Below the pieces are notes generated by a model. It was not told the origin of the DNA, ran no database searches, and saw only the letters and a list, made by a program, of their open reading frames with translations. This document shows, in pieces, positions 1 to 64,000 of a stretch of 64,000 nt of DNA (the stretch's first letter is position 1; each line of letters begins with the position of its first letter). This DNA is from Zavarzinia marina. GTDB taxonomy: Bacteria > Pseudomonadota > Alphaproteobacteria > Zavarziniales > Zavarziniaceae. The position numbers and the translations under genes are program-made. The stretch spans positions 310,001-374,000 of the forward strand of contig NZ_JAKGSB010000001.1 in assembly GCF_021568905.1 (NCBI RefSeq). Direction: 5' to 3'.

Positions 1-138
1 GTGGCGCTCGATGACCAGGGCGACAGGACCATCGTCACCGCCCGCTTGACCGGGAATTTTCCGGGAAGTCCCTTGAACCTTCGCTTTGCCTTCACGCTCG
101 CCGGCGATGCCATCGCCCGGTTGGAGATCGCGCCATGA
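1..138 (+). CDS. C-terminal end of a SnoaL-like (NTF2-fold) protein, cut by the window edge
   Basis: An open frame runs from base 1 to a TGA at 136-138 and encodes 45 residues with alternating hydrophobic beta-strand character ([20 protein letters not shown]). That ending resembles the last strands of SnoaL-like/NTF2-fold small proteins, in which a final strand reports 'gdkIarleia'. The stop overlaps the start of the following SDR gene in an ATGA arrangement, so the two genes are very probably cotranscribed and translationally coupled. The true start lies outside the window. The family assignment is inferred from a short tail and is tentative; the coding status is supported by the overlap and the codon usage. 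Confidence 0.55.
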
Positions 139-917
139 GCTTCGATCTCGGTCTCGGCGGCCAGCGCGCATTGGTCACCGGCGGCACGAAGGGCCTGGGG
201 GCTGCCGTCGTTCGGGTTTTGGCGGACGCCGGCGCGAAGGTCACCGCCGTCGCCAGGACGATCCCCGAAAATGGATCGGGAGACGTCCGATATGTCGCTG
301 CGGACCTCATGACCGCGAAAGGGTGCGCGGATGTCGCCGAAGAGGTGCTCCGTGTCTTTGGCGGCCCGGACATCGTCGTCAATGTGCTGGGGGGATCGAG
401 CGCACCGGCGGGCGGCTTCGCGCGTTTGACCGATGAGGAATGGCTGAAGGAGATCGATCACAATCTCTTGCCCGCAATCCGCCTCGACCGCGCGCTGCTG
501 CCGTCGATGATCGATCGAGGTTCGGGCGTCATCATCCATGTGACGTCGATCCAGCACGAATTGCCCCTGCCGGAATCGACGACGGCCTATGCCGCCGCGA
601 AGGCTGCGCTGTCGACCTACAGCAAGAGCCTGTCGAAGGAAGTAACCCCCAAAGGTGTAAGGGTGGTGCGCGTATCGCCGGGGTGGATCGAGACCGACGC
701 CGCCGTCGCCCTTGGGGAACGGCTCGCCAAGGCGGCGGGCACGGACTATGAGGGCGGCAAGAAGATCATCATGAATGCACTCGGCGGCATTCCACTCGGC
801 CGACCGGCGAAACCCGGCGAGGTCGCCGATCTGATCGCCTTCCTCGCATCGCCGCGCGCCGCAGCGATCACGGGTACCGAATATGTCATCGACGGGGGGA
901 CCGTTCCCACCGTGTGA
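135..917 (+). CDS. SDR family NAD(P)-dependent oxidoreductase
   Basis: A 260-residue classical short-chain dehydrogenase/reductase. The Rossmann glycine motif TGGTKGLG is at residues 15-22, an NVLGG segment near residue 83 replaces the usual NNAG, and the catalytic Ser-Tyr-Lys set is Ser138, Tyr152 and Lys156 (YAAAK). The C-terminal DGG near residue 255 is typical of the family. It should catalyse NAD(P)-linked oxidation or reduction of an alcohol/carbonyl substrate; the substrate cannot be told. The ATG overlaps the stop of the upstream SnoaL-like frame by four bases, which supports coupled translation with a small NTF2-fold partner. Confidence 0.93.
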
Positions 918-957
918 GGCATGCGGCGCGCCCGACCCCTCAATCGAGCCCGAACCT

Positions 958-1620
958 TCAATCGAGACGGAGCGGGCCCCAGGCGAGACAGGCATAGGAC
1001 GTCTTCGTGCCTTCGGCATCGACGCGGGTCAGGCGGGTGCCGCCGTTGCGGGACCAGCGCAGCGTCAGGGATTCCGCGCTTTCCGGATCCTGCCAGTCGG
1101 CGCGGATCCGGGGGCTGCCCAGGGATTTCTCGCAGCATTCGTCCTCGCCACAGCCGGCGGCGCAGCAGCCCCAGGGTTTGTCGGGGTCGGCGAGACAGGC
1201 GTGGAGGGCCGGGGGCAGGGCGGCGCTTGTCTTCGGCGCGGGCAGGGCCCGGGCGCCGTGGTCGGGGGTTGCCGCGACCAGGGTCATTTCGGCGAAGGCG
1301 GCGGCGATGGCGGTGTTGGCGGCATCCAGGGGCAGGGTCTCGGACAGGCGGCGCATGTCCTTGTCGCCCATCGGCCAGGACATGACGTAGGCGCGGGGCG
1401 GGGCGCCCTGGAAGGCGTGGTCCAGATATTTGGGGCCGGTGCGGACGTCGGTGTCGCCGCAGGCGATGACACCGCGCGTGGCGCAGTCGGGGCAGGCGGC
1501 GGTGATGGCGGCGACCAGGGCGGCAGGCAGGTGCAGGCGCTCCCGCGCGTCGGCGCCGGTCGCCGAAAGCATGAGAAGCAGCGGAAAAACCGTGACAGCG
1601 GCAAGCCGGCGCATCATCAC
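958..1620 (-). CDS. Cys-rich exported protein of unknown function
   Basis: A 220-residue protein with an N-terminal signal peptide (MMMRRLAAVTVFPLLLML, cleavage probably after GADA). The mature part has about ten cysteines, clustered as CxxC near the N-terminus and as a dense GCC/GC/CC group near residues 150-165, then one Cys near the C-terminus. I do not recognise the family. It is transcribed divergently from the DsbD/ScsB-like thiol reductase starting at 1678, with only about 57 bases between, so shared regulation is likely. The many cysteines suggest a periplasmic substrate or partner of that reductase; this is inference. Confidence 0.75.
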   Translation of the reverse strand: MMMRRLAAVTVFPLLLMLSATGADARERLHLPAALVAAITAACPDCATRGVIACGDTDVRTGPKYLDHAFQGAPPRAYVMSWPMGDKDMRRLSETLPLDAANTAIAAAFAEMTLVAATPDHGARALPAPKTSAALPPALHACLADPDKPWGCCAAGCGEDECCEKSLGSPRIRADWQDPESAESLTLRWSRNGGTRLTRVDAEGTKTSYACLAWGPLRLD

Positions 1621-1677
1621 TTGGCCTCAATCCGGCGTATAAGTCTCGACATGCTAATCCGGGACGCCGCCAGAACC

Positions 1678-3753
1678 ATGCCGAAAATCCTCCTCCGTCT
1701 CTGTCTCCTGCTGGCGCTCGGCCTGTCCGCGCTCGCCCCGGCGGCGGCGGCGCCGGTCCGGACCGAGAACGCGGAGGCCGAACTGGTGGCCGAGGGGGTG
1801 GCGGTGCCGGGCGCCACGGTGACCGTGGCGCTGCGCCTCGTCGCGCGGCCGGGCTGGCATACCTATTGGCTGAACCCGGGCGATACGGGTCTGCCCACGA
1901 CCATCGCCTGGACCCTGCCCGAAGGCGTCGGCGCGGGGCCGATCCAATGGCCGCTGCCCGAGGCCCTGCCGGTCGGGCCCTTCGTCAACTACGGCTACGA
2001 GGGCGAGGTCTGGCTGCTCAGCGATATCGCCGTGCCGAAGGATTTCACGGGCGACCGCCTCGACCTCGCCGCCCGCGCCGACTGGCTGATCTGCGCCGAG
2101 ATCTGCGTGCCCGAGGGGGCCGATCTTTCCCTGTCGATCCCCGTCGCGGCCACGCCGAGCCGCGATCCCGCCCATCTCCTCGGCTTCGAGAAATCCCGCG
2201 CCCTGCTGCCCCTGCCGCTGCCGGCGCCCGCGGTCGCGGCGCGCCAGGGCGAGACCCTGGAAATCCTGCTGCCCCAGGACATCCAGGCCAAGGCCGCGCA
2301 TTTCTTTCCCGACCAGCCGGGCACCATCATCGCCGCCGCCCCCCAGGCGCTGGAGGGCAGCCGCCTGACCGCGACCCTGGAACAGGGCTTCGCGGGTGAG
2401 CGCCTGACCGGCGTCCTGGTGATCGAAAGCGACGGCTGGACCCGGGGTTTCACCGTCGATACGGCGATCGCCGGCGTCGTGCCGGCCGCCGTCACGGTAT
2501 CGCCCGCCGCCGTGGAGACGGCGCCGCCGGGCGCGGGCGGGACCGCCGCGACCTCGGGCATCGGGCTTCTGCTGGCCCTCGGCCTCGCCTTTCTCGGCGG
2601 GATGATCCTGAACCTGATGCCCTGCGTGCTGCCGGTACTGTCGATCAAGCTGCTGTCCTTGTCCGGGCGGGCCCCGGGGGCGGCGATGCGCCATCACGGC
2701 CTTGCCTATACGGCGGGCGTGCTTTCGTGCTTCGCGCTGCTGGCGGGGGCGCTGCTCACCCTGCGGGCCGGGGGCGATGCCATCGGCTGGGGCTTCCAGC
2801 TTCAATCGCCGCTGGTGGTGGCGCTGCTCGCCTATCTGTTCTTCGTCCTCGGGCTGTGGATGCTCGACATCGTCTCCTTCGGCGCCGGCTTCATGGGGCT
2901 GGGCGACCGGCTGACGCGCCATGCCGGGCCCGCCGGCTCCTTCGGGATCGGGCTGCTCGCCGCCGTGGTGGCGACCCCCTGCACCGGGCCCTTCATGGCG
3001 ACGGCGCTCGGTTTCGCCCTGACAAGGCCGCCCGCCGAGGCGCTGGGGATCTTCCTGGCCCTCGGTCTCGGCCTTGCCGCGCCCTTCCTGGCGGTCAGTT
3101 TCGTGCCCGGGCTGGCGCGCCTGCTGCCGAAGCCCGGCGGCTGGATGCTGCGGCTGAAGAAGATCCTGGCCTTTCCGCTCTTCGCCTCGGCGGTCTGGCT
3201 GCTCTGGGTGCTGTCGGTGCAGACCGGGGCGAACGCGGTGGCGGCGGCCGGTGCCGGCCTCGTGCTCCTCGCCTTCGCCGCCTTCGTGCTCCGCGAATTC
3301 GCCGGGCCGGGGGCGAAGCTGGTCGGCCTGGCGGCGGCGATCGTCGCCGTCGTGCTGGCGGCGCTGCCGATGCGCGACGCCCAGGCGCCGGGCGTCACCG
3401 CCCATGGCCCGGCCGGTGCCGAAGCCTATTCGGCCGAAAGCCTGGCGTCATACCGCGCGGCGGGGCGGGCGGTCTTCGTCAATATGACCGCCGCCTGGTG
3501 CATCACCTGTCTCGTCAACGAACAGGTGGCGCTGGACCGCCCGGCGGTGCGCGAGGCGCTGGCGGCGACCGACACGGTCTATATGGTCGGCGACTGGACC
3601 AACCGCGATCCGGCGATCACCCGCATGCTGGCCGAACACGGCCGCTCCGGCGTGCCGCTCTATGTCGTCTATCCGGCGGGGGGCGGGGCGCCGCGCGTGC
3701 TGCCCCAATTGCTGACGGAGGGGATCGTGGTGGAGGCGCTGTCTCAGCCCTGA
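1678..3753 (+). CDS. DsbD/ScsB-like protein-disulfide reductase
   Basis: About 691 residues: signal peptide (LRLCLLLALGLSALAPAAAA), a periplasmic DsbD-alpha-like domain with a cysteine pair in WLICAEICVPEG, a multi-pass membrane domain with the conserved cysteines in NLMPCVLPV and ATPCTGPFM, and a C-terminal thioredoxin-like domain with WCITC. The family passes electrons from cytoplasmic thioredoxin across the membrane to periplasmic disulfides. The start at 1678 is preferred over the in-frame ATG at 1651, because 1651 would leave only 30 bases for two divergent promoters; neither start has a clear Shine-Dalgarno. The 3' end overlaps the convergent DUF4169 gene by 10 bases. Confidence 0.92.
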   Translation: MPKILLRLCLLLALGLSALAPAAAAPVRTENAEAELVAEGVAVPGATVTVALRLVARPGWHTYWLNPGDTGLPTTIAWTLPEGVGAGPIQWPLPEALPVGPFVNYGYEGEVWLLSDIAVPKDFTGDRLDLAARADWLICAEICVPEGADLSLSIPVAATPSRDPAHLLGFEKSRALLPLPLPAPAVAARQGETLEILLPQDIQAKAAHFFPDQPGTIIAAAPQALEGSRLTATLEQGFAGERLTGVLVIESDGWTRGFTVDTAIAGVVPAAVTVSPAAVETAPPGAGGTAATSGIGLLLALGLAFLGGMILNLMPCVLPVLSIKLLSLSGRAPGAAMRHHGLAYTAGVLSCFALLAGALLTLRAGGDAIGWGFQLQSPLVVALLAYLFFVLGLWMLDIVSFGAGFMGLGDRLTRHAGPAGSFGIGLLAAVVATPCTGPFMATALGFALTRPPAEALGIFLALGLGLAAPFLAVSFVPGLARLLPKPGGWMLRLKKILAFPLFASAVWLLWVLSVQTGANAVAAAGAGLVLLAFAAFVLREFAGPGAKLVGLAAAIVAVVLAALPMRDAQAPGVTAHGPAGAEAYSAESLASYRAAGRAVFVNMTAAWCITCLVNEQVALDRPAVREALAATDTVYMVGDWTNRDPAITRMLAEHGRSGVPLYVVYPAGGGAPRVLPQLLTEGIVVEALSQP

Positions 3754-3947
3754 TCGTCGTCGCCTTCGCCGCGCCGGTCGAGCCGGTGACCCTCGTGGCG
3801 TTTCTCGGTCAGGGCATCCCGTGCCGCCTCGAGCTTCCGCTCGGCGGCGGGGCGGCCGAAGCGGGCGCGGTTCTCGGCGGCGGTGGTGGCGGCCTCGGCG
3901 CGGGCCTTCGCCTTACGCACCCGGCGCAAATTGACGATCTCGGCCAT
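3744..3947 (-). CDS. DUF4169 family protein
   Basis: A 67-residue, highly charged, predominantly helical protein beginning MAEIVNLRRVRKAKAR, which matches the conserved start of DUF4169, a small alphaproteobacterial family. The middle (ENRARFGR...ERKLEAAR) and the end (GHRLD) also fit. The function is unknown. In related genomes this gene commonly sits near fumC and a ribbon-helix-helix protein; here those two lie about 4.5 kb away, separated by the AsmA and transglutaminase genes. Its last codons overlap the end of the thiol reductase gene. Confidence 0.85.
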   Translation of the reverse strand: MAEIVNLRRVRKAKARAEAATTAAENRARFGRPAAERKLEAARDALTEKRHEGHRLDRRGEGDDDQG

Positions 3948-4011
3948 GCGACGGTTCCCGTTGCCCGCATCGGGCGTCTAGAATGTCGATAGAATTGGAC
4001 GGAGGAGAATT

Positions 4012-7000
4012 TTGCGCAAGCTTCTGATCGGCGTCGGCGCTGCGGTGGGCCTGGTGGTGGCCCTGGGCTTTGCCGCGCCCCTGCTCGTCGACCTCAACGA
4101 CCAGAAGCCGCGCATCGCCGGACTGATCGAGGAGGCGACGGGACATCGCGTCATCCTCGGCGGGGACATCCGCTTCTCGCTGCTGCCGACACCGGCGATC
4201 TCCGCCGCGGACATCCGCGTGACCGGACCCGCCGGCCTGGACGATCCCGATGCGCCGACGGTCGCCAGCGCCGATGCCATCGACCTCCGCCTCAGCCTGC
4301 TGCCGCTGCTCGGCGGCGATATCGAAGTGGCGGAAGTACGCCTCGCCCATCCCACCGTCGTCCTCGACGAGGCGAGCCTCGCCGCCGCGGCCAGGGCGGA
4401 GGAGGCCGTGTCGGCCGACGGTGAAGACACGAGCGGCGTATCGGCCGGCGGCGGCAATGTCGCGGTCCAGCGCGTGCTGATCGAGAACGGTACCTTCGAA
4501 TGGCGTCCGGCCGAGGGCCCGCCCCAGCGGGTCGAGGCGATCGAGGCCAATCTCTCCGCTCCCAGCCTGCAGGGCCCCTTCACCCTGAGCGGCGGCGCCA
4601 GCTATGGCGGCATGCCGGTCGGGCTCGACGTCGCGCTGGGCCGGATCGGCGGGACCGAGCCGGTCGGCTATGATCTCAAGCTCGGCCTCGCGGGCGCGTC
4701 CTTCACCCTCGGCGGCACGCTAGACCTTGCCGGCGCCAAGGGGCCGGCGCTGGCCGGCAAGGCCAAGCTCCTGATCGAGGACGCGGCGGCGCTCGCCGGG
4801 TTGACGGGCATGGACGTGCCCCTGCGCGGCCCGATCTCGGCCGAGGGTGAACTCAGCGCCGATGCCGGCCGGGTCGCGGTCGACGATCTCGCCTTCGCCG
4901 TCGGCGAGTCGACGGGCAGCGGCCGGCTGCGTGTCGCCCTGGGCGAGGTGCCGGCGGTCTCCCTGAAGCTGCGCATGCCGCGCCTCGACGGCGACGCCCT
5001 GGCCGCCGCCGCGCGGGGCGGCCAGTCGCCGGCGCCGGCGCCGACCGCCGCGCCGTCCCCGCCGCCGGCGGAGGGCGGGCCGGGCCTCGTGCTGCCCACG
5101 GGCATCACCGCCGATGTCGATCTCGCGGTCGATGCCCTGCAATGGTCGGGCGCGGTCGTTCAGAAGATCGCCCTCGTGGCCGCCCTCGAGGATGGTCGCC
5201 TGACCCTGTCGCGGGCTTCCGCCGTGCTGCCCGGCGGTACCGACTTCGGTCTTTCCGGCAAGGCCTCGCTGTTCGAGGGGCGGCCGCGCTTCGAAGGCAC
5301 CATCGACGTCGCATCGGACAATCCCCGCGCCCTGACGGACTGGTTCGAGGTGACGCCCCAGGGGCTGCCGGCCGACCGCCTGACCCGTTTCGGCCTGACC
5401 GCCAAATTGACCACCGACGGCGTCGGCGCCGACCTTTCGGGCCTGACCATCCGCCTCGACGGCGCGACGGCGAAGGGCAGCGCCGGCTGGCAGCCCGGCC
5501 CGCGCCCGACCGCAAGCCTGACCCTCGACGTCGACCGTTTCGAGGCCGATCCCTATCTGGGGGCGGCACCCGACCTGCCGTCGATGACCGCGCCGCCCGC
5601 CAGCCCGCTGGCCGAGATCGGCGCGGCGGCGCCGGCCTCGCCCATTCCCGACCTCGGCTTCGACATCGGCCTGCGGCTATCGATCGGCAGTCTCGCGCTC
5701 CGGGGCGACACCTTGAAGACCGTCGTCTTCGACGGCGTGCTGGCGCCGGCGGCGCTCCGCCTGTCGACCCTGTCGATCGGCGATTACGCCGGGCTGAAGG
5801 TCGGCGCCAGCGGCAAGCTCGGCCTTGCCAAGGGTGCGCCCGAGGCGGATTTCGCCTTTCGCCTGGAAGCGCCCTCGCCGAAGCCGGCGCTGACCCTGGC
5901 CGGCATCGAGACGACGGACCGGATGGCGACCCTCGGCCGTTTCGCCCTCGAAGGCCGGCTGACCGGCAAGCCGGAGGCAGCCCATGTCGATGCCTGGGTC
6001 GCGGTCGGCGACACCAGGCTCGCGCTCGCCGGGGCGCTCGGCGCTCTCCGCGCGCCGCAGTTCGATCTGAAGGGTACCCTCAGCGCGCCGGAGCTCGTGG
6101 TCCTGGCCACCCAGGCCGGTCTCACGCCGACGGCGGCGGGGCCCGTGCTCGGCCCGGTCGACCTCGATGTCGTCTTGCGCGGCACGCCGGACCAGCCGGA
6201 CGCCCGGCTGGACGGCGCGCTCGGCGTCGCCACCCTCGGCGCCGGGCTGCGTGCCACGGCCGAAGGGCGGGCCGTCGAAATGAAGCTCGCCGCCGACAAT
6301 GGCGCCGGCATGCTGACGCGCCTCGGTCTCGCGGGGCCGGTGTCCGGGCGCCTCGCGCTCGAACTCGCGGCCATGGTCTCGGGCGATACGGTCCGGGTCT
6401 CGACTCTCGACGTGACGGCGGGAGCCAATCGCCTCGGCTTCTCCGGGGCCTTCGGCACGGGCGAGACCGTCACCTTCGACGGCCGGCTGTCCGCCAGCCG
6501 CCTCGATCTCGCCCTTTTCGCCACGGCTTCGGCGGGCGGGCCGTCCGGCGGGGCGGGGCGTCCGGCCACGACGGGCGGCGGGCGCTGGTCGACCGCCCCC
6601 TTCGATCTCGAGCGGCTGCGCCGGATCGAGGGCAAATTGGCGCTTTCGGTCGATCAGCTCATGTGGAACGGTCGTAACCTCAACGGTGTCGTCGGGCGGA
6701 TCGAGGCGGCGGCCGGCGTGGTCCGCCTGGTGGATTTCAAGGCGGGCGCGGAACAGGGCATCGTCACCGGCGCGCTGAGCCTCGACGCCTCGGGCCAGGG
6801 TCTGGCGCTCGGCGCCGACTGGAAGGCACGGGGGCTCGACCTCGACATGATGACCGGGCGGAAGGGCAACGAGCCCGGGCTGTCGGGCAAGGCGGACCTG
6901 GTCTTCGCGGTGACCGGCAGTGGCCGCAGCCCGTTCGAGGTGGTCTCAAGCCTGGGCGGCTCGGGGTCCCTGGTCGCCGCCGACGGCAGGATCCACGGCA

Positions 7001-7479
7001 TCGACCTGAAGACCCTGTCGGACGGCCTGAAGACCGTGAACCAGCCGGGAGACATCATCGGCCGGATCGCCGCGGCCGTGAAATCGGGGGCGACCAACTA
7101 CCGCCGCATCGCCGGCGATTTCGACGTCGCGCGCGGCGTCGTCACCCTGACGAAGCTCGGCTCCGACATGGACGGCGGCGCGCTCTCGGGCGGCGGCACG
7201 GTCGATCTGCCGGCCTGGTCCACGCGCGTCAGGCTGGCGGTCAAGCTGAACGAACCGGCGGACCTGCCGGCGCTCGGCATCGACATCACCGGGCCGGTCG
7301 ACGATCCGCAGGCCGAGGTGAAGAGCCGCGACATCGAGAATTACTATCTTCAGAAGTTCATCGGTGTGAAGATCCCGGGCCTGCCCTTGCCGGGCGGCGG
7401 TTCGGGCTCGGGTTCGGGCGGCGCCAATCCCGGCAAGGCCATCGTCGATCAGATCTTCAAGGGCCTCGGCGGAAACTAG
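4012..7479 (+). CDS. AsmA family protein
   Basis: An 1155-residue protein with one N-terminal membrane helix (LIGVGAAVGLVVALGFAAPLL) followed by a long periplasmic beta-rich region, the AsmA/AsmA_2 architecture. The N-terminal stretch DLNDQKPRIAGLIEEATGHRV is typical, and the C-terminal region near residues 960-1100 (KADLVFAVTGSG, SLGGSGSL) matches the AsmA C-terminal domain. These proteins are related to bridge-like lipid transfer proteins and affect outer-membrane lipid homeostasis. The start is TTG, chosen because a strong GGAGGAG lies at 4001-4007. A Gly/Ser-rich tail precedes the end. The stop abuts the next start codon, so the two genes form one operon. Confidence 0.9.
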   Translation: MRKLLIGVGAAVGLVVALGFAAPLLVDLNDQKPRIAGLIEEATGHRVILGGDIRFSLLPTPAISAADIRVTGPAGLDDPDAPTVASADAIDLRLSLLPLLGGDIEVAEVRLAHPTVVLDEASLAAAARAEEAVSADGEDTSGVSAGGGNVAVQRVLIENGTFEWRPAEGPPQRVEAIEANLSAPSLQGPFTLSGGASYGGMPVGLDVALGRIGGTEPVGYDLKLGLAGASFTLGGTLDLAGAKGPALAGKAKLLIEDAAALAGLTGMDVPLRGPISAEGELSADAGRVAVDDLAFAVGESTGSGRLRVALGEVPAVSLKLRMPRLDGDALAAAARGGQSPAPAPTAAPSPPPAEGGPGLVLPTGITADVDLAVDALQWSGAVVQKIALVAALEDGRLTLSRASAVLPGGTDFGLSGKASLFEGRPRFEGTIDVASDNPRALTDWFEVTPQGLPADRLTRFGLTAKLTTDGVGADLSGLTIRLDGATAKGSAGWQPGPRPTASLTLDVDRFEADPYLGAAPDLPSMTAPPASPLAEIGAAAPASPIPDLGFDIGLRLSIGSLALRGDTLKTVVFDGVLAPAALRLSTLSIGDYAGLKVGASGKLGLAKGAPEADFAFRLEAPSPKPALTLAGIETTDRMATLGRFALEGRLTGKPEAAHVDAWVAVGDTRLALAGALGALRAPQFDLKGTLSAPELVVLATQAGLTPTAAGPVLGPVDLDVVLRGTPDQPDARLDGALGVATLGAGLRATAEGRAVEMKLAADNGAGMLTRLGLAGPVSGRLALELAAMVSGDTVRVSTLDVTAGANRLGFSGAFGTGETVTFDGRLSASRLDLALFATASAGGPSGGAGRPATTGGGRWSTAPFDLERLRRIEGKLALSVDQLMWNGRNLNGVVGRIEAAAGVVRLVDFKAGAEQGIVTGALSLDASGQGLALGADWKARGLDLDMMTGRKGNEPGLSGKADLVFAVTGSGRSPFEVVSSLGGSGSLVAADGRIHGIDLKTLSDGLKTVNQPGDIIGRIAAAVKSGATNYRRIAGDFDVARGVVTLTKLGSDMDGGALSGGGTVDLPAWSTRVRLAVKLNEPADLPALGIDITGPVDDPQAEVKSRDIENYYLQKFIGVKIPGLPLPGGGSGSGSGGANPGKAIVDQIFKGLGGN

Positions 7480-8367
7480 ATGACCAAACGTCTCGTCGTT
7501 CGGCACGTCACCCGTTACAAATACGCGAATCCGGTAACGCTGGGCACCCATCGTCTCATGGTCCGCCCGCGCGACAGCCACGACCTGCGGCTGCTCGACG
7601 CCACCCTGACCCTGTCGCCACCGGGCGAGATGCGCTGGGTCCACGACGTCTTCGGCAATTCGGTCGCCTTCGTCGAATTCCCGGCGCCGGCCGAGATGCT
7701 GGAGATCGAGAGCGTCCTCGTCCTCGACCGCTACCCCTATGTCCCGCCGCGCCTCGACGTCGATCCGGATGCCACGACCTATCCCTTCATCTATTCGCCC
7801 GACGACCGCCGCGACCTCGGTCCCCTGCGCGAGAACCATTACGCCGATCCGAAGGGGCTGCTCGATCAATGGGTCGATGGTTTCGTGATGCACAAGGGCA
7901 CGGATACCCTGGCCCTGCTCGCCGACATCAACGAAGGCATCCACAAGGGCTTCACCTATGCCGCGCGCGACGAGGAGGGGACCCAGACCCCGGTCGAGAC
8001 CCTGCAGTCGGGCAGCGGCACCTGCCGCGATTTCGCCCTCCTCATGATCGAGGCGGTGCGCCATCTCGGCTTCGGCGCGCGCTTCGTCTCGGGCTATCTC
8101 TACGATCCCGCCCTCGACGTCGACGCCGAGGGCGAGGCGGTGCAGGGCGCCGGTGCCACCCATGCCTGGGCCGAGGTTTATGTGCCGGGGGCCGGCTGGG
8201 TCGAATATGATCCGACCAATGGCCTGATCGGCAGCGCCGCCCTGATCCGTGTCGCCGCCACCCGCGACCCGGCGCAGGCCGTGCCGGTGGGCGGCAGCTT
8301 CACCGGCGCCGCCGACGACTATCTCGGCATGGAAGTAGAAGTTTCGGTGACGGCGGAAGGCGCCTGA
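7480..8367 (+). CDS. Transglutaminase-like family protein (bacterial N-domain type)
   Basis: A 295-residue protein with a bacterial transglutaminase N-terminal beta domain (HVTRYKYANPVTLGTHRLMVRPR) and a papain-like core. The catalytic triad is visible: Cys182 in GTCRDF, His228 in THAWAEVY and Asp244 in YDPTNG. Such bacterial proteins are thought to act as cysteine proteases or amidases rather than true cross-linkers. It starts immediately after the AsmA stop with no gap, so it is cotranscribed and probably coupled. A second, more distant member of the superfamily is at 33910-34752. Confidence 0.92.
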   Translation: MTKRLVVRHVTRYKYANPVTLGTHRLMVRPRDSHDLRLLDATLTLSPPGEMRWVHDVFGNSVAFVEFPAPAEMLEIESVLVLDRYPYVPPRLDVDPDATTYPFIYSPDDRRDLGPLRENHYADPKGLLDQWVDGFVMHKGTDTLALLADINEGIHKGFTYAARDEEGTQTPVETLQSGSGTCRDFALLMIEAVRHLGFGARFVSGYLYDPALDVDAEGEAVQGAGATHAWAEVYVPGAGWVEYDPTNGLIGSAALIRVAATRDPAQAVPVGGSFTGAADDYLGMEVEVSVTAEGA

Positions 8368-8370
8368 GGC

Positions 8371-8400
8371 GAAGGGGCGACGCCCCGCTCACGCCCCTTC
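8371..8400. terminator. Hairpin between convergent genes, putative bidirectional terminator
   Basis: GAAGGGGCG (8371-8379) pairs perfectly with CGCCCCTTC (8392-8400) around a 12-base loop. It sits just after the transglutaminase stop and spans the stop of the convergent ribbon-helix-helix gene. There is no long T-run, so termination is likely but not certain. Confidence 0.5.
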
Positions 8401-8646
8401 GGCCGTCGGGGAGGTGTCCTCGGTGGAGGGCAGGGGCAGTTGGCCCGCCCGTGCCGCGCCCAGAAGGAATTGGCGGATCGCGCTCGACAGATTGGTGCCT
8501 TCGCTTCGGCCGGCGTCGATTTCAGTCACCACGGCGTTCACCGTCCGCCCGTTGCTGCGGGCATAGTCGGCGAGGGCGCCCCAGAAACTGTCCTCGAGGC
8601 TGACCGAGGTGCGGTGGCCGGCAATCTCGATCGAACGCTTCTGCAT
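8389..8646 (-). CDS. Ribbon-helix-helix domain protein
   Basis: An 85-residue protein beginning MQKRSIEIAGHRTSVSLEDSFW, the conserved opening of the alphaproteobacterial ribbon-helix-helix (RHH_4) family. A beta-strand (RTSVSLE) and two helices (FWGALADYARSNG; TVNAVVTEIDAGR) form the DNA-binding fold, and a low-complexity tail follows. It is a small dimeric DNA-binding protein with unknown targets. It lies 10 bases downstream of fumC on the same strand, so the two form an operon. This fumC association is recurrent in the class. Confidence 0.87.
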   Translation of the reverse strand: MQKRSIEIAGHRTSVSLEDSFWGALADYARSNGRTVNAVVTEIDAGRSEGTNLSSAIRQFLLGAARAGQLPLPSTEDTSPTAEGA

Positions 8647-8656
8647 CTCTGTTCCT

Positions 8657-10063
8657 CTAGTCCTTGTCGGGCCCGAGCATGGTGCCGGGGTCCAGCAGCG
8701 CGTCGAGACGCGCCTCGTCGATCAGACCCAGTTCGAGGGCGGCCTCGCGCAGAGTCTGGTTGTGGGTGTGGGCGTGCTTGGCGATCTTCGCCGCGTTGTC
8801 GTAGCCGATCTCGGGGGCGAGCGCGGTCACCAGCATCAGGGAGCGGCGGACACTCTCGTCCAGCTTCGCCGCATTGGCGGTCGCGCCGATGACGCAGCGA
8901 TCGGCGAAGGATCGCGCGGCATCGCCGAGCAGGGCGATCGACTGCAGGAGGGCCGCGCCGATCACCGGCTTGAACACGTTCAGCTCGAAATGGCCCTGGG
9001 TGGCGGCGAAGGCGATGGTGGCGTGATTGCCGACCACCCTTGTCGCGACCATGGTCAGGGCTTCGGCCTGGGTCGGGTTCACCTTGCCCGGCATGATGGA
9101 GGAGCCGGGCTCGTTCTCCGGCAGGGACAATTCCCCGAGGCCGGAACGCGGGCCTGAACCCATGAGGCGGATGTCGCTGGCGATCTTGAAACAGGCGATG
9201 GCCGCGACCTCGACGGCGGCCGACAGGGCCGCCGTGGCCTCATGGCCCGCCAGCGCCGCGAATTTGTTCGGGGCGGAGCGGAAGGGAATGCCGGTCAGCA
9301 GCGCCAGTTCCGCCGCCACCTTCTCCGCGAAGCCGGCGGCGGCATTCAGCCCGGTGCCGACGGCGGTGCCGCCCTGGGCAAGGTCGAGGACACCGTCCAG
9401 CGCGTGCTCGATACCGTGGATGGCGAAGGAAAGCTGCGCGGCATAGCCGCCGAATTCCTGGCCCAGGGTCAAGGGCACGGCATCCTGCAGATGGGTGCGC
9501 CCCATCTTCACCAGATGCGCCCATTCGAGGGCTTTTTGGGCCAGCGCTTCCTGCAGATGGCGCAGGCCCGGCAGCAGGCGATGGCTCACCTGCTCGGCGG
9601 CGGCGACATGGATCGCGGTCGGGAAGCAATCGTTCGACGACTGGCCGTGGTTCACATGGTCGTTGGGATGCACCGGCGATTTGGCGCCGCGCGCGCCGCC
9701 CAGCGCGTCGTTGGCCAGATTGGCGATCACCTCGTTGACGTTCATGTTGCTCTGGGTGCCGGAGCCGGTCTGCCACACCACCAGGGGGAATTCGGCGTCG
9801 TGCTTGCCGGCCGCGACCTCGGCGGCGGCATCGGCGATGGCGGCGGCGAGCGGGGCGGGGATCTTGCCCGTGGCACCGTTCACCCGGGCGGCCGCCTGTT
9901 TCACCAGGGCGAGGCCGCGGATGATCGGCGTCGGCATGCGCTCGGCCGCGCGGTCGCCGATCGGGAAATTCATAAGGCTGCGTTGCGTGTTCGCACCCCA
10001 CAGGCGATCGGCCGGCACCTCGATCGGGCCGAAGCTGTCGCGTTCCGTGCGGGTATTGCCCAT
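8657..10063 (-). CDS. fumC: Class II fumarate hydratase
   Basis: About 468 residues of the fumarase/aspartase superfamily, catalysing the reversible hydration of fumarate to L-malate in the TCA cycle without an iron-sulfur cluster. The signature GSSIMPGKVNP is present, as are the active-site blocks SGTQSNMNVNE and TAIHVA. The length matches E. coli FumC. An in-frame ATG exists at 10075, but the GGAGGA that it contains lies six bases upstream of the ATG at 10063, so 10063 is the better start. A second, unrelated fumarase of class I lies at 14878-16500. Confidence 0.97.
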   Translation of the reverse strand: MGNTRTERDSFGPIEVPADRLWGANTQRSLMNFPIGDRAAERMPTPIIRGLALVKQAAARVNGATGKIPAPLAAAIADAAAEVAAGKHDAEFPLVVWQTGSGTQSNMNVNEVIANLANDALGGARGAKSPVHPNDHVNHGQSSNDCFPTAIHVAAAEQVSHRLLPGLRHLQEALAQKALEWAHLVKMGRTHLQDAVPLTLGQEFGGYAAQLSFAIHGIEHALDGVLDLAQGGTAVGTGLNAAAGFAEKVAAELALLTGIPFRSAPNKFAALAGHEATAALSAAVEVAAIACFKIASDIRLMGSGPRSGLGELSLPENEPGSSIMPGKVNPTQAEALTMVATRVVGNHATIAFAATQGHFELNVFKPVIGAALLQSIALLGDAARSFADRCVIGATANAAKLDESVRRSLMLVTALAPEIGYDNAAKIAKHAHTHNQTLREAALELGLIDEARLDALLDPGTMLGPDKD

Positions 10064-10148
10064 TAGATCCTCCATATGGACGGTTGAATGGTAGCGTCCT
10101 TGAGCGACGCTTCCGTGTCAGTCACGGACAAAGAAGAAGGTAGGGGGG

Positions 10149-10808
10149 ATGGCCCGGCACATTCAGATCGTCTTGTCCAATCCCGCAAGCGGTGATCGGG
10201 ATCGCGAATACAACGAATGGTACGATGGACAGCATATCCCGGACCTCATGGGTCTGAAGGGCTTCGTCGGCGCAACCCGATACCGTGTGGTGCTGCCTTT
10301 CGCCGGCAAGGCACCCTGGTCCTATATGGTGCTCTACGAACTCGAAACCGAGGATCTTTCGGCCATGCTGGCCGAATTGGTCGATGCCCATGGCGACGGG
10401 CGGATCGCCGTCTCCGACGTCCTCGATCCCGCGAGCCTGACCGCCCTGGTATTCAGCCCGGTCGCGGCCTTCCAGGGTACGCCGGGTCATCGCCGGCAAT
10501 TGTTCGTCGCTCTCTCGAAACCGAGCGAGGGGCGGGAGGATGAATTCAACACCTGGTACGACGGTCGGCACGTGCCGGACGTGATCGCCATCGACGGGAT
10601 CTTCGGAGCGGAACGCTTCAAGCTGGCGATTCCCTTCCTGGATCCCATCGGTCTTGGCGAACGCTATCTGGCGGTCTACGACGTCGACTGCCCCGACCTT
10701 CGCGATCTCGCCGCCCGGGTGGCGGCGGATGCGCGCTCGGGCAGGGCCGTGATGTCGGACGCGATCGACATGAAGAGCCTGACGGCCTTCTTCCTGGAGC
10801 CGGTCTGA
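10149..10808 (+). CDS. Duplicated dimeric alpha/beta-barrel (EthD-like) protein
   Basis: A 219-residue protein made of two similar halves. EYNEWYDGQHIPDLMGLKGF in the first half corresponds to EFNTWYDGRHVPDVIAIDGI in the second, each followed by a conserved GA.R(Y/F) strand and a PF end. The N-terminal strands (HIQIVLSNP; QLFVALSKP) also match. This is the pattern of ferredoxin-like dimeric alpha/beta barrels (EthD/ABM-type), here a tandem single-chain version. The function is unknown; relatives act in degradation of, or isomerisation within, small organic compounds. The gene stands alone, divergent from fumC and convergent with the PucR regulator. Confidence 0.7.
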   Translation: MARHIQIVLSNPASGDRDREYNEWYDGQHIPDLMGLKGFVGATRYRVVLPFAGKAPWSYMVLYELETEDLSAMLAELVDAHGDGRIAVSDVLDPASLTALVFSPVAAFQGTPGHRRQLFVALSKPSEGREDEFNTWYDGRHVPDVIAIDGIFGAERFKLAIPFLDPIGLGERYLAVYDVDCPDLRDLAARVAADARSGRAVMSDAIDMKSLTAFFLEPV

Positions 10809-10822
10809 CCCGCCTTCAAGAC

Positions 10823-10853
10823 GTCGTCATCCAGGCGAAGGCTGGGATGACGA
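10823..10853. repeat. Degenerate copy of the CATCCCGGCGAAGGCC-type intergenic inverted repeat
   Basis: GTCGTCATCC (10823-10832) and GGATGACGAC (10844-10853) are perfect arms around AGGCGAAGGCT. The sequence is a variant of the element at 38114-38200. It lies between two convergent genes, where it could also terminate transcription. Confidence 0.65.
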
Positions 10854-10866
10854 CGCATTGGGGGGC

Positions 10867-12084
10867 TCAATCCGGCACGCCGAAGATGCCGACGAGGTGG
10901 AGCGCCAGTTCGAGGTTCAGGCGGCGTTCGCCGACGGGGCGGCCGAGGTCCTGCTCGATCTGCTCGAGGCGGTAGCGCACCGTGTTGTGATGCAGGCCGA
11001 GGGCGGCGGCGGCGGAGCGGTAGTTGCAATTGGCGGCATAGAAGGCGTCGAGGGTCTGGCGCTGGCGCCGGGCCGTGGCGCCCGTGCCGGCCAGGGAGCC
11101 CAACTCCTCCTTGATGAAGGTGTCGATCCGCGCCGGATCGGCGGAGCATAGCGCCGCGACACTGACCTCCTCGAAGAAGAGGGCGGCGCCTTCCGCCGAT
11201 TTCGCCCGTTCGGCAACGCGAAGGGCGTCGAGCGCGTCGCGATGGCTGCGCGCGAACCCCTCGATCCCGGCCCCCGGCCGGCCGATGCCGGCGAAGATGC
11301 CGGCATGGCGGGGCAGGCGCCCGCGCTGTACGGCGGGGCGAACCGTCAGCCAGCACCAGCTCGTCCGCGTGTCGACCCGCACCATCAGGCTGTGCTCGGC
11401 GCGCAGCACTTCCGCCCAGTCCTGGGCGACCGCCTCCATCGGAACGGCGCCGCGCGGTCGGCGCGGGTCTTCGGTCAGGACGATCGCGACATGGCGCCCG
11501 CGCAGGGGATAGCCGATGCGGGCCGAGGCGGCATCGGCGTCGACGGCGGGATCGTCCAGCACGCGGCGGATGCCTTCGACCAGGGTGAAGGAGCGTTCGC
11601 GCGCGATCCTTTCCAGCTCGCGCCGATGTTCCTCCGACAGGCGCGAGGTGACGAGGTCGAGCCAGGCCAGCATGTAGGCGGTGCCGGCCTTGACCACCGC
11701 GACCGCCTCGTGCCCGCGCGGGCCATGGTCGCCGACCGCATCGGCCCAGATGTCGATCAGCCGCTGCATGCCGATCGGATAGGCGCGGAAGACGAAGGTG
11801 CCGGACACGCCCAGCTTCACCAGGTCGCGCGTCAGGGCCATGACCTCTTCCGAGGGCACGATGGCGTCGCTCGGCTCGCCCCGCCTGAGATTGTCGAAGA
11901 TGCTGGCGATATTCGCCCGGCACGTCACCCGCACCGTCTGCGCGACCGCGTCGCCGCCGACCTCGGGCATGCGGGCGGTGATATGCGCCGCGACGGCATC
12001 GCCGATGTCGCGGGCGGCCGGCGCCAGCACGGTGGCGACCTTGCACACCCAGTGCCGAATGTCGGCCTCGTCTTTCGTCGCCAT
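10867..12084 (-). CDS. PucR/CdaR-type helix-turn-helix transcriptional regulator
   Basis: A 405-residue regulator. The C-terminal domain (YRSAAAALGLHHNTVRYRLE, then QIEQDLGRPV) is the PucR-type helix-turn-helix, placed at the end of the protein as in CdaR/PucR members. The middle matches the degenerate GGDEF-like region of the family, and the N-terminal ~160 residues are a helical sensor-like domain. It is divergent from the monooxygenase-esterase gene at 12221, with 136 bases between. It therefore probably activates that gene in response to its substrate; this is inference from position. A CGCCAT/ATGGCG palindrome begins three bases before its start codon. Confidence 0.87.
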   Translation of the reverse strand: MATKDEADIRHWVCKVATVLAPAARDIGDAVAAHITARMPEVGGDAVAQTVRVTCRANIASIFDNLRRGEPSDAIVPSEEVMALTRDLVKLGVSGTFVFRAYPIGMQRLIDIWADAVGDHGPRGHEAVAVVKAGTAYMLAWLDLVTSRLSEEHRRELERIARERSFTLVEGIRRVLDDPAVDADAASARIGYPLRGRHVAIVLTEDPRRPRGAVPMEAVAQDWAEVLRAEHSLMVRVDTRTSWCWLTVRPAVQRGRLPRHAGIFAGIGRPGAGIEGFARSHRDALDALRVAERAKSAEGAALFFEEVSVAALCSADPARIDTFIKEELGSLAGTGATARRQRQTLDAFYAANCNYRSAAAALGLHHNTVRYRLEQIEQDLGRPVGERRLNLELALHLVGIFGVPD

Positions 12085-12086
12085 AA

Positions 12087-12102
12087 CGCCATGACTATGG
12101 CG
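12087..12102. promoter_or_regulatory. Candidate operator of the PucR-type regulator
   Basis: CGCCAT and ATGGCG form a perfect inverted repeat around GACT, directly upstream of the regulator start codon in the divergent intergenic region. It may serve autoregulation or control of the monooxygenase-esterase gene. Confidence 0.35.
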
Positions 12103-12220
12103 CCTTTACGCCAATTGGTCAAAGGCGGCCTTTGCTTCTATCCATTCGCCCGAAGACGGCACGGGGGATTTTTGTCAGATTTTTCCAACTAAGAGCAAAA
12201 AACAGTGGGAGGAGGTCGAA

Positions 12221-14815
12221 ATGGCCGTGAATTACGATGTCGTCGTCGTTGGTGCAGGCTTTTCCGGTTTGTACGCAATGCACAAATTCCGTGACCAGAT
12301 GGGACTGAAGGTCAAGGGCTTCGAGGCCGCCGGCGGCCCGGGCGGCACCTGGTGGTGGAACCGCTATCCCGGGGCACGCTGCGACATCGAATCCCTCCAT
12401 TATTCCTATTCCTTCTCGGAAGAGATCCAGAAGCGCTGGCAATGGTCGGAACGTTTCGCGGCCCAGCCCGAAATCCTCTCCTATCTCGAATTCGTCGCCG
12501 ACACCCTGGACCTGCGGAAGGACTTCACCTTCGACATCCGTGTGACCAGTGCCGTCTGGGACGACGAGGCGCATCGCTGGACGATCACCACCAATGACGG
12601 CGCGGCCTGCACCACCCGCTTCCTGATCGCCGCCAGCGGCAATCTCTCCATCCCCAAGCCGCCGGACTTCGAGGGCATCGAGGATTTCGCGGGCGAGGTC
12701 TATACCACCAGCCAATGGCCCCACCACGAGGTCGACCTGAAGGGCAAGCGCGTCGCCGTCATCGGTACCGGCTCGACCGGCATTCAGGTGATCCAGGAGG
12801 TGGCCAAGCAGGCGGCCCATATGACCGTGTTCCAGCGCACGGCCAATTTCGCCCTGCCCCTTGGCAATGAGGAGATCGAGCCGGAGCGCCGGGCCTGGAT
12901 CTCGGAAAACCACGCGCAGCTTCGCGCCGGCTGCCGCGAGAGCTTCATGGGCATTCCCTTCGAGCCGCCGGAGGTTTCGGGCGCCATGGTCCCGGCCGAA
13001 CAGCGCCATGCCAAATACGAGAAATTGTGGTCGGGCGGCGGCTGGCCGCTGCTGGTCTGTTCCTATGCCGACGTATTGTCGGACCAGGCGATCAACGACG
13101 ATCTGGCGGATTTCGTGCGCGGCAAGATCCGCGACCGGGTGAAGGATCCCAAGGTCGCCGACCTGCTCTGCCCCAAGGATCACCCGATCGCCACGAAGCG
13201 TCTCGCCTTCGAGAGCGATTATTTCGACGTCTTCAATCAGGACAATGTCGATCTCGTCGATCTGCGCTCGACGCCGATCGTGCGCCTGTCGAGGACCGGG
13301 ATCGTGACGACCGAGAAGGAATATCCGATCGACGTGCTGATCGTCGCCATCGGCTTCGACGCGGCGACCGGCCCGCTGGTCCACATGGGCCTGACCGGGC
13401 GCGGCGGCGTCACCCTGGCCGAGCGCTGGAAGGACGGGCCGCGCAACTATCTGGGGATCGCCATGCACGATTTCCCCAATCTCTTCACCATCACCGGCCC
13501 GACCAGTGCTGTCGCCCTCTACAACAACCCCCTCGCGATCGAGGATCACGTGGACCTGGCGGCGGATGCCGTCCGCTACACCCTGGCGAATGACGCCGAG
13601 ACCATCGAGGCGACGGCCGAGGCGGAGGACCGCTGGGCGACCATCGTCCACGGTCTGCTGCACATGACGCTCTTCCCCAAGGCGAACTCCTGGTACATGG
13701 GCGCCAATGTCGAGGGCAAGCGCGTCGCGACCTATATCTTCATCGGTTCGGCCCAGCTCTATCGCACCATGACCGGCGAAGTGCAGTCGACCGGTTACGG
13801 CGGTTTCGCCGTCGGCAAGGCGCGCAACGGCCTGCCGCCCATGATGAAGCTGGATCCGGCGGTGACCGCCCTGCTCGGCGTCCTGATGGGGCAGGGGGCG
13901 AAGCCGCTGCACGACTGCACGGTCGAGGAAACGCGGGCCGTGGTCGACAGTTTCTCCATGCTTCAGGGCGCGGCGCGCGACGTCGACGTGGTCGAGACGA
14001 CCTATCCCTCGGCGGGCGCCGACCGGGCGGTGCGGATCTATCGCCCCGACCGTCCGGGGCCGCTGCCGGTCGTCGTCTTCTACCATGGCGGCGGTTTCAT
14101 CGCCGGCAGCCTGGATATGGCGGACAAGCCGTGCCGGGCGCTGGCCGAGGATCTCGGCGCCATCGTGGTCGCTCCTTCCTATCGCCTGGCGCCGGAGAAT
14201 CCGTTCCCGGCGGCGACCGACGACACATTCGCGGCGCTGTGCTGGACGGCGGCCCATATCGCCACCTATGGCGGGGATCCCAGCCGGATCGCGGTTTCGG
14301 GCGAGAGCGCGGGCGGGCTTCTGGCCGCCGTCGCCGCGCTTCGGGCAAGGGACGAGGGCGGGCCCAGGTTGACGGCCCAGGTGCTGATCACACCCGCCAT
14401 CGACGGGCAGTCGAAGACCGCGTCCAAGGTCGAGTTCTCGGAAGGCCCGATCCTCTCCGCCCGGGCGGCGGAAGGCATGTTCGCCGCCTATATGGGCGAG
14501 GGAGGTGATTTCTCCTCGCCCCTGGCGTCGCCGGTCAATGCCAAGTCGCTGGCGGGCCTGCCGCCGGCCCTGGTGCTGTCGGCGGAATGCGACCCGCTGC
14601 GCGACGAGGGGGAGATCTATGCCAGGCAGCTCGCCGCCGCCGGTATCGAGGTCAAGGCGATCCGTCTCGACGGGCTGGTCCATGCGACCCTCAGCATGGC
14701 CGGCGTGATCCCGCGGGCGCGCGAGATCACCGAGCACATGCAGGCGTTCCTGGATGCGGCATTCCTGCAGGCCCGCGTGAAGGCAACGCCGCAGGCCACG
14801 GTCGCGGCGCAGTAA
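12221..14815 (+). CDS. Baeyer-Villiger-type flavin monooxygenase fused to an alpha/beta-hydrolase esterase
   Basis: An 864-residue two-enzyme protein. Residues 1-~540 are a flavoprotein monooxygenase: the FAD Rossmann motif GAGFSG near residue 11, the GGTWWWNRYPGARCD block typical of Baeyer-Villiger enzymes, and the NADPH motif GTGSTG near residue 181. The family fingerprint FxGxxxHxxxWP is present as FAGEVYTTSQWP (156-167), with Thr162 in place of His. Residues ~590-864 are a hormone-sensitive-lipase-family esterase with the HGGG oxyanion motif near 621, the GESAG nucleophile elbow, Asp in ECDPLRD and His821. The fusion should turn a ketone into an ester and then cleave it. A strong AGGAGG precedes the ATG; the divergent PucR-type gene is the likely regulator. 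Confidence 0.9.
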   Translation: MAVNYDVVVVGAGFSGLYAMHKFRDQMGLKVKGFEAAGGPGGTWWWNRYPGARCDIESLHYSYSFSEEIQKRWQWSERFAAQPEILSYLEFVADTLDLRKDFTFDIRVTSAVWDDEAHRWTITTNDGAACTTRFLIAASGNLSIPKPPDFEGIEDFAGEVYTTSQWPHHEVDLKGKRVAVIGTGSTGIQVIQEVAKQAAHMTVFQRTANFALPLGNEEIEPERRAWISENHAQLRAGCRESFMGIPFEPPEVSGAMVPAEQRHAKYEKLWSGGGWPLLVCSYADVLSDQAINDDLADFVRGKIRDRVKDPKVADLLCPKDHPIATKRLAFESDYFDVFNQDNVDLVDLRSTPIVRLSRTGIVTTEKEYPIDVLIVAIGFDAATGPLVHMGLTGRGGVTLAERWKDGPRNYLGIAMHDFPNLFTITGPTSAVALYNNPLAIEDHVDLAADAVRYTLANDAETIEATAEAEDRWATIVHGLLHMTLFPKANSWYMGANVEGKRVATYIFIGSAQLYRTMTGEVQSTGYGGFAVGKARNGLPPMMKLDPAVTALLGVLMGQGAKPLHDCTVEETRAVVDSFSMLQGAARDVDVVETTYPSAGADRAVRIYRPDRPGPLPVVVFYHGGGFIAGSLDMADKPCRALAEDLGAIVVAPSYRLAPENPFPAATDDTFAALCWTAAHIATYGGDPSRIAVSGESAGGLLAAVAALRARDEGGPRLTAQVLITPAIDGQSKTASKVEFSEGPILSARAAEGMFAAYMGEGGDFSSPLASPVNAKSLAGLPPALVLSAECDPLRDEGEIYARQLAAAGIEVKAIRLDGLVHATLSMAGVIPRAREITEHMQAFLDAAFLQARVKATPQATVAAQ

Positions 14816-14829
14816 ACAAGCAAAAAGAA

Positions 14830-14862
14830 GGGGCGCGGCGTCCGGTCGGACCGCCGCGCCCC
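14830..14862. terminator. Bidirectional intrinsic terminator
   Basis: GGGGCGCGGCG (14830-14840) pairs with CGCCGCGCCCC (14852-14862), an 11-bp perfect stem with an 11-base loop. An A-rich stretch precedes it and TTTCGCGTTTT follows. It separates the convergent monooxygenase-esterase and class I fumarase genes. Confidence 0.8.
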
Positions 14863-14877
14863 TTTCGCGTTTTCAGG

Positions 14878-16500
14878 TCACATCAGGTTGGCGAAGAAGT
14901 CGTTGCCCTTGTCGTCGACCACGATGAAGGCGGGGAAATTCTCCACCTCGATCTTCCAGACCGCTTCCATGCCGAGTTCGGGATATTCCAGCACCTCGAC
15001 CTTGCGGATGCAGTTCTGCGCCAGGATCGCCGCCGGCCCGCCGATCGAGCCCAGATAGAAGCCGCTGTGCGCCTTGCAGGCATCGGTCACCTGCTTCGAG
15101 CGGTTGCCCTTGGCCAGCATGACCATGGAACCGCCGGCCGCCTGGAACTGCTCGACGTAACTATCCATGCGCCCCGCCGTGGTCGGCCCGAAGGAGCCGG
15201 AGGCAAAGCCCGTCGGCGTCTTGGCCGGGCCGGCGTAATAGACCGGGTGGTCCTTGATGTATTGGGGCAGGCCGTCGCCGGCGTCGAGCCGTTCCTTCAG
15301 CTTGGCGTGGGCGATGTCGCGCGCCACGATCATCGGCCCGCTGAGCGACAGGCGGGTGCGGATCGGATATTGGCTGAGGGTCTTCAGGATCTCGGCCATG
15401 GGCTTGTTCAGGTCGATCTGGACGACCTCGCCCTCGAGATCGTCATGGGTGACCTCGGGCAGATATTTCGCGGGATCGTGCTCCAGATCCTCCAGGAAGA
15501 CGCCGTCCCTGGTGATCTTGCCCAGGATCTGGCGATCGGCGGAGCAGGAGACGCCGATGCCGACCGGGCAGGAGGCGCCGTGGCGCGGCAGGCGGATGAC
15601 GCGGACGTCGTGGCAGAAATACTTGCCGCCGAACTGGGCGCCGATGCCGGACATCTGGGTCAGCTTGTGGATCTCGGCCTCGAGCTCGCGGTCGCGGAAG
15701 GCGCGGCCGAGCTCGTTGCCGCTGGTCGGCAGATCGTCGAGATATTTGCACGACGCCAGTTTCACCGTCTTCAGGTTCAATTCGGCCGAGGTGCCGCCGA
15801 TGACGATCGCCAGGTGATAGGGCGGGCAGGCGGCGGTGCCGAGCGTCTTGATCTTCGCCTCGACGAATTTCAGCAGGGAAGCCGGGTTCAGCAGCGCCTT
15901 GGTCTCCTGATAGAGATAGGTCTTGTTGGCCGAACCGCCGCCCTTGGCGACGAAGAGGAATTTATACTCGTCGCCCGGCGTCGCGTAGAGGTCGATCTGG
16001 GCCGGCAGATTGTTGCCGGTGTTCTTCTCGCGATACATGTCGAGGGGCGCCATCTGGGAATAGCGCAGGTTGGTCTCGGTATAGGTGCGGGCGACCCCGC
16101 GCGAGATCGCTTCCTCGTCCTTGCCGTCGGTCCAGACATATTGGCCGCGCTTGCCCATGACGATGGCCGTGCCCGTGTCCTGGCACGACGGCAGCACCAT
16201 GCCGGCGGCGACATTGGCGTTCTTCAAGAGTTCCAGCGCCACGAACTTGTCGTTGGGCGAGGCTTCCGCGTCGTCGAGGATCAGGCGCAATTGCGCCAGA
16301 TGGCCGGGGCGCAGCAGATGGGAGACGTCGCGATAGGCGGCGAAGGTCAGGGCCTCGATCGCCTCGGGCGCCACTTCCAGCACGCGCTTGCCGCCGACCA
16401 CGATCTCCTTCACCCCGTCCGAGGTGATCTTGCGCCAGGGCGTCTCCACCTTGTTGGCGGGATCGTGCTCGAACATTTCCTGATAGGCGAACGCCGTCAT
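14878..16500 (-). CDS. Class I (iron-sulfur) fumarate hydratase
   Basis: A 540-residue fumarase of the [4Fe-4S] class, catalysing the same fumarate-to-malate step as FumC but with an oxygen-sensitive cluster. The cluster cysteines are likely those in PSCQDTGT (near residue 133), AACPPYH (near 253) and one of the CPVGIGVSC pair. The N-terminal alpha and C-terminal beta domains are fused, as in the long class I enzymes. The product is full-length, so both fumarase types are intact in this window. It lies downstream of sspB on the same strand with 47 bases between, so cotranscription is possible. Confidence 0.95.
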
Positions 16501-16547
16501 GGCCGGAACCTCTGCGCTACGGGTGATAGGGGCGGGCGATTGGCGCC

Positions 16548-17057
16548 TTATTTCTTCCTGAAGGCGTCCAGCGTCAAGACTTCGCCGCGCTTCTCATCCG
16601 AAGGTGGGGTGTCGGTGTCGGGCTTTTCCTCGGTGTCCTCGCGCGGGGTGAAGGCCGCGGGCTCGGCGCCCTGGGCCGCCGGGCGGGGCGCCGCTTCCTC
16701 GCCGGTGGGCTGGAACTGGAGCCCGAACTGGACGGATGGATCGAAGAAGCCGGTCATCGCCGCATAAGGAATTTCAAGGCGTTCCGGCATTTTGTTGAAG
16801 TTGAGCTGGACCTCGAAGCAATCCTCGTGGGCAGCCAGGCCCCAGTATTGATGCTGGAGCACGATGGTCATCTCGTCCGGATAGCGTTCGCGCAGATAGT
16901 CGGGAATGTCGACGCCCGGCGCATTGGACTTGAACGAGAGATAGAGGTGATGGTTGCCGGGCAGGCCCTGCGCCGCCGCGCGCGTCAGGGCCTGACGCAC
17001 CACGCCGCGCAGCGCATCCTGCACCATGCCGCCGTAATTCATGTAATCCTTGGCCAT
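16548..17057 (-). CDS. sspB: SspB family ClpXP adaptor (alphaproteobacterial type)
   Basis: A 169-residue protein with the SspB core: an N-terminal helix ([20 protein letters not shown]), beta strands ([20 protein letters not shown]), and the [12 protein letters not shown] and FEVQLNFN strands that form the ssrA-tag-binding sandwich. An acidic Pro/Glu-rich linker (about residues 115-155) leads to a short C-terminal tail ending LTLDAFRKK, the expected ClpX-docking segment. It delivers ssrA-tagged and other substrates to ClpXP. The N-terminus fits the alphaproteobacterial SspB-alpha form. Confidence 0.93.
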
Positions 17058-17173
17058 ACGCTTGACTCGATCCTGAGGTCGCCCTTTCCGTCCAGCCTAT
17101 CGACTGATGGTCCCCCGTTCAATCGAAGAGCCCCCAGACCGGGGGCATGGCGCCATGTGTAGAGGAGTACCCG

Positions 17174-17845
17174 ATGTCCGCTCTCCGTCAGGTCCAGGCC
17201 CGGCCCTATGGCTTTCCCTATGACGGTCCCGTGGTGCCGGCGCGCACCGCGCTGATGGTGATCGACCTTCAGGTCGATTTCCTCTCGCCCGACGGCTATT
17301 TCGCGCTGAAGGGCTACGACCCTTCGCGGCTTCGTGAAATCCTGCCGAACGTGAACCGCCTGATCGGGGTGGCGCGGGCGGCGGGCTGCACCATCGTCCA
17401 CACCCGCCAGGGCTATCGCGCCGATTTCGCCGACATGACGCCCTTCGAGCATTGGCGCCGCGAACGCGCCGGCATGGCGGGCACCAAGGCCTTGCTCCGC
17501 GATCAGCCGGGCTTCGAGATCGTGCCGGAAGTCGATGTCCGTCCCGGCGACGTCATCGTCGACAAGACGGCGAACGGTGCCTTTTCCCATACCGATCTCG
17601 ACACGATCCTGCGCGCCAAGGGGATCGGCTGCCTGATGTTCACCGGCTGCACCACCGACGTCTGCGTGCACACGACCCAGCGCGAAGCCCGCGACCGAAA
17701 TTTCGAATGCCTGCTGATCGAGGATGCCTGCGCCTCCGGCGACGAATACGCCCATGCCGCCGCCATCCACATGACCCAGGTGGAGGACGGCATCTGGGGC
17801 TGCGTCGCCGATACGGCCACGGTGCTGGCCGCGTTCGGCGCGTAG
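17174..17845 (+). CDS. Isochorismatase-family cysteine hydrolase
   Basis: A 223-residue amidohydrolase of the isochorismatase-like fold. The triad is Asp in VIDLQVDF, Lys in DKTANGAF and the nucleophilic Cys in GCTTDVCV. The N-terminal PYGFPYDG segment resembles members that cleave ureido or biuret-type amides, but the exact substrate is not predictable. An in-frame ATG is present at 17147. The one at 17174 is preferred because AGAGGAG lies six bases upstream at 17161-17167. The gene is convergent with the acyltransferase, leaving eight bases between the stops. Confidence 0.9.
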   Translation: MSALRQVQARPYGFPYDGPVVPARTALMVIDLQVDFLSPDGYFALKGYDPSRLREILPNVNRLIGVARAAGCTIVHTRQGYRADFADMTPFEHWRRERAGMAGTKALLRDQPGFEIVPEVDVRPGDVIVDKTANGAFSHTDLDTILRAKGIGCLMFTGCTTDVCVHTTQREARDRNFECLLIEDACASGDEYAHAAAIHMTQVEDGIWGCVADTATVLAAFGA

Positions 17846-17853
17846 GGGGAACG

Positions 17854-18948
17854 TCACTCCGCCGGCTGGCGGCGCATCTGGGGCAGGGCGGCGGCGGTCC
17901 GGCGCCACAGCGCCATGATCGCGCGCCGTCCCGGCCGCTCGACGAAGGTGAAGGCGAGATGCGAGGCCGCGAGGAAAGTGGCGAGCGTCAGCGGAAACAC
18001 CACCACATCCGGCAGGTCCAGAAGGCGCAGCGCCCGGATCATATGAATGCCCAGGATCTGGTGCAGCAGATAGAGCGAATAGGACACGAGCCCGACCCAG
18101 GCCAGCCACCGGCTGTTCAGCCGCAACCTGCCGCCCAGCGCCAGCACGACGAGCACCATGGCGCCGAGCACGAAGGCGTGGGGCGCCCAGTCGGGCAGGC
18201 CGGCCTCGTGGAACTGCCCGGCGGTCATGCCATAGGCGAGCACCGCCATGGCGACCAGAAAGCCGGCCGAGACCCGGCCCCGTCCCGCGCCGACGCCCCG
18301 CCGGATCTGCCACAGCGCCACCCCCAGCAGGAAGAAGGCGTTGTAATCGCGAAGGAAGAGCTTGCCGAGGCGCGGCTCCATCATATCCGCGGCGAGGGCG
18401 AGGAGGGCGAAGCCGATCAGGCCGATCCAGAACCGTTCCCGCAGCACGAACCAGCAGAGCGCGGCGAAGGCATAGAAGCGCACCTCGACCGAGAGCGTCC
18501 AATAGGCGCTGTCCACCAGTTCGGCCCCCAGCATGGAGCCGATGAAGGTGAGATTCAGCAGATAGTCCCGAAAGCCGACACCCAGCGCGAAGGGATCATG
18601 GAGGCGCGAGACGGCGAAGGTCAGGCTGGCGGCGAGCAGCAGGGCGGGGAACAGCCGGGCGAAGCGCCGCGCCGCGAATTCGAGGGCGGAGGCGGAACGC
18701 ATCAGGGTCATGGCGATGACGAAGCCGGAGATCACGAAGAAGATCTGCACGCCATAGCGGCCGAGCAGGAAGACCGGCGAGTGGACATGCCGCCAGGCGG
18801 TCACGTCGTGCTCGAATTCCGGCACGGTCCAGCGCACCAGCCAGTGATAGAGCACGACCAGCAGGATGGCGATGCCGCGCAGGCAGTCGATGGTCCGGTC
18901 CCTTTCGCCGAGAAGCGCGTCGGTCGGTCGGGACGGGGGGACGGCCAT
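17854..18948 (-). CDS. Acyltransferase family 3 (OafA/YrhL-type) membrane protein
   Basis: A 364-residue polytopic membrane protein with about ten hydrophobic segments. The N-terminal motif IDCLRGIAILLVVLYHW contains the conserved Arg and His of acyltransferase family 3, and RYGVQIFFVISGFVIAMTL is the second conserved block. These enzymes O-acetylate or otherwise acylate cell-surface sugars or exported small molecules; no SGNH domain is attached here. No polysaccharide genes are adjacent, so the acceptor is unknown. It is divergent from the carboxylase at 19140, across about 190 GC-rich bases containing a small CCAGGC/GCCTGG hairpin. Confidence 0.9.
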   Translation of the reverse strand: MAVPPSRPTDALLGERDRTIDCLRGIAILLVVLYHWLVRWTVPEFEHDVTAWRHVHSPVFLLGRYGVQIFFVISGFVIAMTLMRSASALEFAARRFARLFPALLLAASLTFAVSRLHDPFALGVGFRDYLLNLTFIGSMLGAELVDSAYWTLSVEVRFYAFAALCWFVLRERFWIGLIGFALLALAADMMEPRLGKLFLRDYNAFFLLGVALWQIRRGVGAGRGRVSAGFLVAMAVLAYGMTAGQFHEAGLPDWAPHAFVLGAMVLVVLALGGRLRLNSRWLAWVGLVSYSLYLLHQILGIHMIRALRLLDLPDVVVFPLTLATFLAASHLAFTFVERPGRRAIMALWRRTAAALPQMRRQPAE

Positions 18949-19139
18949 GGAAACTCCGTGGTTGCAACAGCGCCCATTCTATCGCCGAAACCGGGCGTCG
19001 CGAGCCCGATTGCCCCGGAACCGGCGGCTTTCGCCCCCTCTTTGCGCCCAGGCTTGCGCCTGGATTGCGAACGTCGCAGCGTGGCCGGGCCGTCCCCCGA
19101 CGGGCGGCACGGCAGAAAGACGAGGGGAGGAAGACGGCC

Positions 19140-22100
19140 TTGTTCGAGCGTGTCCTGATCGCCAACCGCGGCGAGATCGCCATCCGCATCGCCGAGGCCT
19201 GCGTGGCCCTCGGCATCGAGAGCGTCGCCGTGCACGGCGCCGACGACGGCCGATCCCTCCATGTCGCGGCGGCGGATCGGGCCGTGGCCCTGCCGGGACG
19301 GGGCGTCGGCGCCTATCTCGACGGCGCTGCGGTGATCGCGGCGGCACGGGCGGCGGGCTGCGACGCGATCCATCCGGGCTATGGCTTCCTGGCCGAAAAT
19401 CCGGTCTTCGCCGCCGACTGTCTGGCGGCCGGCATCATGTTCATCGGCCCGGCGCCCGAAACGCTCGCCCTGTTCGGCGACAAGGTGGCGGCCCGGCGCC
19501 TCGCCCAGGATGCCGGCGTGCCGGTGGTCGAGGGGACGGCGCGCACGGTCGAGGCGGGCTGTGCCGAAGCCTTCATGAAGAAGCTCGGCCCCGGCGCCCG
19601 GGTCATGGTGAAGGCGGCGGCCGGCGGCGGCGGGCGTGGCATGCGCGTGGTCGAACGGCCCGAGGACATGGCCGAAGCCTTCGCGCGCTGCGCCTCGGAA
19701 GCCAAGGCCGCCTTCGGCGACGGTTCCCTCTTCGTCGAACGGTTCATCCCCGCCGCCCGCCATGTCGAGGTTCAGGTCCTGGGTGACGTGGAAGGCACCG
19801 TCACCCATCTGTTCGAGCGCGATTGCAGCCTGCAGCGCCGCCACCAGAAACTGGTCGAGATCGCGCCGGCCCCGGGCCTGTCCGACGCGACGCGCCTGAA
19901 ATTGTTCGAAGCGGCGCTGAATCTCGCCCGGGCCGCACGATATCGCACCATCGGCACGGTCGAATTCCTGGTCGCGCCGGACGAAAGCGCCTTCTGGTTC
20001 ATGGAGGCCAACCCCCGTCTCCAGGTCGAGCATCCGGTGACGGAGGCGGTGACCGGCGTCGATCTGGTCGCCGCCCAGATCCGCCTCGCCGCCGGGCAGC
20101 CGCTGGCCGCCCTCGGCCTTGCCGGCGTCAGGCCCCAGGGCTTCGCGATCGAGGCCCGGATCAATCTGGAAATCATGGATGCTGCCGGCAATGCCCGCCC
20201 GGCGGCCGGCACCGTCACCACCTGGGAAATGCCCGGCGGTGCCGGCGTCCGCGTCGATGGCGCGGGCTATACCGGCCTCGTGGTCGATCCCGGCTTCGAT
20301 TCCATGATCGCCAAGGTGATCGCGCGGGGCGATGACTATCCCCGTGCCGTCACCGCCCTTCGCCGGGCGCTCCGGCGCTGCCGGATCGACGGGGTCGCCA
20401 GCAATCTCGGCTTTCTCGAAGCTCTCCTCGGTCTCGACGATGTCGCCGCCGGGCGGATCGACAATCGCCTGGTCGAACGGCACGGCGCGGAACTGGCGGC
20501 GGCGCGCCGCGCGCCCGGTTTCTTCATGGCGGACGAGGGCGGGCCGAAGATCGAGACCGTGCAGGCCCCGGCCGGCAGCGAGGCGGTGCCGGCCCCCCTG
20601 TCGGGCCGGATCGTCGCCTTCGAGGTGGCGCCGGGCGATGCGGTCGCGGCCGGGGCCACGATCGCCGTGCTCGAAGCGATGAAGATGGAACATGTGGTGA
20701 AATCGCCCATGGCCGGCATCATCCGCCTGCTGGGCGCCCAGGAAGGGGCCGTGATCGCCGAAGGCGCCGCCCTGCTGTTCGTCGAGCCGGGCGAGGTCGT
20801 GGCCGAGAGGGTGGAGGAAGCGGGCGACATCGACCCCGATCACATCCGCCCCGATCTCGCCGATGTCATCGCGCGCCATGCCCCGGGTCTCGATGAAAAC
20901 CGCCCCGCCGCCGTCGCCCGCCGCGAAAAGACCGGCCAGCGCACGGCGCGTGCCAATGTCGACGATCTGATGGATCCCGGCTCCTTCACCGAATATGGCG
21001 CCCTGCTGCTGCCGGCGCAGCGCCAGCGCCGGGGGCTGGACGATCTGATCGCCAATGGCCCGGCCGACGGGCTGATCACCGGCATCGGCACGGTGAATGC
21101 GCCCGCCTTCGGGCCGGAAGCGGCCAAGACCATGGTGCTCGCCTATGATTACACGGTCATGGCCGGCACCCAGGGCATGATGAACCACAAGAAGACCGAC
21201 CGCGTGCTGCATCTGGCCGACGAATGGCGCCTGCCCCTGGTGCTCTTCGCCGAGGGCGGCGGCGGGCGCCCGGGCGATACGGATTGGGTCGGTGTCGCCG
21301 GGCTGGACGTGCCGACCTTCGCCACTTTCGCCGGATTGTCCGGCAAGGTGCCGCTGGTCGGCGTCGTCTCCGGTTACAGTTTCGCGGGCAATGCCGCCTT
21401 GCTCGGCTGCTGCGACCTGATCGTCGCGACGCGCAACTGTTCCTTCGGCATGGCCGGCCCCGCCATGATCGAGGGCGGCGGCCTCGGCAGCTTCCGGCCG
21501 GAGGAGGTGGGCCCGGCGGCCATGCAGTGGGCCAACGGCAATATCGACCTATTGGTCGAGGACGAGGCGGCGGCGGTGGCCGCGACCCGGAAGCTGCTCG
21601 GCTATTTCCAGGGCGATACGGCGGATTGGGCGGCGGCCGACCAGCGCCTGCTGCGCCATGTGGTGCCGGAGAACCGGCTGCGCGTCTATGCCATGCGTGA
21701 TGCCATCCGCCTGCTGTGCGACGCCGACAGTGTCATGGAACTGCGTGCCGGTTTCGGCCGCGCCCTGATCACCGCCCTGGTCCGGATCGAGGGCCGGCCC
21801 TTCGGCCTCATTGCCAATGATCCCGCCCATCTCGGCGGTGCCGTCGATGCCGATGCCTCGGTCAAGGGCGCCCGTTTCCTGAGATTGTGCGAGGCGCGCG
21901 GCCTGCCGGTGGTCAGTCTCGTGGATACGCCGGGCTTCATGGTCGGCCCCGATTGCGAGGCGGAGGGCATGGTGCGCAAGGCCGCCGACATCTTCATCGC
22001 CGGCGCCAATCTGACCGTGCCCTTCGGCGCCGTGGTGCTGCGCAAGGGCTATGGTCTCGGCGCCCAGGCCATGACCGCCGGCTCCTTCCATCGCCCGCTC

Positions 22101-22352
22101 TTCACCATCGCCTGGCCCAGTGGCGAATTCGGCGGCATGGGTCTTGAAGGCGCGGTCCGCCTCGGCTATCGCCGCGAACTGGAGGCGGAGACCGACCCGG
22201 CGGCGCAGAAGGCGCTCTACGACAGGCTGGTCGCCCAGCAATATGCCAACGGCAAGGGCATCAACATGGCCTCCTTCGGGGAGATCGACGCGGTGATCGA
22301 CCCGGCCGAGACGCGGGCCTGGATCGTCCGAGGGCTGACCGTGCCGGCGTGA
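19140..22352 (+). CDS. Single-chain biotin-dependent acyl-CoA carboxylase
   Basis: A 1070-residue multidomain enzyme. Order: biotin carboxylase (residues 1-~450; ATP-grasp loop KAAAGGGGRGM, EANPRLQVEHPVTE), biotin carrier domain (AMKMEH near residue 515), then N- and C-terminal carboxyltransferase halves (GSFTEYGAL... and DTPGFMVGPDCEAEGM). This order in one chain matches the long-chain acyl-CoA carboxylase (LCC) type, which differs from split acetyl-, propionyl- and methylcrotonyl-CoA carboxylases. It carboxylates an acyl-CoA using ATP and bicarbonate; the chain length is uncertain. The start is TTG at 19140 with GGGGAGGA at 19124-19131; the upstream ATG at 19065 would add an Arg-rich non-homologous tail. 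Confidence 0.9.
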   Translation: MFERVLIANRGEIAIRIAEACVALGIESVAVHGADDGRSLHVAAADRAVALPGRGVGAYLDGAAVIAAARAAGCDAIHPGYGFLAENPVFAADCLAAGIMFIGPAPETLALFGDKVAARRLAQDAGVPVVEGTARTVEAGCAEAFMKKLGPGARVMVKAAAGGGGRGMRVVERPEDMAEAFARCASEAKAAFGDGSLFVERFIPAARHVEVQVLGDVEGTVTHLFERDCSLQRRHQKLVEIAPAPGLSDATRLKLFEAALNLARAARYRTIGTVEFLVAPDESAFWFMEANPRLQVEHPVTEAVTGVDLVAAQIRLAAGQPLAALGLAGVRPQGFAIEARINLEIMDAAGNARPAAGTVTTWEMPGGAGVRVDGAGYTGLVVDPGFDSMIAKVIARGDDYPRAVTALRRALRRCRIDGVASNLGFLEALLGLDDVAAGRIDNRLVERHGAELAAARRAPGFFMADEGGPKIETVQAPAGSEAVPAPLSGRIVAFEVAPGDAVAAGATIAVLEAMKMEHVVKSPMAGIIRLLGAQEGAVIAEGAALLFVEPGEVVAERVEEAGDIDPDHIRPDLADVIARHAPGLDENRPAAVARREKTGQRTARANVDDLMDPGSFTEYGALLLPAQRQRRGLDDLIANGPADGLITGIGTVNAPAFGPEAAKTMVLAYDYTVMAGTQGMMNHKKTDRVLHLADEWRLPLVLFAEGGGGRPGDTDWVGVAGLDVPTFATFAGLSGKVPLVGVVSGYSFAGNAALLGCCDLIVATRNCSFGMAGPAMIEGGGLGSFRPEEVGPAAMQWANGNIDLLVEDEAAAVAATRKLLGYFQGDTADWAAADQRLLRHVVPENRLRVYAMRDAIRLLCDADSVMELRAGFGRALITALVRIEGRPFGLIANDPAHLGGAVDADASVKGARFLRLCEARGLPVVSLVDTPGFMVGPDCEAEGMVRKAADIFIAGANLTVPFGAVVLRKGYGLGAQAMTAGSFHRPLFTIAWPSGEFGGMGLEGAVRLGYRRELEAETDPAAQKALYDRLVAQQYANGKGINMASFGEIDAVIDPAETRAWIVRGLTVPA

Positions 22353-22356
22353 TGCC

Positions 22357-22944
22357 TCAGATCACGACATTGCGGAGGAAGCGGACCGGTACCTCGCCGA
22401 GGGCGGTGAAGACGATCGGCCGGTCGGTCCGATAGGCGGCCGAATGGCCGGCTTCGATCGTGAGCACCCGGTCGGGGAAGGTCAGCCGCAGCCGGCCCGC
22501 GATCACGAAGACCATTTCCGACCAATCCTGCGGGTCGGCCGGCGATTCATAAGTCTCGCCCGGGGCCAGGGTCCATTCCCATAGTTCCGCCAGGCGAGCG
22601 GCCGGGACGGCATGGCGCAGGACCGCCGTGCTGCCGGGCCTTTCGCCGGTCCAGGCGAGGACGGGGCTTTCCAGCGGCCGCTCCCGGTCGACGATCAGAT
22701 CCGGCAGCAGGACACCCAGGGCATGGGCGATCTTGTCGAGGGTGGAGAGGCTGACGTTGCTGTCGCCGGCCTCGATCCCGACCAGCATGCGCCGGCTGAC
22801 GCCGGCGCGCTCGGCCAGGGCGTTCTGGGACAGGCCGGCCTCCCGGCGCAGGCGCCGCAGGTTGGCCGCCAGATGGTGCAGGATGCCGGCGCCCTTGGGT
22901 GCGGCGGGGGGCACGGCGGGCTCTTGACCTTCGTTCATGGGCAC
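22357..22944 (-). CDS. XRE-family regulator with C-terminal cupin domain
   Basis: A 195-residue protein: helix-turn-helix of the Cro/CI type at about residues 25-80 (LRREAGLSQNALAERAGVS), then a small beta-barrel cupin domain (about 115-190; EWTLAPGETYES, FVIAGRLRLTF) that probably binds a small ligand. HTH-cupin regulators commonly control a neighbouring transporter or enzyme. It is divergent from the DMT exporter at 23000, and a palindrome at 22963-22980 sits between them. An alternative ATG is two codons in. Its stop lies four bases from the stop of the convergent carboxylase. Confidence 0.9.
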   Translation of the reverse strand: MPMNEGQEPAVPPAAPKGAGILHHLAANLRRLRREAGLSQNALAERAGVSRRMLVGIEAGDSNVSLSTLDKIAHALGVLLPDLIVDRERPLESPVLAWTGERPGSTAVLRHAVPAARLAELWEWTLAPGETYESPADPQDWSEMVFVIAGRLRLTFPDRVLTIEAGHSAAYRTDRPIVFTALGEVPVRFLRNVVI

Positions 22945-22962
22945 TATATTGCACGTTTGTCC

Positions 22963-22980
22963 TGCGCAGTTTAATGCGCA
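22963..22980. promoter_or_regulatory. Candidate operator of the XRE-cupin regulator
   Basis: TGCGCA-GTTTAA-TGCGCA forms a perfect inverted repeat with palindromic half-sites, centred between the regulator start (22944) and the exporter start (23000). Confidence 0.45.
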
Positions 22981-22999
22981 TCCGAGGTGTTCTCAAGCC

Positions 23000-23944
23000 A
23001 TGACGACCGGTGTCACCACGATGGAGAAGCGCGGCGCGCGGGCCTCGCGCCTGCCCGAGGCGGTTCTCCTCTTCGTCACCCTGATCTGGGGCGTCTCCTT
23101 CCTGACGATCCAGACCGGCATGACGGTCTCCGGGCCCCTGATGTTCCAGGCGTTGCGCTATGGTATCGCCACCCTCTGCCTGGCCCTGATCACGGGGCGC
23201 GGCATGTTCAGGGTGACGGCGCTGGAGGCCTGGGTCGGGCTCTTCACCGGGCTCGCGGTCGCGCTCGCCAACGGACTTCAGGCGATCGGCCTGCAATATA
23301 TCCCGAGCAGCACCTCGGCCTTTCTGACCGCGCTCTATGTGCCCATGGTGCCGATCGCGCAATTGCTGTTCATGCGTGAAATGCCGAAGCCCATGGCCTG
23401 GCTCGGCATTCTCTTCGCCTTCACGGGCATGGCGCTGCTGGCCGGCCCGTCAGAGATCCTGCGCCTCGCCATCGGGCCGGGGGAGATCATGACGCTCGCC
23501 AGTGCCGCCGTCATCGCGGCCGAGATCGTCGCCATCGGCGCCTTCACCAGGCGCATGGATTCGCGCCGGGTCGCCTTCGTGCAGATCCTGGTGATCACGG
23601 TCTCCACCTTCGCCGCGACCGTGCCGGCGGGGGAAAGCCTGCCGGATCCGAGCTGGCTCCTGCTCGCGACGGCGGGCGGGCTCGGCCTCGGCAGCGTGAT
23701 CATCCACCTTGCCATGTATTGGGCGCAGAAACGCCTGTCGCCGACCCGTGCCACCCTGATCTATGCGACGGAACCGGTCTGGGCCGGCATCGTGGGCCGG
23801 GTCGCGGGTGAACGCCTCGGCCTCCTCGGCGTTCTCGGCGCCTGCCTGATCGTCGCCGGCGTGGTGATCAGCGGCCTGCGTCGAGGGGGCGGCGATCCAA
23901 AAGGCGCAGCGGCCGAAACCACGCCAATACCGCCGGATCATTGA
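23000..23944 (+). CDS. DMT superfamily (EamA) transporter
   Basis: About 314 residues with ten predicted membrane helices arranged as two EamA repeats (first repeat WGVSFLTIQTGMTVSGPLMF; second AAVIAAEIVAIGAF). The family exports amino acids, nucleosides or other small metabolites. The ATG at 23000 is preferred over one at 22937, which would overlap the divergent regulator; ATG 23021 is also possible. The hydrophilic C-terminal tail is encoded within a 77-base antisense overlap with the uracil-DNA-glycosylase-like gene. Regulation by the adjacent XRE-cupin protein is likely. Confidence 0.9.
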   Translation: MTTGVTTMEKRGARASRLPEAVLLFVTLIWGVSFLTIQTGMTVSGPLMFQALRYGIATLCLALITGRGMFRVTALEAWVGLFTGLAVALANGLQAIGLQYIPSSTSAFLTALYVPMVPIAQLLFMREMPKPMAWLGILFAFTGMALLAGPSEILRLAIGPGEIMTLASAAVIAAEIVAIGAFTRRMDSRRVAFVQILVITVSTFAATVPAGESLPDPSWLLLATAGGLGLGSVIIHLAMYWAQKRLSPTRATLIYATEPVWAGIVGRVAGERLGLLGVLGACLIVAGVVISGLRRGGGDPKGAAAETTPIPPDH

Positions 23945-24632
23945 TGAAGCCGATGTTGTAGGGGTGCTCCGCCGCCAGCACCGGCAGGCCGGCGGCGCCC
24001 GGCAGATCGGCGAGATTTTTGGCGAAATTGCCGAACAGCAGCAGGCGGCAATCGGGCCGGGCGGCGCGCAGGCCGGCGAGGAACCCGTCCATGAAGCCGT
24101 GCCAAGGCTTCGCATCCCGTGCCTTGCTGGCGGTCAGCACCGGGATCGCGTTGAACGACAGGATGCCTTCCTGGCGGATGCGGCGGAACAACTCGTCCAT
24201 GGTGGCGACGAGGTTCAGCGCCGTGGGATCCAGGGCGGCGATGTCCTCGGCCCGGGCTTCGGGCGGGATCATTCCGTCGGCGACCAGCAGCATCTTCATG
24301 ATGTTGCGAAGACTGGTCGCGCGATTGACCGGCTTGGCGAGGCCGGCGGGCGACCACAGCGGCCCCACCGCGCCATCGTTGAAGGCTTCGCCGATCGCCG
24401 ACTGCGCACGTGGATAGGGCGATTCCCCGAACAGCACCGCCTTCACCCGATCGAGCGGGACATGGCGCAGCGGCGCCAGCATCAGGTCCGGCCCCGGCAG
24501 CCAGTCCTTTTCCGCCAGCCCGTCGAGATAGGCGGGGTCCATGCGCGCGGCGGCCGCCGCGACGATGGCGCGCCATTCCGGCGACAGGCCGGCGCAGGCC
24601 GCATCGAAGGGGTAACGGTCGAGCACGCTCAT
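23868..24632 (-). CDS. Uracil-DNA glycosylase family-like protein with altered catalytic motif
   Basis: A 254-residue protein resembling family 1 uracil-DNA glycosylases. The water-activating loop, normally GQDPYH, reads GESPYPRAQ near residue 65, and the second loop, normally HPSPLS, reads EHPYNIGF near residue 228. The Asp that activates water in classical UDG is thus replaced by Ser. It could be a divergent glycosylase or have another role. Its ATG overlaps the stop of the upstream acyl-CoA ligase (ATGA), and its 3' end runs 77 bases into the convergent DMT gene. Confidence 0.75.
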   Translation of the reverse strand: MSVLDRYPFDAACAGLSPEWRAIVAAAAARMDPAYLDGLAEKDWLPGPDLMLAPLRHVPLDRVKAVLFGESPYPRAQSAIGEAFNDGAVGPLWSPAGLAKPVNRATSLRNIMKMLLVADGMIPPEARAEDIAALDPTALNLVATMDELFRRIRQEGILSFNAIPVLTASKARDAKPWHGFMDGFLAGLRAARPDCRLLLFGNFAKNLADLPGAAGLPVLAAEHPYNIGFINDPAVLAWFRPLRLLDRRPLDAGR

Positions 24633-26137
24633 AATTTCGCCAATGCCCGGCGCATCACCTTGCCGTTCGCCGTGCGCGGCAGGACATCGACCAGAATGAC
24701 CTCCTTCGGCCGCTTGTAGGCGGCGAGGCGGGGTTCGGCATGGGCCAGCAGGGCGCCCTTGTCGAAGGCGACACCCTCGCGCGGGACGACATAGGCGCAG
24801 ATGATCGATACCGTCTCCGACACCTGCCGCTCGGCCACCGCGACGTCGGCGACCATGGGGTGGCTGGCCAGTGCTGCCTCCACCTCGAGGGGGGAGACGC
24901 GGTAACCGCCCGCGTTCATCAGGTCGTTGTTGCGGCCGTGGAACCAGAGGTAACCTTCGCCGTCCAGATGGGCCAGATCGCCGCCCGCGAACCATTCGCC
25001 GCGCAGCACCTCCGCCTCTTCCTCGGGCCGATTCCAATAGCCGAGCATGAGTCCGGGGTCGGCGCGATGAACGGCCAGAAGCCCGATCTCGCCATCCGGC
25101 AGGGGCTCCCAGGTTTCGGGATCGAGGATGGCGACGCGGCGCCCCGGCTGCGGCCGGCCGGGGGAGCGGGCGCGGGCCGGGCCGGGCGGGCATTGGCTGA
25201 TATAGGTCGAGATTTCCGACATGCCGAGGGCTTCATAGAGTTCGGTGCCGGTCGCATCGCGCCATTGTTCGAGGATCGGCGCCGGCAGGCTCTCGCCCGC
25301 GGTCAGGCCATGGCGCAGGCTTGAAAGATCATGGCCCGCGATGTCGCCATATTTCAGGATCTGGCGATAGAGGCCGGGCACGGTGGCGAAGATCGTCGCC
25401 TTGAACCGCTCGATCAGGCGGGGCCAGACAGCGGGATCACGCGGGCCATTGTAAAGGCAGGCGGTGGCGCCATTGGCCCAGGGATCGGTCAGGCCGACAC
25501 CCAGCGTATAGGTCCAGTTGAAGGCCCCGGCGTGAAGCACCCGGTCGTCGCCGGAAATGCCGTACCAGCCCTGATACATGGGCCGCCGGCCCCAGGCGCT
25601 GCGCTGGGCGTGCAGCACGCCCTTCGGCTTGCCCGTGGTGCCGGAGGTATAGACCAGAAAGGCGGGATCGTCGGCCGCCGTATCGGCGAAATCGCCGAGG
25701 GGGCCGTTGGCGGCCCAATCCCTGATGGCGGCGGCCGGAATGATGAAGACACCCTCGGGCACCGCCAGATCGTCCATGCCCGCGCCGACCGCGACCGCGC
25801 GGGCACCGCAGTCCGACAGCAGGAACCCCGCCTCGGTGGCCGTGAGCTGGGAGGAGGAGGGCAGGGCGACCACCCCCGCCGCGATGGCGCCGAAATAGGT
25901 CAGCGCATAGGCGACGTCATTGTCCATCCGGATCATCAGCCGGTCGCCGGACCGAAGCCCGGCGTCGAGCAGCCCGCGTGCAACCCGCAGCGCCGCATCC
26001 TTCAAGGCCCCGAAGCGCCACACTTCGTCCGCGTGATCGCCCGCGAGAATGAGACCGATCTTGTCGCCCGGATGACCGTCCAGGCAATAGCGGGCCATGT
26101 TGAAACGGGCGGGAACCATGCGGGGATCAGACACCAT
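24629..26137 (-). CDS. Acyl-CoA synthetase (AMP-binding, benzoate/short-chain ligase-like)
   Basis: About 502 residues of the ANL adenylating family. Core motifs in order: YTSGTTGKPKG (phosphate loop), YEALGMSE, GEWFAGGDLAHLDGEG, then the hinge and A8 region GRNNDLMNAGGYRVSPLEVE, and PRTANGKVMRR with the catalytic Lys. It should activate a carboxylate to an acyl-CoA via acyl-AMP; overall shape is closest to benzoate-CoA-ligase-like enzymes. The ATG at 26137 overlaps the end of the HD gene by 11 bases; ATG 26119 is an alternative. Position between an oxygenase-like HD protein and a divergent CoA-transferase suggests a carboxylic-acid degradation pathway. Confidence 0.9.
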   Translation of the reverse strand: MVSDPRMVPARFNMARYCLDGHPGDKIGLILAGDHADEVWRFGALKDAALRVARGLLDAGLRSGDRLMIRMDNDVAYALTYFGAIAAGVVALPSSSQLTATEAGFLLSDCGARAVAVGAGMDDLAVPEGVFIIPAAAIRDWAANGPLGDFADTAADDPAFLVYTSGTTGKPKGVLHAQRSAWGRRPMYQGWYGISGDDRVLHAGAFNWTYTLGVGLTDPWANGATACLYNGPRDPAVWPRLIERFKATIFATVPGLYRQILKYGDIAGHDLSSLRHGLTAGESLPAPILEQWRDATGTELYEALGMSEISTYISQCPPGPARARSPGRPQPGRRVAILDPETWEPLPDGEIGLLAVHRADPGLMLGYWNRPEEEAEVLRGEWFAGGDLAHLDGEGYLWFHGRNNDLMNAGGYRVSPLEVEAALASHPMVADVAVAERQVSETVSIICAYVVPREGVAFDKGALLAHAEPRLAAYKRPKEVILVDVLPRTANGKVMRRALAKL

Positions 26138-26717
26138 GGTCGCGGACCAGACCCTCCAGCATGTCGCGATAGGCGGCGAATTCGGGCACGGCGAGGCCGA
26201 CGACCTTCGCTTCCTCGTCCCAGACGCGCAGCCGGACGGCATCACGGAAATGGGGCAGGGCTTCGAAAGCGGCGACTTCCTCCGCCGACATGGGGCCGCC
26301 CTGAAGTGCCAGGCTGCGCACCGAGGCGGGCGAGAGGCGCGCGAAATAGCCGTCCTTGGTGGCGCAGAGATAGCGTTTGGCGGCGACGTGAAGGCGGATC
26401 GGCTCCGTCACCTCGGGCCCGAACCATTGGGCGAGGTGATCGGCGCCGCCGTCCTCGTGCCTTGCGTCGTAACCCATGACGGCGGCGCCCTCGCCGACCG
26501 GATCGAGCAGATGGCCGATGTCGTGGAGCAGGGCGGCGGCGATCAGGCCCGGGGCGGCGCCGGCCCGGGTGCCGCAGGCGGCCGCCTGCAGGCCATGGGC
26601 GAGCTGACTGACCGATTCGCCCCCCTCATAGGGGGAATGCCCCTTGTCCCGGAAAAGGGCTTCGATACGGGCGACGACGGAATCGGTCGTCTTCTCTACA
26701 GTCGGGCGCGACGTCAT
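26127..26717 (-). CDS. HD-domain protein of the PhnZ/TmpB mixed-valent diiron oxygenase type
   Basis: About 196 residues. Metal-ligand motifs fit the PhnZ/TmpB branch of the HD superfamily: His in SQLAH, the HD pair in LLHDIGH, His in ARHEDGG, His in RLHVAAKRYL and a late Asp in RVWDEEA. The block LSPASVRSLALQGGPM is also characteristic. Known members use diiron to oxidise phosphonates, but no phosphonate genes are adjacent. The substrate-gate Tyr/Glu region reads YEGGE, with one residue more between Tyr and Glu than in PhnZ. The start at 26717 is favoured by AAGGA ten bases upstream; ATG 26744 is the alternative. First gene of a three-gene overlapping operon. Confidence 0.82.
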   Translation of the reverse strand: MTSRPTVEKTTDSVVARIEALFRDKGHSPYEGGESVSQLAHGLQAAACGTRAGAAPGLIAAALLHDIGHLLDPVGEGAAVMGYDARHEDGGADHLAQWFGPEVTEPIRLHVAAKRYLCATKDGYFARLSPASVRSLALQGGPMSAEEVAAFEALPHFRDAVRLRVWDEEAKVVGLAVPEFAAYRDMLEGLVRDHGV

Positions 26718-26819
26718 GTCGGGGCATCCTTGTTTCGGCGGCATAATGATCGTGACCTGGCTTCAAGAGCCAGTTAAAAACCTGTTCTAACCGAAGAAGA
26801 TTACGAGGGGAGTATCGTC

Positions 26820-27956
26820 ATGGCCGGGCCGCTGAAGGGGATGAAGGTCGTCGAAATCGCGGGCCTGGGGCCGGGGCCGTTCTGCGCCATGCTACTGGCG
26901 GACATGGGCGCCGACGTCGTCCGGGTCGAGCGTTCGGCGAAATTCGGCGTGGTCAATCCGAAGTTCGATTTCCTCAACCGCGGCAAGCGCTCCGTCGTCG
27001 TCGACCTGAAGAAGCCCGAAGGCATCGAGACCGTCCTGAAGATGGTCGAGAAGGCGGACATCATCCTGGAGGGCTTTCGCCCCGGCGTGATGGAACGTCT
27101 CGGCCTCGGTCCCGACGTCTGCCTGGCGCGCAATCCTGCCATCGCCTATGGCCGCATGACCGGCTTCGGCCAGAGCGGCCCCATGGCCAAGGCGGCGGGC
27201 CACGACATCAACTATATCGCCATGTCCGGCGCGCTCGGCATGATCGGTCACGCGGGCGGCAAGCCGGTGCCGCCGGTCAATCTGGTCGGCGATTTCGGCG
27301 GCGGCGCCATGTTCCTCGCCTTCGGCCTCCTTGCCGCCGTGCTCTCGGCCCGGACCACCGGCCAGGGCCAGGTGGTGGACGCCACCATGATCGACGGCGC
27401 GGCCCTGCTCTCGACCATGATGTACGGCATGATGGCCCAGGGCCTGTGGCGCGACGAGCGCGGCGTGAACCTTCTGGATACGGGCGCCCATTTCTACGAC
27501 ACCTATGAGACGGCGGACGGCAAATATGTCTCCATCGGCTCGATCGAGCCGCAGTTCTATGCCGAGCTGATGCGCCTCGCCGATCTCGATCCGGAGGTCT
27601 TCGGCAGCCAGATGGACGTCGCCCGCTGGCCCGAGATGAAGGAGAAGCTGGCCATCGTGATCAAGGGCAAGACGCGGGACGAATGGTGCGCCCTGATGGA
27701 GGGGACGGACGTCTGCTTCGCTCCCGTGCTGTCCATGACCGAGGCGGCGGCACACCCGCATAATGTTGCCCGCGGTACTTTCTTCGCGCAGGATGGCCAC
27801 ATCCAGCCGGCGCCGGCGCCGCGCTTCAGCCGCACCGCGCCGGATGTGCCCGCCGCCCCGCCCGAGCCCGGCCGGGATACCGAGACGGCGCTGGCCGACT
27901 GGGGCTTCTCGCCCGCCGAAATCGCCCGCCTGCGGGAACTCGGCGCGGCGGCCTGA
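26820..27956 (+). CDS. CaiB/BaiF family CoA-transferase (alpha-methylacyl-CoA racemase-like)
   Basis: A 378-residue family III CoA-transferase. The N-terminal GMKVVEIAGLGPGPFCAMLL, ADMGADVVRVE, LNRGKRSVVVDLK and the ITGFGQ-equivalent RMTGFGQSGP are typical, and HDINYIAMSGAL is the block around the catalytic Asp. These features fit alpha-methylacyl-CoA racemase or CoA-transferase. Members interconvert acyl-CoA epimers or move CoA between acids. GAGGGGAG precedes the ATG. It is divergent from the HD/ligase/UDG-like operon, suggesting one shared pathway for a branched or aromatic acid. Confidence 0.92.
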   Translation: MAGPLKGMKVVEIAGLGPGPFCAMLLADMGADVVRVERSAKFGVVNPKFDFLNRGKRSVVVDLKKPEGIETVLKMVEKADIILEGFRPGVMERLGLGPDVCLARNPAIAYGRMTGFGQSGPMAKAAGHDINYIAMSGALGMIGHAGGKPVPPVNLVGDFGGGAMFLAFGLLAAVLSARTTGQGQVVDATMIDGAALLSTMMYGMMAQGLWRDERGVNLLDTGAHFYDTYETADGKYVSIGSIEPQFYAELMRLADLDPEVFGSQMDVARWPEMKEKLAIVIKGKTRDEWCALMEGTDVCFAPVLSMTEAAAHPHNVARGTFFAQDGHIQPAPAPRFSRTAPDVPAAPPEPGRDTETALADWGFSPAEIARLRELGAAA

Positions 27957-28060
27957 CGATCCGCCACCCGGCGGATCGGGAAAAAAGCCCGGCGATCCGC
28001 CACCCGGCGGATCAGGGAAAAAAGCCCGACGATCCGCCGCCCGGCGGGTCGCGAAAGAAG
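27957..28060. repeat. Three tandem ~36-base hairpin repeats
   Basis: Units begin at 27957, 27993 and 28030 (36 and 37 bases apart). The first two carry a perfect GATCCGCC/GGCGGATC stem with a four-base loop, followed by (A)GGGAAAAAAGCCC. The third is diverged (GATCCGCC/GGCGGGTC, then GAAAGAAGGGG). They fill the gap between the CoA-transferase stop and the HTH gene, and the A-rich end of the third supplies the downstream ribosome binding site. Confidence 0.85.
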
Positions 28061-28071
28061 GGGAAACGAGG

Positions 28072-28455
28072 GTGGCGCTGTTCTTCGACGCGAATTGGTT
28101 CGACCAGCGCCTCCGTCTCCTCGGCCTCGGCCGCGCCTCCATCGCCGCCACCCTCGGCATCGCGGACGACGAGGTCGAGGCGCTGTTCAAGGATCAGCGC
28201 GAGCTGAAGCCGACCGAGGTGGTGACCCTCGCCGCCCTGCTGGCGGTCCCGGTCGCGGAACTGGCGCAACGCGCCGGGGCCGGCACCGTGGCGCCCGAAA
28301 CCGCGCCCGAAGGCCCGTTCGAGGCCCGCCTCGAAGCGGTCGAACAGGCGATGCAGCGCCTCGAGGAACGGATGAGCCGGGTCGAGAGCCTGCTCGCACG
28401 CGCGACCGAGGCGACCCGCTCGCTCCGCGCCGATCTGCCGTCGCGGGGAAGCTGA
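28072..28455 (+). CDS. Small helix-turn-helix/coiled-coil protein
   Basis: A 127-residue protein starting at GTG with an AAGAAGGGG ribosome binding site inside the last hairpin repeat. The N-terminal MALFFD-like opening (here VALFFDANWFDQRL), LGLGRASIAATLGIADDEVEALFKD and LAALLAVPVAELAQRAG form an XRE-like helix-turn-helix. The C-terminal part (about residues 80-120) is a heptad-patterned coiled coil (LEAVEQAMQRLEERMSRVES). It is probably a small DNA-binding or dimeric regulatory protein of a family seen in other alphaproteobacteria; targets are unknown. An upstream extension in the same frame would translate the repeats as DPPPGGSGKK and is unlikely to be used. Confidence 0.75.
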   Translation: MALFFDANWFDQRLRLLGLGRASIAATLGIADDEVEALFKDQRELKPTEVVTLAALLAVPVAELAQRAGAGTVAPETAPEGPFEARLEAVEQAMQRLEERMSRVESLLARATEATRSLRADLPSRGS

Positions 28456-28516
28456 GACCCGTCAGCGCACGCCAGACAGCGCGGCGCCCCGGCCTGCGCC
28501 GGGACGATGGAAAGGG

Positions 28517-29686
28517 TTACGGCTTGATCGTCAGACGCTCGGGCGTGATCTCGATCGCCACTTCGCGCGGCTTGTCCGCCTCTTCGCCGCGCAGCAGGAC
28601 GATCATGCCGTCGTCGGTGAAGATCGCCGGGTCGTCCATCGGCACGCCGTCGAGCGCCACCGTGTTCAGGGCTTCGAATTCGTCGGTGCCGATGGTCTTG
28701 AGGGCCGTGGCATAGCCCTTGCGCTCATCGCCCTCCAGAAGGGTGAAGATCAGCACGATGTCGGTCAGGCCGTCGCCGGTGACGTCCTTCGGCAGGGCCA
28801 GGGCATAGCCGACGCCGGCCTTCCGCTTCTTCGCCTGGGCCGCGATCGCCTGCTGGATCGCGGCCTGCGCCGCCGTCGGCTCGGCCGGGGCGGGGGCGCT
28901 CGGCGGCGGGGGCGGCGGGCCGAGGCCGGCGCCGCCGTCCGAGAAGGTGGAGCCGGGGACCGGGGCGCCCGCGCTCGGCGGCGGCGGCGCATCGGGCGCG
29001 GGCGGCTCATAGACCGCGACCTCGATGTCGTTTTCCTCGGCGCAGGCGTCCAGGGCCTTCACCGCCGCCGCCGCGCCGCCGAGCGGGAGATCGCGGGAGC
29101 GCAGGTCCAATGCGTCCGACCGGATGTAGAAATGGCTGCCGCGCGCGAAGATCGACAGCAGCTTGTCGCCCTGAGGCGAGGGCAGCGGCGTCGAGGAGAT
29201 CGAATGCGGATCATAGGCCCGCCCGTCGAGGGCGATGGCCGGCCGCTCGTCGACGGAAAAGCCGAAATCCATGGAGGTGCCGTCGGCGACGTCGAGATCG
29301 TCGCGACCATAGATCAGGCCCCGGCCCTGGGGACCGACGATGAAACCGATGCGGTCACCCGACGGATAGTCGCGGGTGACGACGCAGAGCGCGGTGGGTT
29401 GGCCCGGAAGATGGAAGGTCTCCAGCTTCCAGTCGCCGATCTCGGCATTCTCTCCCGCCTCGGGCGTCGCGAGCGGTGTCGGCAGGGGCAGGGGCGGGGC
29501 CGCCGTCTCGGCACCGGGGGCGGTTTCAGCGGGAACGGTCTCTTCGGGGGGCATGGCCTCGGCCGGCCCATCTTCCGGCTTGGTGATTTCCAGCTTGGGT
29601 CTGTCGCTTTGCGCCGGTGCGGGACCGCTCTGCCCGACGAGGGCGAGAGCCGTGCCGCATAAGAGGGCGGCGGTGGTGCGTTTCAT
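28517..29686 (-). CDS. Exported protein with FG-GAP/VCBS-like Asp motif
   Basis: A 389-residue protein with a signal peptide (MKRTTAALLCGTALALVGQS...APAQ). It has a Pro/Glu-rich linker (about 30-80), a beta-rich domain beginning IGDWKLETFHLPGQPTALC (about 85-230) that loosely resembles invasion-associated IalB-like domains, and a Pro/Ala-rich linker. A C-terminal region contains DVTGDGLTDIVLIF, an FG-GAP/VCBS-type Asp-rich calcium loop. The function is unknown; a periplasmic or surface location is expected. The start at 29686 is chosen for the signal peptide; longer in-frame starts lack one. It is divergent from the M48 peptidase gene. Confidence 0.7.
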   Translation of the reverse strand: MKRTTAALLCGTALALVGQSGPAPAQSDRPKLEITKPEDGPAEAMPPEETVPAETAPGAETAAPPLPLPTPLATPEAGENAEIGDWKLETFHLPGQPTALCVVTRDYPSGDRIGFIVGPQGRGLIYGRDDLDVADGTSMDFGFSVDERPAIALDGRAYDPHSISSTPLPSPQGDKLLSIFARGSHFYIRSDALDLRSRDLPLGGAAAAVKALDACAEENDIEVAVYEPPAPDAPPPPSAGAPVPGSTFSDGGAGLGPPPPPPSAPAPAEPTAAQAAIQQAIAAQAKKRKAGVGYALALPKDVTGDGLTDIVLIFTLLEGDERKGYATALKTIGTDEFEALNTVALDGVPMDDPAIFTDDGMIVLLRGEEADKPREVAIEITPERLTIKP

Positions 29687-29904
29687 GGTCGAGGCTCGCC
29701 GGTCTGGAATCTGCCGTCGGAGCATAACGAAGAATATGGCGCAATCATGAGACTTTTGCGGGAGCCCGTCGGCGCGGGAGCAGGCGGTCACGCTGTCGCC
29801 CGAATTTCGGTCTATCATGCGCGCTTTGGTATGGGCGCCGCGTCCCGGCGGCCCGGACGGCCGGGCCCGGAAGGACGCCGGGCCCAAACAGGGGGATCGG
29901 AAGA

Positions 29905-30714
29905 ATGGCATTCGGCTTCTGTGCATGCTGCGCGCCGACGCGGCGCGGCTTTCTGGGGTTCACCGCGGCGGGTCTCGCCGCCGGCGGGCTCGGCGGCTGT
30001 GTGGCGGTGGGGCGCAGCATGGCGCCGGGGGACGACGAGTTGAACAAGATGGGGCTTCAGGCCTGGTCGCAGATCAAGAAGAAGGAAAAGATCTCCGGCA
30101 GTGCCAAGGGGCGGGCCCGGGTGAACGGCGTCGCCCGCAAGGTGGTCGACGCCTCGGGTCTCGGGCGCAGCTACAATTGGGAATTCGCCCTCTTCGACGA
30201 CAAGCAGATCAATGCCTTCGCCCTGCCGGGCGGCAAGATCGGCGTCTATCAGGGGCTCCTGAACCTCGCGACCAGCGATGCCGAACTCGCCGCCGTGCTG
30301 GGGCACGAAGTCACCCACGTCCAGCGCCGCCACGCCGCCCAGCGCATCGGCGCCCAGCGCGCCGGGCAGTTGGGCGTGCAGCTTGCCCAGATCGGGCTCG
30401 CCGCCGGCGGCGTGCAGCAGTCGGACCAGATCGCCGGGCTGATCGGCGCCGGCGTCTCCTATGGCGTCATCCTGCCGTTCTCGCGCGATCAGGAATATGA
30501 GGCGGACGAGGGCGGCCTCGTCACCATGTCGCGCGCCGCCTACAACCCCAATGCCGCGGTGACCCTGTGGCAGAAGATGGCGGCCGCCAACGCGAAGAGC
30601 GCGAAGCCGATGGAATTCGCCTCCACCCATCCGTCGGACGCCAATCGCATCCGCCGGCTGCAGAGCCAGATTCCGAGCGTGCTGCCGCTCTACGAATCGG
30701 CCAGGCGCGCCTGA
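29905..30714 (+). CDS. M48 family metallopeptidase, putative Tat-exported lipoprotein
   Basis: A 269-residue zinc metalloprotease. The active-site helix [11 protein letters not shown] (HExxH, near residue 133) and the third ligand Glu in EYEADEGGL (near 198) are intact. The N-terminus has twin arginines (TRRGFLGF) followed by a hydrophobic stretch and a Cys in LGGC, which fits a Tat-dependent lipoprotein of the YcaL/LoiP/BepA-like group. It would degrade or check misfolded envelope proteins. It is convergent with the thermonuclease gene with one base between. A GC-rich, hairpin-prone leader of about 200 bases precedes it. Confidence 0.92.
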
Positions 30715-30715
30715 T

Positions 30716-31195
30716 CTAATCGCACCAGCCGGCGCGCGCCTTGCCGTCATAGGGCCGGGCGAGGCCGGCGGCGATCAGCCGCTCGCCCAGGGCGCGGCCC
30801 TCGCCGTCGGTGACCCGGGCGAGGACGCGGCCGCCGTATTTGTCGAAGGCGACGTCGCGCAGCGTGACCTCGCCCGCGGCGACGAGGTTGCTCAGCATGT
30901 CCCGGGCCCTTGCCGCCAGGGCTTTTTCGGCCGGGCATTCGCCGCGCAGTTCGGGCGTGTCGATACCGGCCAGGCGCACCCGCGTGACCACCTCCTGACC
31001 CAGCCAGATATGGACCCGGACATCCATCGTGTCGCCGTCCACGACCTCGATCACCTCGGCGAAGAAGGGGCCGGGCATTTCCTTCGGCAGGCGCGACAGG
31101 CCCCGGTCCGGCGCCGTCAGCAGGGTGCCGGCCGCGACGGCCCCGCCGAGAAGCACGGCGAGCAGGATGAAGGGAAGGGCGAATCTGCGGGTCAT
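30716..31195 (-). CDS. Thermonuclease (SNase-like) family protein
   Basis: A 159-residue secreted or membrane-anchored nuclease. An N-terminal hydrophobic helix ([19 protein letters not shown]) is followed by an OB-fold SNase domain with VVDGDTMDV and [14 protein letters not shown], giving the catalytic Arg and Glu. The second catalytic Arg is in DKYGGRVLA. It hydrolyses DNA or RNA with calcium in known members. The start at 31195 is used because it directly precedes the signal segment; an in-frame ATG further upstream adds a non-homologous basic extension. Confidence 0.9.
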
Positions 31196-31312
31196 GGCGT
31201 GAACGTTAGAGGAACATCGACCGCGCCGGCAAGCGCCATGGTGGCAAGGCCGGCGGGCCGGTGCTATGAGAGCGCCCAATCCCTCCGTCACCATTCAGTC
31301 ATCAGGAAGATC

Positions 31313-32887
31313 ATGATCGCCCGCGCGCTTCTTTCGGTCTCGGACAAGACCGGCCTCGTCGATTTCGCCAAAGCCCTCGCCGGTCACGGCGTCGAGCTTC
31401 TGTCCACCGGGGGCACCGCCAAGGCGCTGCGCGATGCCGGCCTGACCGTGGTCGAAGTGGCCGATTTCACCGGCAGCCCCGAGATCCTGGACGGCCGCGT
31501 GAAGACCCTGCATCCCAAGGTCCACGGCGGCCTGCTGGGCCGGCGCGACGTCGCCGATCATGTCGCGCAGATGCAGGCCCACGGCATCGCCAACATCGAC
31601 CTGGTGGTGGTCAATCTCTATCCCTTCGAGGCGACGGTGGCGCGCGGCGCCGATTGGGACGAGACGATCGAGAACATCGACATCGGCGGCCCGGCCATGA
31701 TCCGTTCGGCGGCGAAGAACCATGATCACGTCACCGTCGTGGTCGAACCCGCCGATTATGCCGACGTGCTCGCCGCCATGGCCGCGAACGGCGGCGCCAC
31801 CACGGTCGAGCTGCGGCGCAAGCTGGCGGCCAAGGCCTATGCCCGCACCGCGTCCTATGACGCCGCCATCTCCGGCTGGTTCGCGAAACAGCTCGAGACG
31901 ACCTTCCCCGAGCGCATCTCCTTCGCGGGCGAGCGCGCCTCGGTGCTGCGCTACGGCGAGAACCCGCATCAGTCCGCCGCCCTCTATCTTACCGGCGAGC
32001 AGCGCCCGGGCGTCGCCACGGCGAAGCAGTTGCAGGGCAAGGAACTCTCCTACAACAACCTCAACGACACGGACGCCGCCTTCGAACTGGTCGCCGAATT
32101 CGACCCGCGCGAGGGCCCGGCGGTGGTCATCGTGAAGCACGCCAATCCCTGCGGTGTCGCGGTCGGCGAGACGCTGCTGGAAGCCTGGGAAAAGGCGCTT
32201 GCCTGCGATCCGGTCTCGGCCTTCGGCGGCATCGTCGCCACCAATTGCACCCTCGACAAGGAAACGGCGGAAGCGATCGCCAAGATCTTCACCGAGGTCA
32301 TCGTCGCCCCCGAGGCCGACGACGAGGCGAAGGCCGTGCTGGCGGCCAAGAAGAACCTGCGCCTGCTGGTCACCGGCGGCCTGCCCGATCCCGCCGCGCC
32401 GGGCCTGACCGCCAAGACGCTCGCCGGCGCCCTGCTGGTCCAGACCCGCGACACGCTCGGCGCCGACGGCGATCGCTTCGAGGTCAAGACCACGCGCGCG
32501 CCCTCGTCGCGGGAGGTCGCGGATCTCGAATTCGCGGTGAAGGTCGCGAAACACGTGAAGTCCAACACCATCGTCTTTGCCAAGAACGGCGCCACGGTCG
32601 GCATCGGCGCCGGCCAGATGAGCCGGGTCGACAGCGCCCGCATCGCCTTCAGGAAGGCATCCGACGCGGCGGCGGCGGCGGGCCTGGACGAACCCCTGAC
32701 CAAGGGGTCGGTCGCGGCCTCCGACGCCTTCTTCCCCTTTGCCGACGGTCTCGACGTGCTGGTCGAAGCCGGCGCCACGGCGGTCGCCCAGCCCGGCGGC
32801 TCGATCCGCGATGCCGAAGTGATCGCCGCCGCCGACGCCGCCGGCCTCGCCATGGTCTTCACCGGCGAACGTCACTTCCGTCACTGA
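31313..32887 (+). CDS. purH: Bifunctional AICAR transformylase / IMP cyclohydrolase
   Basis: A 524-residue enzyme for the last two steps of de novo IMP synthesis. The N-terminal IMP cyclohydrolase domain opens with [20 protein letters not shown] and holds STGGTAKAL. The larger AICAR formyltransferase domain contains [18 protein letters not shown] and the C-terminal [10 protein letters not shown]. The ATG at 31313 follows CAGGAAGA. It stands alone on the plus strand, about 2 kb from the purL-purQ-purS-purC genes on the opposite strand, and ends at a hairpin before a toxin-antitoxin pair. Confidence 0.97.
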
Positions 32888-32901
32888 TAAGGAAAAGCAT
32901 C

Positions 32902-32921
32902 GCCCCGGCGCGTGCCGGGGC
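32902..32921. terminator. Hairpin after purH
   Basis: GCCCCGGC (32902-32909) and GCCGGGGC (32914-32921) form a perfect 8-bp stem with a four-base loop between the convergent purH and vapC-like genes. No T-run follows, so it is a putative terminator or stabiliser. Confidence 0.5.
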
Positions 32922-32932
32922 GGTGTGGAATG

Positions 32933-33340
32933 TCAGCTTGCCGCTGTAACCAGCAGGCGCATGCCGGTCGCGGCGGCGGCCTTCTTGTCGAAGGTGACGG
33001 TTTCGCCGCAGCCCGCCTGACGCCCGGCTTCCGCGATCAGAGCATCCGCGAAATCGGCGTCGGTCGCCCGATAGACGGCGAGGGCGCGGTGGCCGGCTTC
33101 GGCCCCCTCGACCGTGATTTCGGGTGACCGCAGCAGCGTGTCGATCGTGCCGGCGATGAAGGCGCGCGGCATCTTGTAGGCGCGTGCCAGCACCCAGACC
33201 GTCTCGACGAGGGCGACCTGAGAGAGAAAGCCGGGCGCACCGGCCGAGAGGTTGTCGATGATTTCGGTCGCGGCGGCGGATTGGGCAGGATCGTCCTGGA
33301 CGAGGTAACGCACCAGGACATTGGTGTCGATCCCGATCAC
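32933..33340 (-). CDS. PIN-domain toxin (VapC-like)
   Basis: A 135-residue PIN-domain ribonuclease. The four acidic positions are present: Asp in IDTNVLVRY, Glu in LVETVWVL, Asp in ATDADFADAL and Asp in VTFDKKAA. VapC toxins cleave tRNA or rRNA and are neutralised by the antitoxin encoded just upstream. Its ATG overlaps the antitoxin stop by four bases, the usual arrangement for coupled synthesis. It is convergent with purH. Confidence 0.9.
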   Translation of the reverse strand: MIGIDTNVLVRYLVQDDPAQSAAATEIIDNLSAGAPGFLSQVALVETVWVLARAYKMPRAFIAGTIDTLLRSPEITVEGAEAGHRALAVYRATDADFADALIAEAGRQAGCGETVTFDKKAAAATGMRLLVTAAS

Positions 33341-33576
33341 CGTCGTGTCGCGCCGGCCTGGATCGCGGCTTCCATATCTTCGAGTGTGACGGGCGTCGCC
33401 GGCTTGGGAACGATCCCTTTCAGGGATTTGATGGACGCGGATGCCGGTATGACGGCATAGCCCCCACCGGGCAGGCGCACGAAGTCCACCCGATCGCCGG
33501 CCGAAAGGCCGAGGTCTTGCCGTACCTTCTGGGGGATCGTGATCTGTCCCTTGGAGGTCAGGGTCGCACTGGACAT
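33337..33576 (-). CDS. AbrB/MazE-type antitoxin (VapB-like)
   Basis: A 79-residue SpoVT/AbrB-fold protein. The swapped-hairpin DNA-binding domain (SATLTSKGQITIPQKVRQDL, then GLSAGDRVDF) occupies residues 1-45. The C-terminal ~30 residues (TPVTLEDMEAAIQAGA) should wrap the PIN toxin. It likely represses its own operon by binding the palindrome that starts five bases upstream of its start codon, probably in complex with the toxin, as known VapB-type antitoxins do. Confidence 0.9.
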   Translation of the reverse strand: MSSATLTSKGQITIPQKVRQDLGLSAGDRVDFVRLPGGGYAVIPASASIKSLKGIVPKPATPVTLEDMEAAIQAGATRR

Positions 33577-33580
33577 GGTC

Positions 33581-33601
33581 TTCCTTACCTTGAGTAAGGA
33601 A
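33581..33601 (-). promoter_or_regulatory. Toxin-antitoxin operator overlapping the ribosome binding site
   Basis: TTCCTTAC-CTTGA-GTAAGGAA on the plus strand is a perfect 8-bp inverted repeat. On the coding (minus) strand its second arm provides AAGGAAG upstream of the antitoxin ATG, so the same bases can be an operator in DNA and a hairpin over the ribosome binding site in RNA. Confidence 0.75.
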
Positions 33602-33637
33602 TGATGCGCCGGTGCGATCGAACCGTCAATAACCCCC

Positions 33638-33874
33638 TCAGTCCGCCGGGGCCTGGGTCTGGAGGGCGAGAGCGTGCAATTCGCCCTCCATGGCGCCGCG
33701 CAGGGCCTTGTAGACCATCTGGTGCTGCTGGACCCGGCTCTTGCCTTTGAAGGCGGCGGAGGTGACGTTGGCGGCGTAGTGATCGCCGTCGCCGCGCAGG
33801 TCCTCGATCACGACCCTGGCGTCGGGAAAGGCCGACTGGATCAGGGTCTTCAGTTTGCCTTCGTCCATCGCCAT
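33638..33874 (-). CDS. BolA family protein
   Basis: A 78-residue BolA-like protein (short IbaG/BolA2-type). It has the class II KH-like fold with LKTLIQSAFPDARVVIEDLRGDGDHYAANV and the conserved SRVQQHQMVYKALRGAM helix, whose His is the usual Fe-S/glutaredoxin ligand. BolA proteins act with monothiol glutaredoxins in iron-sulfur trafficking. In many alphaproteobacteria it lies directly after purL and before the glutaredoxin gene; here a transglutaminase separates it from purL and no glutaredoxin gene follows. Confidence 0.92.
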   Translation of the reverse strand: MAMDEGKLKTLIQSAFPDARVVIEDLRGDGDHYAANVTSAAFKGKSRVQQHQMVYKALRGAMEGELHALALQTQAPAD

Positions 33875-33909
33875 GGTCGTACTCCGGAATCGCCGCGCAG
33901 GTGAGAACG

Positions 33910-34752
33910 CTAGCCGATCGCCCGGATCGGCTCAACGGCCGGGCGATCCTTCACCTCGTCGGTGATCACCTTGAAGCTGGCCAGCCAGTGATAGCCGAAG
34001 GTGGAGGCCAGCGGCACGTCCGCCGCGTCGCGCCCGCGCGCCATCAGCACGCGGCCGATGCGGGGCTTCACGTGGCGGGCGTCGACGGCGTGCCAGCGCC
34101 CGCCCAGGAAAACCTCGAACCAGGCGCTGAAATCCATCGGCGTCTCTTCCGGCGGCACGCCGATGTCGCCCAGATAGCCGGTGCAATAGCGCGCCGGGAT
34201 GTTCATGCAGCGGCAGAAGGTGATGGCCAGATGCTGGAAGTCGCGGCAGACGCCGGTCCGCTCGTTGTAGGCATCGAGCGCGGATTTGGTGGCGCGGGTC
34301 TTCAGATAGTCGAACTTCAGATGGTTCTGCACCCATTCCAGGATGGCGAGCACGCGGGGCCAGCCCTCCTTGGTCTTGCCGAACAGCGACCAGGCCAGGT
34401 TCGACATGCGGTCCGTCTCGCAATAGCGGCTGCCCTGGAGATAGACCAAGGTCTCGTCCGGCAGTTCCTGGACCGGGATCTGGGGCATGTCGACGGGCTG
34501 GGCCTCGGGCTTGCCGCCGTCCTGGATCAGGGTCTTGCCGGTCAGGCGCAGAATGCCGCGCGGCGCCATCAGCCGGGCGCAGCGATTACCGAAACTGTCG
34601 TAATAGTGATGCAGGGGCAGCAGCGGTTCGGTCCTGATCTCATCGGGTTCGAGAAGATCGGCCATGCGCGAGGCATGGACGTTCAGCATCAGCACCATGG
34701 GGGTCGGATTCGGCAGGTTGTAGCTGATGTCGTAGCCGAGACGGATCTTCAC
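33910..34752 (-). CDS. Transglutaminase-like family protein (second, divergent type)
   Basis: A 280-residue transglutaminase-like protein with an N-terminal beta domain (LGYDISYNLPNPTPMVLML) and a papain-like core. The nucleophile is in GVCRDFQHLA and the Asp in AVDARH. Where the triad His is usually found (xHAW), this protein has MDFSAWFEV, so the classical His is absent at that place. Whether it is active, or whether this subfamily uses another residue, cannot be told here. It lies between purL and bolA on the same strand, with a large inverted repeat upstream. Confidence 0.88.
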   Translation of the reverse strand: MKIRLGYDISYNLPNPTPMVLMLNVHASRMADLLEPDEIRTEPLLPLHHYYDSFGNRCARLMAPRGILRLTGKTLIQDGGKPEAQPVDMPQIPVQELPDETLVYLQGSRYCETDRMSNLAWSLFGKTKEGWPRVLAILEWVQNHLKFDYLKTRATKSALDAYNERTGVCRDFQHLAITFCRCMNIPARYCTGYLGDIGVPPEETPMDFSAWFEVFLGGRWHAVDARHVKPRIGRVLMARGRDAADVPLASTFGYHWLASFKVITDEVKDRPAVEPIRAIG

Positions 34753-34788
34753 GCTCGTCTCCTTTCTCTAGGCGTCTTGCGGCGTTGC

Positions 34789-34885
34789 CCCTCACCCCAA
34801 CCCTCTCCCCAAAGGGGCGAGGGGGCTTATCGAGCCCCGGACGGACTCCCTCGTCCCGCTTGCGGGGAGAGGGTTGGGGTGAGGG
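34789..34885. repeat. Intergenic element with 22-bp perfect inverted arms
   Basis: The arm at 34789-34810 (CCCTCACCCCAACCCTCTCC + CC) is the exact reverse complement of 34864-34885, around a 53-base GC-rich spacer. It lies between purL and the transglutaminase gene. This arm sequence is a common dispersed intergenic repeat type in proteobacteria. Confidence 0.9.
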
Positions 34886-34959
34886 AGGAACACCACCCTC
34901 GGAAAACAACACGGGGGGACCGTTTCCGATCCCCCCGCGCCAATGGATGCAGCACTGCG

Positions 34960-37154
<2,195 letters not shown>

Positions 37155-37155
<1 letters not shown>

Positions 37156-37847
37156 TACGCAAGGGCCTTGGCGAGACTGTCGAAGAGGATGGCGCCGTCG
37201 GTGCCGCCGACCACGTCTTCCGTCATGTTCTCGGGGTGGGGCATCATGCCGAGGACGTTGCGCCCCGCGTTGAAGACGCCCGCGATATTGCGCGCCGAAC
37301 CGTTGGGGGAGGCGGCTTCGGTGACGGCGCCATCCGCGTCGCAATAGCGGAAGGCGACCTGGCCTTCACCCTCGATGCGGTTCAGGGTCTCGTCGTCGGT
37401 GAAGTAATTGCCTTCGGCATGGGCCACCGGCACGCGGACCACCTGGCCCGGCTTGAAGCCCCCGGTGAAGGCGGTATCGGTCGCCTCGACCTTCAGGTGG
37501 ACGTCGCGGCAGACGAAGCGCAGCGACGCGTTCCGCATCAGGACGCCCGGCACCAGCCGGGCCTCGGCCAGGATCTGGAAGCCGTTGCAGACGCCGAGGA
37601 CATAGCCGCCACGGGCCGCATGAGCCTTCACCGCGTCCATGATCGGCGACAGCGCGGCCATCGCGCCGCAGCGCAGATAATCGCCATGGGAAAAGCCGCC
37701 GGGCAGGACGACGAGGTCGGTGCCGGCCGGCAGCTCGGTCTCGCCGTGCCAGACATAGACCGGCCTGGTGTAGGACGCCCGCTGGAGGGCGAGGGCGATG
37801 TCCCGCTCGCGGTTCGAGCCGGGGAAGACGACGACGGCCGCCTTCAT
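37155..37847 (-). CDS. purQ: Phosphoribosylformylglycinamidine synthase, glutaminase subunit
   Basis: A 230-residue class I glutamine amidotransferase that supplies ammonia to PurL. The nucleophilic Cys is in [15 protein letters not shown]; the His/Glu of the triad lie in GMMPHPENM near the C-terminus. The N-terminal [16 protein letters not shown] and the [15 protein letters not shown] segment are diagnostic. It is separated from purS by one base and overlaps purL by one base, forming a coupled purS-purQ-purL unit. Confidence 0.97.
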
Positions 37848-37848
37848 G

Positions 37849-38088
37849 TCACACCAGCTCGATGGCGTAGTTCTCGATCACGGTGTTGGCGAGCAGCTTT
37901 TCGCACATCGCCTTCACCTGCTCGCGCGCCTTGTCGGCGTCGGTCTCGGCCAGTTCCAGCTCGAGGTACTTGCCCTGGCGGACATCCTCCACGCCGGAAA
38001 AGCCGAGGGAACCCAGGGCACCGGCGATCGCCTTTCCCTGAGGATCGAGGACACCGTACTTCAGGGTGACGTGGACGCGCGCTTTCAC
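37849..38088 (-). CDS. purS: Phosphoribosylformylglycinamidine synthase subunit PurS
   Basis: A 79-residue small subunit that bridges PurL and PurQ. It matches the family in length and in the strands [20 protein letters not shown], the helix AGALGSLGF, and the end [17 protein letters not shown]. It is first in the purS-purQ-purL unit. A 28-bp inverted repeat separates it from purC. Confidence 0.95.
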
Positions 38089-38113
38089 GGGATCACCTAT
38101 CGCTTTGATGGAG

Positions 38114-38200
38114 GCGTCATCCCGGCGAAGGCCGGGATCTCTGGACGCTAGGGCACTGAGGCCAGTCCCGACGAGATCCCGGCCTTCGCCGGGATGACGC
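38114..38200. repeat. Intergenic inverted repeat with 28-bp perfect arms (CATCCCGGCGAAGGCC type)
   Basis: Bases 38114-38141 are the exact reverse complement of 38173-38200 with a 31-base spacer; each arm contains CATCCCGGCGAAGGCCGGGA. It lies between purC and purS in the purine run. A degenerate copy is at 10823-10853. Confidence 0.92.
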
Positions 38201-38259
38201 TTAAATTAGAAGACGCCGCCCCGGCCTTCTGCCTGGATGACGCAATAGTCAGGCGATGC

Positions 38260-39024
38260 TTATTGCATCGTCTCCGGGCCCTTCATGTCGCGGGGACCGC
38301 CTTCGGGCAGGATGCCGAGGCGACGCGCCACTTCCTGATAGGCCTCGGCCGTACCGCCGAGATCGCGGCGGAAACGGTCCTTGTCGAGCTTCTCGTTGGT
38401 GCGCACGTCCCACAGGCGGCAACTATCCGGGCTGATCTCGTCGGCCAGCACGATGCGCATCTCGTCGTTCTGCCACAGGCGGCCGAATTCCATCTTGAAG
38501 TCGACCAGACGGATGCCGACGCCGAGGAACAGGCCGACCAGGAAGTCGTTGACGCGCAGCGCCAGCGCCATGATGTCGTCGATGTCCTGGGGCGTGGCCC
38601 AGCCGAAGGCGGTGATGTGCTCTTCGGTCACCATCGGGTCGTTCAGTTCGTCGGCCTTGTAGAAGAATTCGACGATCGACCGGGGCAGCTGGGTGCCTTC
38701 CGGAATGCCGAGGCGGGTCGAGAGCGAGCCGGCGGCGACATTGCGCACCACGACCTCGAGCGGGACGATCTCGACTTCCTTGATCAACTGCTCGCGCATG
38801 TTCAGCCGGCGGATGAAGTGCGTGGGCACCCCGATCTCGTTCAACTGGGTCATGATGTATTCGGAGATGCGGTTGTTGATCACGCCCTTGCCGGTGACCG
38901 TACCCTTCTTCTGGTTGTTGAAGGCGGTCGCATCATCCTTGAAATATTGAACCAGGGTGCCGGGCTCGGGACCCTCGTAGAGGATCTTGGCCTTGCCCTC
39001 GTAGATCTGCTTGCGGCGGCTCAT
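38260..39024 (-). CDS. purC: SAICAR synthetase
   Basis: A 254-residue phosphoribosylaminoimidazole-succinocarboxamide synthase. It opens with [18 protein letters not shown] and carries [24 protein letters not shown] and the signature segments VDFKMEFGR and [13 protein letters not shown]. It adds aspartate to CAIR using ATP. It is upstream of purS on the same strand, but the gap of 171 bases holds a long inverted repeat, so it may be partly uncoupled from purSQL. A good sigma70-type promoter is at 39139-39167, giving a leader of about 108 bases. Confidence 0.97.
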
Positions 39025-39138
39025 GTGTGTAGTGGTCCTTTGGCGGTCCTGCGACCAGCCACTGGCGGCCCGCTGGCCTGCCAGTCGAAAAAACGAAGCC
39101 GGCGCGGTCAAGCCCAGGGGGGCTCCGCGCGAAGCGGG

Positions 39139-39167
39139 ACCATACAGGGAGTCGAGAATATAGACAA
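39139..39167 (-). promoter_or_regulatory. Sigma70-type promoter for purC
   Basis: On the minus strand, TTGTCT (39167-39162) and TATGGT (39144-39139) are separated by exactly 17 bases. The leader that follows contains an ACTGGC/GCCAGT hairpin (39061-39085) before the purC start. Confidence 0.55.
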
Positions 39168-39204
39168 TGCGGCGATCATCGCGTTTTCCGCAGGACAAGG
39201 ACCC

Positions 39205-39234
39205 TTGCCAAGCAGAGGTCCGATCCCCTTATAT
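39205..39234 (+). promoter_or_regulatory. Candidate promoter for the DUF1476 (zeta subunit) gene
   Basis: TTGCCA (39205-39210) and TTATAT (39229-39234) are 18 bases apart. The -10 box ends 35 bases before the ATG at 39270. Confidence 0.45.
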
Positions 39235-39269
39235 CCGCGCAACGGATGTGTTCAGCCGAGGGGTGCGCC

Positions 39270-39584
39270 ATGGCCAATTTCTCCGATCGCGAAAAGGGCT
39301 TCGAAGCCAAATTCGCCCATGACGAAGAGAAGCGTTTCCGCGCCGTCGCGCGCCGGAACAAGCTTCTCGGGCTCTGGGCCGCCGAAAAGCTCGGCCTTTC
39401 CGGCGAGGCGGCGGATGCCTACGCCCAGGAAGTCATCGTCGCCGACTTCGTCGAGGCGGGCGACGAGGACGTCGTGCGCAAGGTTCTGGCGGATTTCCAG
39501 GCCAAGGGGCTGGACCTCACGGATCTGCACATCCGGATGGAAATCGATTCGCTGAACAACAAGGTTCTCGCCGAGATCGAGTGA
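39270..39584 (+). CDS. DUF1476 protein, F1-ATPase zeta-subunit-type inhibitor
   Basis: A 104-residue four-helix protein. The start MANFSDREKGFEAKFAHDEE, the FRAVARRNKLLGLWAAEKLG segment and the C-terminal helix match DUF1476, whose Paracoccus denitrificans member (also about 104 residues) is the zeta subunit that inhibits F1-ATPase rotation in alphaproteobacteria. ATG 39270 is used rather than 39246, which only adds a short non-conserved tail. A GNAT acetyltransferase follows after seven bases. ATP synthase genes are not in this window, as is usual for zeta. Confidence 0.93.
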   Translation: MANFSDREKGFEAKFAHDEEKRFRAVARRNKLLGLWAAEKLGLSGEAADAYAQEVIVADFVEAGDEDVVRKVLADFQAKGLDLTDLHIRMEIDSLNNKVLAEIE

Positions 39585-39591
39585 TCCTTCC

Positions 39592-40059
39592 ATGGGACGG
39601 ATCAACATCACGGAAGAGGCGCCGGATCAGCCGGACGTGATCCCGCTGATTCGGGCGCTGGATGCTTTCCACAGCGCCCTCTATCCGGCCGAGAGCAATC
39701 ACTTCCTCGACATCGAGACGATGAAGGGCCCTGCGGTAACCTTCATCGTCGCCCGGATGGAGATGGTGGCGGTCGGCTGTGGCGCCTTGGTGCGCATGGC
39801 GGACGGCAGCGCCGAGATCAAGCGCATGTACATCGTGCCCGCCGCGCGGGGCAAAGGCCTCGGCCGGGACATGCTGCAGGTCCTGCTGAACGTCGCCGAC
39901 GACCAGGCCCTGACGCCGGTCCGGCTGGAGACCGGGATCCATAACCGGGAGGCGCTCAGCCTCTACCGCTCGCTCGGCTTTCACGAGCGCGGCCCCTTCG
40001 GCGACTATGCCGAGGACCCGAACAGTATCTTCATGGAAAGACGAATTCCCCTGCGCTGA
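39592..40059 (+). CDS. GNAT family N-acetyltransferase
   Basis: A 155-residue acetyltransferase. Motif A for acetyl-CoA binding is visible as KRMYIVPAARGKGLGRDML (R/QxxGxG/A near residue 90), preceded by a central strand and followed by LETGIHNREALSLYRSLGFHERG, the typical C-terminal half. The acceptor is unknown. It begins seven bases after the zeta-subunit gene and is probably cotranscribed. A GC-rich hairpin just after the stop likely ends the transcript. Confidence 0.9.
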   Translation: MGRINITEEAPDQPDVIPLIRALDAFHSALYPAESNHFLDIETMKGPAVTFIVARMEMVAVGCGALVRMADGSAEIKRMYIVPAARGKGLGRDMLQVLLNVADDQALTPVRLETGIHNREALSLYRSLGFHERGPFGDYAEDPNSIFMERRIPLR

Positions 40060-40066
40060 GGGGAAG

Positions 40067-40091
40067 GCGCCGGCCGAAGCCCGGCCGGCGC
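40067..40091 (+). terminator. Hairpin after the GNAT gene
   Basis: GCGCCGGCCG (40067-40076) pairs perfectly with CGGCCGGCGC (40082-40091) around a five-base loop, eight bases after the stop. Only a short TTG follows. Confidence 0.5.
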
Positions 40092-40131
40092 TTGCCCGCA
40101 AGTCGGGCCTTACCTCGGGGCGGGGCCGGGC

Positions 40132-40317
40132 TCAGAGCCGGGCCGCGGCCTCGTCGGCGAAGATGACGACACCCGTGGCGCCGCCGGCGCCGCCGCCATA
40201 GGCGGCCTGCACGAGGCGGGTTTCGCGCTTCTGCGCGTCGGCCGCGCGGGCCTCGGCGCCAGGGGACGGGCGTTCCGTGGGTTCGGTGACGGGGCGGGTG
40301 GCTGTGCCGGTGCTCAT
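40132..40317 (-). CDS. Small hypothetical protein
   Basis: A 61-residue frame with strong GC bias at third codon positions (most codons end in C or G). It starts at ATG with a weak GAGACGA upstream. The N-terminal half is rich in Thr/Pro/Ala/Glu and probably disordered; the C-terminal half has QAAYGGGAGGATGVVIFADE, a glycine-rich turn and a short hydrophobic strand. I do not recognise it. It is divergent from the MFS gene across 190 bases. Moderately likely to be real. Confidence 0.5.
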   Translation of the reverse strand: MSTGTATRPVTEPTERPSPGAEARAADAQKRETRLVQAAYGGGAGGATGVVIFADEAAARL

Positions 40318-40506
40318 GGTCGTCTCGATGGGTTGTTGACGAAAGCGTCATCAACACAATGCGCCGAACCCCGGTTCGGATCCGTGACCACCATCACAGG
40401 ATCGCGAATGTTGCAGTTTTACAACAGGCGCCATGCAGCCGCCGCAGGGGGACACGCCGGGACCGCGTCTTCTCCGACCGGGGGACTCGGTTATTCTGGC
40501 ATCACC

Positions 40507-41688
40507 ATGACAGATGTATCCTCGCGTGACAGATCCGCCGGCCTCGGCCTTTTCGTGGCCATGGCGGTCGGCTGCGGCATCGCCGTCGCCAATCTCTACT
40601 ACAACCAGCCGCTGCTCGGCCTGATGGCCGTGGATCTCGGGGTGACGCCGGCGACCATCGGCATGATCCCGATGGCGACCCAGGTCGGCTATGCCCTGGG
40701 CCTCCTGTTCCTGGTGCCGCTCGGCGATCTCATCGACCGGCGCCGGCTGATCATGATGCAGACCGCCGCACTGGTGGTCGCCATGGCGGTCATGGGGCTG
40801 GCGCCCGGCTTTGCCGTCGTGCTCGCGACCTCGGTCGCCATCGGCATCGCCTCGACCGTCGCCCAGCAGATCATTCCCTTCGCCGCCGCCATGGCGGACG
40901 AGCGCAGCCGGGGTCAGGTGCTCGGCATCGTCATGAGCGGGCTGCTCGGCGGCATTCTTCTGGCGCGCACGGTTTCGGGCGTGGTCGGGGAACATTTCGG
41001 CTGGCGCGCGGCCTATGGCCTCGGGGTGGCGCTGACCATCGGTCTCGGGCTCCTGATGGCAGCCGTGCTGCCGCGTGGGCCCGCCAAGCCACAGGGCGGC
41101 AGCTATCTCGCGCTCATGGCATCGCTGGCCGGCGTCGCGCGGCGCCATCCGCTGCTGGTGAAATCATCCCTGGTGCAGGCGACCCAGTTCTGGGGCTTCT
41201 CGGTCTTCTGGTCGACCTTGGCGCTTCATCTGCAAAGCCCGGCCTATGGCCTCGGCGCCGATGTCGCCGGGTCCTTCGGCGTGCTCGCCCTGATCGGCGT
41301 CCTGGCGGCGCCGGTGTCGGGCCGTCTCGCTGACAAGCGGGGGCCGGACGTGGTGATCGCCGCCGGCCTCGCGGCGGTCGGCATCGGGTTCCTGTGCTTC
41401 GCCTTCTGGCACGGTATCGCCGGCCTCGTGGTCGGCGTCATCCTGTTTGATTTCGGCGTCCAGCTTTCCATGGTCGCCCATCAGGCGCGGATCTTCGCGC
41501 TGGAGCCGGCGGCGCGGAACCGCATCAACACGGTCTTCATGACGACACTGTTCACGGTGGGTGCCGTCGCCTCCGCCAGCGCCAGCTATGCCTTCGAGCA
41601 CGGCGGCTGGTTCGCCGTCACCCTGCTGGGGCTCGGCGCGACCGTGATCGGCCTTCTCGTCCACTGGGGCTGGCGACCTAAGCAATAG
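40507..41688 (+). CDS. MFS transporter
   Basis: About 393 residues with twelve predicted membrane helices. The N-terminal YYNQPLLGLMAVDLGVTP and the loop 2-3 motif A variant GDLIDRRRLIM are typical of drug/sugar-efflux-like MFS members (YnfM/YgaY-type). The symmetric motif in the second half is GRLADKRGPDV. The substrate is unknown, probably export. ATG 40507 is chosen because the helices begin shortly after; a longer in-frame start at 40333 adds residues not expected in the family. Confidence 0.92.
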   Translation: MTDVSSRDRSAGLGLFVAMAVGCGIAVANLYYNQPLLGLMAVDLGVTPATIGMIPMATQVGYALGLLFLVPLGDLIDRRRLIMMQTAALVVAMAVMGLAPGFAVVLATSVAIGIASTVAQQIIPFAAAMADERSRGQVLGIVMSGLLGGILLARTVSGVVGEHFGWRAAYGLGVALTIGLGLLMAAVLPRGPAKPQGGSYLALMASLAGVARRHPLLVKSSLVQATQFWGFSVFWSTLALHLQSPAYGLGADVAGSFGVLALIGVLAAPVSGRLADKRGPDVVIAAGLAAVGIGFLCFAFWHGIAGLVVGVILFDFGVQLSMVAHQARIFALEPAARNRINTVFMTTLFTVGAVASASASYAFEHGGWFAVTLLGLGATVIGLLVHWGWRPKQ

Positions 41689-41709
41689 GGGCGGCCCGAA
41701 GACCGCCCC
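41688..41709. terminator. Hairpin between convergent MFS and fasciclin genes
   Basis: GGGGCGG (41688-41694) and CCGCCCC (41703-41709) form a stem around an eight-base loop, beginning in the MFS stop codon. No T-run is present. Confidence 0.45.
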
Positions 41710-41733
41710 CCGCCCGAAGACTGATCCCCGGGA

Positions 41734-42303
41734 TCACATCGCCGGCAGCAGCACGGTGTCGATCACATGGATCACGCCGTTGCTCTGATTGACGTCGGCG
41801 ATGGTGACCGTGGCGGTGTTGCCGTTCTCGTCCGTCAGCATGACCTTGTCGCCGGCGGCGGTCGCGGTCAGCGTGTCGCCCGAAACCGTGGTCAGGGTGG
41901 CCTTGCCGCCGTCCGCCTTGATCTTGGCGGCGATTTCCTCGGCCGAATGCTTGCCGGCGACCACGTGATAGGTCAGCACATGGGTGAGCTGGGCCTTGGC
42001 CTCGGGCTTCAGCAGGCTGTCGACGGTGCCTTCCGGCAGGGCGGCGAAGGCGGCGTTCACGGGCGCGAAGACGGTGAAGGGGCCGTCGCCCGACAGGGTC
42101 TCGACCAGGCCGGCGGCCTTGACGGCGGCGACCAGGGTGGTGTGATCCGCCGAGTTCACGGCGTTTTCGATGATGTTCTTCGTCGGATACATGGGCGCGC
42201 CGCCGACTTCGACCGGGTGGCTGGCGAAGGCGGGCAGGGTGGCGACGCCCGCAAGGGCGATGCCGGCAGCGGCGAACAAGGCGGTAGCGCGAAGGCGGGA
42301 CAT
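41734..42303 (-). CDS. Fasciclin-domain exported protein
   Basis: A 189-residue protein with a signal peptide (LRATALFAAAGIALAGVATLPAFA) and one FAS1 domain. FAS1 motifs are clear: GDGPFTVFAPVNAAFAALP (H1 region), LTHVLTYHVVAGKHSAEEI, and the final IADVNQSNGVIHVIDTVLLP (H2 region). Single-domain bacterial fasciclins are periplasmic or surface proteins thought to mediate adhesion or protein contacts. It is convergent with the MFS gene and divergent from a GST gene. Confidence 0.94.
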   Translation of the reverse strand: MSRLRATALFAAAGIALAGVATLPAFASHPVEVGGAPMYPTKNIIENAVNSADHTTLVAAVKAAGLVETLSGDGPFTVFAPVNAAFAALPEGTVDSLLKPEAKAQLTHVLTYHVVAGKHSAEEIAAKIKADGGKATLTTVSGDTLTATAAGDKVMLTDENGNTATVTIADVNQSNGVIHVIDTVLLPAM

Positions 42304-42509
42304 GGGTCTCTCCCCTTGGGTCTTGCGTTGATGCGATCGACGTCGATGCAGGTTCTACGGCTCGGCCGCCGTGCCGGATGGCGGCCGATGAACACCCGGG
42401 GAACCATGATCCCGCCCTGCGGGACGGGGCCGTTGTTGAGTTTCGCCGCCCGCTCGCGCTAGAACATTCCGCGACCCGGGACGACACCGGGACACGAGGG
42501 GAGAGAGAC

Positions 42510-43136
42510 GTGAAACTCTATCACTGCGCCGGTGCGCGTTCCTTCCGGCCGCTCTGGGCGCTCGAGGAAATGGGGCTCGACTATGATTTCGAGCTGATGC
42601 CCTTTCCACCGCGCTTCGCCCGCGAGGGCTATCTGGAGATCAATCCGCTGGGCACGGTGCCGGCCTTCACCGACGGCGACCTCCTGATGACGGAATCGAG
42701 CGCGATCTGTCATTACCTCGGCACGAAATACGGCCCGACCGACCTCGTCGTCGGCATCGACGAGCCGGAATACGGCCGCTACCTCAATTTCCTTCATATG
42801 TCGGATGCGACCCTGACCTTCCCGCAGACGATCGTGCTGCGTTACACGATGCTGGAAGCGGCGGAGCGGCGCCTGCCCCAGGCGGCGGCCGATTACGCGC
42901 AATGGTTCGCCTCGCGCCTGCGCGGGGCCATGAAGCTGGTGGGACCCGAATACGCCTGTGCCGGGCGCTTCACCATGGCCGACATCGCCGTCGGCTATGC
43001 CATCAAGCTGGCCGGCCTGATCGGCCTCCAGGACGCGGTGCCGGAAAATGCCGCCGCCTATTTCGCCCGCATCTCCGATCGCGACGGCTATCGCCGGGCG
43101 ATGGCGCGGGAAGAGGGGCGCTCGATCGGCACCTGA
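42510..43136 (+). CDS. Glutathione S-transferase family protein
   Basis: A 208-residue GST. The N-terminal thioredoxin-like domain reads KLYHCAGARSFRPLWALEEM, with NPLGTVPAF (cis-Pro) and MTESSAICHYL (Glu-Ser contacting the glutathione gamma-glutamyl). The C-terminal helical domain includes FTMADIAVGYAI (the N-cap box). The start is GTG at 42510, with GAGGGGAG upstream; in-frame ATG 42378 would overlap non-coding leader. The substrate is unknown. Confidence 0.92.
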   Translation: MKLYHCAGARSFRPLWALEEMGLDYDFELMPFPPRFAREGYLEINPLGTVPAFTDGDLLMTESSAICHYLGTKYGPTDLVVGIDEPEYGRYLNFLHMSDATLTFPQTIVLRYTMLEAAERRLPQAAADYAQWFASRLRGAMKLVGPEYACAGRFTMADIAVGYAIKLAGLIGLQDAVPENAAAYFARISDRDGYRRAMAREEGRSIGT

Positions 43137-43161
43137 GCCGGCCCCCCGGGAACCCTCAACC

Positions 43162-43953
43162 TCAGGCGGGAGAACGGCTGAAGTCGGCCGGCCGCTTCTC
43201 GAGGAAGGCGGCCATGCCCTCGGTCCGTTCCGGCAGGTCGAGGGTGCGGTGAAAACCCGCCCTCTCCAGGGCGAGGCCTTCCGACAGCGGCACTTCGGCG
43301 GCCGCTCTTGCGGTCGCCTTCATTAGCACGGTCACCCGGGGCGGCAGGGCGGCGACGGCCGCCGCGGCCTTCCGCGCCTCGGCCAGGAGTTCGGCGGCGG
43401 GCACCACGCGGGAAACGAGGCCGAGGTGGAGCGCGGTGGCGGCATCGATGCGGCGCCCGGTCAGCAGCATGTCGAGTGCGGCCGCCATGCCGACGAGGCG
43501 GGGCAGGCGCTGGGTGCCGCCGGCCCCGGGCATGGTGCCCAGCAGGATTTCCGGGTGGCCGAAGGCGGCGTCCTCCGCCGCGATCACGATATCGCACATC
43601 TCGATCAGTTCGCAGCCGCCGCCGAGGGCCAGGCCCTGAACCGCCGCGACGACCGGCTTCGGAAAGCCGCCGAGGGCCGTGCAACAGCCGGCGAAATCGC
43701 GTTCACGGGCTTCGGCGCCGCTCATGGCCGCCATTTCCCGGACGTCGGCACCGGCGGCGAAATGGGCGCCTTCCGCGCGCAGAATGACGACGCGGATGTC
43801 GTCGTCCGCCGCGCAGGCGGCGAGATGGGCGGTCATCAGATCCGTGACCGCGATATTGAGGGCATTGAAGGCCTTCGGCCGGTCGAGCACGAGTTCGGCC
43901 ACGAAGGGCACCGCCCGGTCGAGGCGGACGGGGGCGGGAGAGGGAGAGGTCAT
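43162..43953 (-). CDS. Enoyl-CoA hydratase/isomerase family protein
   Basis: A 263-residue crotonase-fold enzyme. The oxyanion hole comes from [12 protein letters not shown] and [15 protein letters not shown]; the two catalytic glutamates expected of a true hydratase are present in GGCELIE and in [16 protein letters not shown]. It should hydrate trans-2-enoyl-CoA in beta-oxidation. A strong GAAGGAGGA precedes the start. It is a stand-alone gene upstream of purB on the same strand. Confidence 0.93.
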
Positions 43954-44059
43954 CGGCGGTCCTCCTTCAGATCATCTGTCGGGGACAAACCTAGAAGGAG
44001 GCCGCCGGGCGCCGAATTGATTTGTTCTCAACGCGGCATGAGAGAAATGCGCCGCACGC

Positions 44060-45358
44060 TCAAGCCTCGCCGAAGACGCGCTTGAAGATCGTGTCGACGT
44101 GCTTGGTGTGATAGCCGAGGTCGAACAGGGCTTCGAGATCGGCGTCGGAGAGGGCGGCCGTCACCTTGGGGTCGGCCTTCAGGAAATCGAGGAAGGCGCC
44201 TTCGCCGCGCCAGACCTTCATCGCGTTCTCCTGGACGATGCGATAGCTGTCCTCGCGCGAGACGCCCTTCTGGGTCAGGGCGAGGAGGACGCGCTGGGAA
44301 TGCACCACGCCGCCGAGACGGTCCAGGTTCTTCTGCATGTTCTCGGGGTAGACCACCAGCCCGTCCATCATGGAGGTCAGGCGGGCCAGGGCGAAATCCA
44401 GATGCACGGTGGCGTCGGGGCCGATGCCGCGCTCGACCGAGGAATGGGAGATGTCGCGCTCGTGCCACAGCGCCACATTCTCGAAGGCGGGCACGGCGGC
44501 GGAGCGGACCAGACGGGCAAGACCGGTCAGGTTCTCGGACAGCACGGGGTTCCGCTTGTGCGGCATGGCGGAAGAGCCCTTCTGGCCCTTGGTGAAGGCT
44601 TCCTCGGCTTCCAGCACCTCGGTCCGCTGCAGGTGGCGGACCTCGACCGAGAGCCGCTCGATCGAGGACGCGACGACGGCGAGCGCCGCGAAGAAGGCGG
44701 CATGGCGGTCGCGCGGGATGACCTGGGTCGAGACCGGCTCGATCTCGAGGCCCATTTTTCCGGCGACATAGACTTCGACCGAGGGATCGACATTGGCGAA
44801 CGTGCCGACGGCGCCCGAAATGGCGCAGGTTGCGATTTCCTTCCGCGCCCCGACCAGACGCTCGCGACCACGGGCGAATTCGGCATAGGCCTGGGCCATC
44901 TTCAGGCCGAAGGTGGTCGGCTCGGCATGGATGCCGTGGCTGCGGCCGATGCAGACGGTGTTCTTATGCTCGAAGGCGCGGCGCTTGAGGACCGCGAGCA
45001 GGGCATCGACATCCTCGATCAGAATGTCGGCGGCGCGGGCGAGCTGGACCGCGAGGCAGGTGTCGAGCACGTCGGACGAGGTCATGCCCTGATGCATGAA
45101 GCGCGCTTCCGGCCCCACGTGTTCGGCGACCGAGGTCAGGAAGGCGATGACGTCGTGCTTCACCTCGCGCTCGATCTCGTCGATGCGCTCGACGTCGAAG
45201 GCGCCCTTGTCCCAGATCGCCTTGGCCGCATCCGCCGGCACGATGCCGAGGCCGACCATGGCGTCGGCGGCATGGGCTTCGATCTCGAACCAGATGCGGA
45301 AGCGCGCCTCCGGGGTCCAGAGGTCGGCCATCTTCGGGCGGGTATAGCGGGGGATCAT
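44060..45358 (-). CDS. purB: Adenylosuccinate lyase
   Basis: A 432-residue member of the fumarase/aspartase superfamily, acting twice in purine synthesis (SAICAR to AICAR; adenylosuccinate to AMP). It opens with [20 protein letters not shown], carries [17 protein letters not shown] with the catalytic His, and the family signature [11 protein letters not shown]. The start at 45358 is the conserved MIPRY. It lies about 5 kb upstream of purC on the same strand, completing five purine genes on this strand. Confidence 0.97.
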
Positions 45359-45480
45359 GGGCGGGCCTGACGTCACTTGAATGAATGCGCCCGTGAATAG
45401 AAGAGCCATGGCCCGCTTACAAGCCCTTATCCCGCGATCCCATGTTGCGGTGCGGCGAGACGCGCTGCTAGAGTTCTTCC

Positions 45481-45927
45481 ATGGTGACGTTGCGTAATCC
45501 CGACCCGCTTCTCGATCGGATCGAAACCGCTTTCGACCGGCAGCCCTTCTCGGCCCTGCTCGGCATGCGCCTGGTGCTGGTGGAGCCGGGGCATGTGGTG
45601 GTCGAAATGGCGCCCCAGCCGCAATTGACGCAGCAGCACGGCGCGCTTCACGCCGGCGCCACCTCCAGCCTCGTCGATACGGCGGCGGGCTTTTCCGCGC
45701 TGACCCTCATGCCCGAGGGGGCGGACGTGATGTCGGTCGAATTCAAGGTCAATCTGATGGCGCCGGGGAAGGGCACGCTGTTCCGTGCCGATGCCCGCGT
45801 GCTGCGCGCGGGCCGCACCATCACGACGGTCGAAGCCAGGGCCCAGGCCCTTCAGGCCGACGGCCAATGGCTGGATTATGCCAGTTTCCTCGGCACCATG
45901 ATCTGTCTCAGGCCGAAGGCCGCCTGA
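45481..45927 (+). CDS. PaaI-type hotdog-fold thioesterase
   Basis: A 148-residue hotdog protein. The active-site helix region QQHGALHAGATSSLVDTAAGF has the HAG...D pattern of PaaI/DUF4442 thioesterases, and EFKVNLMAPGKGTLFRADARV is the following conserved strand pair. It probably hydrolyses an acyl-CoA or aryl-CoA thioester. It is divergent from purB across 122 bases and convergent with a small membrane protein gene. Confidence 0.88.
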   Translation: MVTLRNPDPLLDRIETAFDRQPFSALLGMRLVLVEPGHVVVEMAPQPQLTQQHGALHAGATSSLVDTAAGFSALTLMPEGADVMSVEFKVNLMAPGKGTLFRADARVLRAGRTITTVEARAQALQADGQWLDYASFLGTMICLRPKAA

Positions 45928-45950
45928 GACCTTTCGCGGCGCCTCACCGC

Positions 45951-46121
45951 TCAGCGAAAGCCGCGGCTCTCCGAACGCGCGCGGGCGTGACGGTGCAGAT
46001 GGACACCGAGCGAACGCGCCGCCATGACGCCCAGCACGATCATCAGCGCGACCGCGGCCGCCTGGCCCATCGGCACCCACCATTCGAGACCTTCGTACCA
46101 ACCCGTGGGCAGATTCAGCAT
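45951..46121 (-). CDS. 56-residue single-pass membrane protein
   Basis: A 56-residue frame that begins at ATG with an excellent AGGAGG six bases upstream. The sequence has an aromatic interfacial segment (LPTGWYEGLEWWVPMG), one hydrophobic helix (QAAAVALMIVLGVMAARSLG, residues 20-39) and a basic His/Arg-rich tail (HLHRHARARS). Charge distribution suggests a C-terminus in the cytoplasm. I do not recognise a family. It lies between a convergent thioesterase gene and, 67 bases upstream on the same strand, the MscS channel gene, so it may be cotranscribed with the channel. Confidence 0.72.
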   Translation of the reverse strand: MLNLPTGWYEGLEWWVPMGQAAAVALMIVLGVMAARSLGVHLHRHARARSESRGFR

Positions 46122-46188
46122 CTTCGCCTCCTGGTTTCGCTATGACCCGCAGGTAACGCCGAAACGGCGTCGCCCGCATTGACATGGG

Positions 46189-47283
46189 TCACACATCGGT
46201 ACGGATGGCAGGGTCTTCAAGGCGCACGCGCGGCAGGCATTCCGGGTATTCCGCATTGAGGTAGGCCAGGAGTTTTTCCCGCACCTCGCAGCGCAGGTCC
46301 CAGGCCTCGGGCGAGGTGGCGGCGCTGACCAGGGCGCGGAGCTGGATCGTGCGGTCGGTCGCGTCGACCACCTGGAGGACGACGATATTGCCGTCCCAGA
46401 GCGGGGACTCCTTGGCGATTTCCTCGAGTTTCACGCGGATCTTGTCGACCGGGGCACGGTAATCGGCATGGAAATGGACGCTGCCGATCAGATTGGTGCT
46501 CTCCCGCGTCCAGTTCTGGAACGGCCTGTCGATGAAATAGGTCAGCGGCACGATCAGGCGCCGCCAGTCCCAGATCTTCACGACGACATAGGTCGAGGTG
46601 ATGTCCTCGATCCAGCCCCATTCGTTCTCGATGATCACGGCATCGTCGACCCGGATCGGCTGGGTCAGGGCGATCTGGATGCCGGCGAACAGATTGGCCA
46701 GCACGGGCCGCGCCGCGAAACCCGCCACGATGCCGGCGACACCGGCGGAAGCGAAGAGGCTGACGCCGTATTGGCGCACGGTCTCGAAGGTCATCAGGGC
46801 GGCGGCGACGGTCAGCAGGCCGACGATCAGATCGGCGGCGCGCAGCAGCAGGCGGATCTGGGTGTAGTGCTTGCGCGCCAGGAAATTGTCGGTCGAGGTC
46901 TGGCTGCGGAAGCGGCGCAGGTGCAGGTCGCCGGCGATATGGAGCGCGACGATCAGGCTCCAGCCGACCAGCAGGATGAAGGCGACGGCCAGCGCCCGCG
47001 CCAGCCCGGCGGCGAGGCCGGGCGGCAGCGCCAGATCCTGGATCACGAGGGAGAGGGCGGCGATCAGGAAGGCCACGCGCGACGGCGCCCGGATGCGTTT
47101 CTCCAGCGATTGCAGGAACGGCCGGCTCGGCTTGATCAGGCGCTGAGCCAGGCGCATCAGCACCCAATGCACGAAGACGCCGACGGTGACGGCCGCCGCC
47201 AGCATGAAGACGGAGACGGCCCAGGGCGGCAGCAGCGGCGTCAGGCTGCCGAGCTTCTGGGCGACGTTGCCGGTATCGTTCAT
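46189..47283 (-). CDS. Small-conductance mechanosensitive channel (MscS) family protein
   Basis: A 364-residue MscS-family protein. About four to five N-terminal membrane helices lead to the pore helix ASAGVAGIVAGFAARPVLAN, which has the Gly/Ala packing of TM3. The beta domain follows with IQIALTQPIRVDDAVIIENE and GWIEDITSTYVVVKIWDWRR, then an alpha/beta C-terminal domain. It would open under membrane tension and release solutes during osmotic downshock. A possible 20-codon leader frame lies upstream, and the 56-residue membrane protein lies downstream. Confidence 0.93.
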   Translation of the reverse strand: MNDTGNVAQKLGSLTPLLPPWAVSVFMLAAAVTVGVFVHWVLMRLAQRLIKPSRPFLQSLEKRIRAPSRVAFLIAALSLVIQDLALPPGLAAGLARALAVAFILLVGWSLIVALHIAGDLHLRRFRSQTSTDNFLARKHYTQIRLLLRAADLIVGLLTVAAALMTFETVRQYGVSLFASAGVAGIVAGFAARPVLANLFAGIQIALTQPIRVDDAVIIENEWGWIEDITSTYVVVKIWDWRRLIVPLTYFIDRPFQNWTRESTNLIGSVHFHADYRAPVDKIRVKLEEIAKESPLWDGNIVVLQVVDATDRTIQLRALVSAATSPEAWDLRCEVREKLLAYLNAEYPECLPRVRLEDPAIRTDV

Positions 47284-47545
47284 GACCGCGCGTCAGCGAA
47301 CTGACGGCGGAATGTCGCGAAGCCCGTTCGTGGTGGAACCGCTGAGGATACGCATGATGCCTCCATTCGTTCAGGTGCGGGGAAACCCCGCGGCGCCCCG
47401 CCGCTTCATGCCGTGCCCGCTTCATGCGGGAGGGGAGGCGCGCTGGAATGGGGCCAGACGAAGGCCTGACCGTCGAAAGCCCCAGTCTGACCGACCAGGG
47501 CCGTTGATGCAATGCAGCGAAGCCGGGCCTTGTTCCCGGCGGCGG

Positions 47546-48280
47546 TCAGAGCAGCCCCAGGCTCTTGAACGAGGCGTGGCCGTGGCGGCCGATGACCAGA
47601 TGGTCGTGGAGCGCGATGCCGACGCCCTTCAGGGCCTTGGCGAGGTCGCGGGTCATGTCGATGTCGGCGCGGCTGGGGGTCGGATCGCCGGAGGGGTGGT
47701 TGTGGACCAGGATCAGGGCGGAGGCCGAGAGGTCGAGGGCGCGTTTCACCACTTCGCGGATGTAGAGCGGCGACTGGTCGACCGTGCCCTTGCCGTGGCC
47801 CTCGTCGGCGATCAGCACGTTCTTGCGGTCGAGGAAGAGGACGCGGGTCTCCTCCCGGCTCTCGCGGGCGAGGCGGGCGCGGCAATAGTCGAGCAGGGCG
47901 GCCCAGGACGAGATCACGGGCTTCTTCACGACGTCGGCGGCCAGCAGGCGCAGCGCCGCCTCGCGCACGGTCTTGACGGCGATGGCGGCGATTTCACCCA
48001 TGCCGTCCTGGCGTTCGATCTGGTCGAGGGGGGCGGCGAGGAGATCGGCGAGGGAACCGAAGCGCGCGATCAGGTCCTTGGCCAGCGGCTTCACGTCCCG
48101 GCGTGGGATGGCGAGGGCCAGCAGCAGTTCCAGGATCTCGTAGTCCGGCATGCCCTGGCCGCCGGTCTCGCGAAAGCGGGCGCGCAGCCGGCCGCGATGG
48201 CCGTGGTAATGCGGGGCCGCTTCGGGGGACTCGTCCCCCGGCTTCCGATCGTCGGGTGCGGGGGTGGTCTCAGGCGCCAT
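47546..48280 (-). CDS. radC: RadC family (JAB-domain) protein
   Basis: A 244-residue protein: HhH-like N-terminal region (EILELLLALAIPRRDVKPLA) and a C-terminal JAB/MPN domain with LVHNHPSGDPTPSRADID, carrying the HxH...D zinc ligands, and a final Glu upstream in the domain. Despite the name, a role in DNA repair is not well supported in the family. Its start overlaps the end of map by 11 bases, so sfsA-map-radC form one coupled operon. Confidence 0.94.
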   Translation of the reverse strand: MAPETTPAPDDRKPGDESPEAAPHYHGHRGRLRARFRETGGQGMPDYEILELLLALAIPRRDVKPLAKDLIARFGSLADLLAAPLDQIERQDGMGEIAAIAVKTVREAALRLLAADVVKKPVISSWAALLDYCRARLARESREETRVLFLDRKNVLIADEGHGKGTVDQSPLYIREVVKRALDLSASALILVHNHPSGDPTPSRADIDMTRDLAKALKGVGIALHDHLVIGRHGHASFKSLGLL

Positions 48281-49127
48281 AGGGGGGCTTGGTATAGCCC
48301 GCGGGAGAAAGGGTGAAGATCTCGATGCCGTCCTCGGTCACGCCCACCGAATGCTCGAACTGGGCGGAGAGGGAACGGTCCCGCGTGACGGCGGTCCAGC
48401 CGTCCGACAGCATGCGCACGTCGGGCCGGCCGATGTTGATCATGGGCTCGACCGTGAAGAACATGCCCGCCTCGATCACGGGACCGGTGCCGGGACGGCC
48501 GTAATGCAGCACGTTGGGCGCGTCGTGGAACACGCGGCCGAGGCCGTGACCGCAGAAATCCCGCACCACCGAAAGGCCGAAGCCTTCGGCATAGCGCTGG
48601 ATGGCATGGCCGATGTCGCCGAAATGGGCGCCGGGGCGGATCACCGAAAGCCCCTGCATCAGGGATTCATAGGTGACGTCGATCAGGCGCCGCGCCTTCA
48701 CCGGGATATTGCCGACCGGATAGGTGCGGTTGGTATCGCCGTGCCAGCCGTCCAGGATCACGGTGACGTCGATGTTCAGGATGTCGCCTTCGCGCAGGGG
48801 CTTGTCGCCGGGAATGCCGTGGCAGATGACGTGATTGATCGAGGTGCAGACGGACGCCGGAAAGCCCCGGTAATTGTAAGGCGCGGGCCAGGCGCCATGA
48901 TCCAGGATGAATTCGCGCGCCAGATCGTCCAGCCGGCCGGTGGAGACGCCGGGCCGCACCTCGGGCGTCAGCATGTCCAGGCATTCGGCGGCCAGGCGGC
49001 CGGCCTTGCGCATCCCCTCGAAATCGGCGGCGGTATGGATCTTGATCTTCTCGCTGCGGCGAAGGGCGAATTCCTGCGCCTCGTCGAGAGCGTCATCGGG
49101 GGGAAGGGCTTGTGTGGTCCTGTTCAT
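48270..49127 (-). CDS. map: Type I methionine aminopeptidase
   Basis: A 285-residue enzyme removing the initiator Met from nascent proteins. Metal ligands are visible: Asp in NIDVTVILDGWHGD (two), His in CGHGLGRVFH, Glu in FTVEPMINIG and Glu in DGIEIFT; the substrate His is in INHVICHGIPG. It carries a charged N-terminal extension of about 25 residues before the catalytic domain. The start shares one base with the sfsA stop, and the end overlaps radC. Confidence 0.96.
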   Translation of the reverse strand: MNRTTQALPPDDALDEAQEFALRRSEKIKIHTAADFEGMRKAGRLAAECLDMLTPEVRPGVSTGRLDDLAREFILDHGAWPAPYNYRGFPASVCTSINHVICHGIPGDKPLREGDILNIDVTVILDGWHGDTNRTYPVGNIPVKARRLIDVTYESLMQGLSVIRPGAHFGDIGHAIQRYAEGFGLSVVRDFCGHGLGRVFHDAPNVLHYGRPGTGPVIEAGMFFTVEPMINIGRPDVRMLSDGWTAVTRDRSLSAQFEHSVGVTEDGIEIFTLSPAGYTKPPYGA

Positions 49128-49840
49128 TACTTGTCCGGAACGATTGGAATTTCCCGGTCGAGGCTAATGCCCGCCGGCGTCATCGCGCAAGCATAGCACA
49201 GCGCCGCCACCCCCCGCGCCATGGCATTTCGGCATGCCCGGTCATAGGCGGGGTCGATGTCGGCGGCGGTGGCGAAGCGTTCCGCGTCGGTCCGTTGCAC
49301 GAGATAGAGGAGGACGGCGCGCCGGCCCGCGGCGACGGCCTCCGCCAGTTCCTCGAGATGCTTGGCGCCCCGGGCGGTCACGCTGTCGGGAAATTCGGCA
49401 AGACCCGGCCGGCGCGACAGGGTGACGCTCTTCACCTCGACCAGGCAGTCCGGCCCGCCGTCCACGTGGTCGCTCAGCAGAAGGTCGATGCGGCTGTTCC
49501 GGCCGTAGGCGACTTCGCGCCGCAGCCCGCCATAGCCGCCGAGCGCGGGAATGCGCCCCGCCGCGACCGCCTCCGCCACCACCGGATTGGCGGCGGCGGT
49601 GTCGATGCCGACCAGGGCGTCGCCGATCTCGACCAGCTTCCACGACCAGCGCAGCTTCCGCTTCGGATCGCGCGCCGGCGCCAGCCAGACCCGGGCGCCT
49701 TCGGGGGCAAGGCCCAGCATGGAGCCGGGATTGGCGCAATGGGCGGTGACCGCCGTGCCGTCGTCCAGCACCACATCCGCCAGGAAACGCTTGTAGCGGC
49801 GGACCAGGCGGCCGCCGACCAGGGGATCGGGGAAGTTCAC
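49127..49840 (-). CDS. sfsA: SfsA family DNA/RNA nuclease-like protein
   Basis: About 237 residues. The RRYKRFLADV block, the CANPGSM motif, the PD-(D/E)XK-like core SRIDLLLSDH...CLVEVKSVT and RGAKHLEEL match SfsA. The biological role is unclear; nuclease activity and sugar-fermentation effects are reported for E. coli SfsA. The GTG at 49840 places 14 residues before RYKRF, exactly as in E. coli, and removes an overlap with the upstream gene; an ATG at 49894 would add a low-complexity Pro/Ala tail. Confidence 0.93.
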   Translation of the reverse strand: MNFPDPLVGGRLVRRYKRFLADVVLDDGTAVTAHCANPGSMLGLAPEGARVWLAPARDPKRKLRWSWKLVEIGDALVGIDTAAANPVVAEAVAAGRIPALGGYGGLRREVAYGRNSRIDLLLSDHVDGGPDCLVEVKSVTLSRRPGLAEFPDSVTARGAKHLEELAEAVAAGRRAVLLYLVQRTDAERFATAADIDPAYDRACRNAMARGVAALCYACAMTPAGISLDREIPIVPDK

Positions 49841-49847
49841 GTCCAGA

Positions 49848-50681
49848 TCAGGGGCGGCGGCCGGCGCAGCAGGCGTCGAGTTCCGCGGGATCATGGGCGC
49901 AGAACATCGTGATCTCCTTGCCCCGCGCCTGTTTCAACTGGCGCAGGCGCTCCTGGTTGCGGCGGCGTTCGGTGCCGATCGTGTCGGTCCCGGCCTGGAA
50001 GGCGCGCAGGCCCTTCGGCGTCCAGGGCTCGGCGGCCATGGAGCCATGGTGGAAATAGGCATCGCCGGCATGGAGGATCCAGCCCTCCGGCGTGCGCACG
50101 GCGACGCCGCAATGGCCCGCCGTATGGCCGAACAGGGGCACCAGCAGCACGTCGCTCTCCCGGTCCGAAAGGGCGCGCACGGCGCCGAAGCCGAACCATT
50201 CCTCGCCCTCGGCCTCATAGAGCTTCCATGAGGGGCCATGAGCCCATTGGGCGGGGATATAGCGCTGCTTGGCGGCCATGGTCCGGCGCGCCATGGCGGC
50301 CTCGTGTTCCTTGGCGTGGAGATGGACCGTCGCCTTCGGAAAATCGCCGAGCCCGCCGGCGTGGTCGAGATCCATATGGGTGAGCACGACATGGCGCACG
50401 TCGTCGGCCGAAAAGCCGAGAGCCTGGACCTGGGCCAGCGCCGTCTCGGCGGGATCGAGGCACGGCTGGGTCATCAGCACGAAGCCGGTGCCCAGGCGCT
50501 GGCGCGGCGCCGCCAGATCGGCGGTGCCGAGGCCGGTGTCGACCAGCACCAGGCCGTCGTCCGTCTCGATCAGCAGGACATGGCAGACCATATGGGCCCG
50601 GCCCAGCAATCCGCCCCGCCCCGAAATCAGCCGCCCGCCGAAGGGGCACATGGTCGCCGCGTTCAGATGATGCACCTTCAT
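49848..50681 (-). CDS. Metallo-beta-lactamase-fold hydrolase (AHL-lactonase-like group)
   Basis: A 277-residue MBL-fold protein. Metal-binding motif VVLTHMDLDHAGG (the HxDxDH variant), a later His in FGHTAGHCG and Asp in LHAGDAYFH are visible. The overall layout resembles the N-acyl-homoserine lactonase-type subgroup, but the substrate is uncertain and no quorum-sensing genes are near. It lies 71 bases downstream of the second oxygenase of the 51-57 kb cassette and just upstream of sfsA on the same strand. Confidence 0.88.
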   Translation of the reverse strand: MKVHHLNAATMCPFGGRLISGRGGLLGRAHMVCHVLLIETDDGLVLVDTGLGTADLAAPRQRLGTGFVLMTQPCLDPAETALAQVQALGFSADDVRHVVLTHMDLDHAGGLGDFPKATVHLHAKEHEAAMARRTMAAKQRYIPAQWAHGPSWKLYEAEGEEWFGFGAVRALSDRESDVLLVPLFGHTAGHCGVAVRTPEGWILHAGDAYFHHGSMAAEPWTPKGLRAFQAGTDTIGTERRRNQERLRQLKQARGKEITMFCAHDPAELDACCAGRRP

Positions 50682-50752
50682 CGCCGAATCCCCTCGTTGC
50701 AGCAGGGGAAGCCTAGCACGGGAAGGGAGAGGCGCGGTCCGAAAGGGAGGGA

Positions 50753-51790
50753 TCACCCCGCCTTCTGCCGCGCCTCCTGACCGAAGGACGAGAGGGCGTG
50801 GGCGCTTTCGGGGAGTTTCAGGGTGCCGGCTTCCAGCATCTTGCGACGGTAGGTGAAGCTCTGGGCGGTCTGGGCGAAGAGGTGCTCGCCGGCGATCATG
50901 GCCGGCATGTCGGTGCCGTCGCCCCGGCGGAAGCGGGGCAGGGGGGCGACTTCGGTGTGATAGTCGAGGTTGAAGAACAGGGGAAAGGAGAAGCGTTCCT
51001 CCTGTACCTTGCGCACCCGATGGCTGGTGGCGACATAGGCGCCGTTGGTCAGCACTTCCATCACGTCGCCGATGTTGACGACGAAGGCGCCGGGCAGGGG
51101 CGGCACGTCGATCCACTGGCCGAGGCCGTTCATGACCTCCAGTCCCGGCGCCGTGACATGCAACAGGGTGAAGCATTCATAGTCGGTATGGGCGCCGATG
51201 CCGGTGGCGTCCTTCGCCGCCGGATCGAAGGGATAATGCACCAGGCGCAACTGGCTGGGCGGCTTGGTGACCATGGCATCGAACAGGCCGGCCTCTTCTC
51301 CCATCGAGAGCGCGAAGGCGCGCAGCAGATCGCGGCCGAGGGCCATCACCGCTTCGTAATAGGCATAGACCTTCTCGCGGAAACCCGGCATGTCGGGCCA
51401 TTGATTGGGGCCCAGCATGGGATTGCCGGCCAGATAGTCGGGATCGTCCGCCGGCAGGTCGACGGAGAGGTCGAAGGCTTCCTTCAGATCCTTGGTGGCG
51501 CCGTAGAAGACTTCCTCCCCCTCGGGGACATAGCCGCGATGGTCGGTCGACTGGCCGATATAGACCTTCATCTTCTCGTCCAGCGGCAGGGCGAAGAAGC
51601 TCTTGGCCGCATCGATCAGGCCGTCGAAGAGTTCGGGCGCCATGCCGTGGCCGGTCAGATAGAGGAAGCCGACGTCGCGGGCGGCATCGTGCAGCTCGCG
51701 CGCCAGCCGGGCCCGGGCGGCCTCGTCGGTGCCGCGGATCGCGCTCAGGTCGATGACCGGCAGGCTGGTGAAGTCACGCTTGGCGTTCAT
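50753..51790 (-). CDS. Isopenicillin-N-synthase-like Fe(II)/2-oxoglutarate oxygenase, copy 2
   Basis: A 345-residue enzyme of the IPNS-like family. The N-terminal DIOX_N region (LPVIDLSAIRG, VGFLYLTGHGM) precedes the jelly-roll core with the iron ligands HTDYECFTLL (His, Asp) and the distal His in TSHRVRKV; RFSFPLFF supplies the Arg-x-Ser that binds the 2-oxoglutarate carboxylate. It is a tandem paralog of the gene at 51809-52870, with shared blocks such as GNPMLGPNQWPD, TKPPSQLRLVHYPF and ATSHRVRKV. Last gene of the LysR/SBP/oxygenase cassette; the substrate is unknown. Confidence 0.92.
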   Translation of the reverse strand: MNAKRDFTSLPVIDLSAIRGTDEAARARLARELHDAARDVGFLYLTGHGMAPELFDGLIDAAKSFFALPLDEKMKVYIGQSTDHRGYVPEGEEVFYGATKDLKEAFDLSVDLPADDPDYLAGNPMLGPNQWPDMPGFREKVYAYYEAVMALGRDLLRAFALSMGEEAGLFDAMVTKPPSQLRLVHYPFDPAAKDATGIGAHTDYECFTLLHVTAPGLEVMNGLGQWIDVPPLPGAFVVNIGDVMEVLTNGAYVATSHRVRKVQEERFSFPLFFNLDYHTEVAPLPRFRRGDGTDMPAMIAGEHLFAQTAQSFTYRRKMLEAGTLKLPESAHALSSFGQEARQKAG

Positions 51791-51808
51791 GATGCGACCT
51801 CCCTGGGC

Positions 51809-52870
51809 TCAGGCTCCCGTGGCGCCTTCCGCGCCGTGGCGGGCGTGCTGGCCGAAGTTGTGGATGGCGCTGGCATCGTCCGGCAGGGTGATTTCCCCGG
51901 CGGCGAGGCGCTTCTGCAGATAGACGAAGCCCTGGGCGGTCACGGCGAACAGGTGCTCGCCCGCGACCACGGGCTTTCGCCCCGGCCCCTCGGCGTCGGC
52001 GAACATGGGCAGGGGAGCGACCCTGGTGTGATAGTCGACGCTGAAGAACAGGGGGAACGAATAGCGTTCCTCCTTCACCTTGCGCACCCGGTGGCTGGTG
52101 GCGACGAACTGGCCGTTGGTCCAGGTCTCCATCATGTCGCCCAGGTTGACGACGAAGGCGTTGTCGAGGGGCGGCACGTCGATCCACTCGCCGGCGCCGT
52201 TCATCACCTCGAGGCCCGGCGCCGTCACCCGCAGCAGGGTGAAGACCTCCATGTCCGTATGGGGGCTGATGCCCAGCGCATCGCCCGGCGCGTCCGGGTT
52301 GAAGGGGTAATGGACCAGGCGCAACTGGCTGGGCGGCTTGGTGACATAGCTGTCGAACAGGCCGGGATCCTGGCCCAGGGCCTCGGCGAAGCCGCGCAGC
52401 AGGGTGCGGCCGACATTCATCACGCCGTCGTAATAGGCGCCGACCCGCTCCTTGAAGCCCGGCCGGTCCGGCCATTGATTGGGCCCCAGCATGGGATTGC
52501 CCGCGACATAGTCGGGATCGTCCGCCGGCAGGTCGATGGAGAGGTCATAGGCTTCCTTCTGATCGGGGACGCCGCCGTAGATCACTTCCTCCCCCGTCGG
52601 CACGTAACCGCGATGATTGCGGGAATTGCCGATATAGACCTGCATCTTCTCGTCGAGCGGGCGGGCGAAGAAATCCCGGGCGGCGGCCAGCAGGCCGTCG
52701 AAGAGCGCGGTGTCCATGCCGTGGCCGGTGACATAGAGGAAGCCGACCCGCCGCGCCGCATCCCCCAGTTCCGCCACCACGCGGCCGCGCGCCGCTTCGT
52801 CCGTGCCGAACAGGGGCGCGATGTCGACGATGGGAAGGCTGGTGAAATTGCCGGGCGTGCTCATGGTCAC
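51809..52870 (-). CDS. Isopenicillin-N-synthase-like Fe(II)/2-oxoglutarate oxygenase, copy 1
   Basis: A 353-residue paralog of the next gene. Iron ligands are in HTDMEVFTLLRV and TSHRVRKVKEE, and the Arg-x-Ser is in RYSFPLFF. Differences from copy 2 cluster around the active-site entrance: HTDMEVF instead of HTDYECF, and different residues in the YIGNSRNHRGYVPTGEE loop. This suggests different or broadened substrates. It starts 18 bases after the stop of a substrate-binding protein gene, and copy 2 follows after another 18 bases, so all are cotranscribed. Confidence 0.92.
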   Translation of the reverse strand: MTMSTPGNFTSLPIVDIAPLFGTDEAARGRVVAELGDAARRVGFLYVTGHGMDTALFDGLLAAARDFFARPLDEKMQVYIGNSRNHRGYVPTGEEVIYGGVPDQKEAYDLSIDLPADDPDYVAGNPMLGPNQWPDRPGFKERVGAYYDGVMNVGRTLLRGFAEALGQDPGLFDSYVTKPPSQLRLVHYPFNPDAPGDALGISPHTDMEVFTLLRVTAPGLEVMNGAGEWIDVPPLDNAFVVNLGDMMETWTNGQFVATSHRVRKVKEERYSFPLFFSVDYHTRVAPLPMFADAEGPGRKPVVAGEHLFAVTAQGFVYLQKRLAAGEITLPDDASAIHNFGQHARHGAEGATGA

Positions 52871-52888
52871 TTCCTCTTACGCGGCGGG

Positions 52889-53959
52889 TTACAGTTTGCC
52901 GTCGGCGGCCAGGGCGGTGATGCTGTCGTCGTAGCGCAGCTTCACGTTCTCGGGATCGCCCAGGATCTTGCCGCCCGGCAGTTCGATGCCGACGGCATCC
53001 GGGCTCTGCGCGCCTTCGCCCAGCAGGCCGTGATCGAAGCTGAAGCGGGTGACGAGGCTGACGGCCGTCTCGAGTTCCGGGCTGCGGTAGAAATCGACCG
53101 CTTCCTTCGGCGTCATGAACAGATAGGTGGTGTCGAGCTGGGTCTGGAAGCCGGGCACGTCGGTGCCGGATTCCTTGGCCATGTAGGCCAGCGCCTCGGC
53201 CGCCTTGTCGTCCTTGGCGGCCATGATCGACAGCGCCTCGTACCACGCGCCGACCAGGGCCTTGCCGAAGGCGGGGTTGTCCTTCAGCACCTCGGTATGG
53301 ACCAGGGCGACGTCCTGGATCTCGTAGGGGATCCGGGTCGAGTCGAAGACGGTGGAGACGTCCTTGGTCGCCTGGATGTCGGACAGCGGCGGCTTCCAGG
53401 CGGTGATCGCCTGAACGTCGCTGGACAGGAAGGCGGACTGGAATTCGGCGTCGGAGATATTGACCGTCTTCAGGTCCGCTTCGGTCAGGCCGACGCTGTC
53501 GAGGGCGCGGGCCAGCATGTAGTGGGAGACGGAGAATTGCACCAGATGGACGGTCATGCCCTTCAGGTCGGCGAGCGTCTTGCCCGCGCCCTTCACGACG
53601 ATGCCATCGTTGCCGTTCGAATAATCGCCCATGACGAGGACGGTGCTGTCCACGCCGCCGGCGGCCGGGATGGTCAGGGCATCCATGCTGGCGATCAGCA
53701 CGCCGTCGAACTGGCCGGCGGTATATTGGTTGACCCCTTCGATGTAGTCGGGGATCTCCACCAAGTCGATCTTGATGCCGTATTTGTCGGCCCATTTGTC
53801 GATCAGGCCGAATTCATCGGCGTAATACCAGGGCATGAAGCCGGCATAGATGCCGATCGCCATCTTGAACTCGGTGCGTTCCTCGGCGGCGGCCGGCTGC
53901 ATCAGGCAAAGCGAGCAGGCAGCGGCGGCGAGAAGGCCGGCGAAATGTCCGCGGAACAT
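52889..53959 (-). CDS. ABC-type substrate-binding protein (urea/guanidine-carboxylase-region type), copy 2
   Basis: A 356-residue exported protein with a signal peptide (LLAAAACSLCLMQPAAA). The body matches the NMT1/TauA-like binding proteins found near urea (guanidine) carboxylase genes: AGFMPWYYADEFGLIDKWA, QYTAGQFDG, MDALTIPAAGGVDST, DYSNGNDGIVVKGAGKT, SHYMLARAL and SFDHGLLGEGA. It is a same-length tandem paralog of the gene at 54015. AGGAGAC precedes the ATG. No permease or ATPase gene is in the window. It probably binds a small cationic or nitrogenous solute; the ligand is inference. Confidence 0.88.
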   Translation of the reverse strand: MFRGHFAGLLAAAACSLCLMQPAAAEERTEFKMAIGIYAGFMPWYYADEFGLIDKWADKYGIKIDLVEIPDYIEGVNQYTAGQFDGVLIASMDALTIPAAGGVDSTVLVMGDYSNGNDGIVVKGAGKTLADLKGMTVHLVQFSVSHYMLARALDSVGLTEADLKTVNISDAEFQSAFLSSDVQAITAWKPPLSDIQATKDVSTVFDSTRIPYEIQDVALVHTEVLKDNPAFGKALVGAWYEALSIMAAKDDKAAEALAYMAKESGTDVPGFQTQLDTTYLFMTPKEAVDFYRSPELETAVSLVTRFSFDHGLLGEGAQSPDAVGIELPGGKILGDPENVKLRYDDSITALAADGKL

Positions 53960-53978
53960 GGGTGTCTCCTGGTGGTGG

Positions 53979-54000
53979 GCCCCCGGCACCTGCCGGGGGC
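53979..54000 (-). promoter_or_regulatory. Intercistronic hairpin between the paralogous binding-protein genes
   Basis: GCCCCCGGC (53979-53987) and GCCGGGGGC (53992-54000) form a perfect 9-bp stem with a four-base loop, between the stop of copy 1 and the ribosome binding site of copy 2. Lacking a T-run, it is more likely an mRNA-stabilising or attenuating structure than a full terminator. Confidence 0.65.
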
Positions 54001-54014
54001 TCGATCGTGTCGGG

Positions 54015-55085
54015 TCAGAGCTTCCCGTCGGCCGCCATGGCGGTATAGGTGTCGTCGTAGCGCAGCTTCACGTTGCCGGCATCGCCCAGGATCTTGCCGC
54101 CCGGGAGCTCGATGCCGATGAAGTCGGCGCTGGCCGCGCCTTCGCCGAGCAGGCCGTGGTCGAAGCTGAATTCCGAGACCAGGGCCAGGGCCTCGGGCAG
54201 TTTTTCGCTGCGGTAGAATTCGGTCGCCTCGGCCGGGGTGCTGAACAGATAGGTGGTGTCGAGCTGGGTCTGGAAGCCGGGGACGTCGGTGCCGGCGGCC
54301 TTGGCCATGAACTCCATGGCGGCCTTGCTGGTGTCGTCACCCTTGGCGATCAGGGCCAGGGTCTCGTACCAGGCGCCGACCAGGGCCTTGCCCAGCGCCG
54401 GATTGTCCTTCAGCAGGTCGGTGTGGACGATGGCGATATCCAGGATCTCGTAGGGAATGCTCGAGGAATCGAAGACCGACGAGACGTTCTCGACGCCCTG
54501 CACGTCCGACAGCGCCGGCTTCCACGAGATCAGCGCCTGCACGTCGTCGGTCGAGAAGGCGGCGACGAAATCGGCGTCGGAGATGTTCACGGTCTTGAGG
54601 TCGGCCTCCTTCAGGCCGACGGTCTCGAGCGCGCGGGCCAGCAGGTAGTGCGAGACCGAGAACTGCACCAGATGCACGGTCATGCCCTTGAGGTCGGCGA
54701 CGGTCTTGCCGGCACCCTTCACGACGATGCCGTCATTGCCATTGGAATAGTCGCCGATGACGAGGACGGTGGTGTCGACGCCGCCGGCGGCCGGGATGGT
54801 CAGCGCGTCCATGGAGGCGACCAGCACGCCGTCGAACTGGCCGGCGACATATTGGTTCACACTCTCGATATAGTCGGGCACCGGCACGAAATCGATCTTG
54901 ATGCCGTATTTGTCGGCCCATTTGTCGATGATGCCGGCGTCGTCGGCATAGAACCACGGCATGAAGCCCGCGTAGATCGTCGAGGCGATCTTGAATTCCG
55001 TCTTCGTCTCCGCCGCGGCGAGGCCGGGCATGAGGGCGGCGCTGCAGACCGCGACGGCGGCGATGCGTTTCAGGCTCTTCAACAT
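54015..55085 (-). CDS. ABC-type substrate-binding protein (urea/guanidine-carboxylase-region type), copy 1
   Basis: A 356-residue exported protein with a signal peptide (KRIAAVAVCSAALMPGLAAA). Conserved blocks are AGFMPWFYADDAGIIDKWA, MDALTIPAAGGVDTT, SNGNDGIVVKGAGKT, NISDADFVAAFSTDDV, SHYLLARAL and SFDHGLLGEGA. It ends in DGKL like copy 2. It follows the unrecognised gene by 19 bases. Divergence between copies lies in the DYIES/DYIEG region, in SWKPALSD versus AWKPPLSD, and around the interdomain cleft, so the two may bind different ligands. Confidence 0.88.
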   Translation of the reverse strand: MLKSLKRIAAVAVCSAALMPGLAAAETKTEFKIASTIYAGFMPWFYADDAGIIDKWADKYGIKIDFVPVPDYIESVNQYVAGQFDGVLVASMDALTIPAAGGVDTTVLVIGDYSNGNDGIVVKGAGKTVADLKGMTVHLVQFSVSHYLLARALETVGLKEADLKTVNISDADFVAAFSTDDVQALISWKPALSDVQGVENVSSVFDSSSIPYEILDIAIVHTDLLKDNPALGKALVGAWYETLALIAKGDDTSKAAMEFMAKAAGTDVPGFQTQLDTTYLFSTPAEATEFYRSEKLPEALALVSEFSFDHGLLGEGAASADFIGIELPGGKILGDAGNVKLRYDDTYTAMAADGKL

Positions 55086-55104
55086 GCAACTCTCCTCGTT
55101 ACTG

Positions 55105-55929
55105 TCAGCGGGCAAGGGTGGTGGGGCGAAGCGCGGTGAAGTCGACGAGATCGGTGAGCACGCCCTGAAGCGTCTCGATGCGCCAGACATGGTCGGCGCG
55201 GCCGCCGTCGGCGGCGACGCCCGTGGTCACCAGACCGGCGCCGCCATGGGCGGTGACGGGGGCGAGGCGGGCGCCCTCGCGGAACGGCAGGCTCGAATGG
55301 CCGATGGTCCAGCCGCTCTCGTCGATGGTGCCGTAGGAGATTTCGCAGTCGATCAGGGCAAGGGCGGCGGCCATGTCGCCGGCGTCGGCCACCAGATCGC
55401 CCAGGGTCTCGCCGGCGCCGAGGGGAACGCCCCGGTCGCGCGCGAACATGAAGCGATCGCCGACCCGGACGATGAAGCCGATCCGGCCGTCGGCGCCGAT
55501 CAGGCGCGCGGCGGCGGCCGGCAGGGTCGCCTCCTTGTCCCGGTGCCAATGTTCGACATAGGCGACGTCGCGGCCTTCCTCGACCAGGACGTCGCCGTCG
55601 AAGCGCAGGAAGCCGGCGTCGGAATAGGGGGTGACGGGCTGCAGGTCGAATTCGCGCCGCCATTCGAAGCATCGGCCGTCGAACACCAGTTCGCCGGCAA
55701 AACCCTCCTGCCCGGCGAGCCACAGCACCTGATCGCGGTCGAGATCGTCGAGACAGGAAACGGCGGCGAAATCGGGCCGTCCGGCGGGGCGGCGCAGGTC
55801 GATGTAGAAGCTCGGACCCTGCAGCCAGCGCACGTCCGTCGTCCCGTCCCGCGCACCGTCGGGCCAGACGATCAGCGAGCGTTGCCAAAGTCCTCTGACG
55901 GTCGCGACAGACAGCACGGCGGCCTCCAT
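55105..55929 (-). CDS. Unrecognised cytoplasmic beta-rich protein of the oxygenase cassette
   Basis: A 274-residue protein that I do not recognise with confidence. It has no signal peptide or membrane segment. It is rich in beta-strand-like segments and Trp/Asp motifs: DVRWLQGPSFYIDLRRP, CFEWRREFDLQP, DAGFLRFDGDVLVEEG and VEHWHRDKEA. There is a faint resemblance to lipocalin-like or HRI1-like proteins, too weak to name. It is the first gene after the LysR-type gene and 19 bases ahead of binding-protein copy 1. Cotranscription with two binding proteins and two oxygenases implies a shared role, perhaps binding or modifying the same compound. Confidence 0.72.
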   Translation of the reverse strand: MEAAVLSVATVRGLWQRSLIVWPDGARDGTTDVRWLQGPSFYIDLRRPAGRPDFAAVSCLDDLDRDQVLWLAGQEGFAGELVFDGRCFEWRREFDLQPVTPYSDAGFLRFDGDVLVEEGRDVAYVEHWHRDKEATLPAAAARLIGADGRIGFIVRVGDRFMFARDRGVPLGAGETLGDLVADAGDMAAALALIDCEISYGTIDESGWTIGHSSLPFREGARLAPVTAHGGAGLVTTGVAADGGRADHVWRIETLQGVLTDLVDFTALRPTTLAR

Positions 55930-55997
55930 GATCTGGAACTGTCACAAATCATGTATGCAGTTTGTGCGCTGCAATAGGGGTGAAATGTCGATGGTGG

Positions 55998-56016
55998 TCA
56001 TAGATGAAATCTATGA
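55998..56016. promoter_or_regulatory. LysR-type box upstream of the cassette
   Basis: TCATAGAT-GAA-ATCTATGA is a perfect 8-bp inverted repeat containing the T-N11-A pattern of LysR sites. It overlaps the last codons of the LysR-type gene and lies about 70 bases before the start at 55929. A second repeat, CACAAA-N12-TTTGTG (55943-55966), lies closer to that start. Confidence 0.6.
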
Positions 56017-57042
56017 CTCGCTGCGCTCCAACTCCGCGAGAATGGCCGTCAGCAGCAATTCCGTGGCGGTGCCGCGCTCCCCTTCGCCCCTGGTGATCAC
56101 ATAGACGTGGTAACTGGGTAGAATGTCCACAGGGAGCAGCGGCCACAGCATGGCGCCCGCCGCCTCGGCCACCACGGTGGGCAGGAAGCCGATGCCGAGG
56201 CCGAGTTCGATCAGGCGCCGCACCTCGTGCAGGTTCTCGGCCAGGCCGCCGACCCGTTCGCCCAGTCCGAAACGGCGCCGGAACTGGCGCAACTGCTCGG
56301 TCTCGTCCTCGCCGGTCAGGATGAAGCGTTCCTGCACGAAATCGCCCGGATGGCCCAGCATCTCGCCGAAATGCGGGTGGCGCGGCCCGCAATAGAGCTG
56401 CTGGGTCTCGCGCATCAGGGGGTAATAGGTCAGGCCGGCGGCGACCGCCGTATCGCCCGCGATGCCCATTTCCGCCTCGCCCGAGGCGACGGCCTGGATG
56501 ACGGCGCTGTGGGGCGCGATGTCGAATTTGATCTCGATCCCGGGATAGCCGGTGTTGAAGCCGACCAGGGCGCGTTCGAAGGCGGGGCAGACCAGGCTGG
56601 AGATCATGTGCAGGCGGATCGATCCCTCGACCGTGCCCGCCGCCTTGGCGACCTCATGGGGAACGTCGCGGGCGGCCAGCGCCATCTGTTCGCAGATCTT
56701 GAGCAGCGCCTGGCCGGCGGCGGTCGGCACCACGCCGCTGGCACGGCGATGGCAGAGCGTGGTGCCGAGCTGATCCTCCAGGCGTTTCAGGGCGGCGCTG
56801 ATGCTCGGCTGCTGGCGGTTCAGGCGCCGCGCGGCGGCGCCGATGCCGCCCGAGCGCACGATTTCGACGAAGAGCTTGAACAGGTTCCAGTCGATGCGCT
56901 GGGCGAAGACGCGGTCGTTGGTGGTATCGGCGGCGCGGGCCGGCACGGCCTGGGCGGCGGGTGCCGCGACCGGCTGGATGGCTCTGGGGGACGGGCGGTG
57001 GTTGCTGGGCATGGCGGCTCCGGCGGCGCGGCGACCGCCCAT
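56011..57042 (-). CDS. LysR-type transcriptional regulator
   Basis: About 343 residues. An Ala/Pro-rich N-terminal extension (about 45 residues) precedes the winged helix (DWNLFKLFVEIVRSGGIGAA, RRLNRQQPSISAALKRLE). The effector domain of the periplasmic-binding fold follows (GSIRLHMISSLVCPAFERAL; TRGEGERGTATELLL). The length of the N-terminal tail is uncertain; ATG 57012 is an alternative start. It lies upstream of and in the same direction as the binding-protein/oxygenase genes, with a palindromic LysR-type site overlapping its 3' end, so it probably controls them. It is divergent from the CinA-like gene. Confidence 0.92.
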   Translation of the reverse strand: MGGRRAAGAAMPSNHRPSPRAIQPVAAPAAQAVPARAADTTNDRVFAQRIDWNLFKLFVEIVRSGGIGAAARRLNRQQPSISAALKRLEDQLGTTLCHRRASGVVPTAAGQALLKICEQMALAARDVPHEVAKAAGTVEGSIRLHMISSLVCPAFERALVGFNTGYPGIEIKFDIAPHSAVIQAVASGEAEMGIAGDTAVAAGLTYYPLMRETQQLYCGPRHPHFGEMLGHPGDFVQERFILTGEDETEQLRQFRRRFGLGERVGGLAENLHEVRRLIELGLGIGFLPTVVAEAAGAMLWPLLPVDILPSYHVYVITRGEGERGTATELLLTAILAELERSES

Positions 57043-57102
57043 TCTGCGCCGCTTCCGCCCGTCCGGACAAGCGACGGCCCGGATGCGGGCGACGCAATCA
57101 TG

Positions 57103-57130
57103 TTTCGCGGCGGCGGCGATGGACTATAGT
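57103..57130 (+). promoter_or_regulatory. Candidate promoter of the CinA-like gene with almost no leader
   Basis: TATAGT (57125-57130) with a weak TTTCGC (57103-57108) 16 bases upstream. The -10 box ends seven bases before the ATG at 57138, and no Shine-Dalgarno fits between, so the mRNA may be leaderless. Confidence 0.4.
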
Positions 57131-57137
57131 GCGGGCC

Positions 57138-57944
57138 ATGACCAGCAATGCCCCCGACACGGAAGACATGACGGACGCCCCGGCCGGCTCGCCCCGGATC
57201 TACACCGCCGCCCTGGCGATCATCGGCAACGAGATCCTGTCGGGCCGCACCCAGGACGCCAATCTCGCCCATCTGGCGAAGACCCTGAACGCCTGGGGCG
57301 TCGAAATGCGCGAAGCCCGCGTCGTGCCCGACATCGAGGCGGAGATCGTAGCGGCGGTGAACGCCATGCGCGCGCGCTACGACTATGTCTTCACCACGGG
57401 CGGCATCGGCCCCACCCATGACGACATCACGGCCGATTCGATCGCCGCCGCCTTCGGCGTGCCGGTGGTCGAGCATCCGGACGCCATCGCCCTTCTCGAA
57501 GCCCATTACCCGCCGGGCGGCCTGACGCCGGCGCGCCGCCGCATGGCGCGGGTGCCGGAAGGGGCGGGGCTGATCGACAATCCGATCTCCAAGGCACCGG
57601 GTTTCCGCATCGCCAACGTCTTCGTCCTGGCCGGCATTCCCGCCGTCATGCGCGCCCAGCTCGAAGGCGCGCGCGCCTTCATCAGCGGCGGGCGTAGCGT
57701 CATTTCGGCCACCGTTTCGGTCCTGGTCGGGGAAAGCCGCATCGCCGAACTCCTGTCGGCGACCCAGGACCGGTTTCCGGATGTCGACATGGGCTCCTAT
57801 CCGTTCTTCCGCCGCGCCGGGCTCGGCACCGCCCTGGTGCTTCGCGCGCGCGAGGCCGATCGCCTGGAAATCGCGATGGCGGCCCTGACCGATGCGCTGG
57901 TCGCCGCCGGCGTCGAGGTGCACCCGGGCGAAATTCCGGATTGA
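57138..57944 (+). CDS. CinA-type molybdopterin-binding domain protein
   Basis: A 268-residue stand-alone MoCF/CinA N-terminal domain. IIGNEILSGRTQDANLAHLA and the TTGGIGPTHDDITADS loop are diagnostic of the MoaB/MogA-like fold in CinA ('competence/damage-inducible protein A'). The C-terminal nicotinamide-nucleotide amidase domain of full CinA is absent. Related domains have ADP-ribose pyrophosphatase (COG1058) activity. The start at 57138 follows a TATAGT box. Confidence 0.92.
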   Translation: MTSNAPDTEDMTDAPAGSPRIYTAALAIIGNEILSGRTQDANLAHLAKTLNAWGVEMREARVVPDIEAEIVAAVNAMRARYDYVFTTGGIGPTHDDITADSIAAAFGVPVVEHPDAIALLEAHYPPGGLTPARRRMARVPEGAGLIDNPISKAPGFRIANVFVLAGIPAVMRAQLEGARAFISGGRSVISATVSVLVGESRIAELLSATQDRFPDVDMGSYPFFRRAGLGTALVLRAREADRLEIAMAALTDALVAAGVEVHPGEIPD

Positions 57945-58056
57945 CGGACCGGCGATCGGAAGTCGGCGGCGATCCTGTGACGGCGGTCGCAACCAAGCCG
58001 CAATTTCGGGGTTACTATGGTCGGGAATGACCGATCCTGAATTCGGAGTATCGAAC

Positions 58057-58434
58057 GTGAAGAAAATCGCCGCCGTCGTCACGGCACTGACCCTCGCGGG
58101 CTGTGCCACGGGGTATCGCCCCGTGATCGACCCCGCGACCTCGAGGGCCCCGCAGGGCTATTACGAAAGCGACCTCGCCTATTGCCAGAATCTGGCCGAC
58201 CAGGTGCCGACCGCCAATGAAGCCGCGTCCAACGGCCTGGCCGGTGCGGCGCTGGGCGCCATCGCGGGCGGTATCGCCGGTTCCTTCTCGGGCGATTTCG
58301 GCAAGGGCTTGGCTGCCGGTGCCGGTATCGGCGCCGCCGCCGGCGTCGCGCGCGGCGGTCTGACCGCCGAGGAGGAGAAGCGCCGCGTGATCGACAATTG
58401 CATGCGCAACCGGGGCTATAGTGTCCTGAACTGA
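58057..58434 (+). CDS. Glycine-zipper lipoprotein
   Basis: About 125 residues. The N-terminus (KKIAAVVTALTLAGC) is a lipoprotein signal with a lipobox ending at Cys, and a glycine zipper (GLAGAALGAIAGGIAGSFSG then GAGIGAAAGVARGG) spans about residues 60-100. It ends with RRVIDNCMRNRGYSVLN, as in glycine-zipper outer-membrane proteins. GTG 58057 is preferred because it starts the signal peptide and has GGAG eight bases upstream; ATG 58027 would add ten residues in front of the signal. It probably resides in the outer membrane; the function is unknown. Confidence 0.85.
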   Translation: MKKIAAVVTALTLAGCATGYRPVIDPATSRAPQGYYESDLAYCQNLADQVPTANEAASNGLAGAALGAIAGGIAGSFSGDFGKGLAAGAGIGAAAGVARGGLTAEEEKRRVIDNCMRNRGYSVLN

Positions 58435-58486
58435 TGCGTCTTCCGCGTCCGCGGGCCCTCGTGATAGAAGGCGGTTCGCCTCCGGG

Positions 58487-58571
58487 GCCCGCTTGGCGGA
58501 ATTGGTAGACGCAAGCGACTTAAAATCGCTCGGCTTTTGCCTTGCCGGTTCGAGTCCGGCAGCGGGCACCA
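58487..58571 (+). tRNA. tRNA-Leu(UAA)
   Basis: A complete 85-base class II tRNA with an encoded CCA. The acceptor stem pairs GCCCGCT (58487-58493) with AGCGGGC (58561-58567). The anticodon stem AGCGA/TCGCT encloses CTTAAAA with anticodon TAA at 58521-58523. A long variable arm and the T loop GGTTCGAGTCC follow. It reads UUA and UUG leucine codons, which are rare in such a GC-rich genome. The final A of CCA is also the first base of an ATG belonging to the downstream lipoprotein frame. Confidence 0.97.
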
Positions 58572-58582
58572 TGGAGGCGGGG

Positions 58583-59119
58583 ATGAAACGAGAGCGACGC
58601 GGGGCAAGTCCCGCAACCACGGAAATCCTGCGATCGAAGCGCACGGCCCGGACCCGAAGAGGTCTCTGGGCCGTGCCGCTCGTCCTTATGGCGGCGGGGC
58701 TCGGCGCCTGCGCCAATCCCCGGGCCGATGCCGCGATCTCGGCGCAGAACAGCCTCGTCGGCCTGACCAAGGCGCGGCTGCTGTCCTGTGCGGGCGCCCC
58801 TGCCGCCGCCATGGCGTCGAGCCCGAACGAGGAAGTCCTGACCTACGAGAGCCGGCACGTCACGGGCTACAGCAGCGGTCCCAGCTTCGGTTTCGGGGTC
58901 TTCGGGGCCAGCGGCAGCGTCGGCTACGGCCTCGGCTTTCCGGTCTTCGGCGGCACCCGTGTCGAGGATGTCGACAATTGCCGTGCCACCTTCACGCTGC
59001 GCGACGGCGTCGTGACCCGGGTGGTCTACGGCGGTTCCGACGACCGCACCACGCGGCGCCTGGAGCAATGTTATCAGATCGTCGAGAACTGCCTGCCGTC
59101 CCTGGCAACGACCCCGTAA
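58583..59119 (+). CDS. Putative lipoprotein immediately downstream of tRNA-Leu
   Basis: About 178 residues. A long basic n-region (MKRERRGASPATTEILRSKR...) precedes a hydrophobic segment and a lipobox (AAGLGAC), then a small domain with KARLLSCAGAPAAAMASSPN and a Gly/Ser/Phe-rich stretch (GPSFGFGVFGASGSVGYGLG). The region ends with two conserved-looking Cys (EQCYQIVENC). I do not recognise a named family. ATG 58583 is chosen because GGAGG lies five bases upstream; ATG 58571 overlaps the tRNA CCA end. It is probably on the same transcript as the tRNA, ending at the terminator at 59166. Confidence 0.8.
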   Translation: MKRERRGASPATTEILRSKRTARTRRGLWAVPLVLMAAGLGACANPRADAAISAQNSLVGLTKARLLSCAGAPAAAMASSPNEEVLTYESRHVTGYSSGPSFGFGVFGASGSVGYGLGFPVFGGTRVEDVDNCRATFTLRDGVVTRVVYGGSDDRTTRRLEQCYQIVENCLPSLATTP

Positions 59120-59165
59120 AGGCCGACGACTCCGTCTAAGACAGACACCGGACGCGAAACGGAAG

Positions 59166-59196
59166 AAAGCCCGGCTGGAGGGGTCAGCCGGGCTTT
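59166..59196 (+). terminator. Strong intrinsic terminator after the lipoprotein gene
   Basis: AAAGCCCGGCTG (59166-59177) and CAGCCGGGCTTT (59185-59196) form a perfect 12-bp stem with a seven-base loop, then TCGT. It should end the tRNA-Leu/lipoprotein transcript. Confidence 0.88.
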
Positions 59197-59302
59197 CGTG
59201 GTACCCGATTGGGCTTTCGAAGGGCCGCCGCGGGGCAGAGGGGCAGATGGCGGTCCTTCGTGGGCACCAGGGCCCCCCGGGGGATGAAGTCGGGGGGCTT
59301 TT
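59197..59302 (+). ncRNA. Candidate small RNA in a 339-base gap
   Basis: Between 59120 and 59458 no convincing gene is seen. After the first terminator the sequence can fold into GAAGGGCCGCC/GGCGGTCCTTC (59219-59229 with 59249-59259, one G-U pair). A second intrinsic terminator follows: GCCCCCCG (59272-59279) with CGGGGGGC (59291-59298) and TTTT. A terminator without a gene before it suggests a short RNA of roughly 80-110 bases. No promoter is obvious. A further AGGGCGCCG/CGGCGCCCT hairpin lies at 59384-59415. Confidence 0.3.
59272..59302 (+). terminator. Second intrinsic terminator in the gap
   Basis: An eight-bp perfect stem, GCCCCCCG with CGGGGGGC, around an 11-base loop, followed directly by four Ts. 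Confidence 0.7.
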
Positions 59303-59458
59303 CCGTGCCGCCTTCGTGCTCGGCGGCGTGTCTTCAGATTAGCCGCAAATGGCGCCGCATCCGGGCGACATTGTGACCTTTTCAGGGCGCCGCGCTTTTC
59401 CCCGCACGGCGCCCTATTTCCGGACGGCCCCCTCTTTCCTGATGGCCAGGCGCCGCGC

Positions 59459-60736
59459 ATGATGGCGCCCCAAAAAGAAGCGGACATGACTCGAATCTCC
59501 TCCCCCTCCGCCGATGAGATGCCGCGCGGGCTCGCCCGGATCGGCGGCGCCTTCCGCCACCGGGCCTATCGGCTGTTCTTTTCAGGGCAGGCGATCTCGC
59601 TGACCGGCACCTGGGTGCAGATGGTGGCCCTGAGCTGGCTGGTCTACCGCCTGACCGGCTCGGCGCTGATGCTCGGCACCGTGGTCTTCGTCAACCAATT
59701 GCCGATCTTCCTGCTGTCGCCGCTGGCCGGCGCCCTGGCCGACCGCGTGGCCAAGCGCCGGCTGGTGATCATGACCCAGGCGGCGCAGATGGTCCTCGCC
59801 GCGCTCCTCGCCGTGCTGACCCTGAGCGATGCGGTCACGGTGCCGGCGATCCTCGTCCTGTCGGCACTGGTCGGCATCGCCCAGGCGATCGACATCCCGA
59901 CCCGCCAGGCCTTCGTCGTCGAGATGGTGGGCAAGCCCGACCTGCCCAACGCCATCGCGCTCAATTCCTCCCTGTTCAACGCGGCGCGGCTGATCGGGCC
60001 GTCGATCGGCGGCCTCGTCGTCGCGGCCGTGGGGGAGGGCTGGTGCTTCGCCATCAATGCCGTCAGTTTCGGCGCCGTCATCGCCAGTCTCGCCCTGATG
60101 CCGGTGACCGGGGCGCCGTCTCCGGCTTCGGGCGGGCGGGGGCTCGCCGCAATCGTCGGCGGCTTCGCCTATGTCCGGGCCGAGAAGCGCGCCTTCCGCC
60201 TGCTGGCGCTGGCCGGTTGGGCCAGTCTCGTCGGCATGCCCTATACGACGCTGCTGCCGATCTACGCCGATCTCCATCACGGCGGCGGGCCGGACACCCT
60301 GGGCCTGCTGATGGGGGCGGCCGGGGCCGGCGCCTTCCTCGGCGCCGCCGGGCTCGCGATCCTGGGCCGGGCGCCCGGGATCCGGGCCGCCGCCGTCGCC
60401 GCCATCGCCTTCGGGGCGGCGCTGTCGCTCTTCGCCCTGGCGGGCTCGCTGCCGCTTGCGCTCGGCGCGCTGGCCGTCGCCGGCTTTTCCATGATGACCC
60501 TGGTCGGCTCGGTCAACATCGGGCTTCAACTGATGGTGCCGGACGAATTGCGCGGCCGGGTCATGGCCCTGTTTTCCATGATGTTCCTCGGCATGGCGCC
60601 CTTCGGCGGGCTGCTGGTCGGGGCGGCGGCGGAGGGGATCGGCGTCGTCGCGGCGACGGTGATCGGCGGCGGCCTCTCGGCCCTCGCCGGCGTTGTGATC
60701 CTGCTCACTATGAAAGCGCGCGGGGCCGTGCTCTGA
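59459..60736 (+). CDS. MFS transporter (EntS/DUF894-like)
   Basis: A 425-residue transporter with about eleven to twelve membrane helices. AYRLFFSGQAISLTGTWVQM at the N-terminus, DRVAKRRLVIMTQ (motif A) and GIAQAIDIPTRQAFVVEMVG are characteristic of the enterobactin-exporter-like/DUF894 MFS group, often linked to siderophore or drug export. No siderophore genes are near. ATG 59459 is in frame with a second candidate at 59486 that has AAGAAG upstream. It is followed 79 bases later by the SbmA/YddA-like gene. Confidence 0.9.
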   Translation: MMAPQKEADMTRISSPSADEMPRGLARIGGAFRHRAYRLFFSGQAISLTGTWVQMVALSWLVYRLTGSALMLGTVVFVNQLPIFLLSPLAGALADRVAKRRLVIMTQAAQMVLAALLAVLTLSDAVTVPAILVLSALVGIAQAIDIPTRQAFVVEMVGKPDLPNAIALNSSLFNAARLIGPSIGGLVVAAVGEGWCFAINAVSFGAVIASLALMPVTGAPSPASGGRGLAAIVGGFAYVRAEKRAFRLLALAGWASLVGMPYTTLLPIYADLHHGGGPDTLGLLMGAAGAGAFLGAAGLAILGRAPGIRAAAVAAIAFGAALSLFALAGSLPLALGALAVAGFSMMTLVGSVNIGLQLMVPDELRGRVMALFSMMFLGMAPFGGLLVGAAAEGIGVVAATVIGGGLSALAGVVILLTMKARGAVL

Positions 60737-60815
60737 TCCCGCCTCAATTCGGGCGCGATTCCGGCTTCTGCTGCCGGCCAGCCATGGATGCGACACTGGA
60801 ATGGTACGGGGAAGC

Positions 60816-62513
60816 ATGAGCAAGGGTTGGACGTTCCTGAAACACCTCTGGGCCCTGGTCCTGCCTTATTTCAAATCGTCCGGCGGCAAATGGGCGCTCG
60901 CCTTCTTCGCCTTCCTCGTCGGCCTCAGCTTCGTCATCGTCGAGCTCAGCGTCAGGATCAACTACTGGAACAATCGCTTCTTTACGGCGCTCCAGGAGAA
61001 GAATGCCGACGCCTTTTGGAAGGAGATGGGCGTCTTCGGGTATCTGGCCGCAATCTTCATCACCATCGCCGTGCTGCGCTATGTGCTGCAGCAGGTCTTC
61101 GAGATCCGCTGGCGCACCTGGTTGACCAATCATTTCATCGACCGTTGGACCACGTCCGACGCCTACTACAAGATGCAGATGACGCATCGCGCGACGGACA
61201 ACCCCGATCAGCGGATTTCCGAGGATCTGCGCCGTTTCGTCGAACTGACCCTGGCGCTCTCCCTCAGCTTCATCAGCAATGGCGCCACGCTCGTGTCCTT
61301 CGCGTTCGTCCTGTGGAGCCTGTCGGCGCCGATCGAGACCTTCAACGTCAACGGCACGGAAATCACGATTCCGGGCCTGCTGTTCTGGATCGCACTGCTT
61401 TACTCGATCGGGATTACCTGGGTTCTGCATCTCATTGGCCGGCCGCTGGTTCGTTTGAATTTCGAACGCGAACGGGTGGAGGCGGATTTCCGCTTCGATC
61501 TTGTGCGCGTCCGCGAAAATGCCGAGGCGATCGCCCTTTATGATGGCTCAATGGTCGAGCGTGGCCGCCTGAAGGACCGCTTCGAACGCGTGCGCCAAAA
61601 CTTCATGGAGATTGTGAAGCGGCAGAAATATCTTGTTGCCGTGCAGGCTTTTTTCGATCAAGCGACAGTGCCGCTGCCCTATCTGCTCATGGCGCCGATC
61701 TATTTCATCGGCAAGATCCCCTTCGGCCACATGACCCAGACCGCCAGTGCCTTCAGCCAGGTGCAGAACGCCTTTTCCTGGTTTGCCAATCTCTATCCGA
61801 CCCTGGCGGAATGGGTCGCGGTGGTGCAGCGCCTGACCGGTTTCATCGAGGTTCTGGAAGCGGCGGAACGCGAGACTTGCGCGGCCCGGCGAGTCACTGA
61901 ACTCGGTAACCGCGATTGGGTGCTCGAGGGCGTCAGCATCCGCCTGCCGGACGGGCGCCATCTGACGGATGCTGATCTTTCTTTCAAGGCCGGCGAGAGC
62001 GTGTTGATCACTGGGCCATCTGGTTCCGGCAAATCGACCCTGTTCCGTATCCTGGCCGATATCTGGCCCTATGCTGAAGGGTTGATCACCGTGCCGCAGG
62101 ATGGCGACAAGACCCTGTTCCTGCCGCAGCAGCCCTATGTGCCGGTCGGCACCCTGCGGGCGGCGGTCAGCTATCCCATGGCCGAAGGGACCATTCCCGA
62201 TGCGATGCTGGCCGAAGCACTCTACGACGTCGGCCTCGGCGATCTCGCCGGACGGCTGGACGAGGAGGGGCATTGGCAGATGCGGCTTTCGGGCGGTGAA
62301 TTGCAGCGCCTCGCCATTGCGCGGGCCCTGGTGCTGGCGCCGAAATGGCTGTTCCTGGACGAGGCGACCTCGGCCATGGACGAGGCGATGGAGGCGCGTC
62401 TTTATGATCTGATTCGCAGGCGCCTGCCGGATGCGACCCTGGTCTCCATCGGCCACCGCAGCAGCCTGAAGGCATTCCACGACCGCGAGATTGCTTTCGG
62501 AGCGGCGACTTAG
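60816..62513 (+). CDS. SbmA/YddA-like ABC transporter (fused permease and ATPase)
   Basis: About 565 residues. Residues 1-~340 form the SbmA/BacA-like six-helix membrane domain (RINYWNNRFFTALQEKNADAF; VFEIRWRTWLTNHFIDRW; HRATDNPDQRISEDL is diagnostic). The C-terminal ATPase carries Walker A GPSGSGKST, signature LSGGELQRLAIARAL and Walker B WLFLDEATSAMDE. This YddA/ABCD-like fusion differs from the proton-driven SbmA, which lacks the ATPase. Substrates may be peptides, vitamin B12-like compounds or acyl-CoAs. ATG 60816 follows ACGGGGAAGC; ATG 60801 is also possible. Codon use is somewhat less GC-biased than in neighbouring genes in parts. Confidence 0.93.
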   Translation: MSKGWTFLKHLWALVLPYFKSSGGKWALAFFAFLVGLSFVIVELSVRINYWNNRFFTALQEKNADAFWKEMGVFGYLAAIFITIAVLRYVLQQVFEIRWRTWLTNHFIDRWTTSDAYYKMQMTHRATDNPDQRISEDLRRFVELTLALSLSFISNGATLVSFAFVLWSLSAPIETFNVNGTEITIPGLLFWIALLYSIGITWVLHLIGRPLVRLNFERERVEADFRFDLVRVRENAEAIALYDGSMVERGRLKDRFERVRQNFMEIVKRQKYLVAVQAFFDQATVPLPYLLMAPIYFIGKIPFGHMTQTASAFSQVQNAFSWFANLYPTLAEWVAVVQRLTGFIEVLEAAERETCAARRVTELGNRDWVLEGVSIRLPDGRHLTDADLSFKAGESVLITGPSGSGKSTLFRILADIWPYAEGLITVPQDGDKTLFLPQQPYVPVGTLRAAVSYPMAEGTIPDAMLAEALYDVGLGDLAGRLDEEGHWQMRLSGGELQRLAIARALVLAPKWLFLDEATSAMDEAMEARLYDLIRRRLPDATLVSIGHRSSLKAFHDREIAFGAAT

Positions 62514-62515
62514 GG

Positions 62516-64000
62516 TCAGAACCCCCGGGTCGCAGCCAGTTCCGCGAAGGCGACCATGTCGGGGTTGCGCCAGTAGCGCACCTTGGCGATCTCGTCGCGG
62601 ATCGCGGCGGCGAAATCGGTGCACAGGCGGTGGGCCCGGCCGGTGATCTGGTCGGGCGCCTGCAGGCGCGCGGCGAAGATCGTCTGGGTGTGCTTGCTGG
62701 TCGGCTGAAGGACGGGGCCGATGGTGCTGCCGATCACTTCCGCCATCTGCTCGATCCGCTCCAGATGGAAGAAACGCTCCAGCGGCGATTCCTCCTCGTC
62801 CTCGAGGCGGGTCGCCTTATGGACGGCGAATTCGACGTCGGCGACCAATTGGTCGCGCCAGCGGTTCAGGGCATGGATGGGCAGGCCGGTCGGGCGCAGC
62901 ACATGGCGCAGGCGGACGAGCATGCCGACCACCTGGCGCACGTCCGGCATGTCGCTGGTGAAACTGTTGCGGTTCACGACGGCGGCGGCATAGCGCCGGC
63001 CGCTGCGCCCCAGGGGACCGCGGTCCAGGCGCGCCATCAGGTCGTTGGCGGTCGCCAGCAGCATGGGCTGCACGATCGGGGCGTCGAACAGGCCGGCGCG
63101 GCGGCAGGCGCCGACGATCTCGTCGACGCGGGAGATCGCCTGGCCCAGGTGCTCGCGGCCCAACTCGTCGATGACCAGCGGCTGATCCTCCTTGCGGCTT
63201 TCGGCGGCGAGGCGTCCGAGCTCCACGGCGAATTCGTGCAGCAGGGTGGACAGCCGGGCGACGAAGGCTTCGGCCGTGCGCGGCGTATTGCCGGGGTTGC
63301 GCTCGGCGATATAGGCGGCGACGGCGCCATAGGCCTCGCGCCGGTTGAGGAGGCTGATGGGCAGGGTCTCGGCGGTCGCCGACGGCAGGTTGGCCGCGAC
63401 CAGATCCCGCCCGAGGGCGAGGGTCGCCGTCACCAGACGCCGGCCGGCATCCTCGGGATCGGCATGGGGCGGGGTCGTCCGCAGGGTCGCGTCGATGGCG
63501 GGCGTGATGATCGGCCAGGCCCGCAGCACTTCGATCAATTCCTGGATCTGGCCGGGGCCGATCGGCGACATGATGCGCGCCTTTTCGGGCAATTGGCGGT
63601 CGCGCATCGCCGTCGCCACGGTGCAGAAGGCTTCCGTGTGCTGGCGGTCGCCCAGGATCTGGGCGAGACGGGTGACGGTCAGGACCCGAAGCTGCTCACG
63701 CAGCGCACGGGCCTCCGGCAGTTCGATCGCTTCGTCCACCAGCCGGTCGACGCAGAGACGGTCGAGGAGATGCGCCGCCTCCGCCGCCTTTTCGGGATAG
63801 ATCGAGCGTGCCAGTGCGTTCCAGATGCCGCCGATGTCGCCCCGTCGAAAGACATAGGGCGCGCGCACCGGCGGCTCCGCGACTTCGGGGTCGAGGTCCA
63901 GCAGCGACTGCAGCAGGCTCGAGAACATGCGCCGCGCGCGCTGCGGGCGCAGCGTGTTCAGACGCTCGACCAGGACGTTGCGGAACGAACTGACGCGGTC
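62516..64000 (-). CDS. Unrecognised large helical protein, N-terminus beyond the window
   Basis: An open frame continues from the right edge through 24 further codons (VSSFRNVLVERLNTLRPQRA...) before an internal Met at 63928, so the 5' end is outside. About 494 residues are visible, mostly alpha-helical, with no signal peptide or membrane helix in this part. Notable pieces are the RRMFSSLLQSLLDLDPE turn, ALARSIYPEKAAEAAHLLDRL and FFHLERIEQMAEVIGS. I cannot assign a family. It is convergent with the SbmA/YddA-like gene, with two bases between the stops. Confidence 0.75.
   Translation of the reverse strand, partial: DRVSSFRNVLVERLNTLRPQRARRMFSSLLQSLLDLDPEVAEPPVRAPYVFRRGDIGGIWNALARSIYPEKAAEAAHLLDRLCVDRLVDEAIELPEARALREQLRVLTVTRLAQILGDRQHTEAFCTVATAMRDRQLPEKARIMSPIGPGQIQELIEVLRAWPIITPAIDATLRTTPPHADPEDAGRRLVTATLALGRDLVAANLPSATAETLPISLLNRREAYGAVAAYIAERNPGNTPRTAEAFVARLSTLLHEFAVELGRLAAESRKEDQPLVIDELGREHLGQAISRVDEIVGACRRAGLFDAPIVQPMLLATANDLMARLDRGPLGRSGRRYAAAVVNRNSFTSDMPDVRQVVGMLVRLRHVLRPTGLPIHALNRWRDQLVADVEFAVHKATRLEDEEESPLERFFHLERIEQMAEVIGSTIGPVLQPTSKHTQTIFAARLQAPDQITGRAHRLCTDFAAAIRDEIAKVRYWRNPDMVAFAELAATRGF

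What the first reader, a model, noticed from the sequence alone, without database searches (positions are those of the whole stretch)
12221..14815. Baeyer-Villiger monooxygenase fused to an esterase
One 864-residue chain carries a flavin monooxygenase of the Baeyer-Villiger type and an intact HSL-family esterase (HGGG, GESAG, Asp, His821). The ester made from a ketone by the first half would be the substrate of the second, giving an acid and an alcohol from one protein. A divergent PucR-type regulator suggests inducible ketone catabolism.
Basis: partly seen in the sequence, partly recalled or inferred. Interest (0 to 1): 0.65.

Follow-up and report, generated by a model that had tools for sequence, protein, structure and literature searches.

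The report
Ketone oxidase fused to an esterase
One bacterial protein joins an enzyme that should turn ketones into esters to one that should split those esters, a pairing usually made by two neighbouring genes, and related fused proteins occur in distant bacteria.

Summary
Window 12221-14815 (+) is one frame of 864 residues: a Baeyer-Villiger-type monooxygenase (1-532) abutting an HSL-family esterase (538-849), both predicted intact. It is no artefact: 24 distinct single-frame fusions were found, in the window's genus, other Alphaproteobacteria, Solirubrobacterales and Acidimicrobiia. Both halves are under purifying selection. The fusions form two clades; the monooxygenase halves reject one origin (AU p 0.006), the esterase halves do not (p 0.30), so two fusions, or one followed by exchange of a half. 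All 24 keep the esterase Ser, Asp and His and the monooxygenase Lys-Arg and Asp, but none keeps the histidine of the second BVMO fingerprint (37 of 57 separate relatives do). The divergent PucR gene accompanies the fusion in 3 of 4 same-clade loci where it could be looked for (window included); PucR plus fusion is an accessory insert in the genus. Published BVMO plus esterase gene pairs are the functional model. Best reading: ketone to ester to acid plus alcohol in one chain. Activity and substrate are not shown. Ten searches of open papers gave no description of a natural fusion.

The parts
12221..14815 (+). Fused BVMO-esterase gene, 864 aa plus stop
12210..12215 (+). Shine-Dalgarno AGGAGG, 5 nt before ATG
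   Evidence: read; the stretch is conserved in G003
12221..13816 (+). Baeyer-Villiger-type monooxygenase domain, residues 1-532
12341..12385 (+). First BVMO fingerprint GGTWWWNRYPGARCD, residues 41-55 (Asp55; taken as PAMO Asp66, numbering recalled)
12686..12721 (+). Second BVMO fingerprint FAGEVYTTSQWP, residues 156-167; Thr162 stands where the consensus has His
13196..13201 (+). Lys326-Arg327 (PAMO Lys336-Arg337): NADPH phosphate contact and catalytic Arg
   Evidence: PAMO Lys336 role from PMC6215540; role of Arg337 from established knowledge
13817..13831 (+). Very short linker, residues 533-537, between the two folds
   Evidence: aligned ranges 2-532 and 538-849; no internal ribosome-binding site seen by eye
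13832..14767 (+). HSL-family esterase domain, residues 538-849
14084..14095 (+). HGGG oxyanion motif, residues 622-625
14300..14314 (+). GESAG with catalytic Ser696
14591..14593 (+). Catalytic Asp791 (DPLRDEG)
14681..14683 (+). Catalytic His821
10867..12084 (-). PucR-type regulator, divergent from the fusion
   Evidence: conserved in G003 (65%) and Bradyrhizobium CB82 (42%)
12085..12220 (.). Divergent intergenic region shared by regulator and fusion
   Evidence: no inverted repeat found

Best explanation
A self-contained two-step enzyme. The FAD/NADPH-dependent N-terminal half inserts oxygen next to the carbonyl of a ketone, giving an ester; the C-terminal HSL-type esterase, abutted by only about five residues, hydrolyses that ester to a carboxylic acid and an alcohol. 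Expression is probably controlled by the divergent PucR regulator. It is the single-chain version of the BVMO plus esterase gene pair. Shown here: sequence, predicted fold, catalytic residues, purifying selection on both halves, recurrence, and conservation of the regulator within one clade. Inferred: both activities, their order, that the ester passes from one half to the other, and inducibility. Guess: a bulky or aromatic (methyl) ketone, because the nearest solved relatives are steroid and phenylacetone monooxygenases.
For: One frame with both domains. 24 distinct fusions, all with Ser, Asp, His and Lys-Arg in place. dN/dS (NG86, own script) of window against congener 0.30 (BVMO) and 0.32 (esterase), fumC beside it 0.24. 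Model with pTM 0.87 and close matches of both halves to solved enzymes. Separate BVMO and esterase genes on the same strand next to each other in 10 fetched loci, in both orders, and annotated together under 19 of the 25 plasmid rows shown (a ranking that favours pairs). Published gene pairs for this chemistry. PucR conserved divergently in clade A.
Against: Fingerprint histidine absent in all 24, and a residue used to define the family may matter for activity. No metabolite, expression or activity data. No pathway genes beside the window gene: the near neighbours are fumarases, an EthD-like protein, SspB and an isochorismatase-family protein. The esterase lies below the cut-offs of the named esterase families.
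Confidence: 0.65

Rival explanations
1. The first half is an altered flavin monooxygenase (heteroatom oxidation, or a weak or uncoupled enzyme) because the fingerprint histidine is gone; the esterase acts on something else and the fusion only co-regulates two activities.
For: 0 of 24 fusions keep the histidine, against 37 of 57 separate relatives. The substituting residue varies freely (F, V, T, S, R, Y, L).
Against: Lys-Arg and Asp kept in 24 of 24; model within 1.4-2.1 A of PAMO and STMO structures; dN/dS of the two halves is similar in all four pairs computed. 20 of 57 separate relatives also lack the His, among them five with an esterase gene directly upstream (L034, L040, L044, L045, L060) and L074 with one downstream; four others with a neighbouring esterase keep it (L069, L070, L096, L097).
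Confidence: 0.15
2. Reverse order: the esterase first removes an acyl group from an ester-masked substrate and the monooxygenase then oxidises the product.
For: Nothing in the sequence fixes the order. In 5 of the 10 loci with same-strand neighbouring genes the esterase gene comes first.
Against: The published BVMO-esterase pairs work ketone to ester to hydrolysis. The BVMO is first in the chain in 24 of 24 fusions, which fits but does not prove the order.
Confidence: 0.07
3. Same chemistry, but for detoxification or modification of a natural product or drug rather than growth on a ketone.
For: PucR plus fusion is an accessory insert in a variable slot with no pathway genes beside it. The esterase half has secondary similarity to the chloramphenicol hydrolase model (225 bits, cut-off 500).
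Against: In Bradyrhizobium the fusion lies within a few kb of catechol-pathway and P450 genes; in a Solirubrobacterales genome near an aldehyde dehydrogenase, SDRs, another BVMO and a luciferase-like monooxygenase.
Confidence: 0.1
4. Artefact: two genes joined by a sequencing error, or a chance long frame in GC-rich DNA.
For: GC-rich window with many long spurious frames.
Against: Same fusion in a congener and 22 further distinct frames; two profile-confirmed domains.
Confidence: 0.01

Closest known systems
Phenylacetone monooxygenase (PAMO) and steroid monooxygenase (STMO), type I BVMOs
   Same: Fold, Rossmann motifs, first fingerprint, Lys-Arg, Asp; 45-49% identity in the structural alignments
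   Different: The solved chains are single-domain, and both keep the fingerprint His in the alignments seen; here it is Thr162 and an esterase follows
AcmA/AcmB of Gordonia TY-5 (acetone to methyl acetate to methanol plus acetate)
   Same: BVMO and esterase made together, in a bicistronic operon (PMC6215540, passages)
   Different: Two proteins; small ketone
AcpA/AcpB (acetophenone) of strain GD02, and SAPMO plus the next-gene ester hydrolase of Comamonas testosteroni KF-1
   Same: PAMO-like BVMO and an NlhH-like esterase, or SAPMO and a carboxylester hydrolase in the next gene (PMC9618137; PMC3746432; passages)
   Different: Two proteins; the AcpAB reactions are proposed from expression in that paper, SAPMO and its hydrolase are described as identified
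HSL-family (family IV) esterases: Est8, EST2, LipP1
   Same: HGGG, GxSAG, Asp, His, whole fold
   Different: Free-standing; here carried on a monooxygenase, and under the LipP1 cut-off (305.6 against 350)

Membership tests
Type I Baeyer-Villiger monooxygenase | Two Rossmann motifs and fold | tested here: met
   GAGFSG and GTGSTG; PAMO 4d03 Z 48.7 over 525 residues
Type I Baeyer-Villiger monooxygenase | First fingerprint [A/G]GxWxxxx[F/Y]P[G/M]xxxD | tested here: met
   GGTWWWNRYPGARCD; consensus from PMC4498894
Type I Baeyer-Villiger monooxygenase | Second fingerprint FxGxxxHxxxW[P/D] | tested here: not met
   FAGEVYTTSQWP, Thr in place of His; same failure at His in 24 of 24 fusions and 20 of 57 separate relatives. 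By the strict fingerprint it is BVMO-like, not a canonical member
Type I Baeyer-Villiger monooxygenase | Catalytic Arg (PAMO 337), Lys336, Asp66 | tested here: met
   Arg327, Lys326, Asp55; Lys-Arg and this Asp in 24 of 24
Type I Baeyer-Villiger monooxygenase | NADPH- and O2-dependent ketone-to-ester activity | not testable with these tools
   needs purified protein
HSL-family (bacterial family IV) esterase | HGGG oxyanion motif, GxSAG nucleophile, Asp and His | tested here: met
   His622, Ser696, Asp791, His821; Abhydrolase_3 E 1e-67. Among the 24 fusions HGGG is HPGG in L024 and HAGG in L087
HSL-family (bacterial family IV) esterase | Alpha/beta-hydrolase fold with N-terminal cap | tested here: met
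   538-849 against Est8 Z 43.0, 309 aligned, 1.6 A
LipP1 family (NF058653) | Score at or above curated cut-off 350 | tested here: not met
   305.6 bits
PucR-type regulator (gene 10867-12084) | C-terminal HTH_30 and GGDEF_2 above gathering scores | tested here: met
   59.3 and 50.9 bits
BVMO plus esterase pathway pair (AcmAB, AcpAB type) | Esterase hydrolyses the BVMO's ester product | not testable with these tools
   inferred from fusion and gene adjacency only

The most novel reading that the evidence does not exclude
A family of natural single-chain ketone-cleaving enzymes not described in the papers I could search. BVMO and esterase fused twice independently, and in both lineages the monooxygenase does without the histidine used to define BVMOs. 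If so, the esterase partner, by removing or accepting the ester at once, may have relaxed or replaced a constraint that most free-standing BVMOs obey, and motif-based surveys have excluded the whole group.
Probability: 0.3. Interest if true: 0.7.

Novelty: new variant of a known kind. Interest (0 to 1): 0.52.

Why it matters
The published pairs seen here use two proteins for these two steps; a natural single chain kept in distant bacteria is a ready scaffold for one-enzyme ketone cleavage. It also tests whether the fingerprint histidine used to define BVMOs (sequences curated by it; PHI-BLAST with it) is really required, since such surveys would pass over all 24 fusions found here. The fusion is a strong hint of shared pathway for the many neighbouring BVMO and esterase genes without an assigned role.

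Tried and rejected
Rejected: chance frame or missed stop. Separate translation of the esterase half: ATGATG at the junction (13841) has no ribosome-binding site near it by eye, and the Met-Met is kept only in the congener among the 24. EthD-like gene 10149-10808 as part of the system: it sits beside fumC in 6 of 6 genus members (cut by a contig end in G002), with or without the fusion. One single fusion event for all: rejected by the BVMO halves (p 0.006, quick tree), not by the esterase halves (p 0.30), so exchange of a half stays open. Link between His loss and fusion as a statistic: only 2 independent pairs, cannot reach significance. Steroid or aryl-ketone specificity from similarity: not enough; PAMO and STMO score alike. 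Regulator site in the intergenic region: no inverted repeat, one imperfect 13-nt direct repeat, not pursued; the promoter scan of 11900-15000 gave 2 sites against 0.6 expected, one of them (12122-12094, minus strand) just before the PucR start, not pursued.

Literature: ten answered searches of the open library (searches returned no paper) gave no description of a natural BVMO-esterase fusion in the listings; of the listed papers I opened only some, for passages. The one paper with the term 'BVMO-hydrolase' (PMC9836352, outline and passages) describes neighbouring genes. Subscription papers and supplements, including the domain-architecture file of PMC4498894, were not readable, so prior mention is possible. 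PMC4966971, PMC10028610 and PMC10682829 were seen as passages and do not settle the role of this histidine. Loss of activity on mutating it (in HAPMO and cyclohexanone monooxygenase) is recalled only; the 2002 motif paper is not held.

Dropped rows: 8 duplicate loci before counting fusions. For the trees: BVMO rows with 250 bits or less or a query span of 470 or less, esterase rows with 90 bits or less or a span of 220 or less, and identical sequences. L074, reported with stops inside, counted as separate genes; L079 is reported with one TGA, but its frame of 873 aa covers both halves, so it is counted as fused; L026 runs to its contig end. Gene picks are by codon GC, not curated. One search repeated with a stricter limit.

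Full report
WHAT IS THERE. The frame at 12221-14815 (+) is open for 864 codons, with AGGAGG 5 nt before its ATG. Pfam and NCBIfam find a flavin monooxygenase half and an Abhydrolase_3/HSL half. Against solved structures, residues 3-531 match steroid monooxygenase and phenylacetone monooxygenase best, and the second half matches esterases of the HSL kind. A model built from the window protein aligned with 26 proteins of related-loci loci has mean pLDDT 89.5 and pTM 0.87. In it residues 2-532 superpose on PAMO 4d03 (Z 48.7, 525 aligned, 1.4 A) and 538-849 on Est8 4ypv (Z 43.0, 309 aligned, 1.6 A). The two folds therefore abut with about five residues between them.

IT IS A RECURRENT PROTEIN. The window's genome has one copy. 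Of 60 genomes (the window's own and relatives), 9 have a match at E 1e-100 or better, but only the window's own and G003 (same genus, 75%) have the full-length fusion; the other hits cover the BVMO half. A named-genome scan gave 37 loci with relatives, of which five carry a single-frame fusion: Solirubrobacterales L024, Acidimicrobiia or Acidimicrobiaceae L025, L026 (to its contig end) and L027, Actinomycetes L050. In a sample of 385 genomes of the window's class, nine match at E 1e-165 or better; four of these carry the fusion (G000, G003, G190, G363), the other five match with the BVMO half. In 296 genomes drawn from the class of the L025 genome (record titled Acidimicrobiia), 14 have a match at E 1e-175 or better and all 14 carry a single-frame fusion, a lower bound given that limit; one of them (G631) has in addition a copy reported with stops inside (L074), which I counted as separate genes. 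Bradyrhizobium sp. CB82 carries a fusion on a plasmid predicted conjugative, annotated only as 'alpha/beta hydrolase fold domain-containing protein'. The genome of L024 has a second one, L087. After removing 8 duplicate loci, 24 distinct fusions remain.

RESIDUES. All 24 keep the nucleophile Ser, the Asp and the His of the esterase, and the Lys-Arg and Asp of the monooxygenase. HGGG is kept in 22; L024 has HPGG and L087 HAGG. In the Bradyrhizobium copy the first glycine motif is not read in the long frame. None of the 24 has the histidine of the second BVMO fingerprint FxGxxxHxxxW: the residue is F 7, V 7, T 2, S 2, R 2, Y 2, L 2. Among 57 separate relatives in the same tree, 37 have His and 20 do not. 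The separate set comes from searches with this protein, so it is not a random sample of BVMOs. The fingerprint has been used to curate BVMO sets (PMC4498894, passages) and as a PHI-BLAST filter (PMC7570161, passages); such filters would pass over every fusion found here.

ORIGIN. In both trees the fusions fall in two clades: A, 5 rows (window, G003, Bradyrhizobium, two from one Solirubrobacterales genome), all GESAG; and B, 19 rows (Acidimicrobiia and other Actinomycetota, plus G190 and G363 of the window's class), all GWSAG. Linkers differ between the clades. Holding all fusions together is rejected for the BVMO halves (AU p 0.006, quick tree) but not for the esterase halves (p 0.30). Two fusions is the simplest reading; one fusion plus exchange of a half is not excluded. 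The fusion has the BVMO first in 24 of 24. Ten fetched loci have the two genes separate but side by side on one strand: esterase first in L034, L040, L044, L045 and L060; BVMO first in L069, L070, L074, L096 and L097. Three more (L011, L055, L098) have an esterase on the other strand or further off. L069, L070, L096, L097 and L098 were fetched because both halves of the query matched or matched closely there, so these are not random. In L096 the stop of one gene and the start of the next almost touch, a state from which loss of the stop would give a fusion (inference). Of the 25 best plasmid rows, 19 show both genes annotated under the match; that ranking favours pairs.

SELECTION. Window against G003: dN/dS (NG86, own script) 0.30 for residues 1-531 and 0.32 for 546-845; the nearby fumC gives 0.24 and PucR 0.38. 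Three clade B pairs give 0.05-0.16 (BVMO) and 0.07-0.17 (esterase). Both halves are maintained.

SURROUNDINGS. The PucR-type gene 10867-12084 (-) is divergent from the fusion. It is conserved in the same place in G003 (65%) and in Bradyrhizobium (42%, both PucR domains). Of the two Solirubrobacterales copies, L024 starts at a contig edge and L087 has a BipA gene upstream, so the regulator is present in 3 of 4 clade A loci where it could be looked for, the window included. No relative of it was found in the fetched clade B stretches, but 13 of those reach only about 1.5 kb beyond the fusion. In the genus, fumC and the EthD-like gene are together in 6 of 6 genomes. The slot between that gene and the class I fumarase holds PucR plus fusion in the window, the same plus other genes in G003, an unrelated insert in G001, and only about 160 bp in G004; the G002 and G005 contigs end there. 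G001, G002, G004 and G005 gave no full-length fusion (G002 and G005 are about 75% complete). So PucR plus fusion is an accessory unit. Other neighbours: catechol-pathway and P450 genes in Bradyrhizobium; an aldehyde dehydrogenase, SDRs, a second BVMO, a separate esterase and a luciferase-like protein around L087. These fit oxidative catabolism but name no substrate.

HOW IT PROBABLY WORKS. Published pairs give the model. AcmA makes methyl acetate from acetone and AcmB hydrolyses it, from one operon (PMC6215540, passages). acpAB, a PAMO-like BVMO and an NlhH-like esterase, are up-regulated over 4000-fold on acetophenone and proposed to give phenol plus acetate (PMC9618137, passages). SAPMO and the next-gene ester hydrolase turn 4-sulfoacetophenone into acetate and 4-sulfophenol (PMC3746432, passages). 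The window protein should do both steps in one chain. The order of steps, transfer of the ester, and substrate are inferred. The missing histidine is the main reason for doubt about the first step.

KNOWN OR NEW. Both halves belong by fold and sequence to known kinds, except that the strict BVMO fingerprint fails; the join was not described in the listings of ten open-library searches, with the limits told under Tried and rejected. I rate it a new variant of a known kind.

Noticed in passing
window 10809-14877 and L105, L106, L086: Variable slot between an EthD-like gene and class I fumarase: PucR plus fusion here, a 469-aa ORF plus a 117-aa ORF in G001 (looks like a toxin with a possible immunity partner, by eye only), empty in G004.
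   Followed up: partly
window 10149-10808 (+): EthD-like protein (name by eye) with two similar halves, each with N-x-W-Y-D-G-[QR]-H-x-P-D, only a weak DUF4286 Pfam match; kept next to fumC in 6 of 6 genus members.
   Followed up: partly
L068 about 11869-12030 (Bradyrhizobium CB82 plasmid): The start of the fusion gene does not read the first glycine motif in the long frame; frameshift or sequencing error.
   Followed up: no
L034, L040, L044, L045, L060 and Nocardia L038, L041, L043, L046, L047, L057: A clade of separate BVMOs that also lack the fingerprint His (Phe, in L060 Arg); its member L038 is nearest to steroid monooxygenase among solved structures; in L034, L040, L044, L045 and L060 an esterase gene lies directly upstream.
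   Followed up: partly
L074 (G631): BVMO and esterase as two adjacent frames, the BVMO being the nearest separate relative of the clade B fusions in the tree.
   Followed up: no
window 8660-10075 and 14878-16500: Both a FumC-type (class II) and a class I fumarase within 8 kb.
   Followed up: no
window 19065-22349 (+): One 1095-aa chain with biotin carboxylase, biotin carrier and carboxyltransferase domains, a one-piece acyl-CoA carboxylase-like protein.
   Followed up: no
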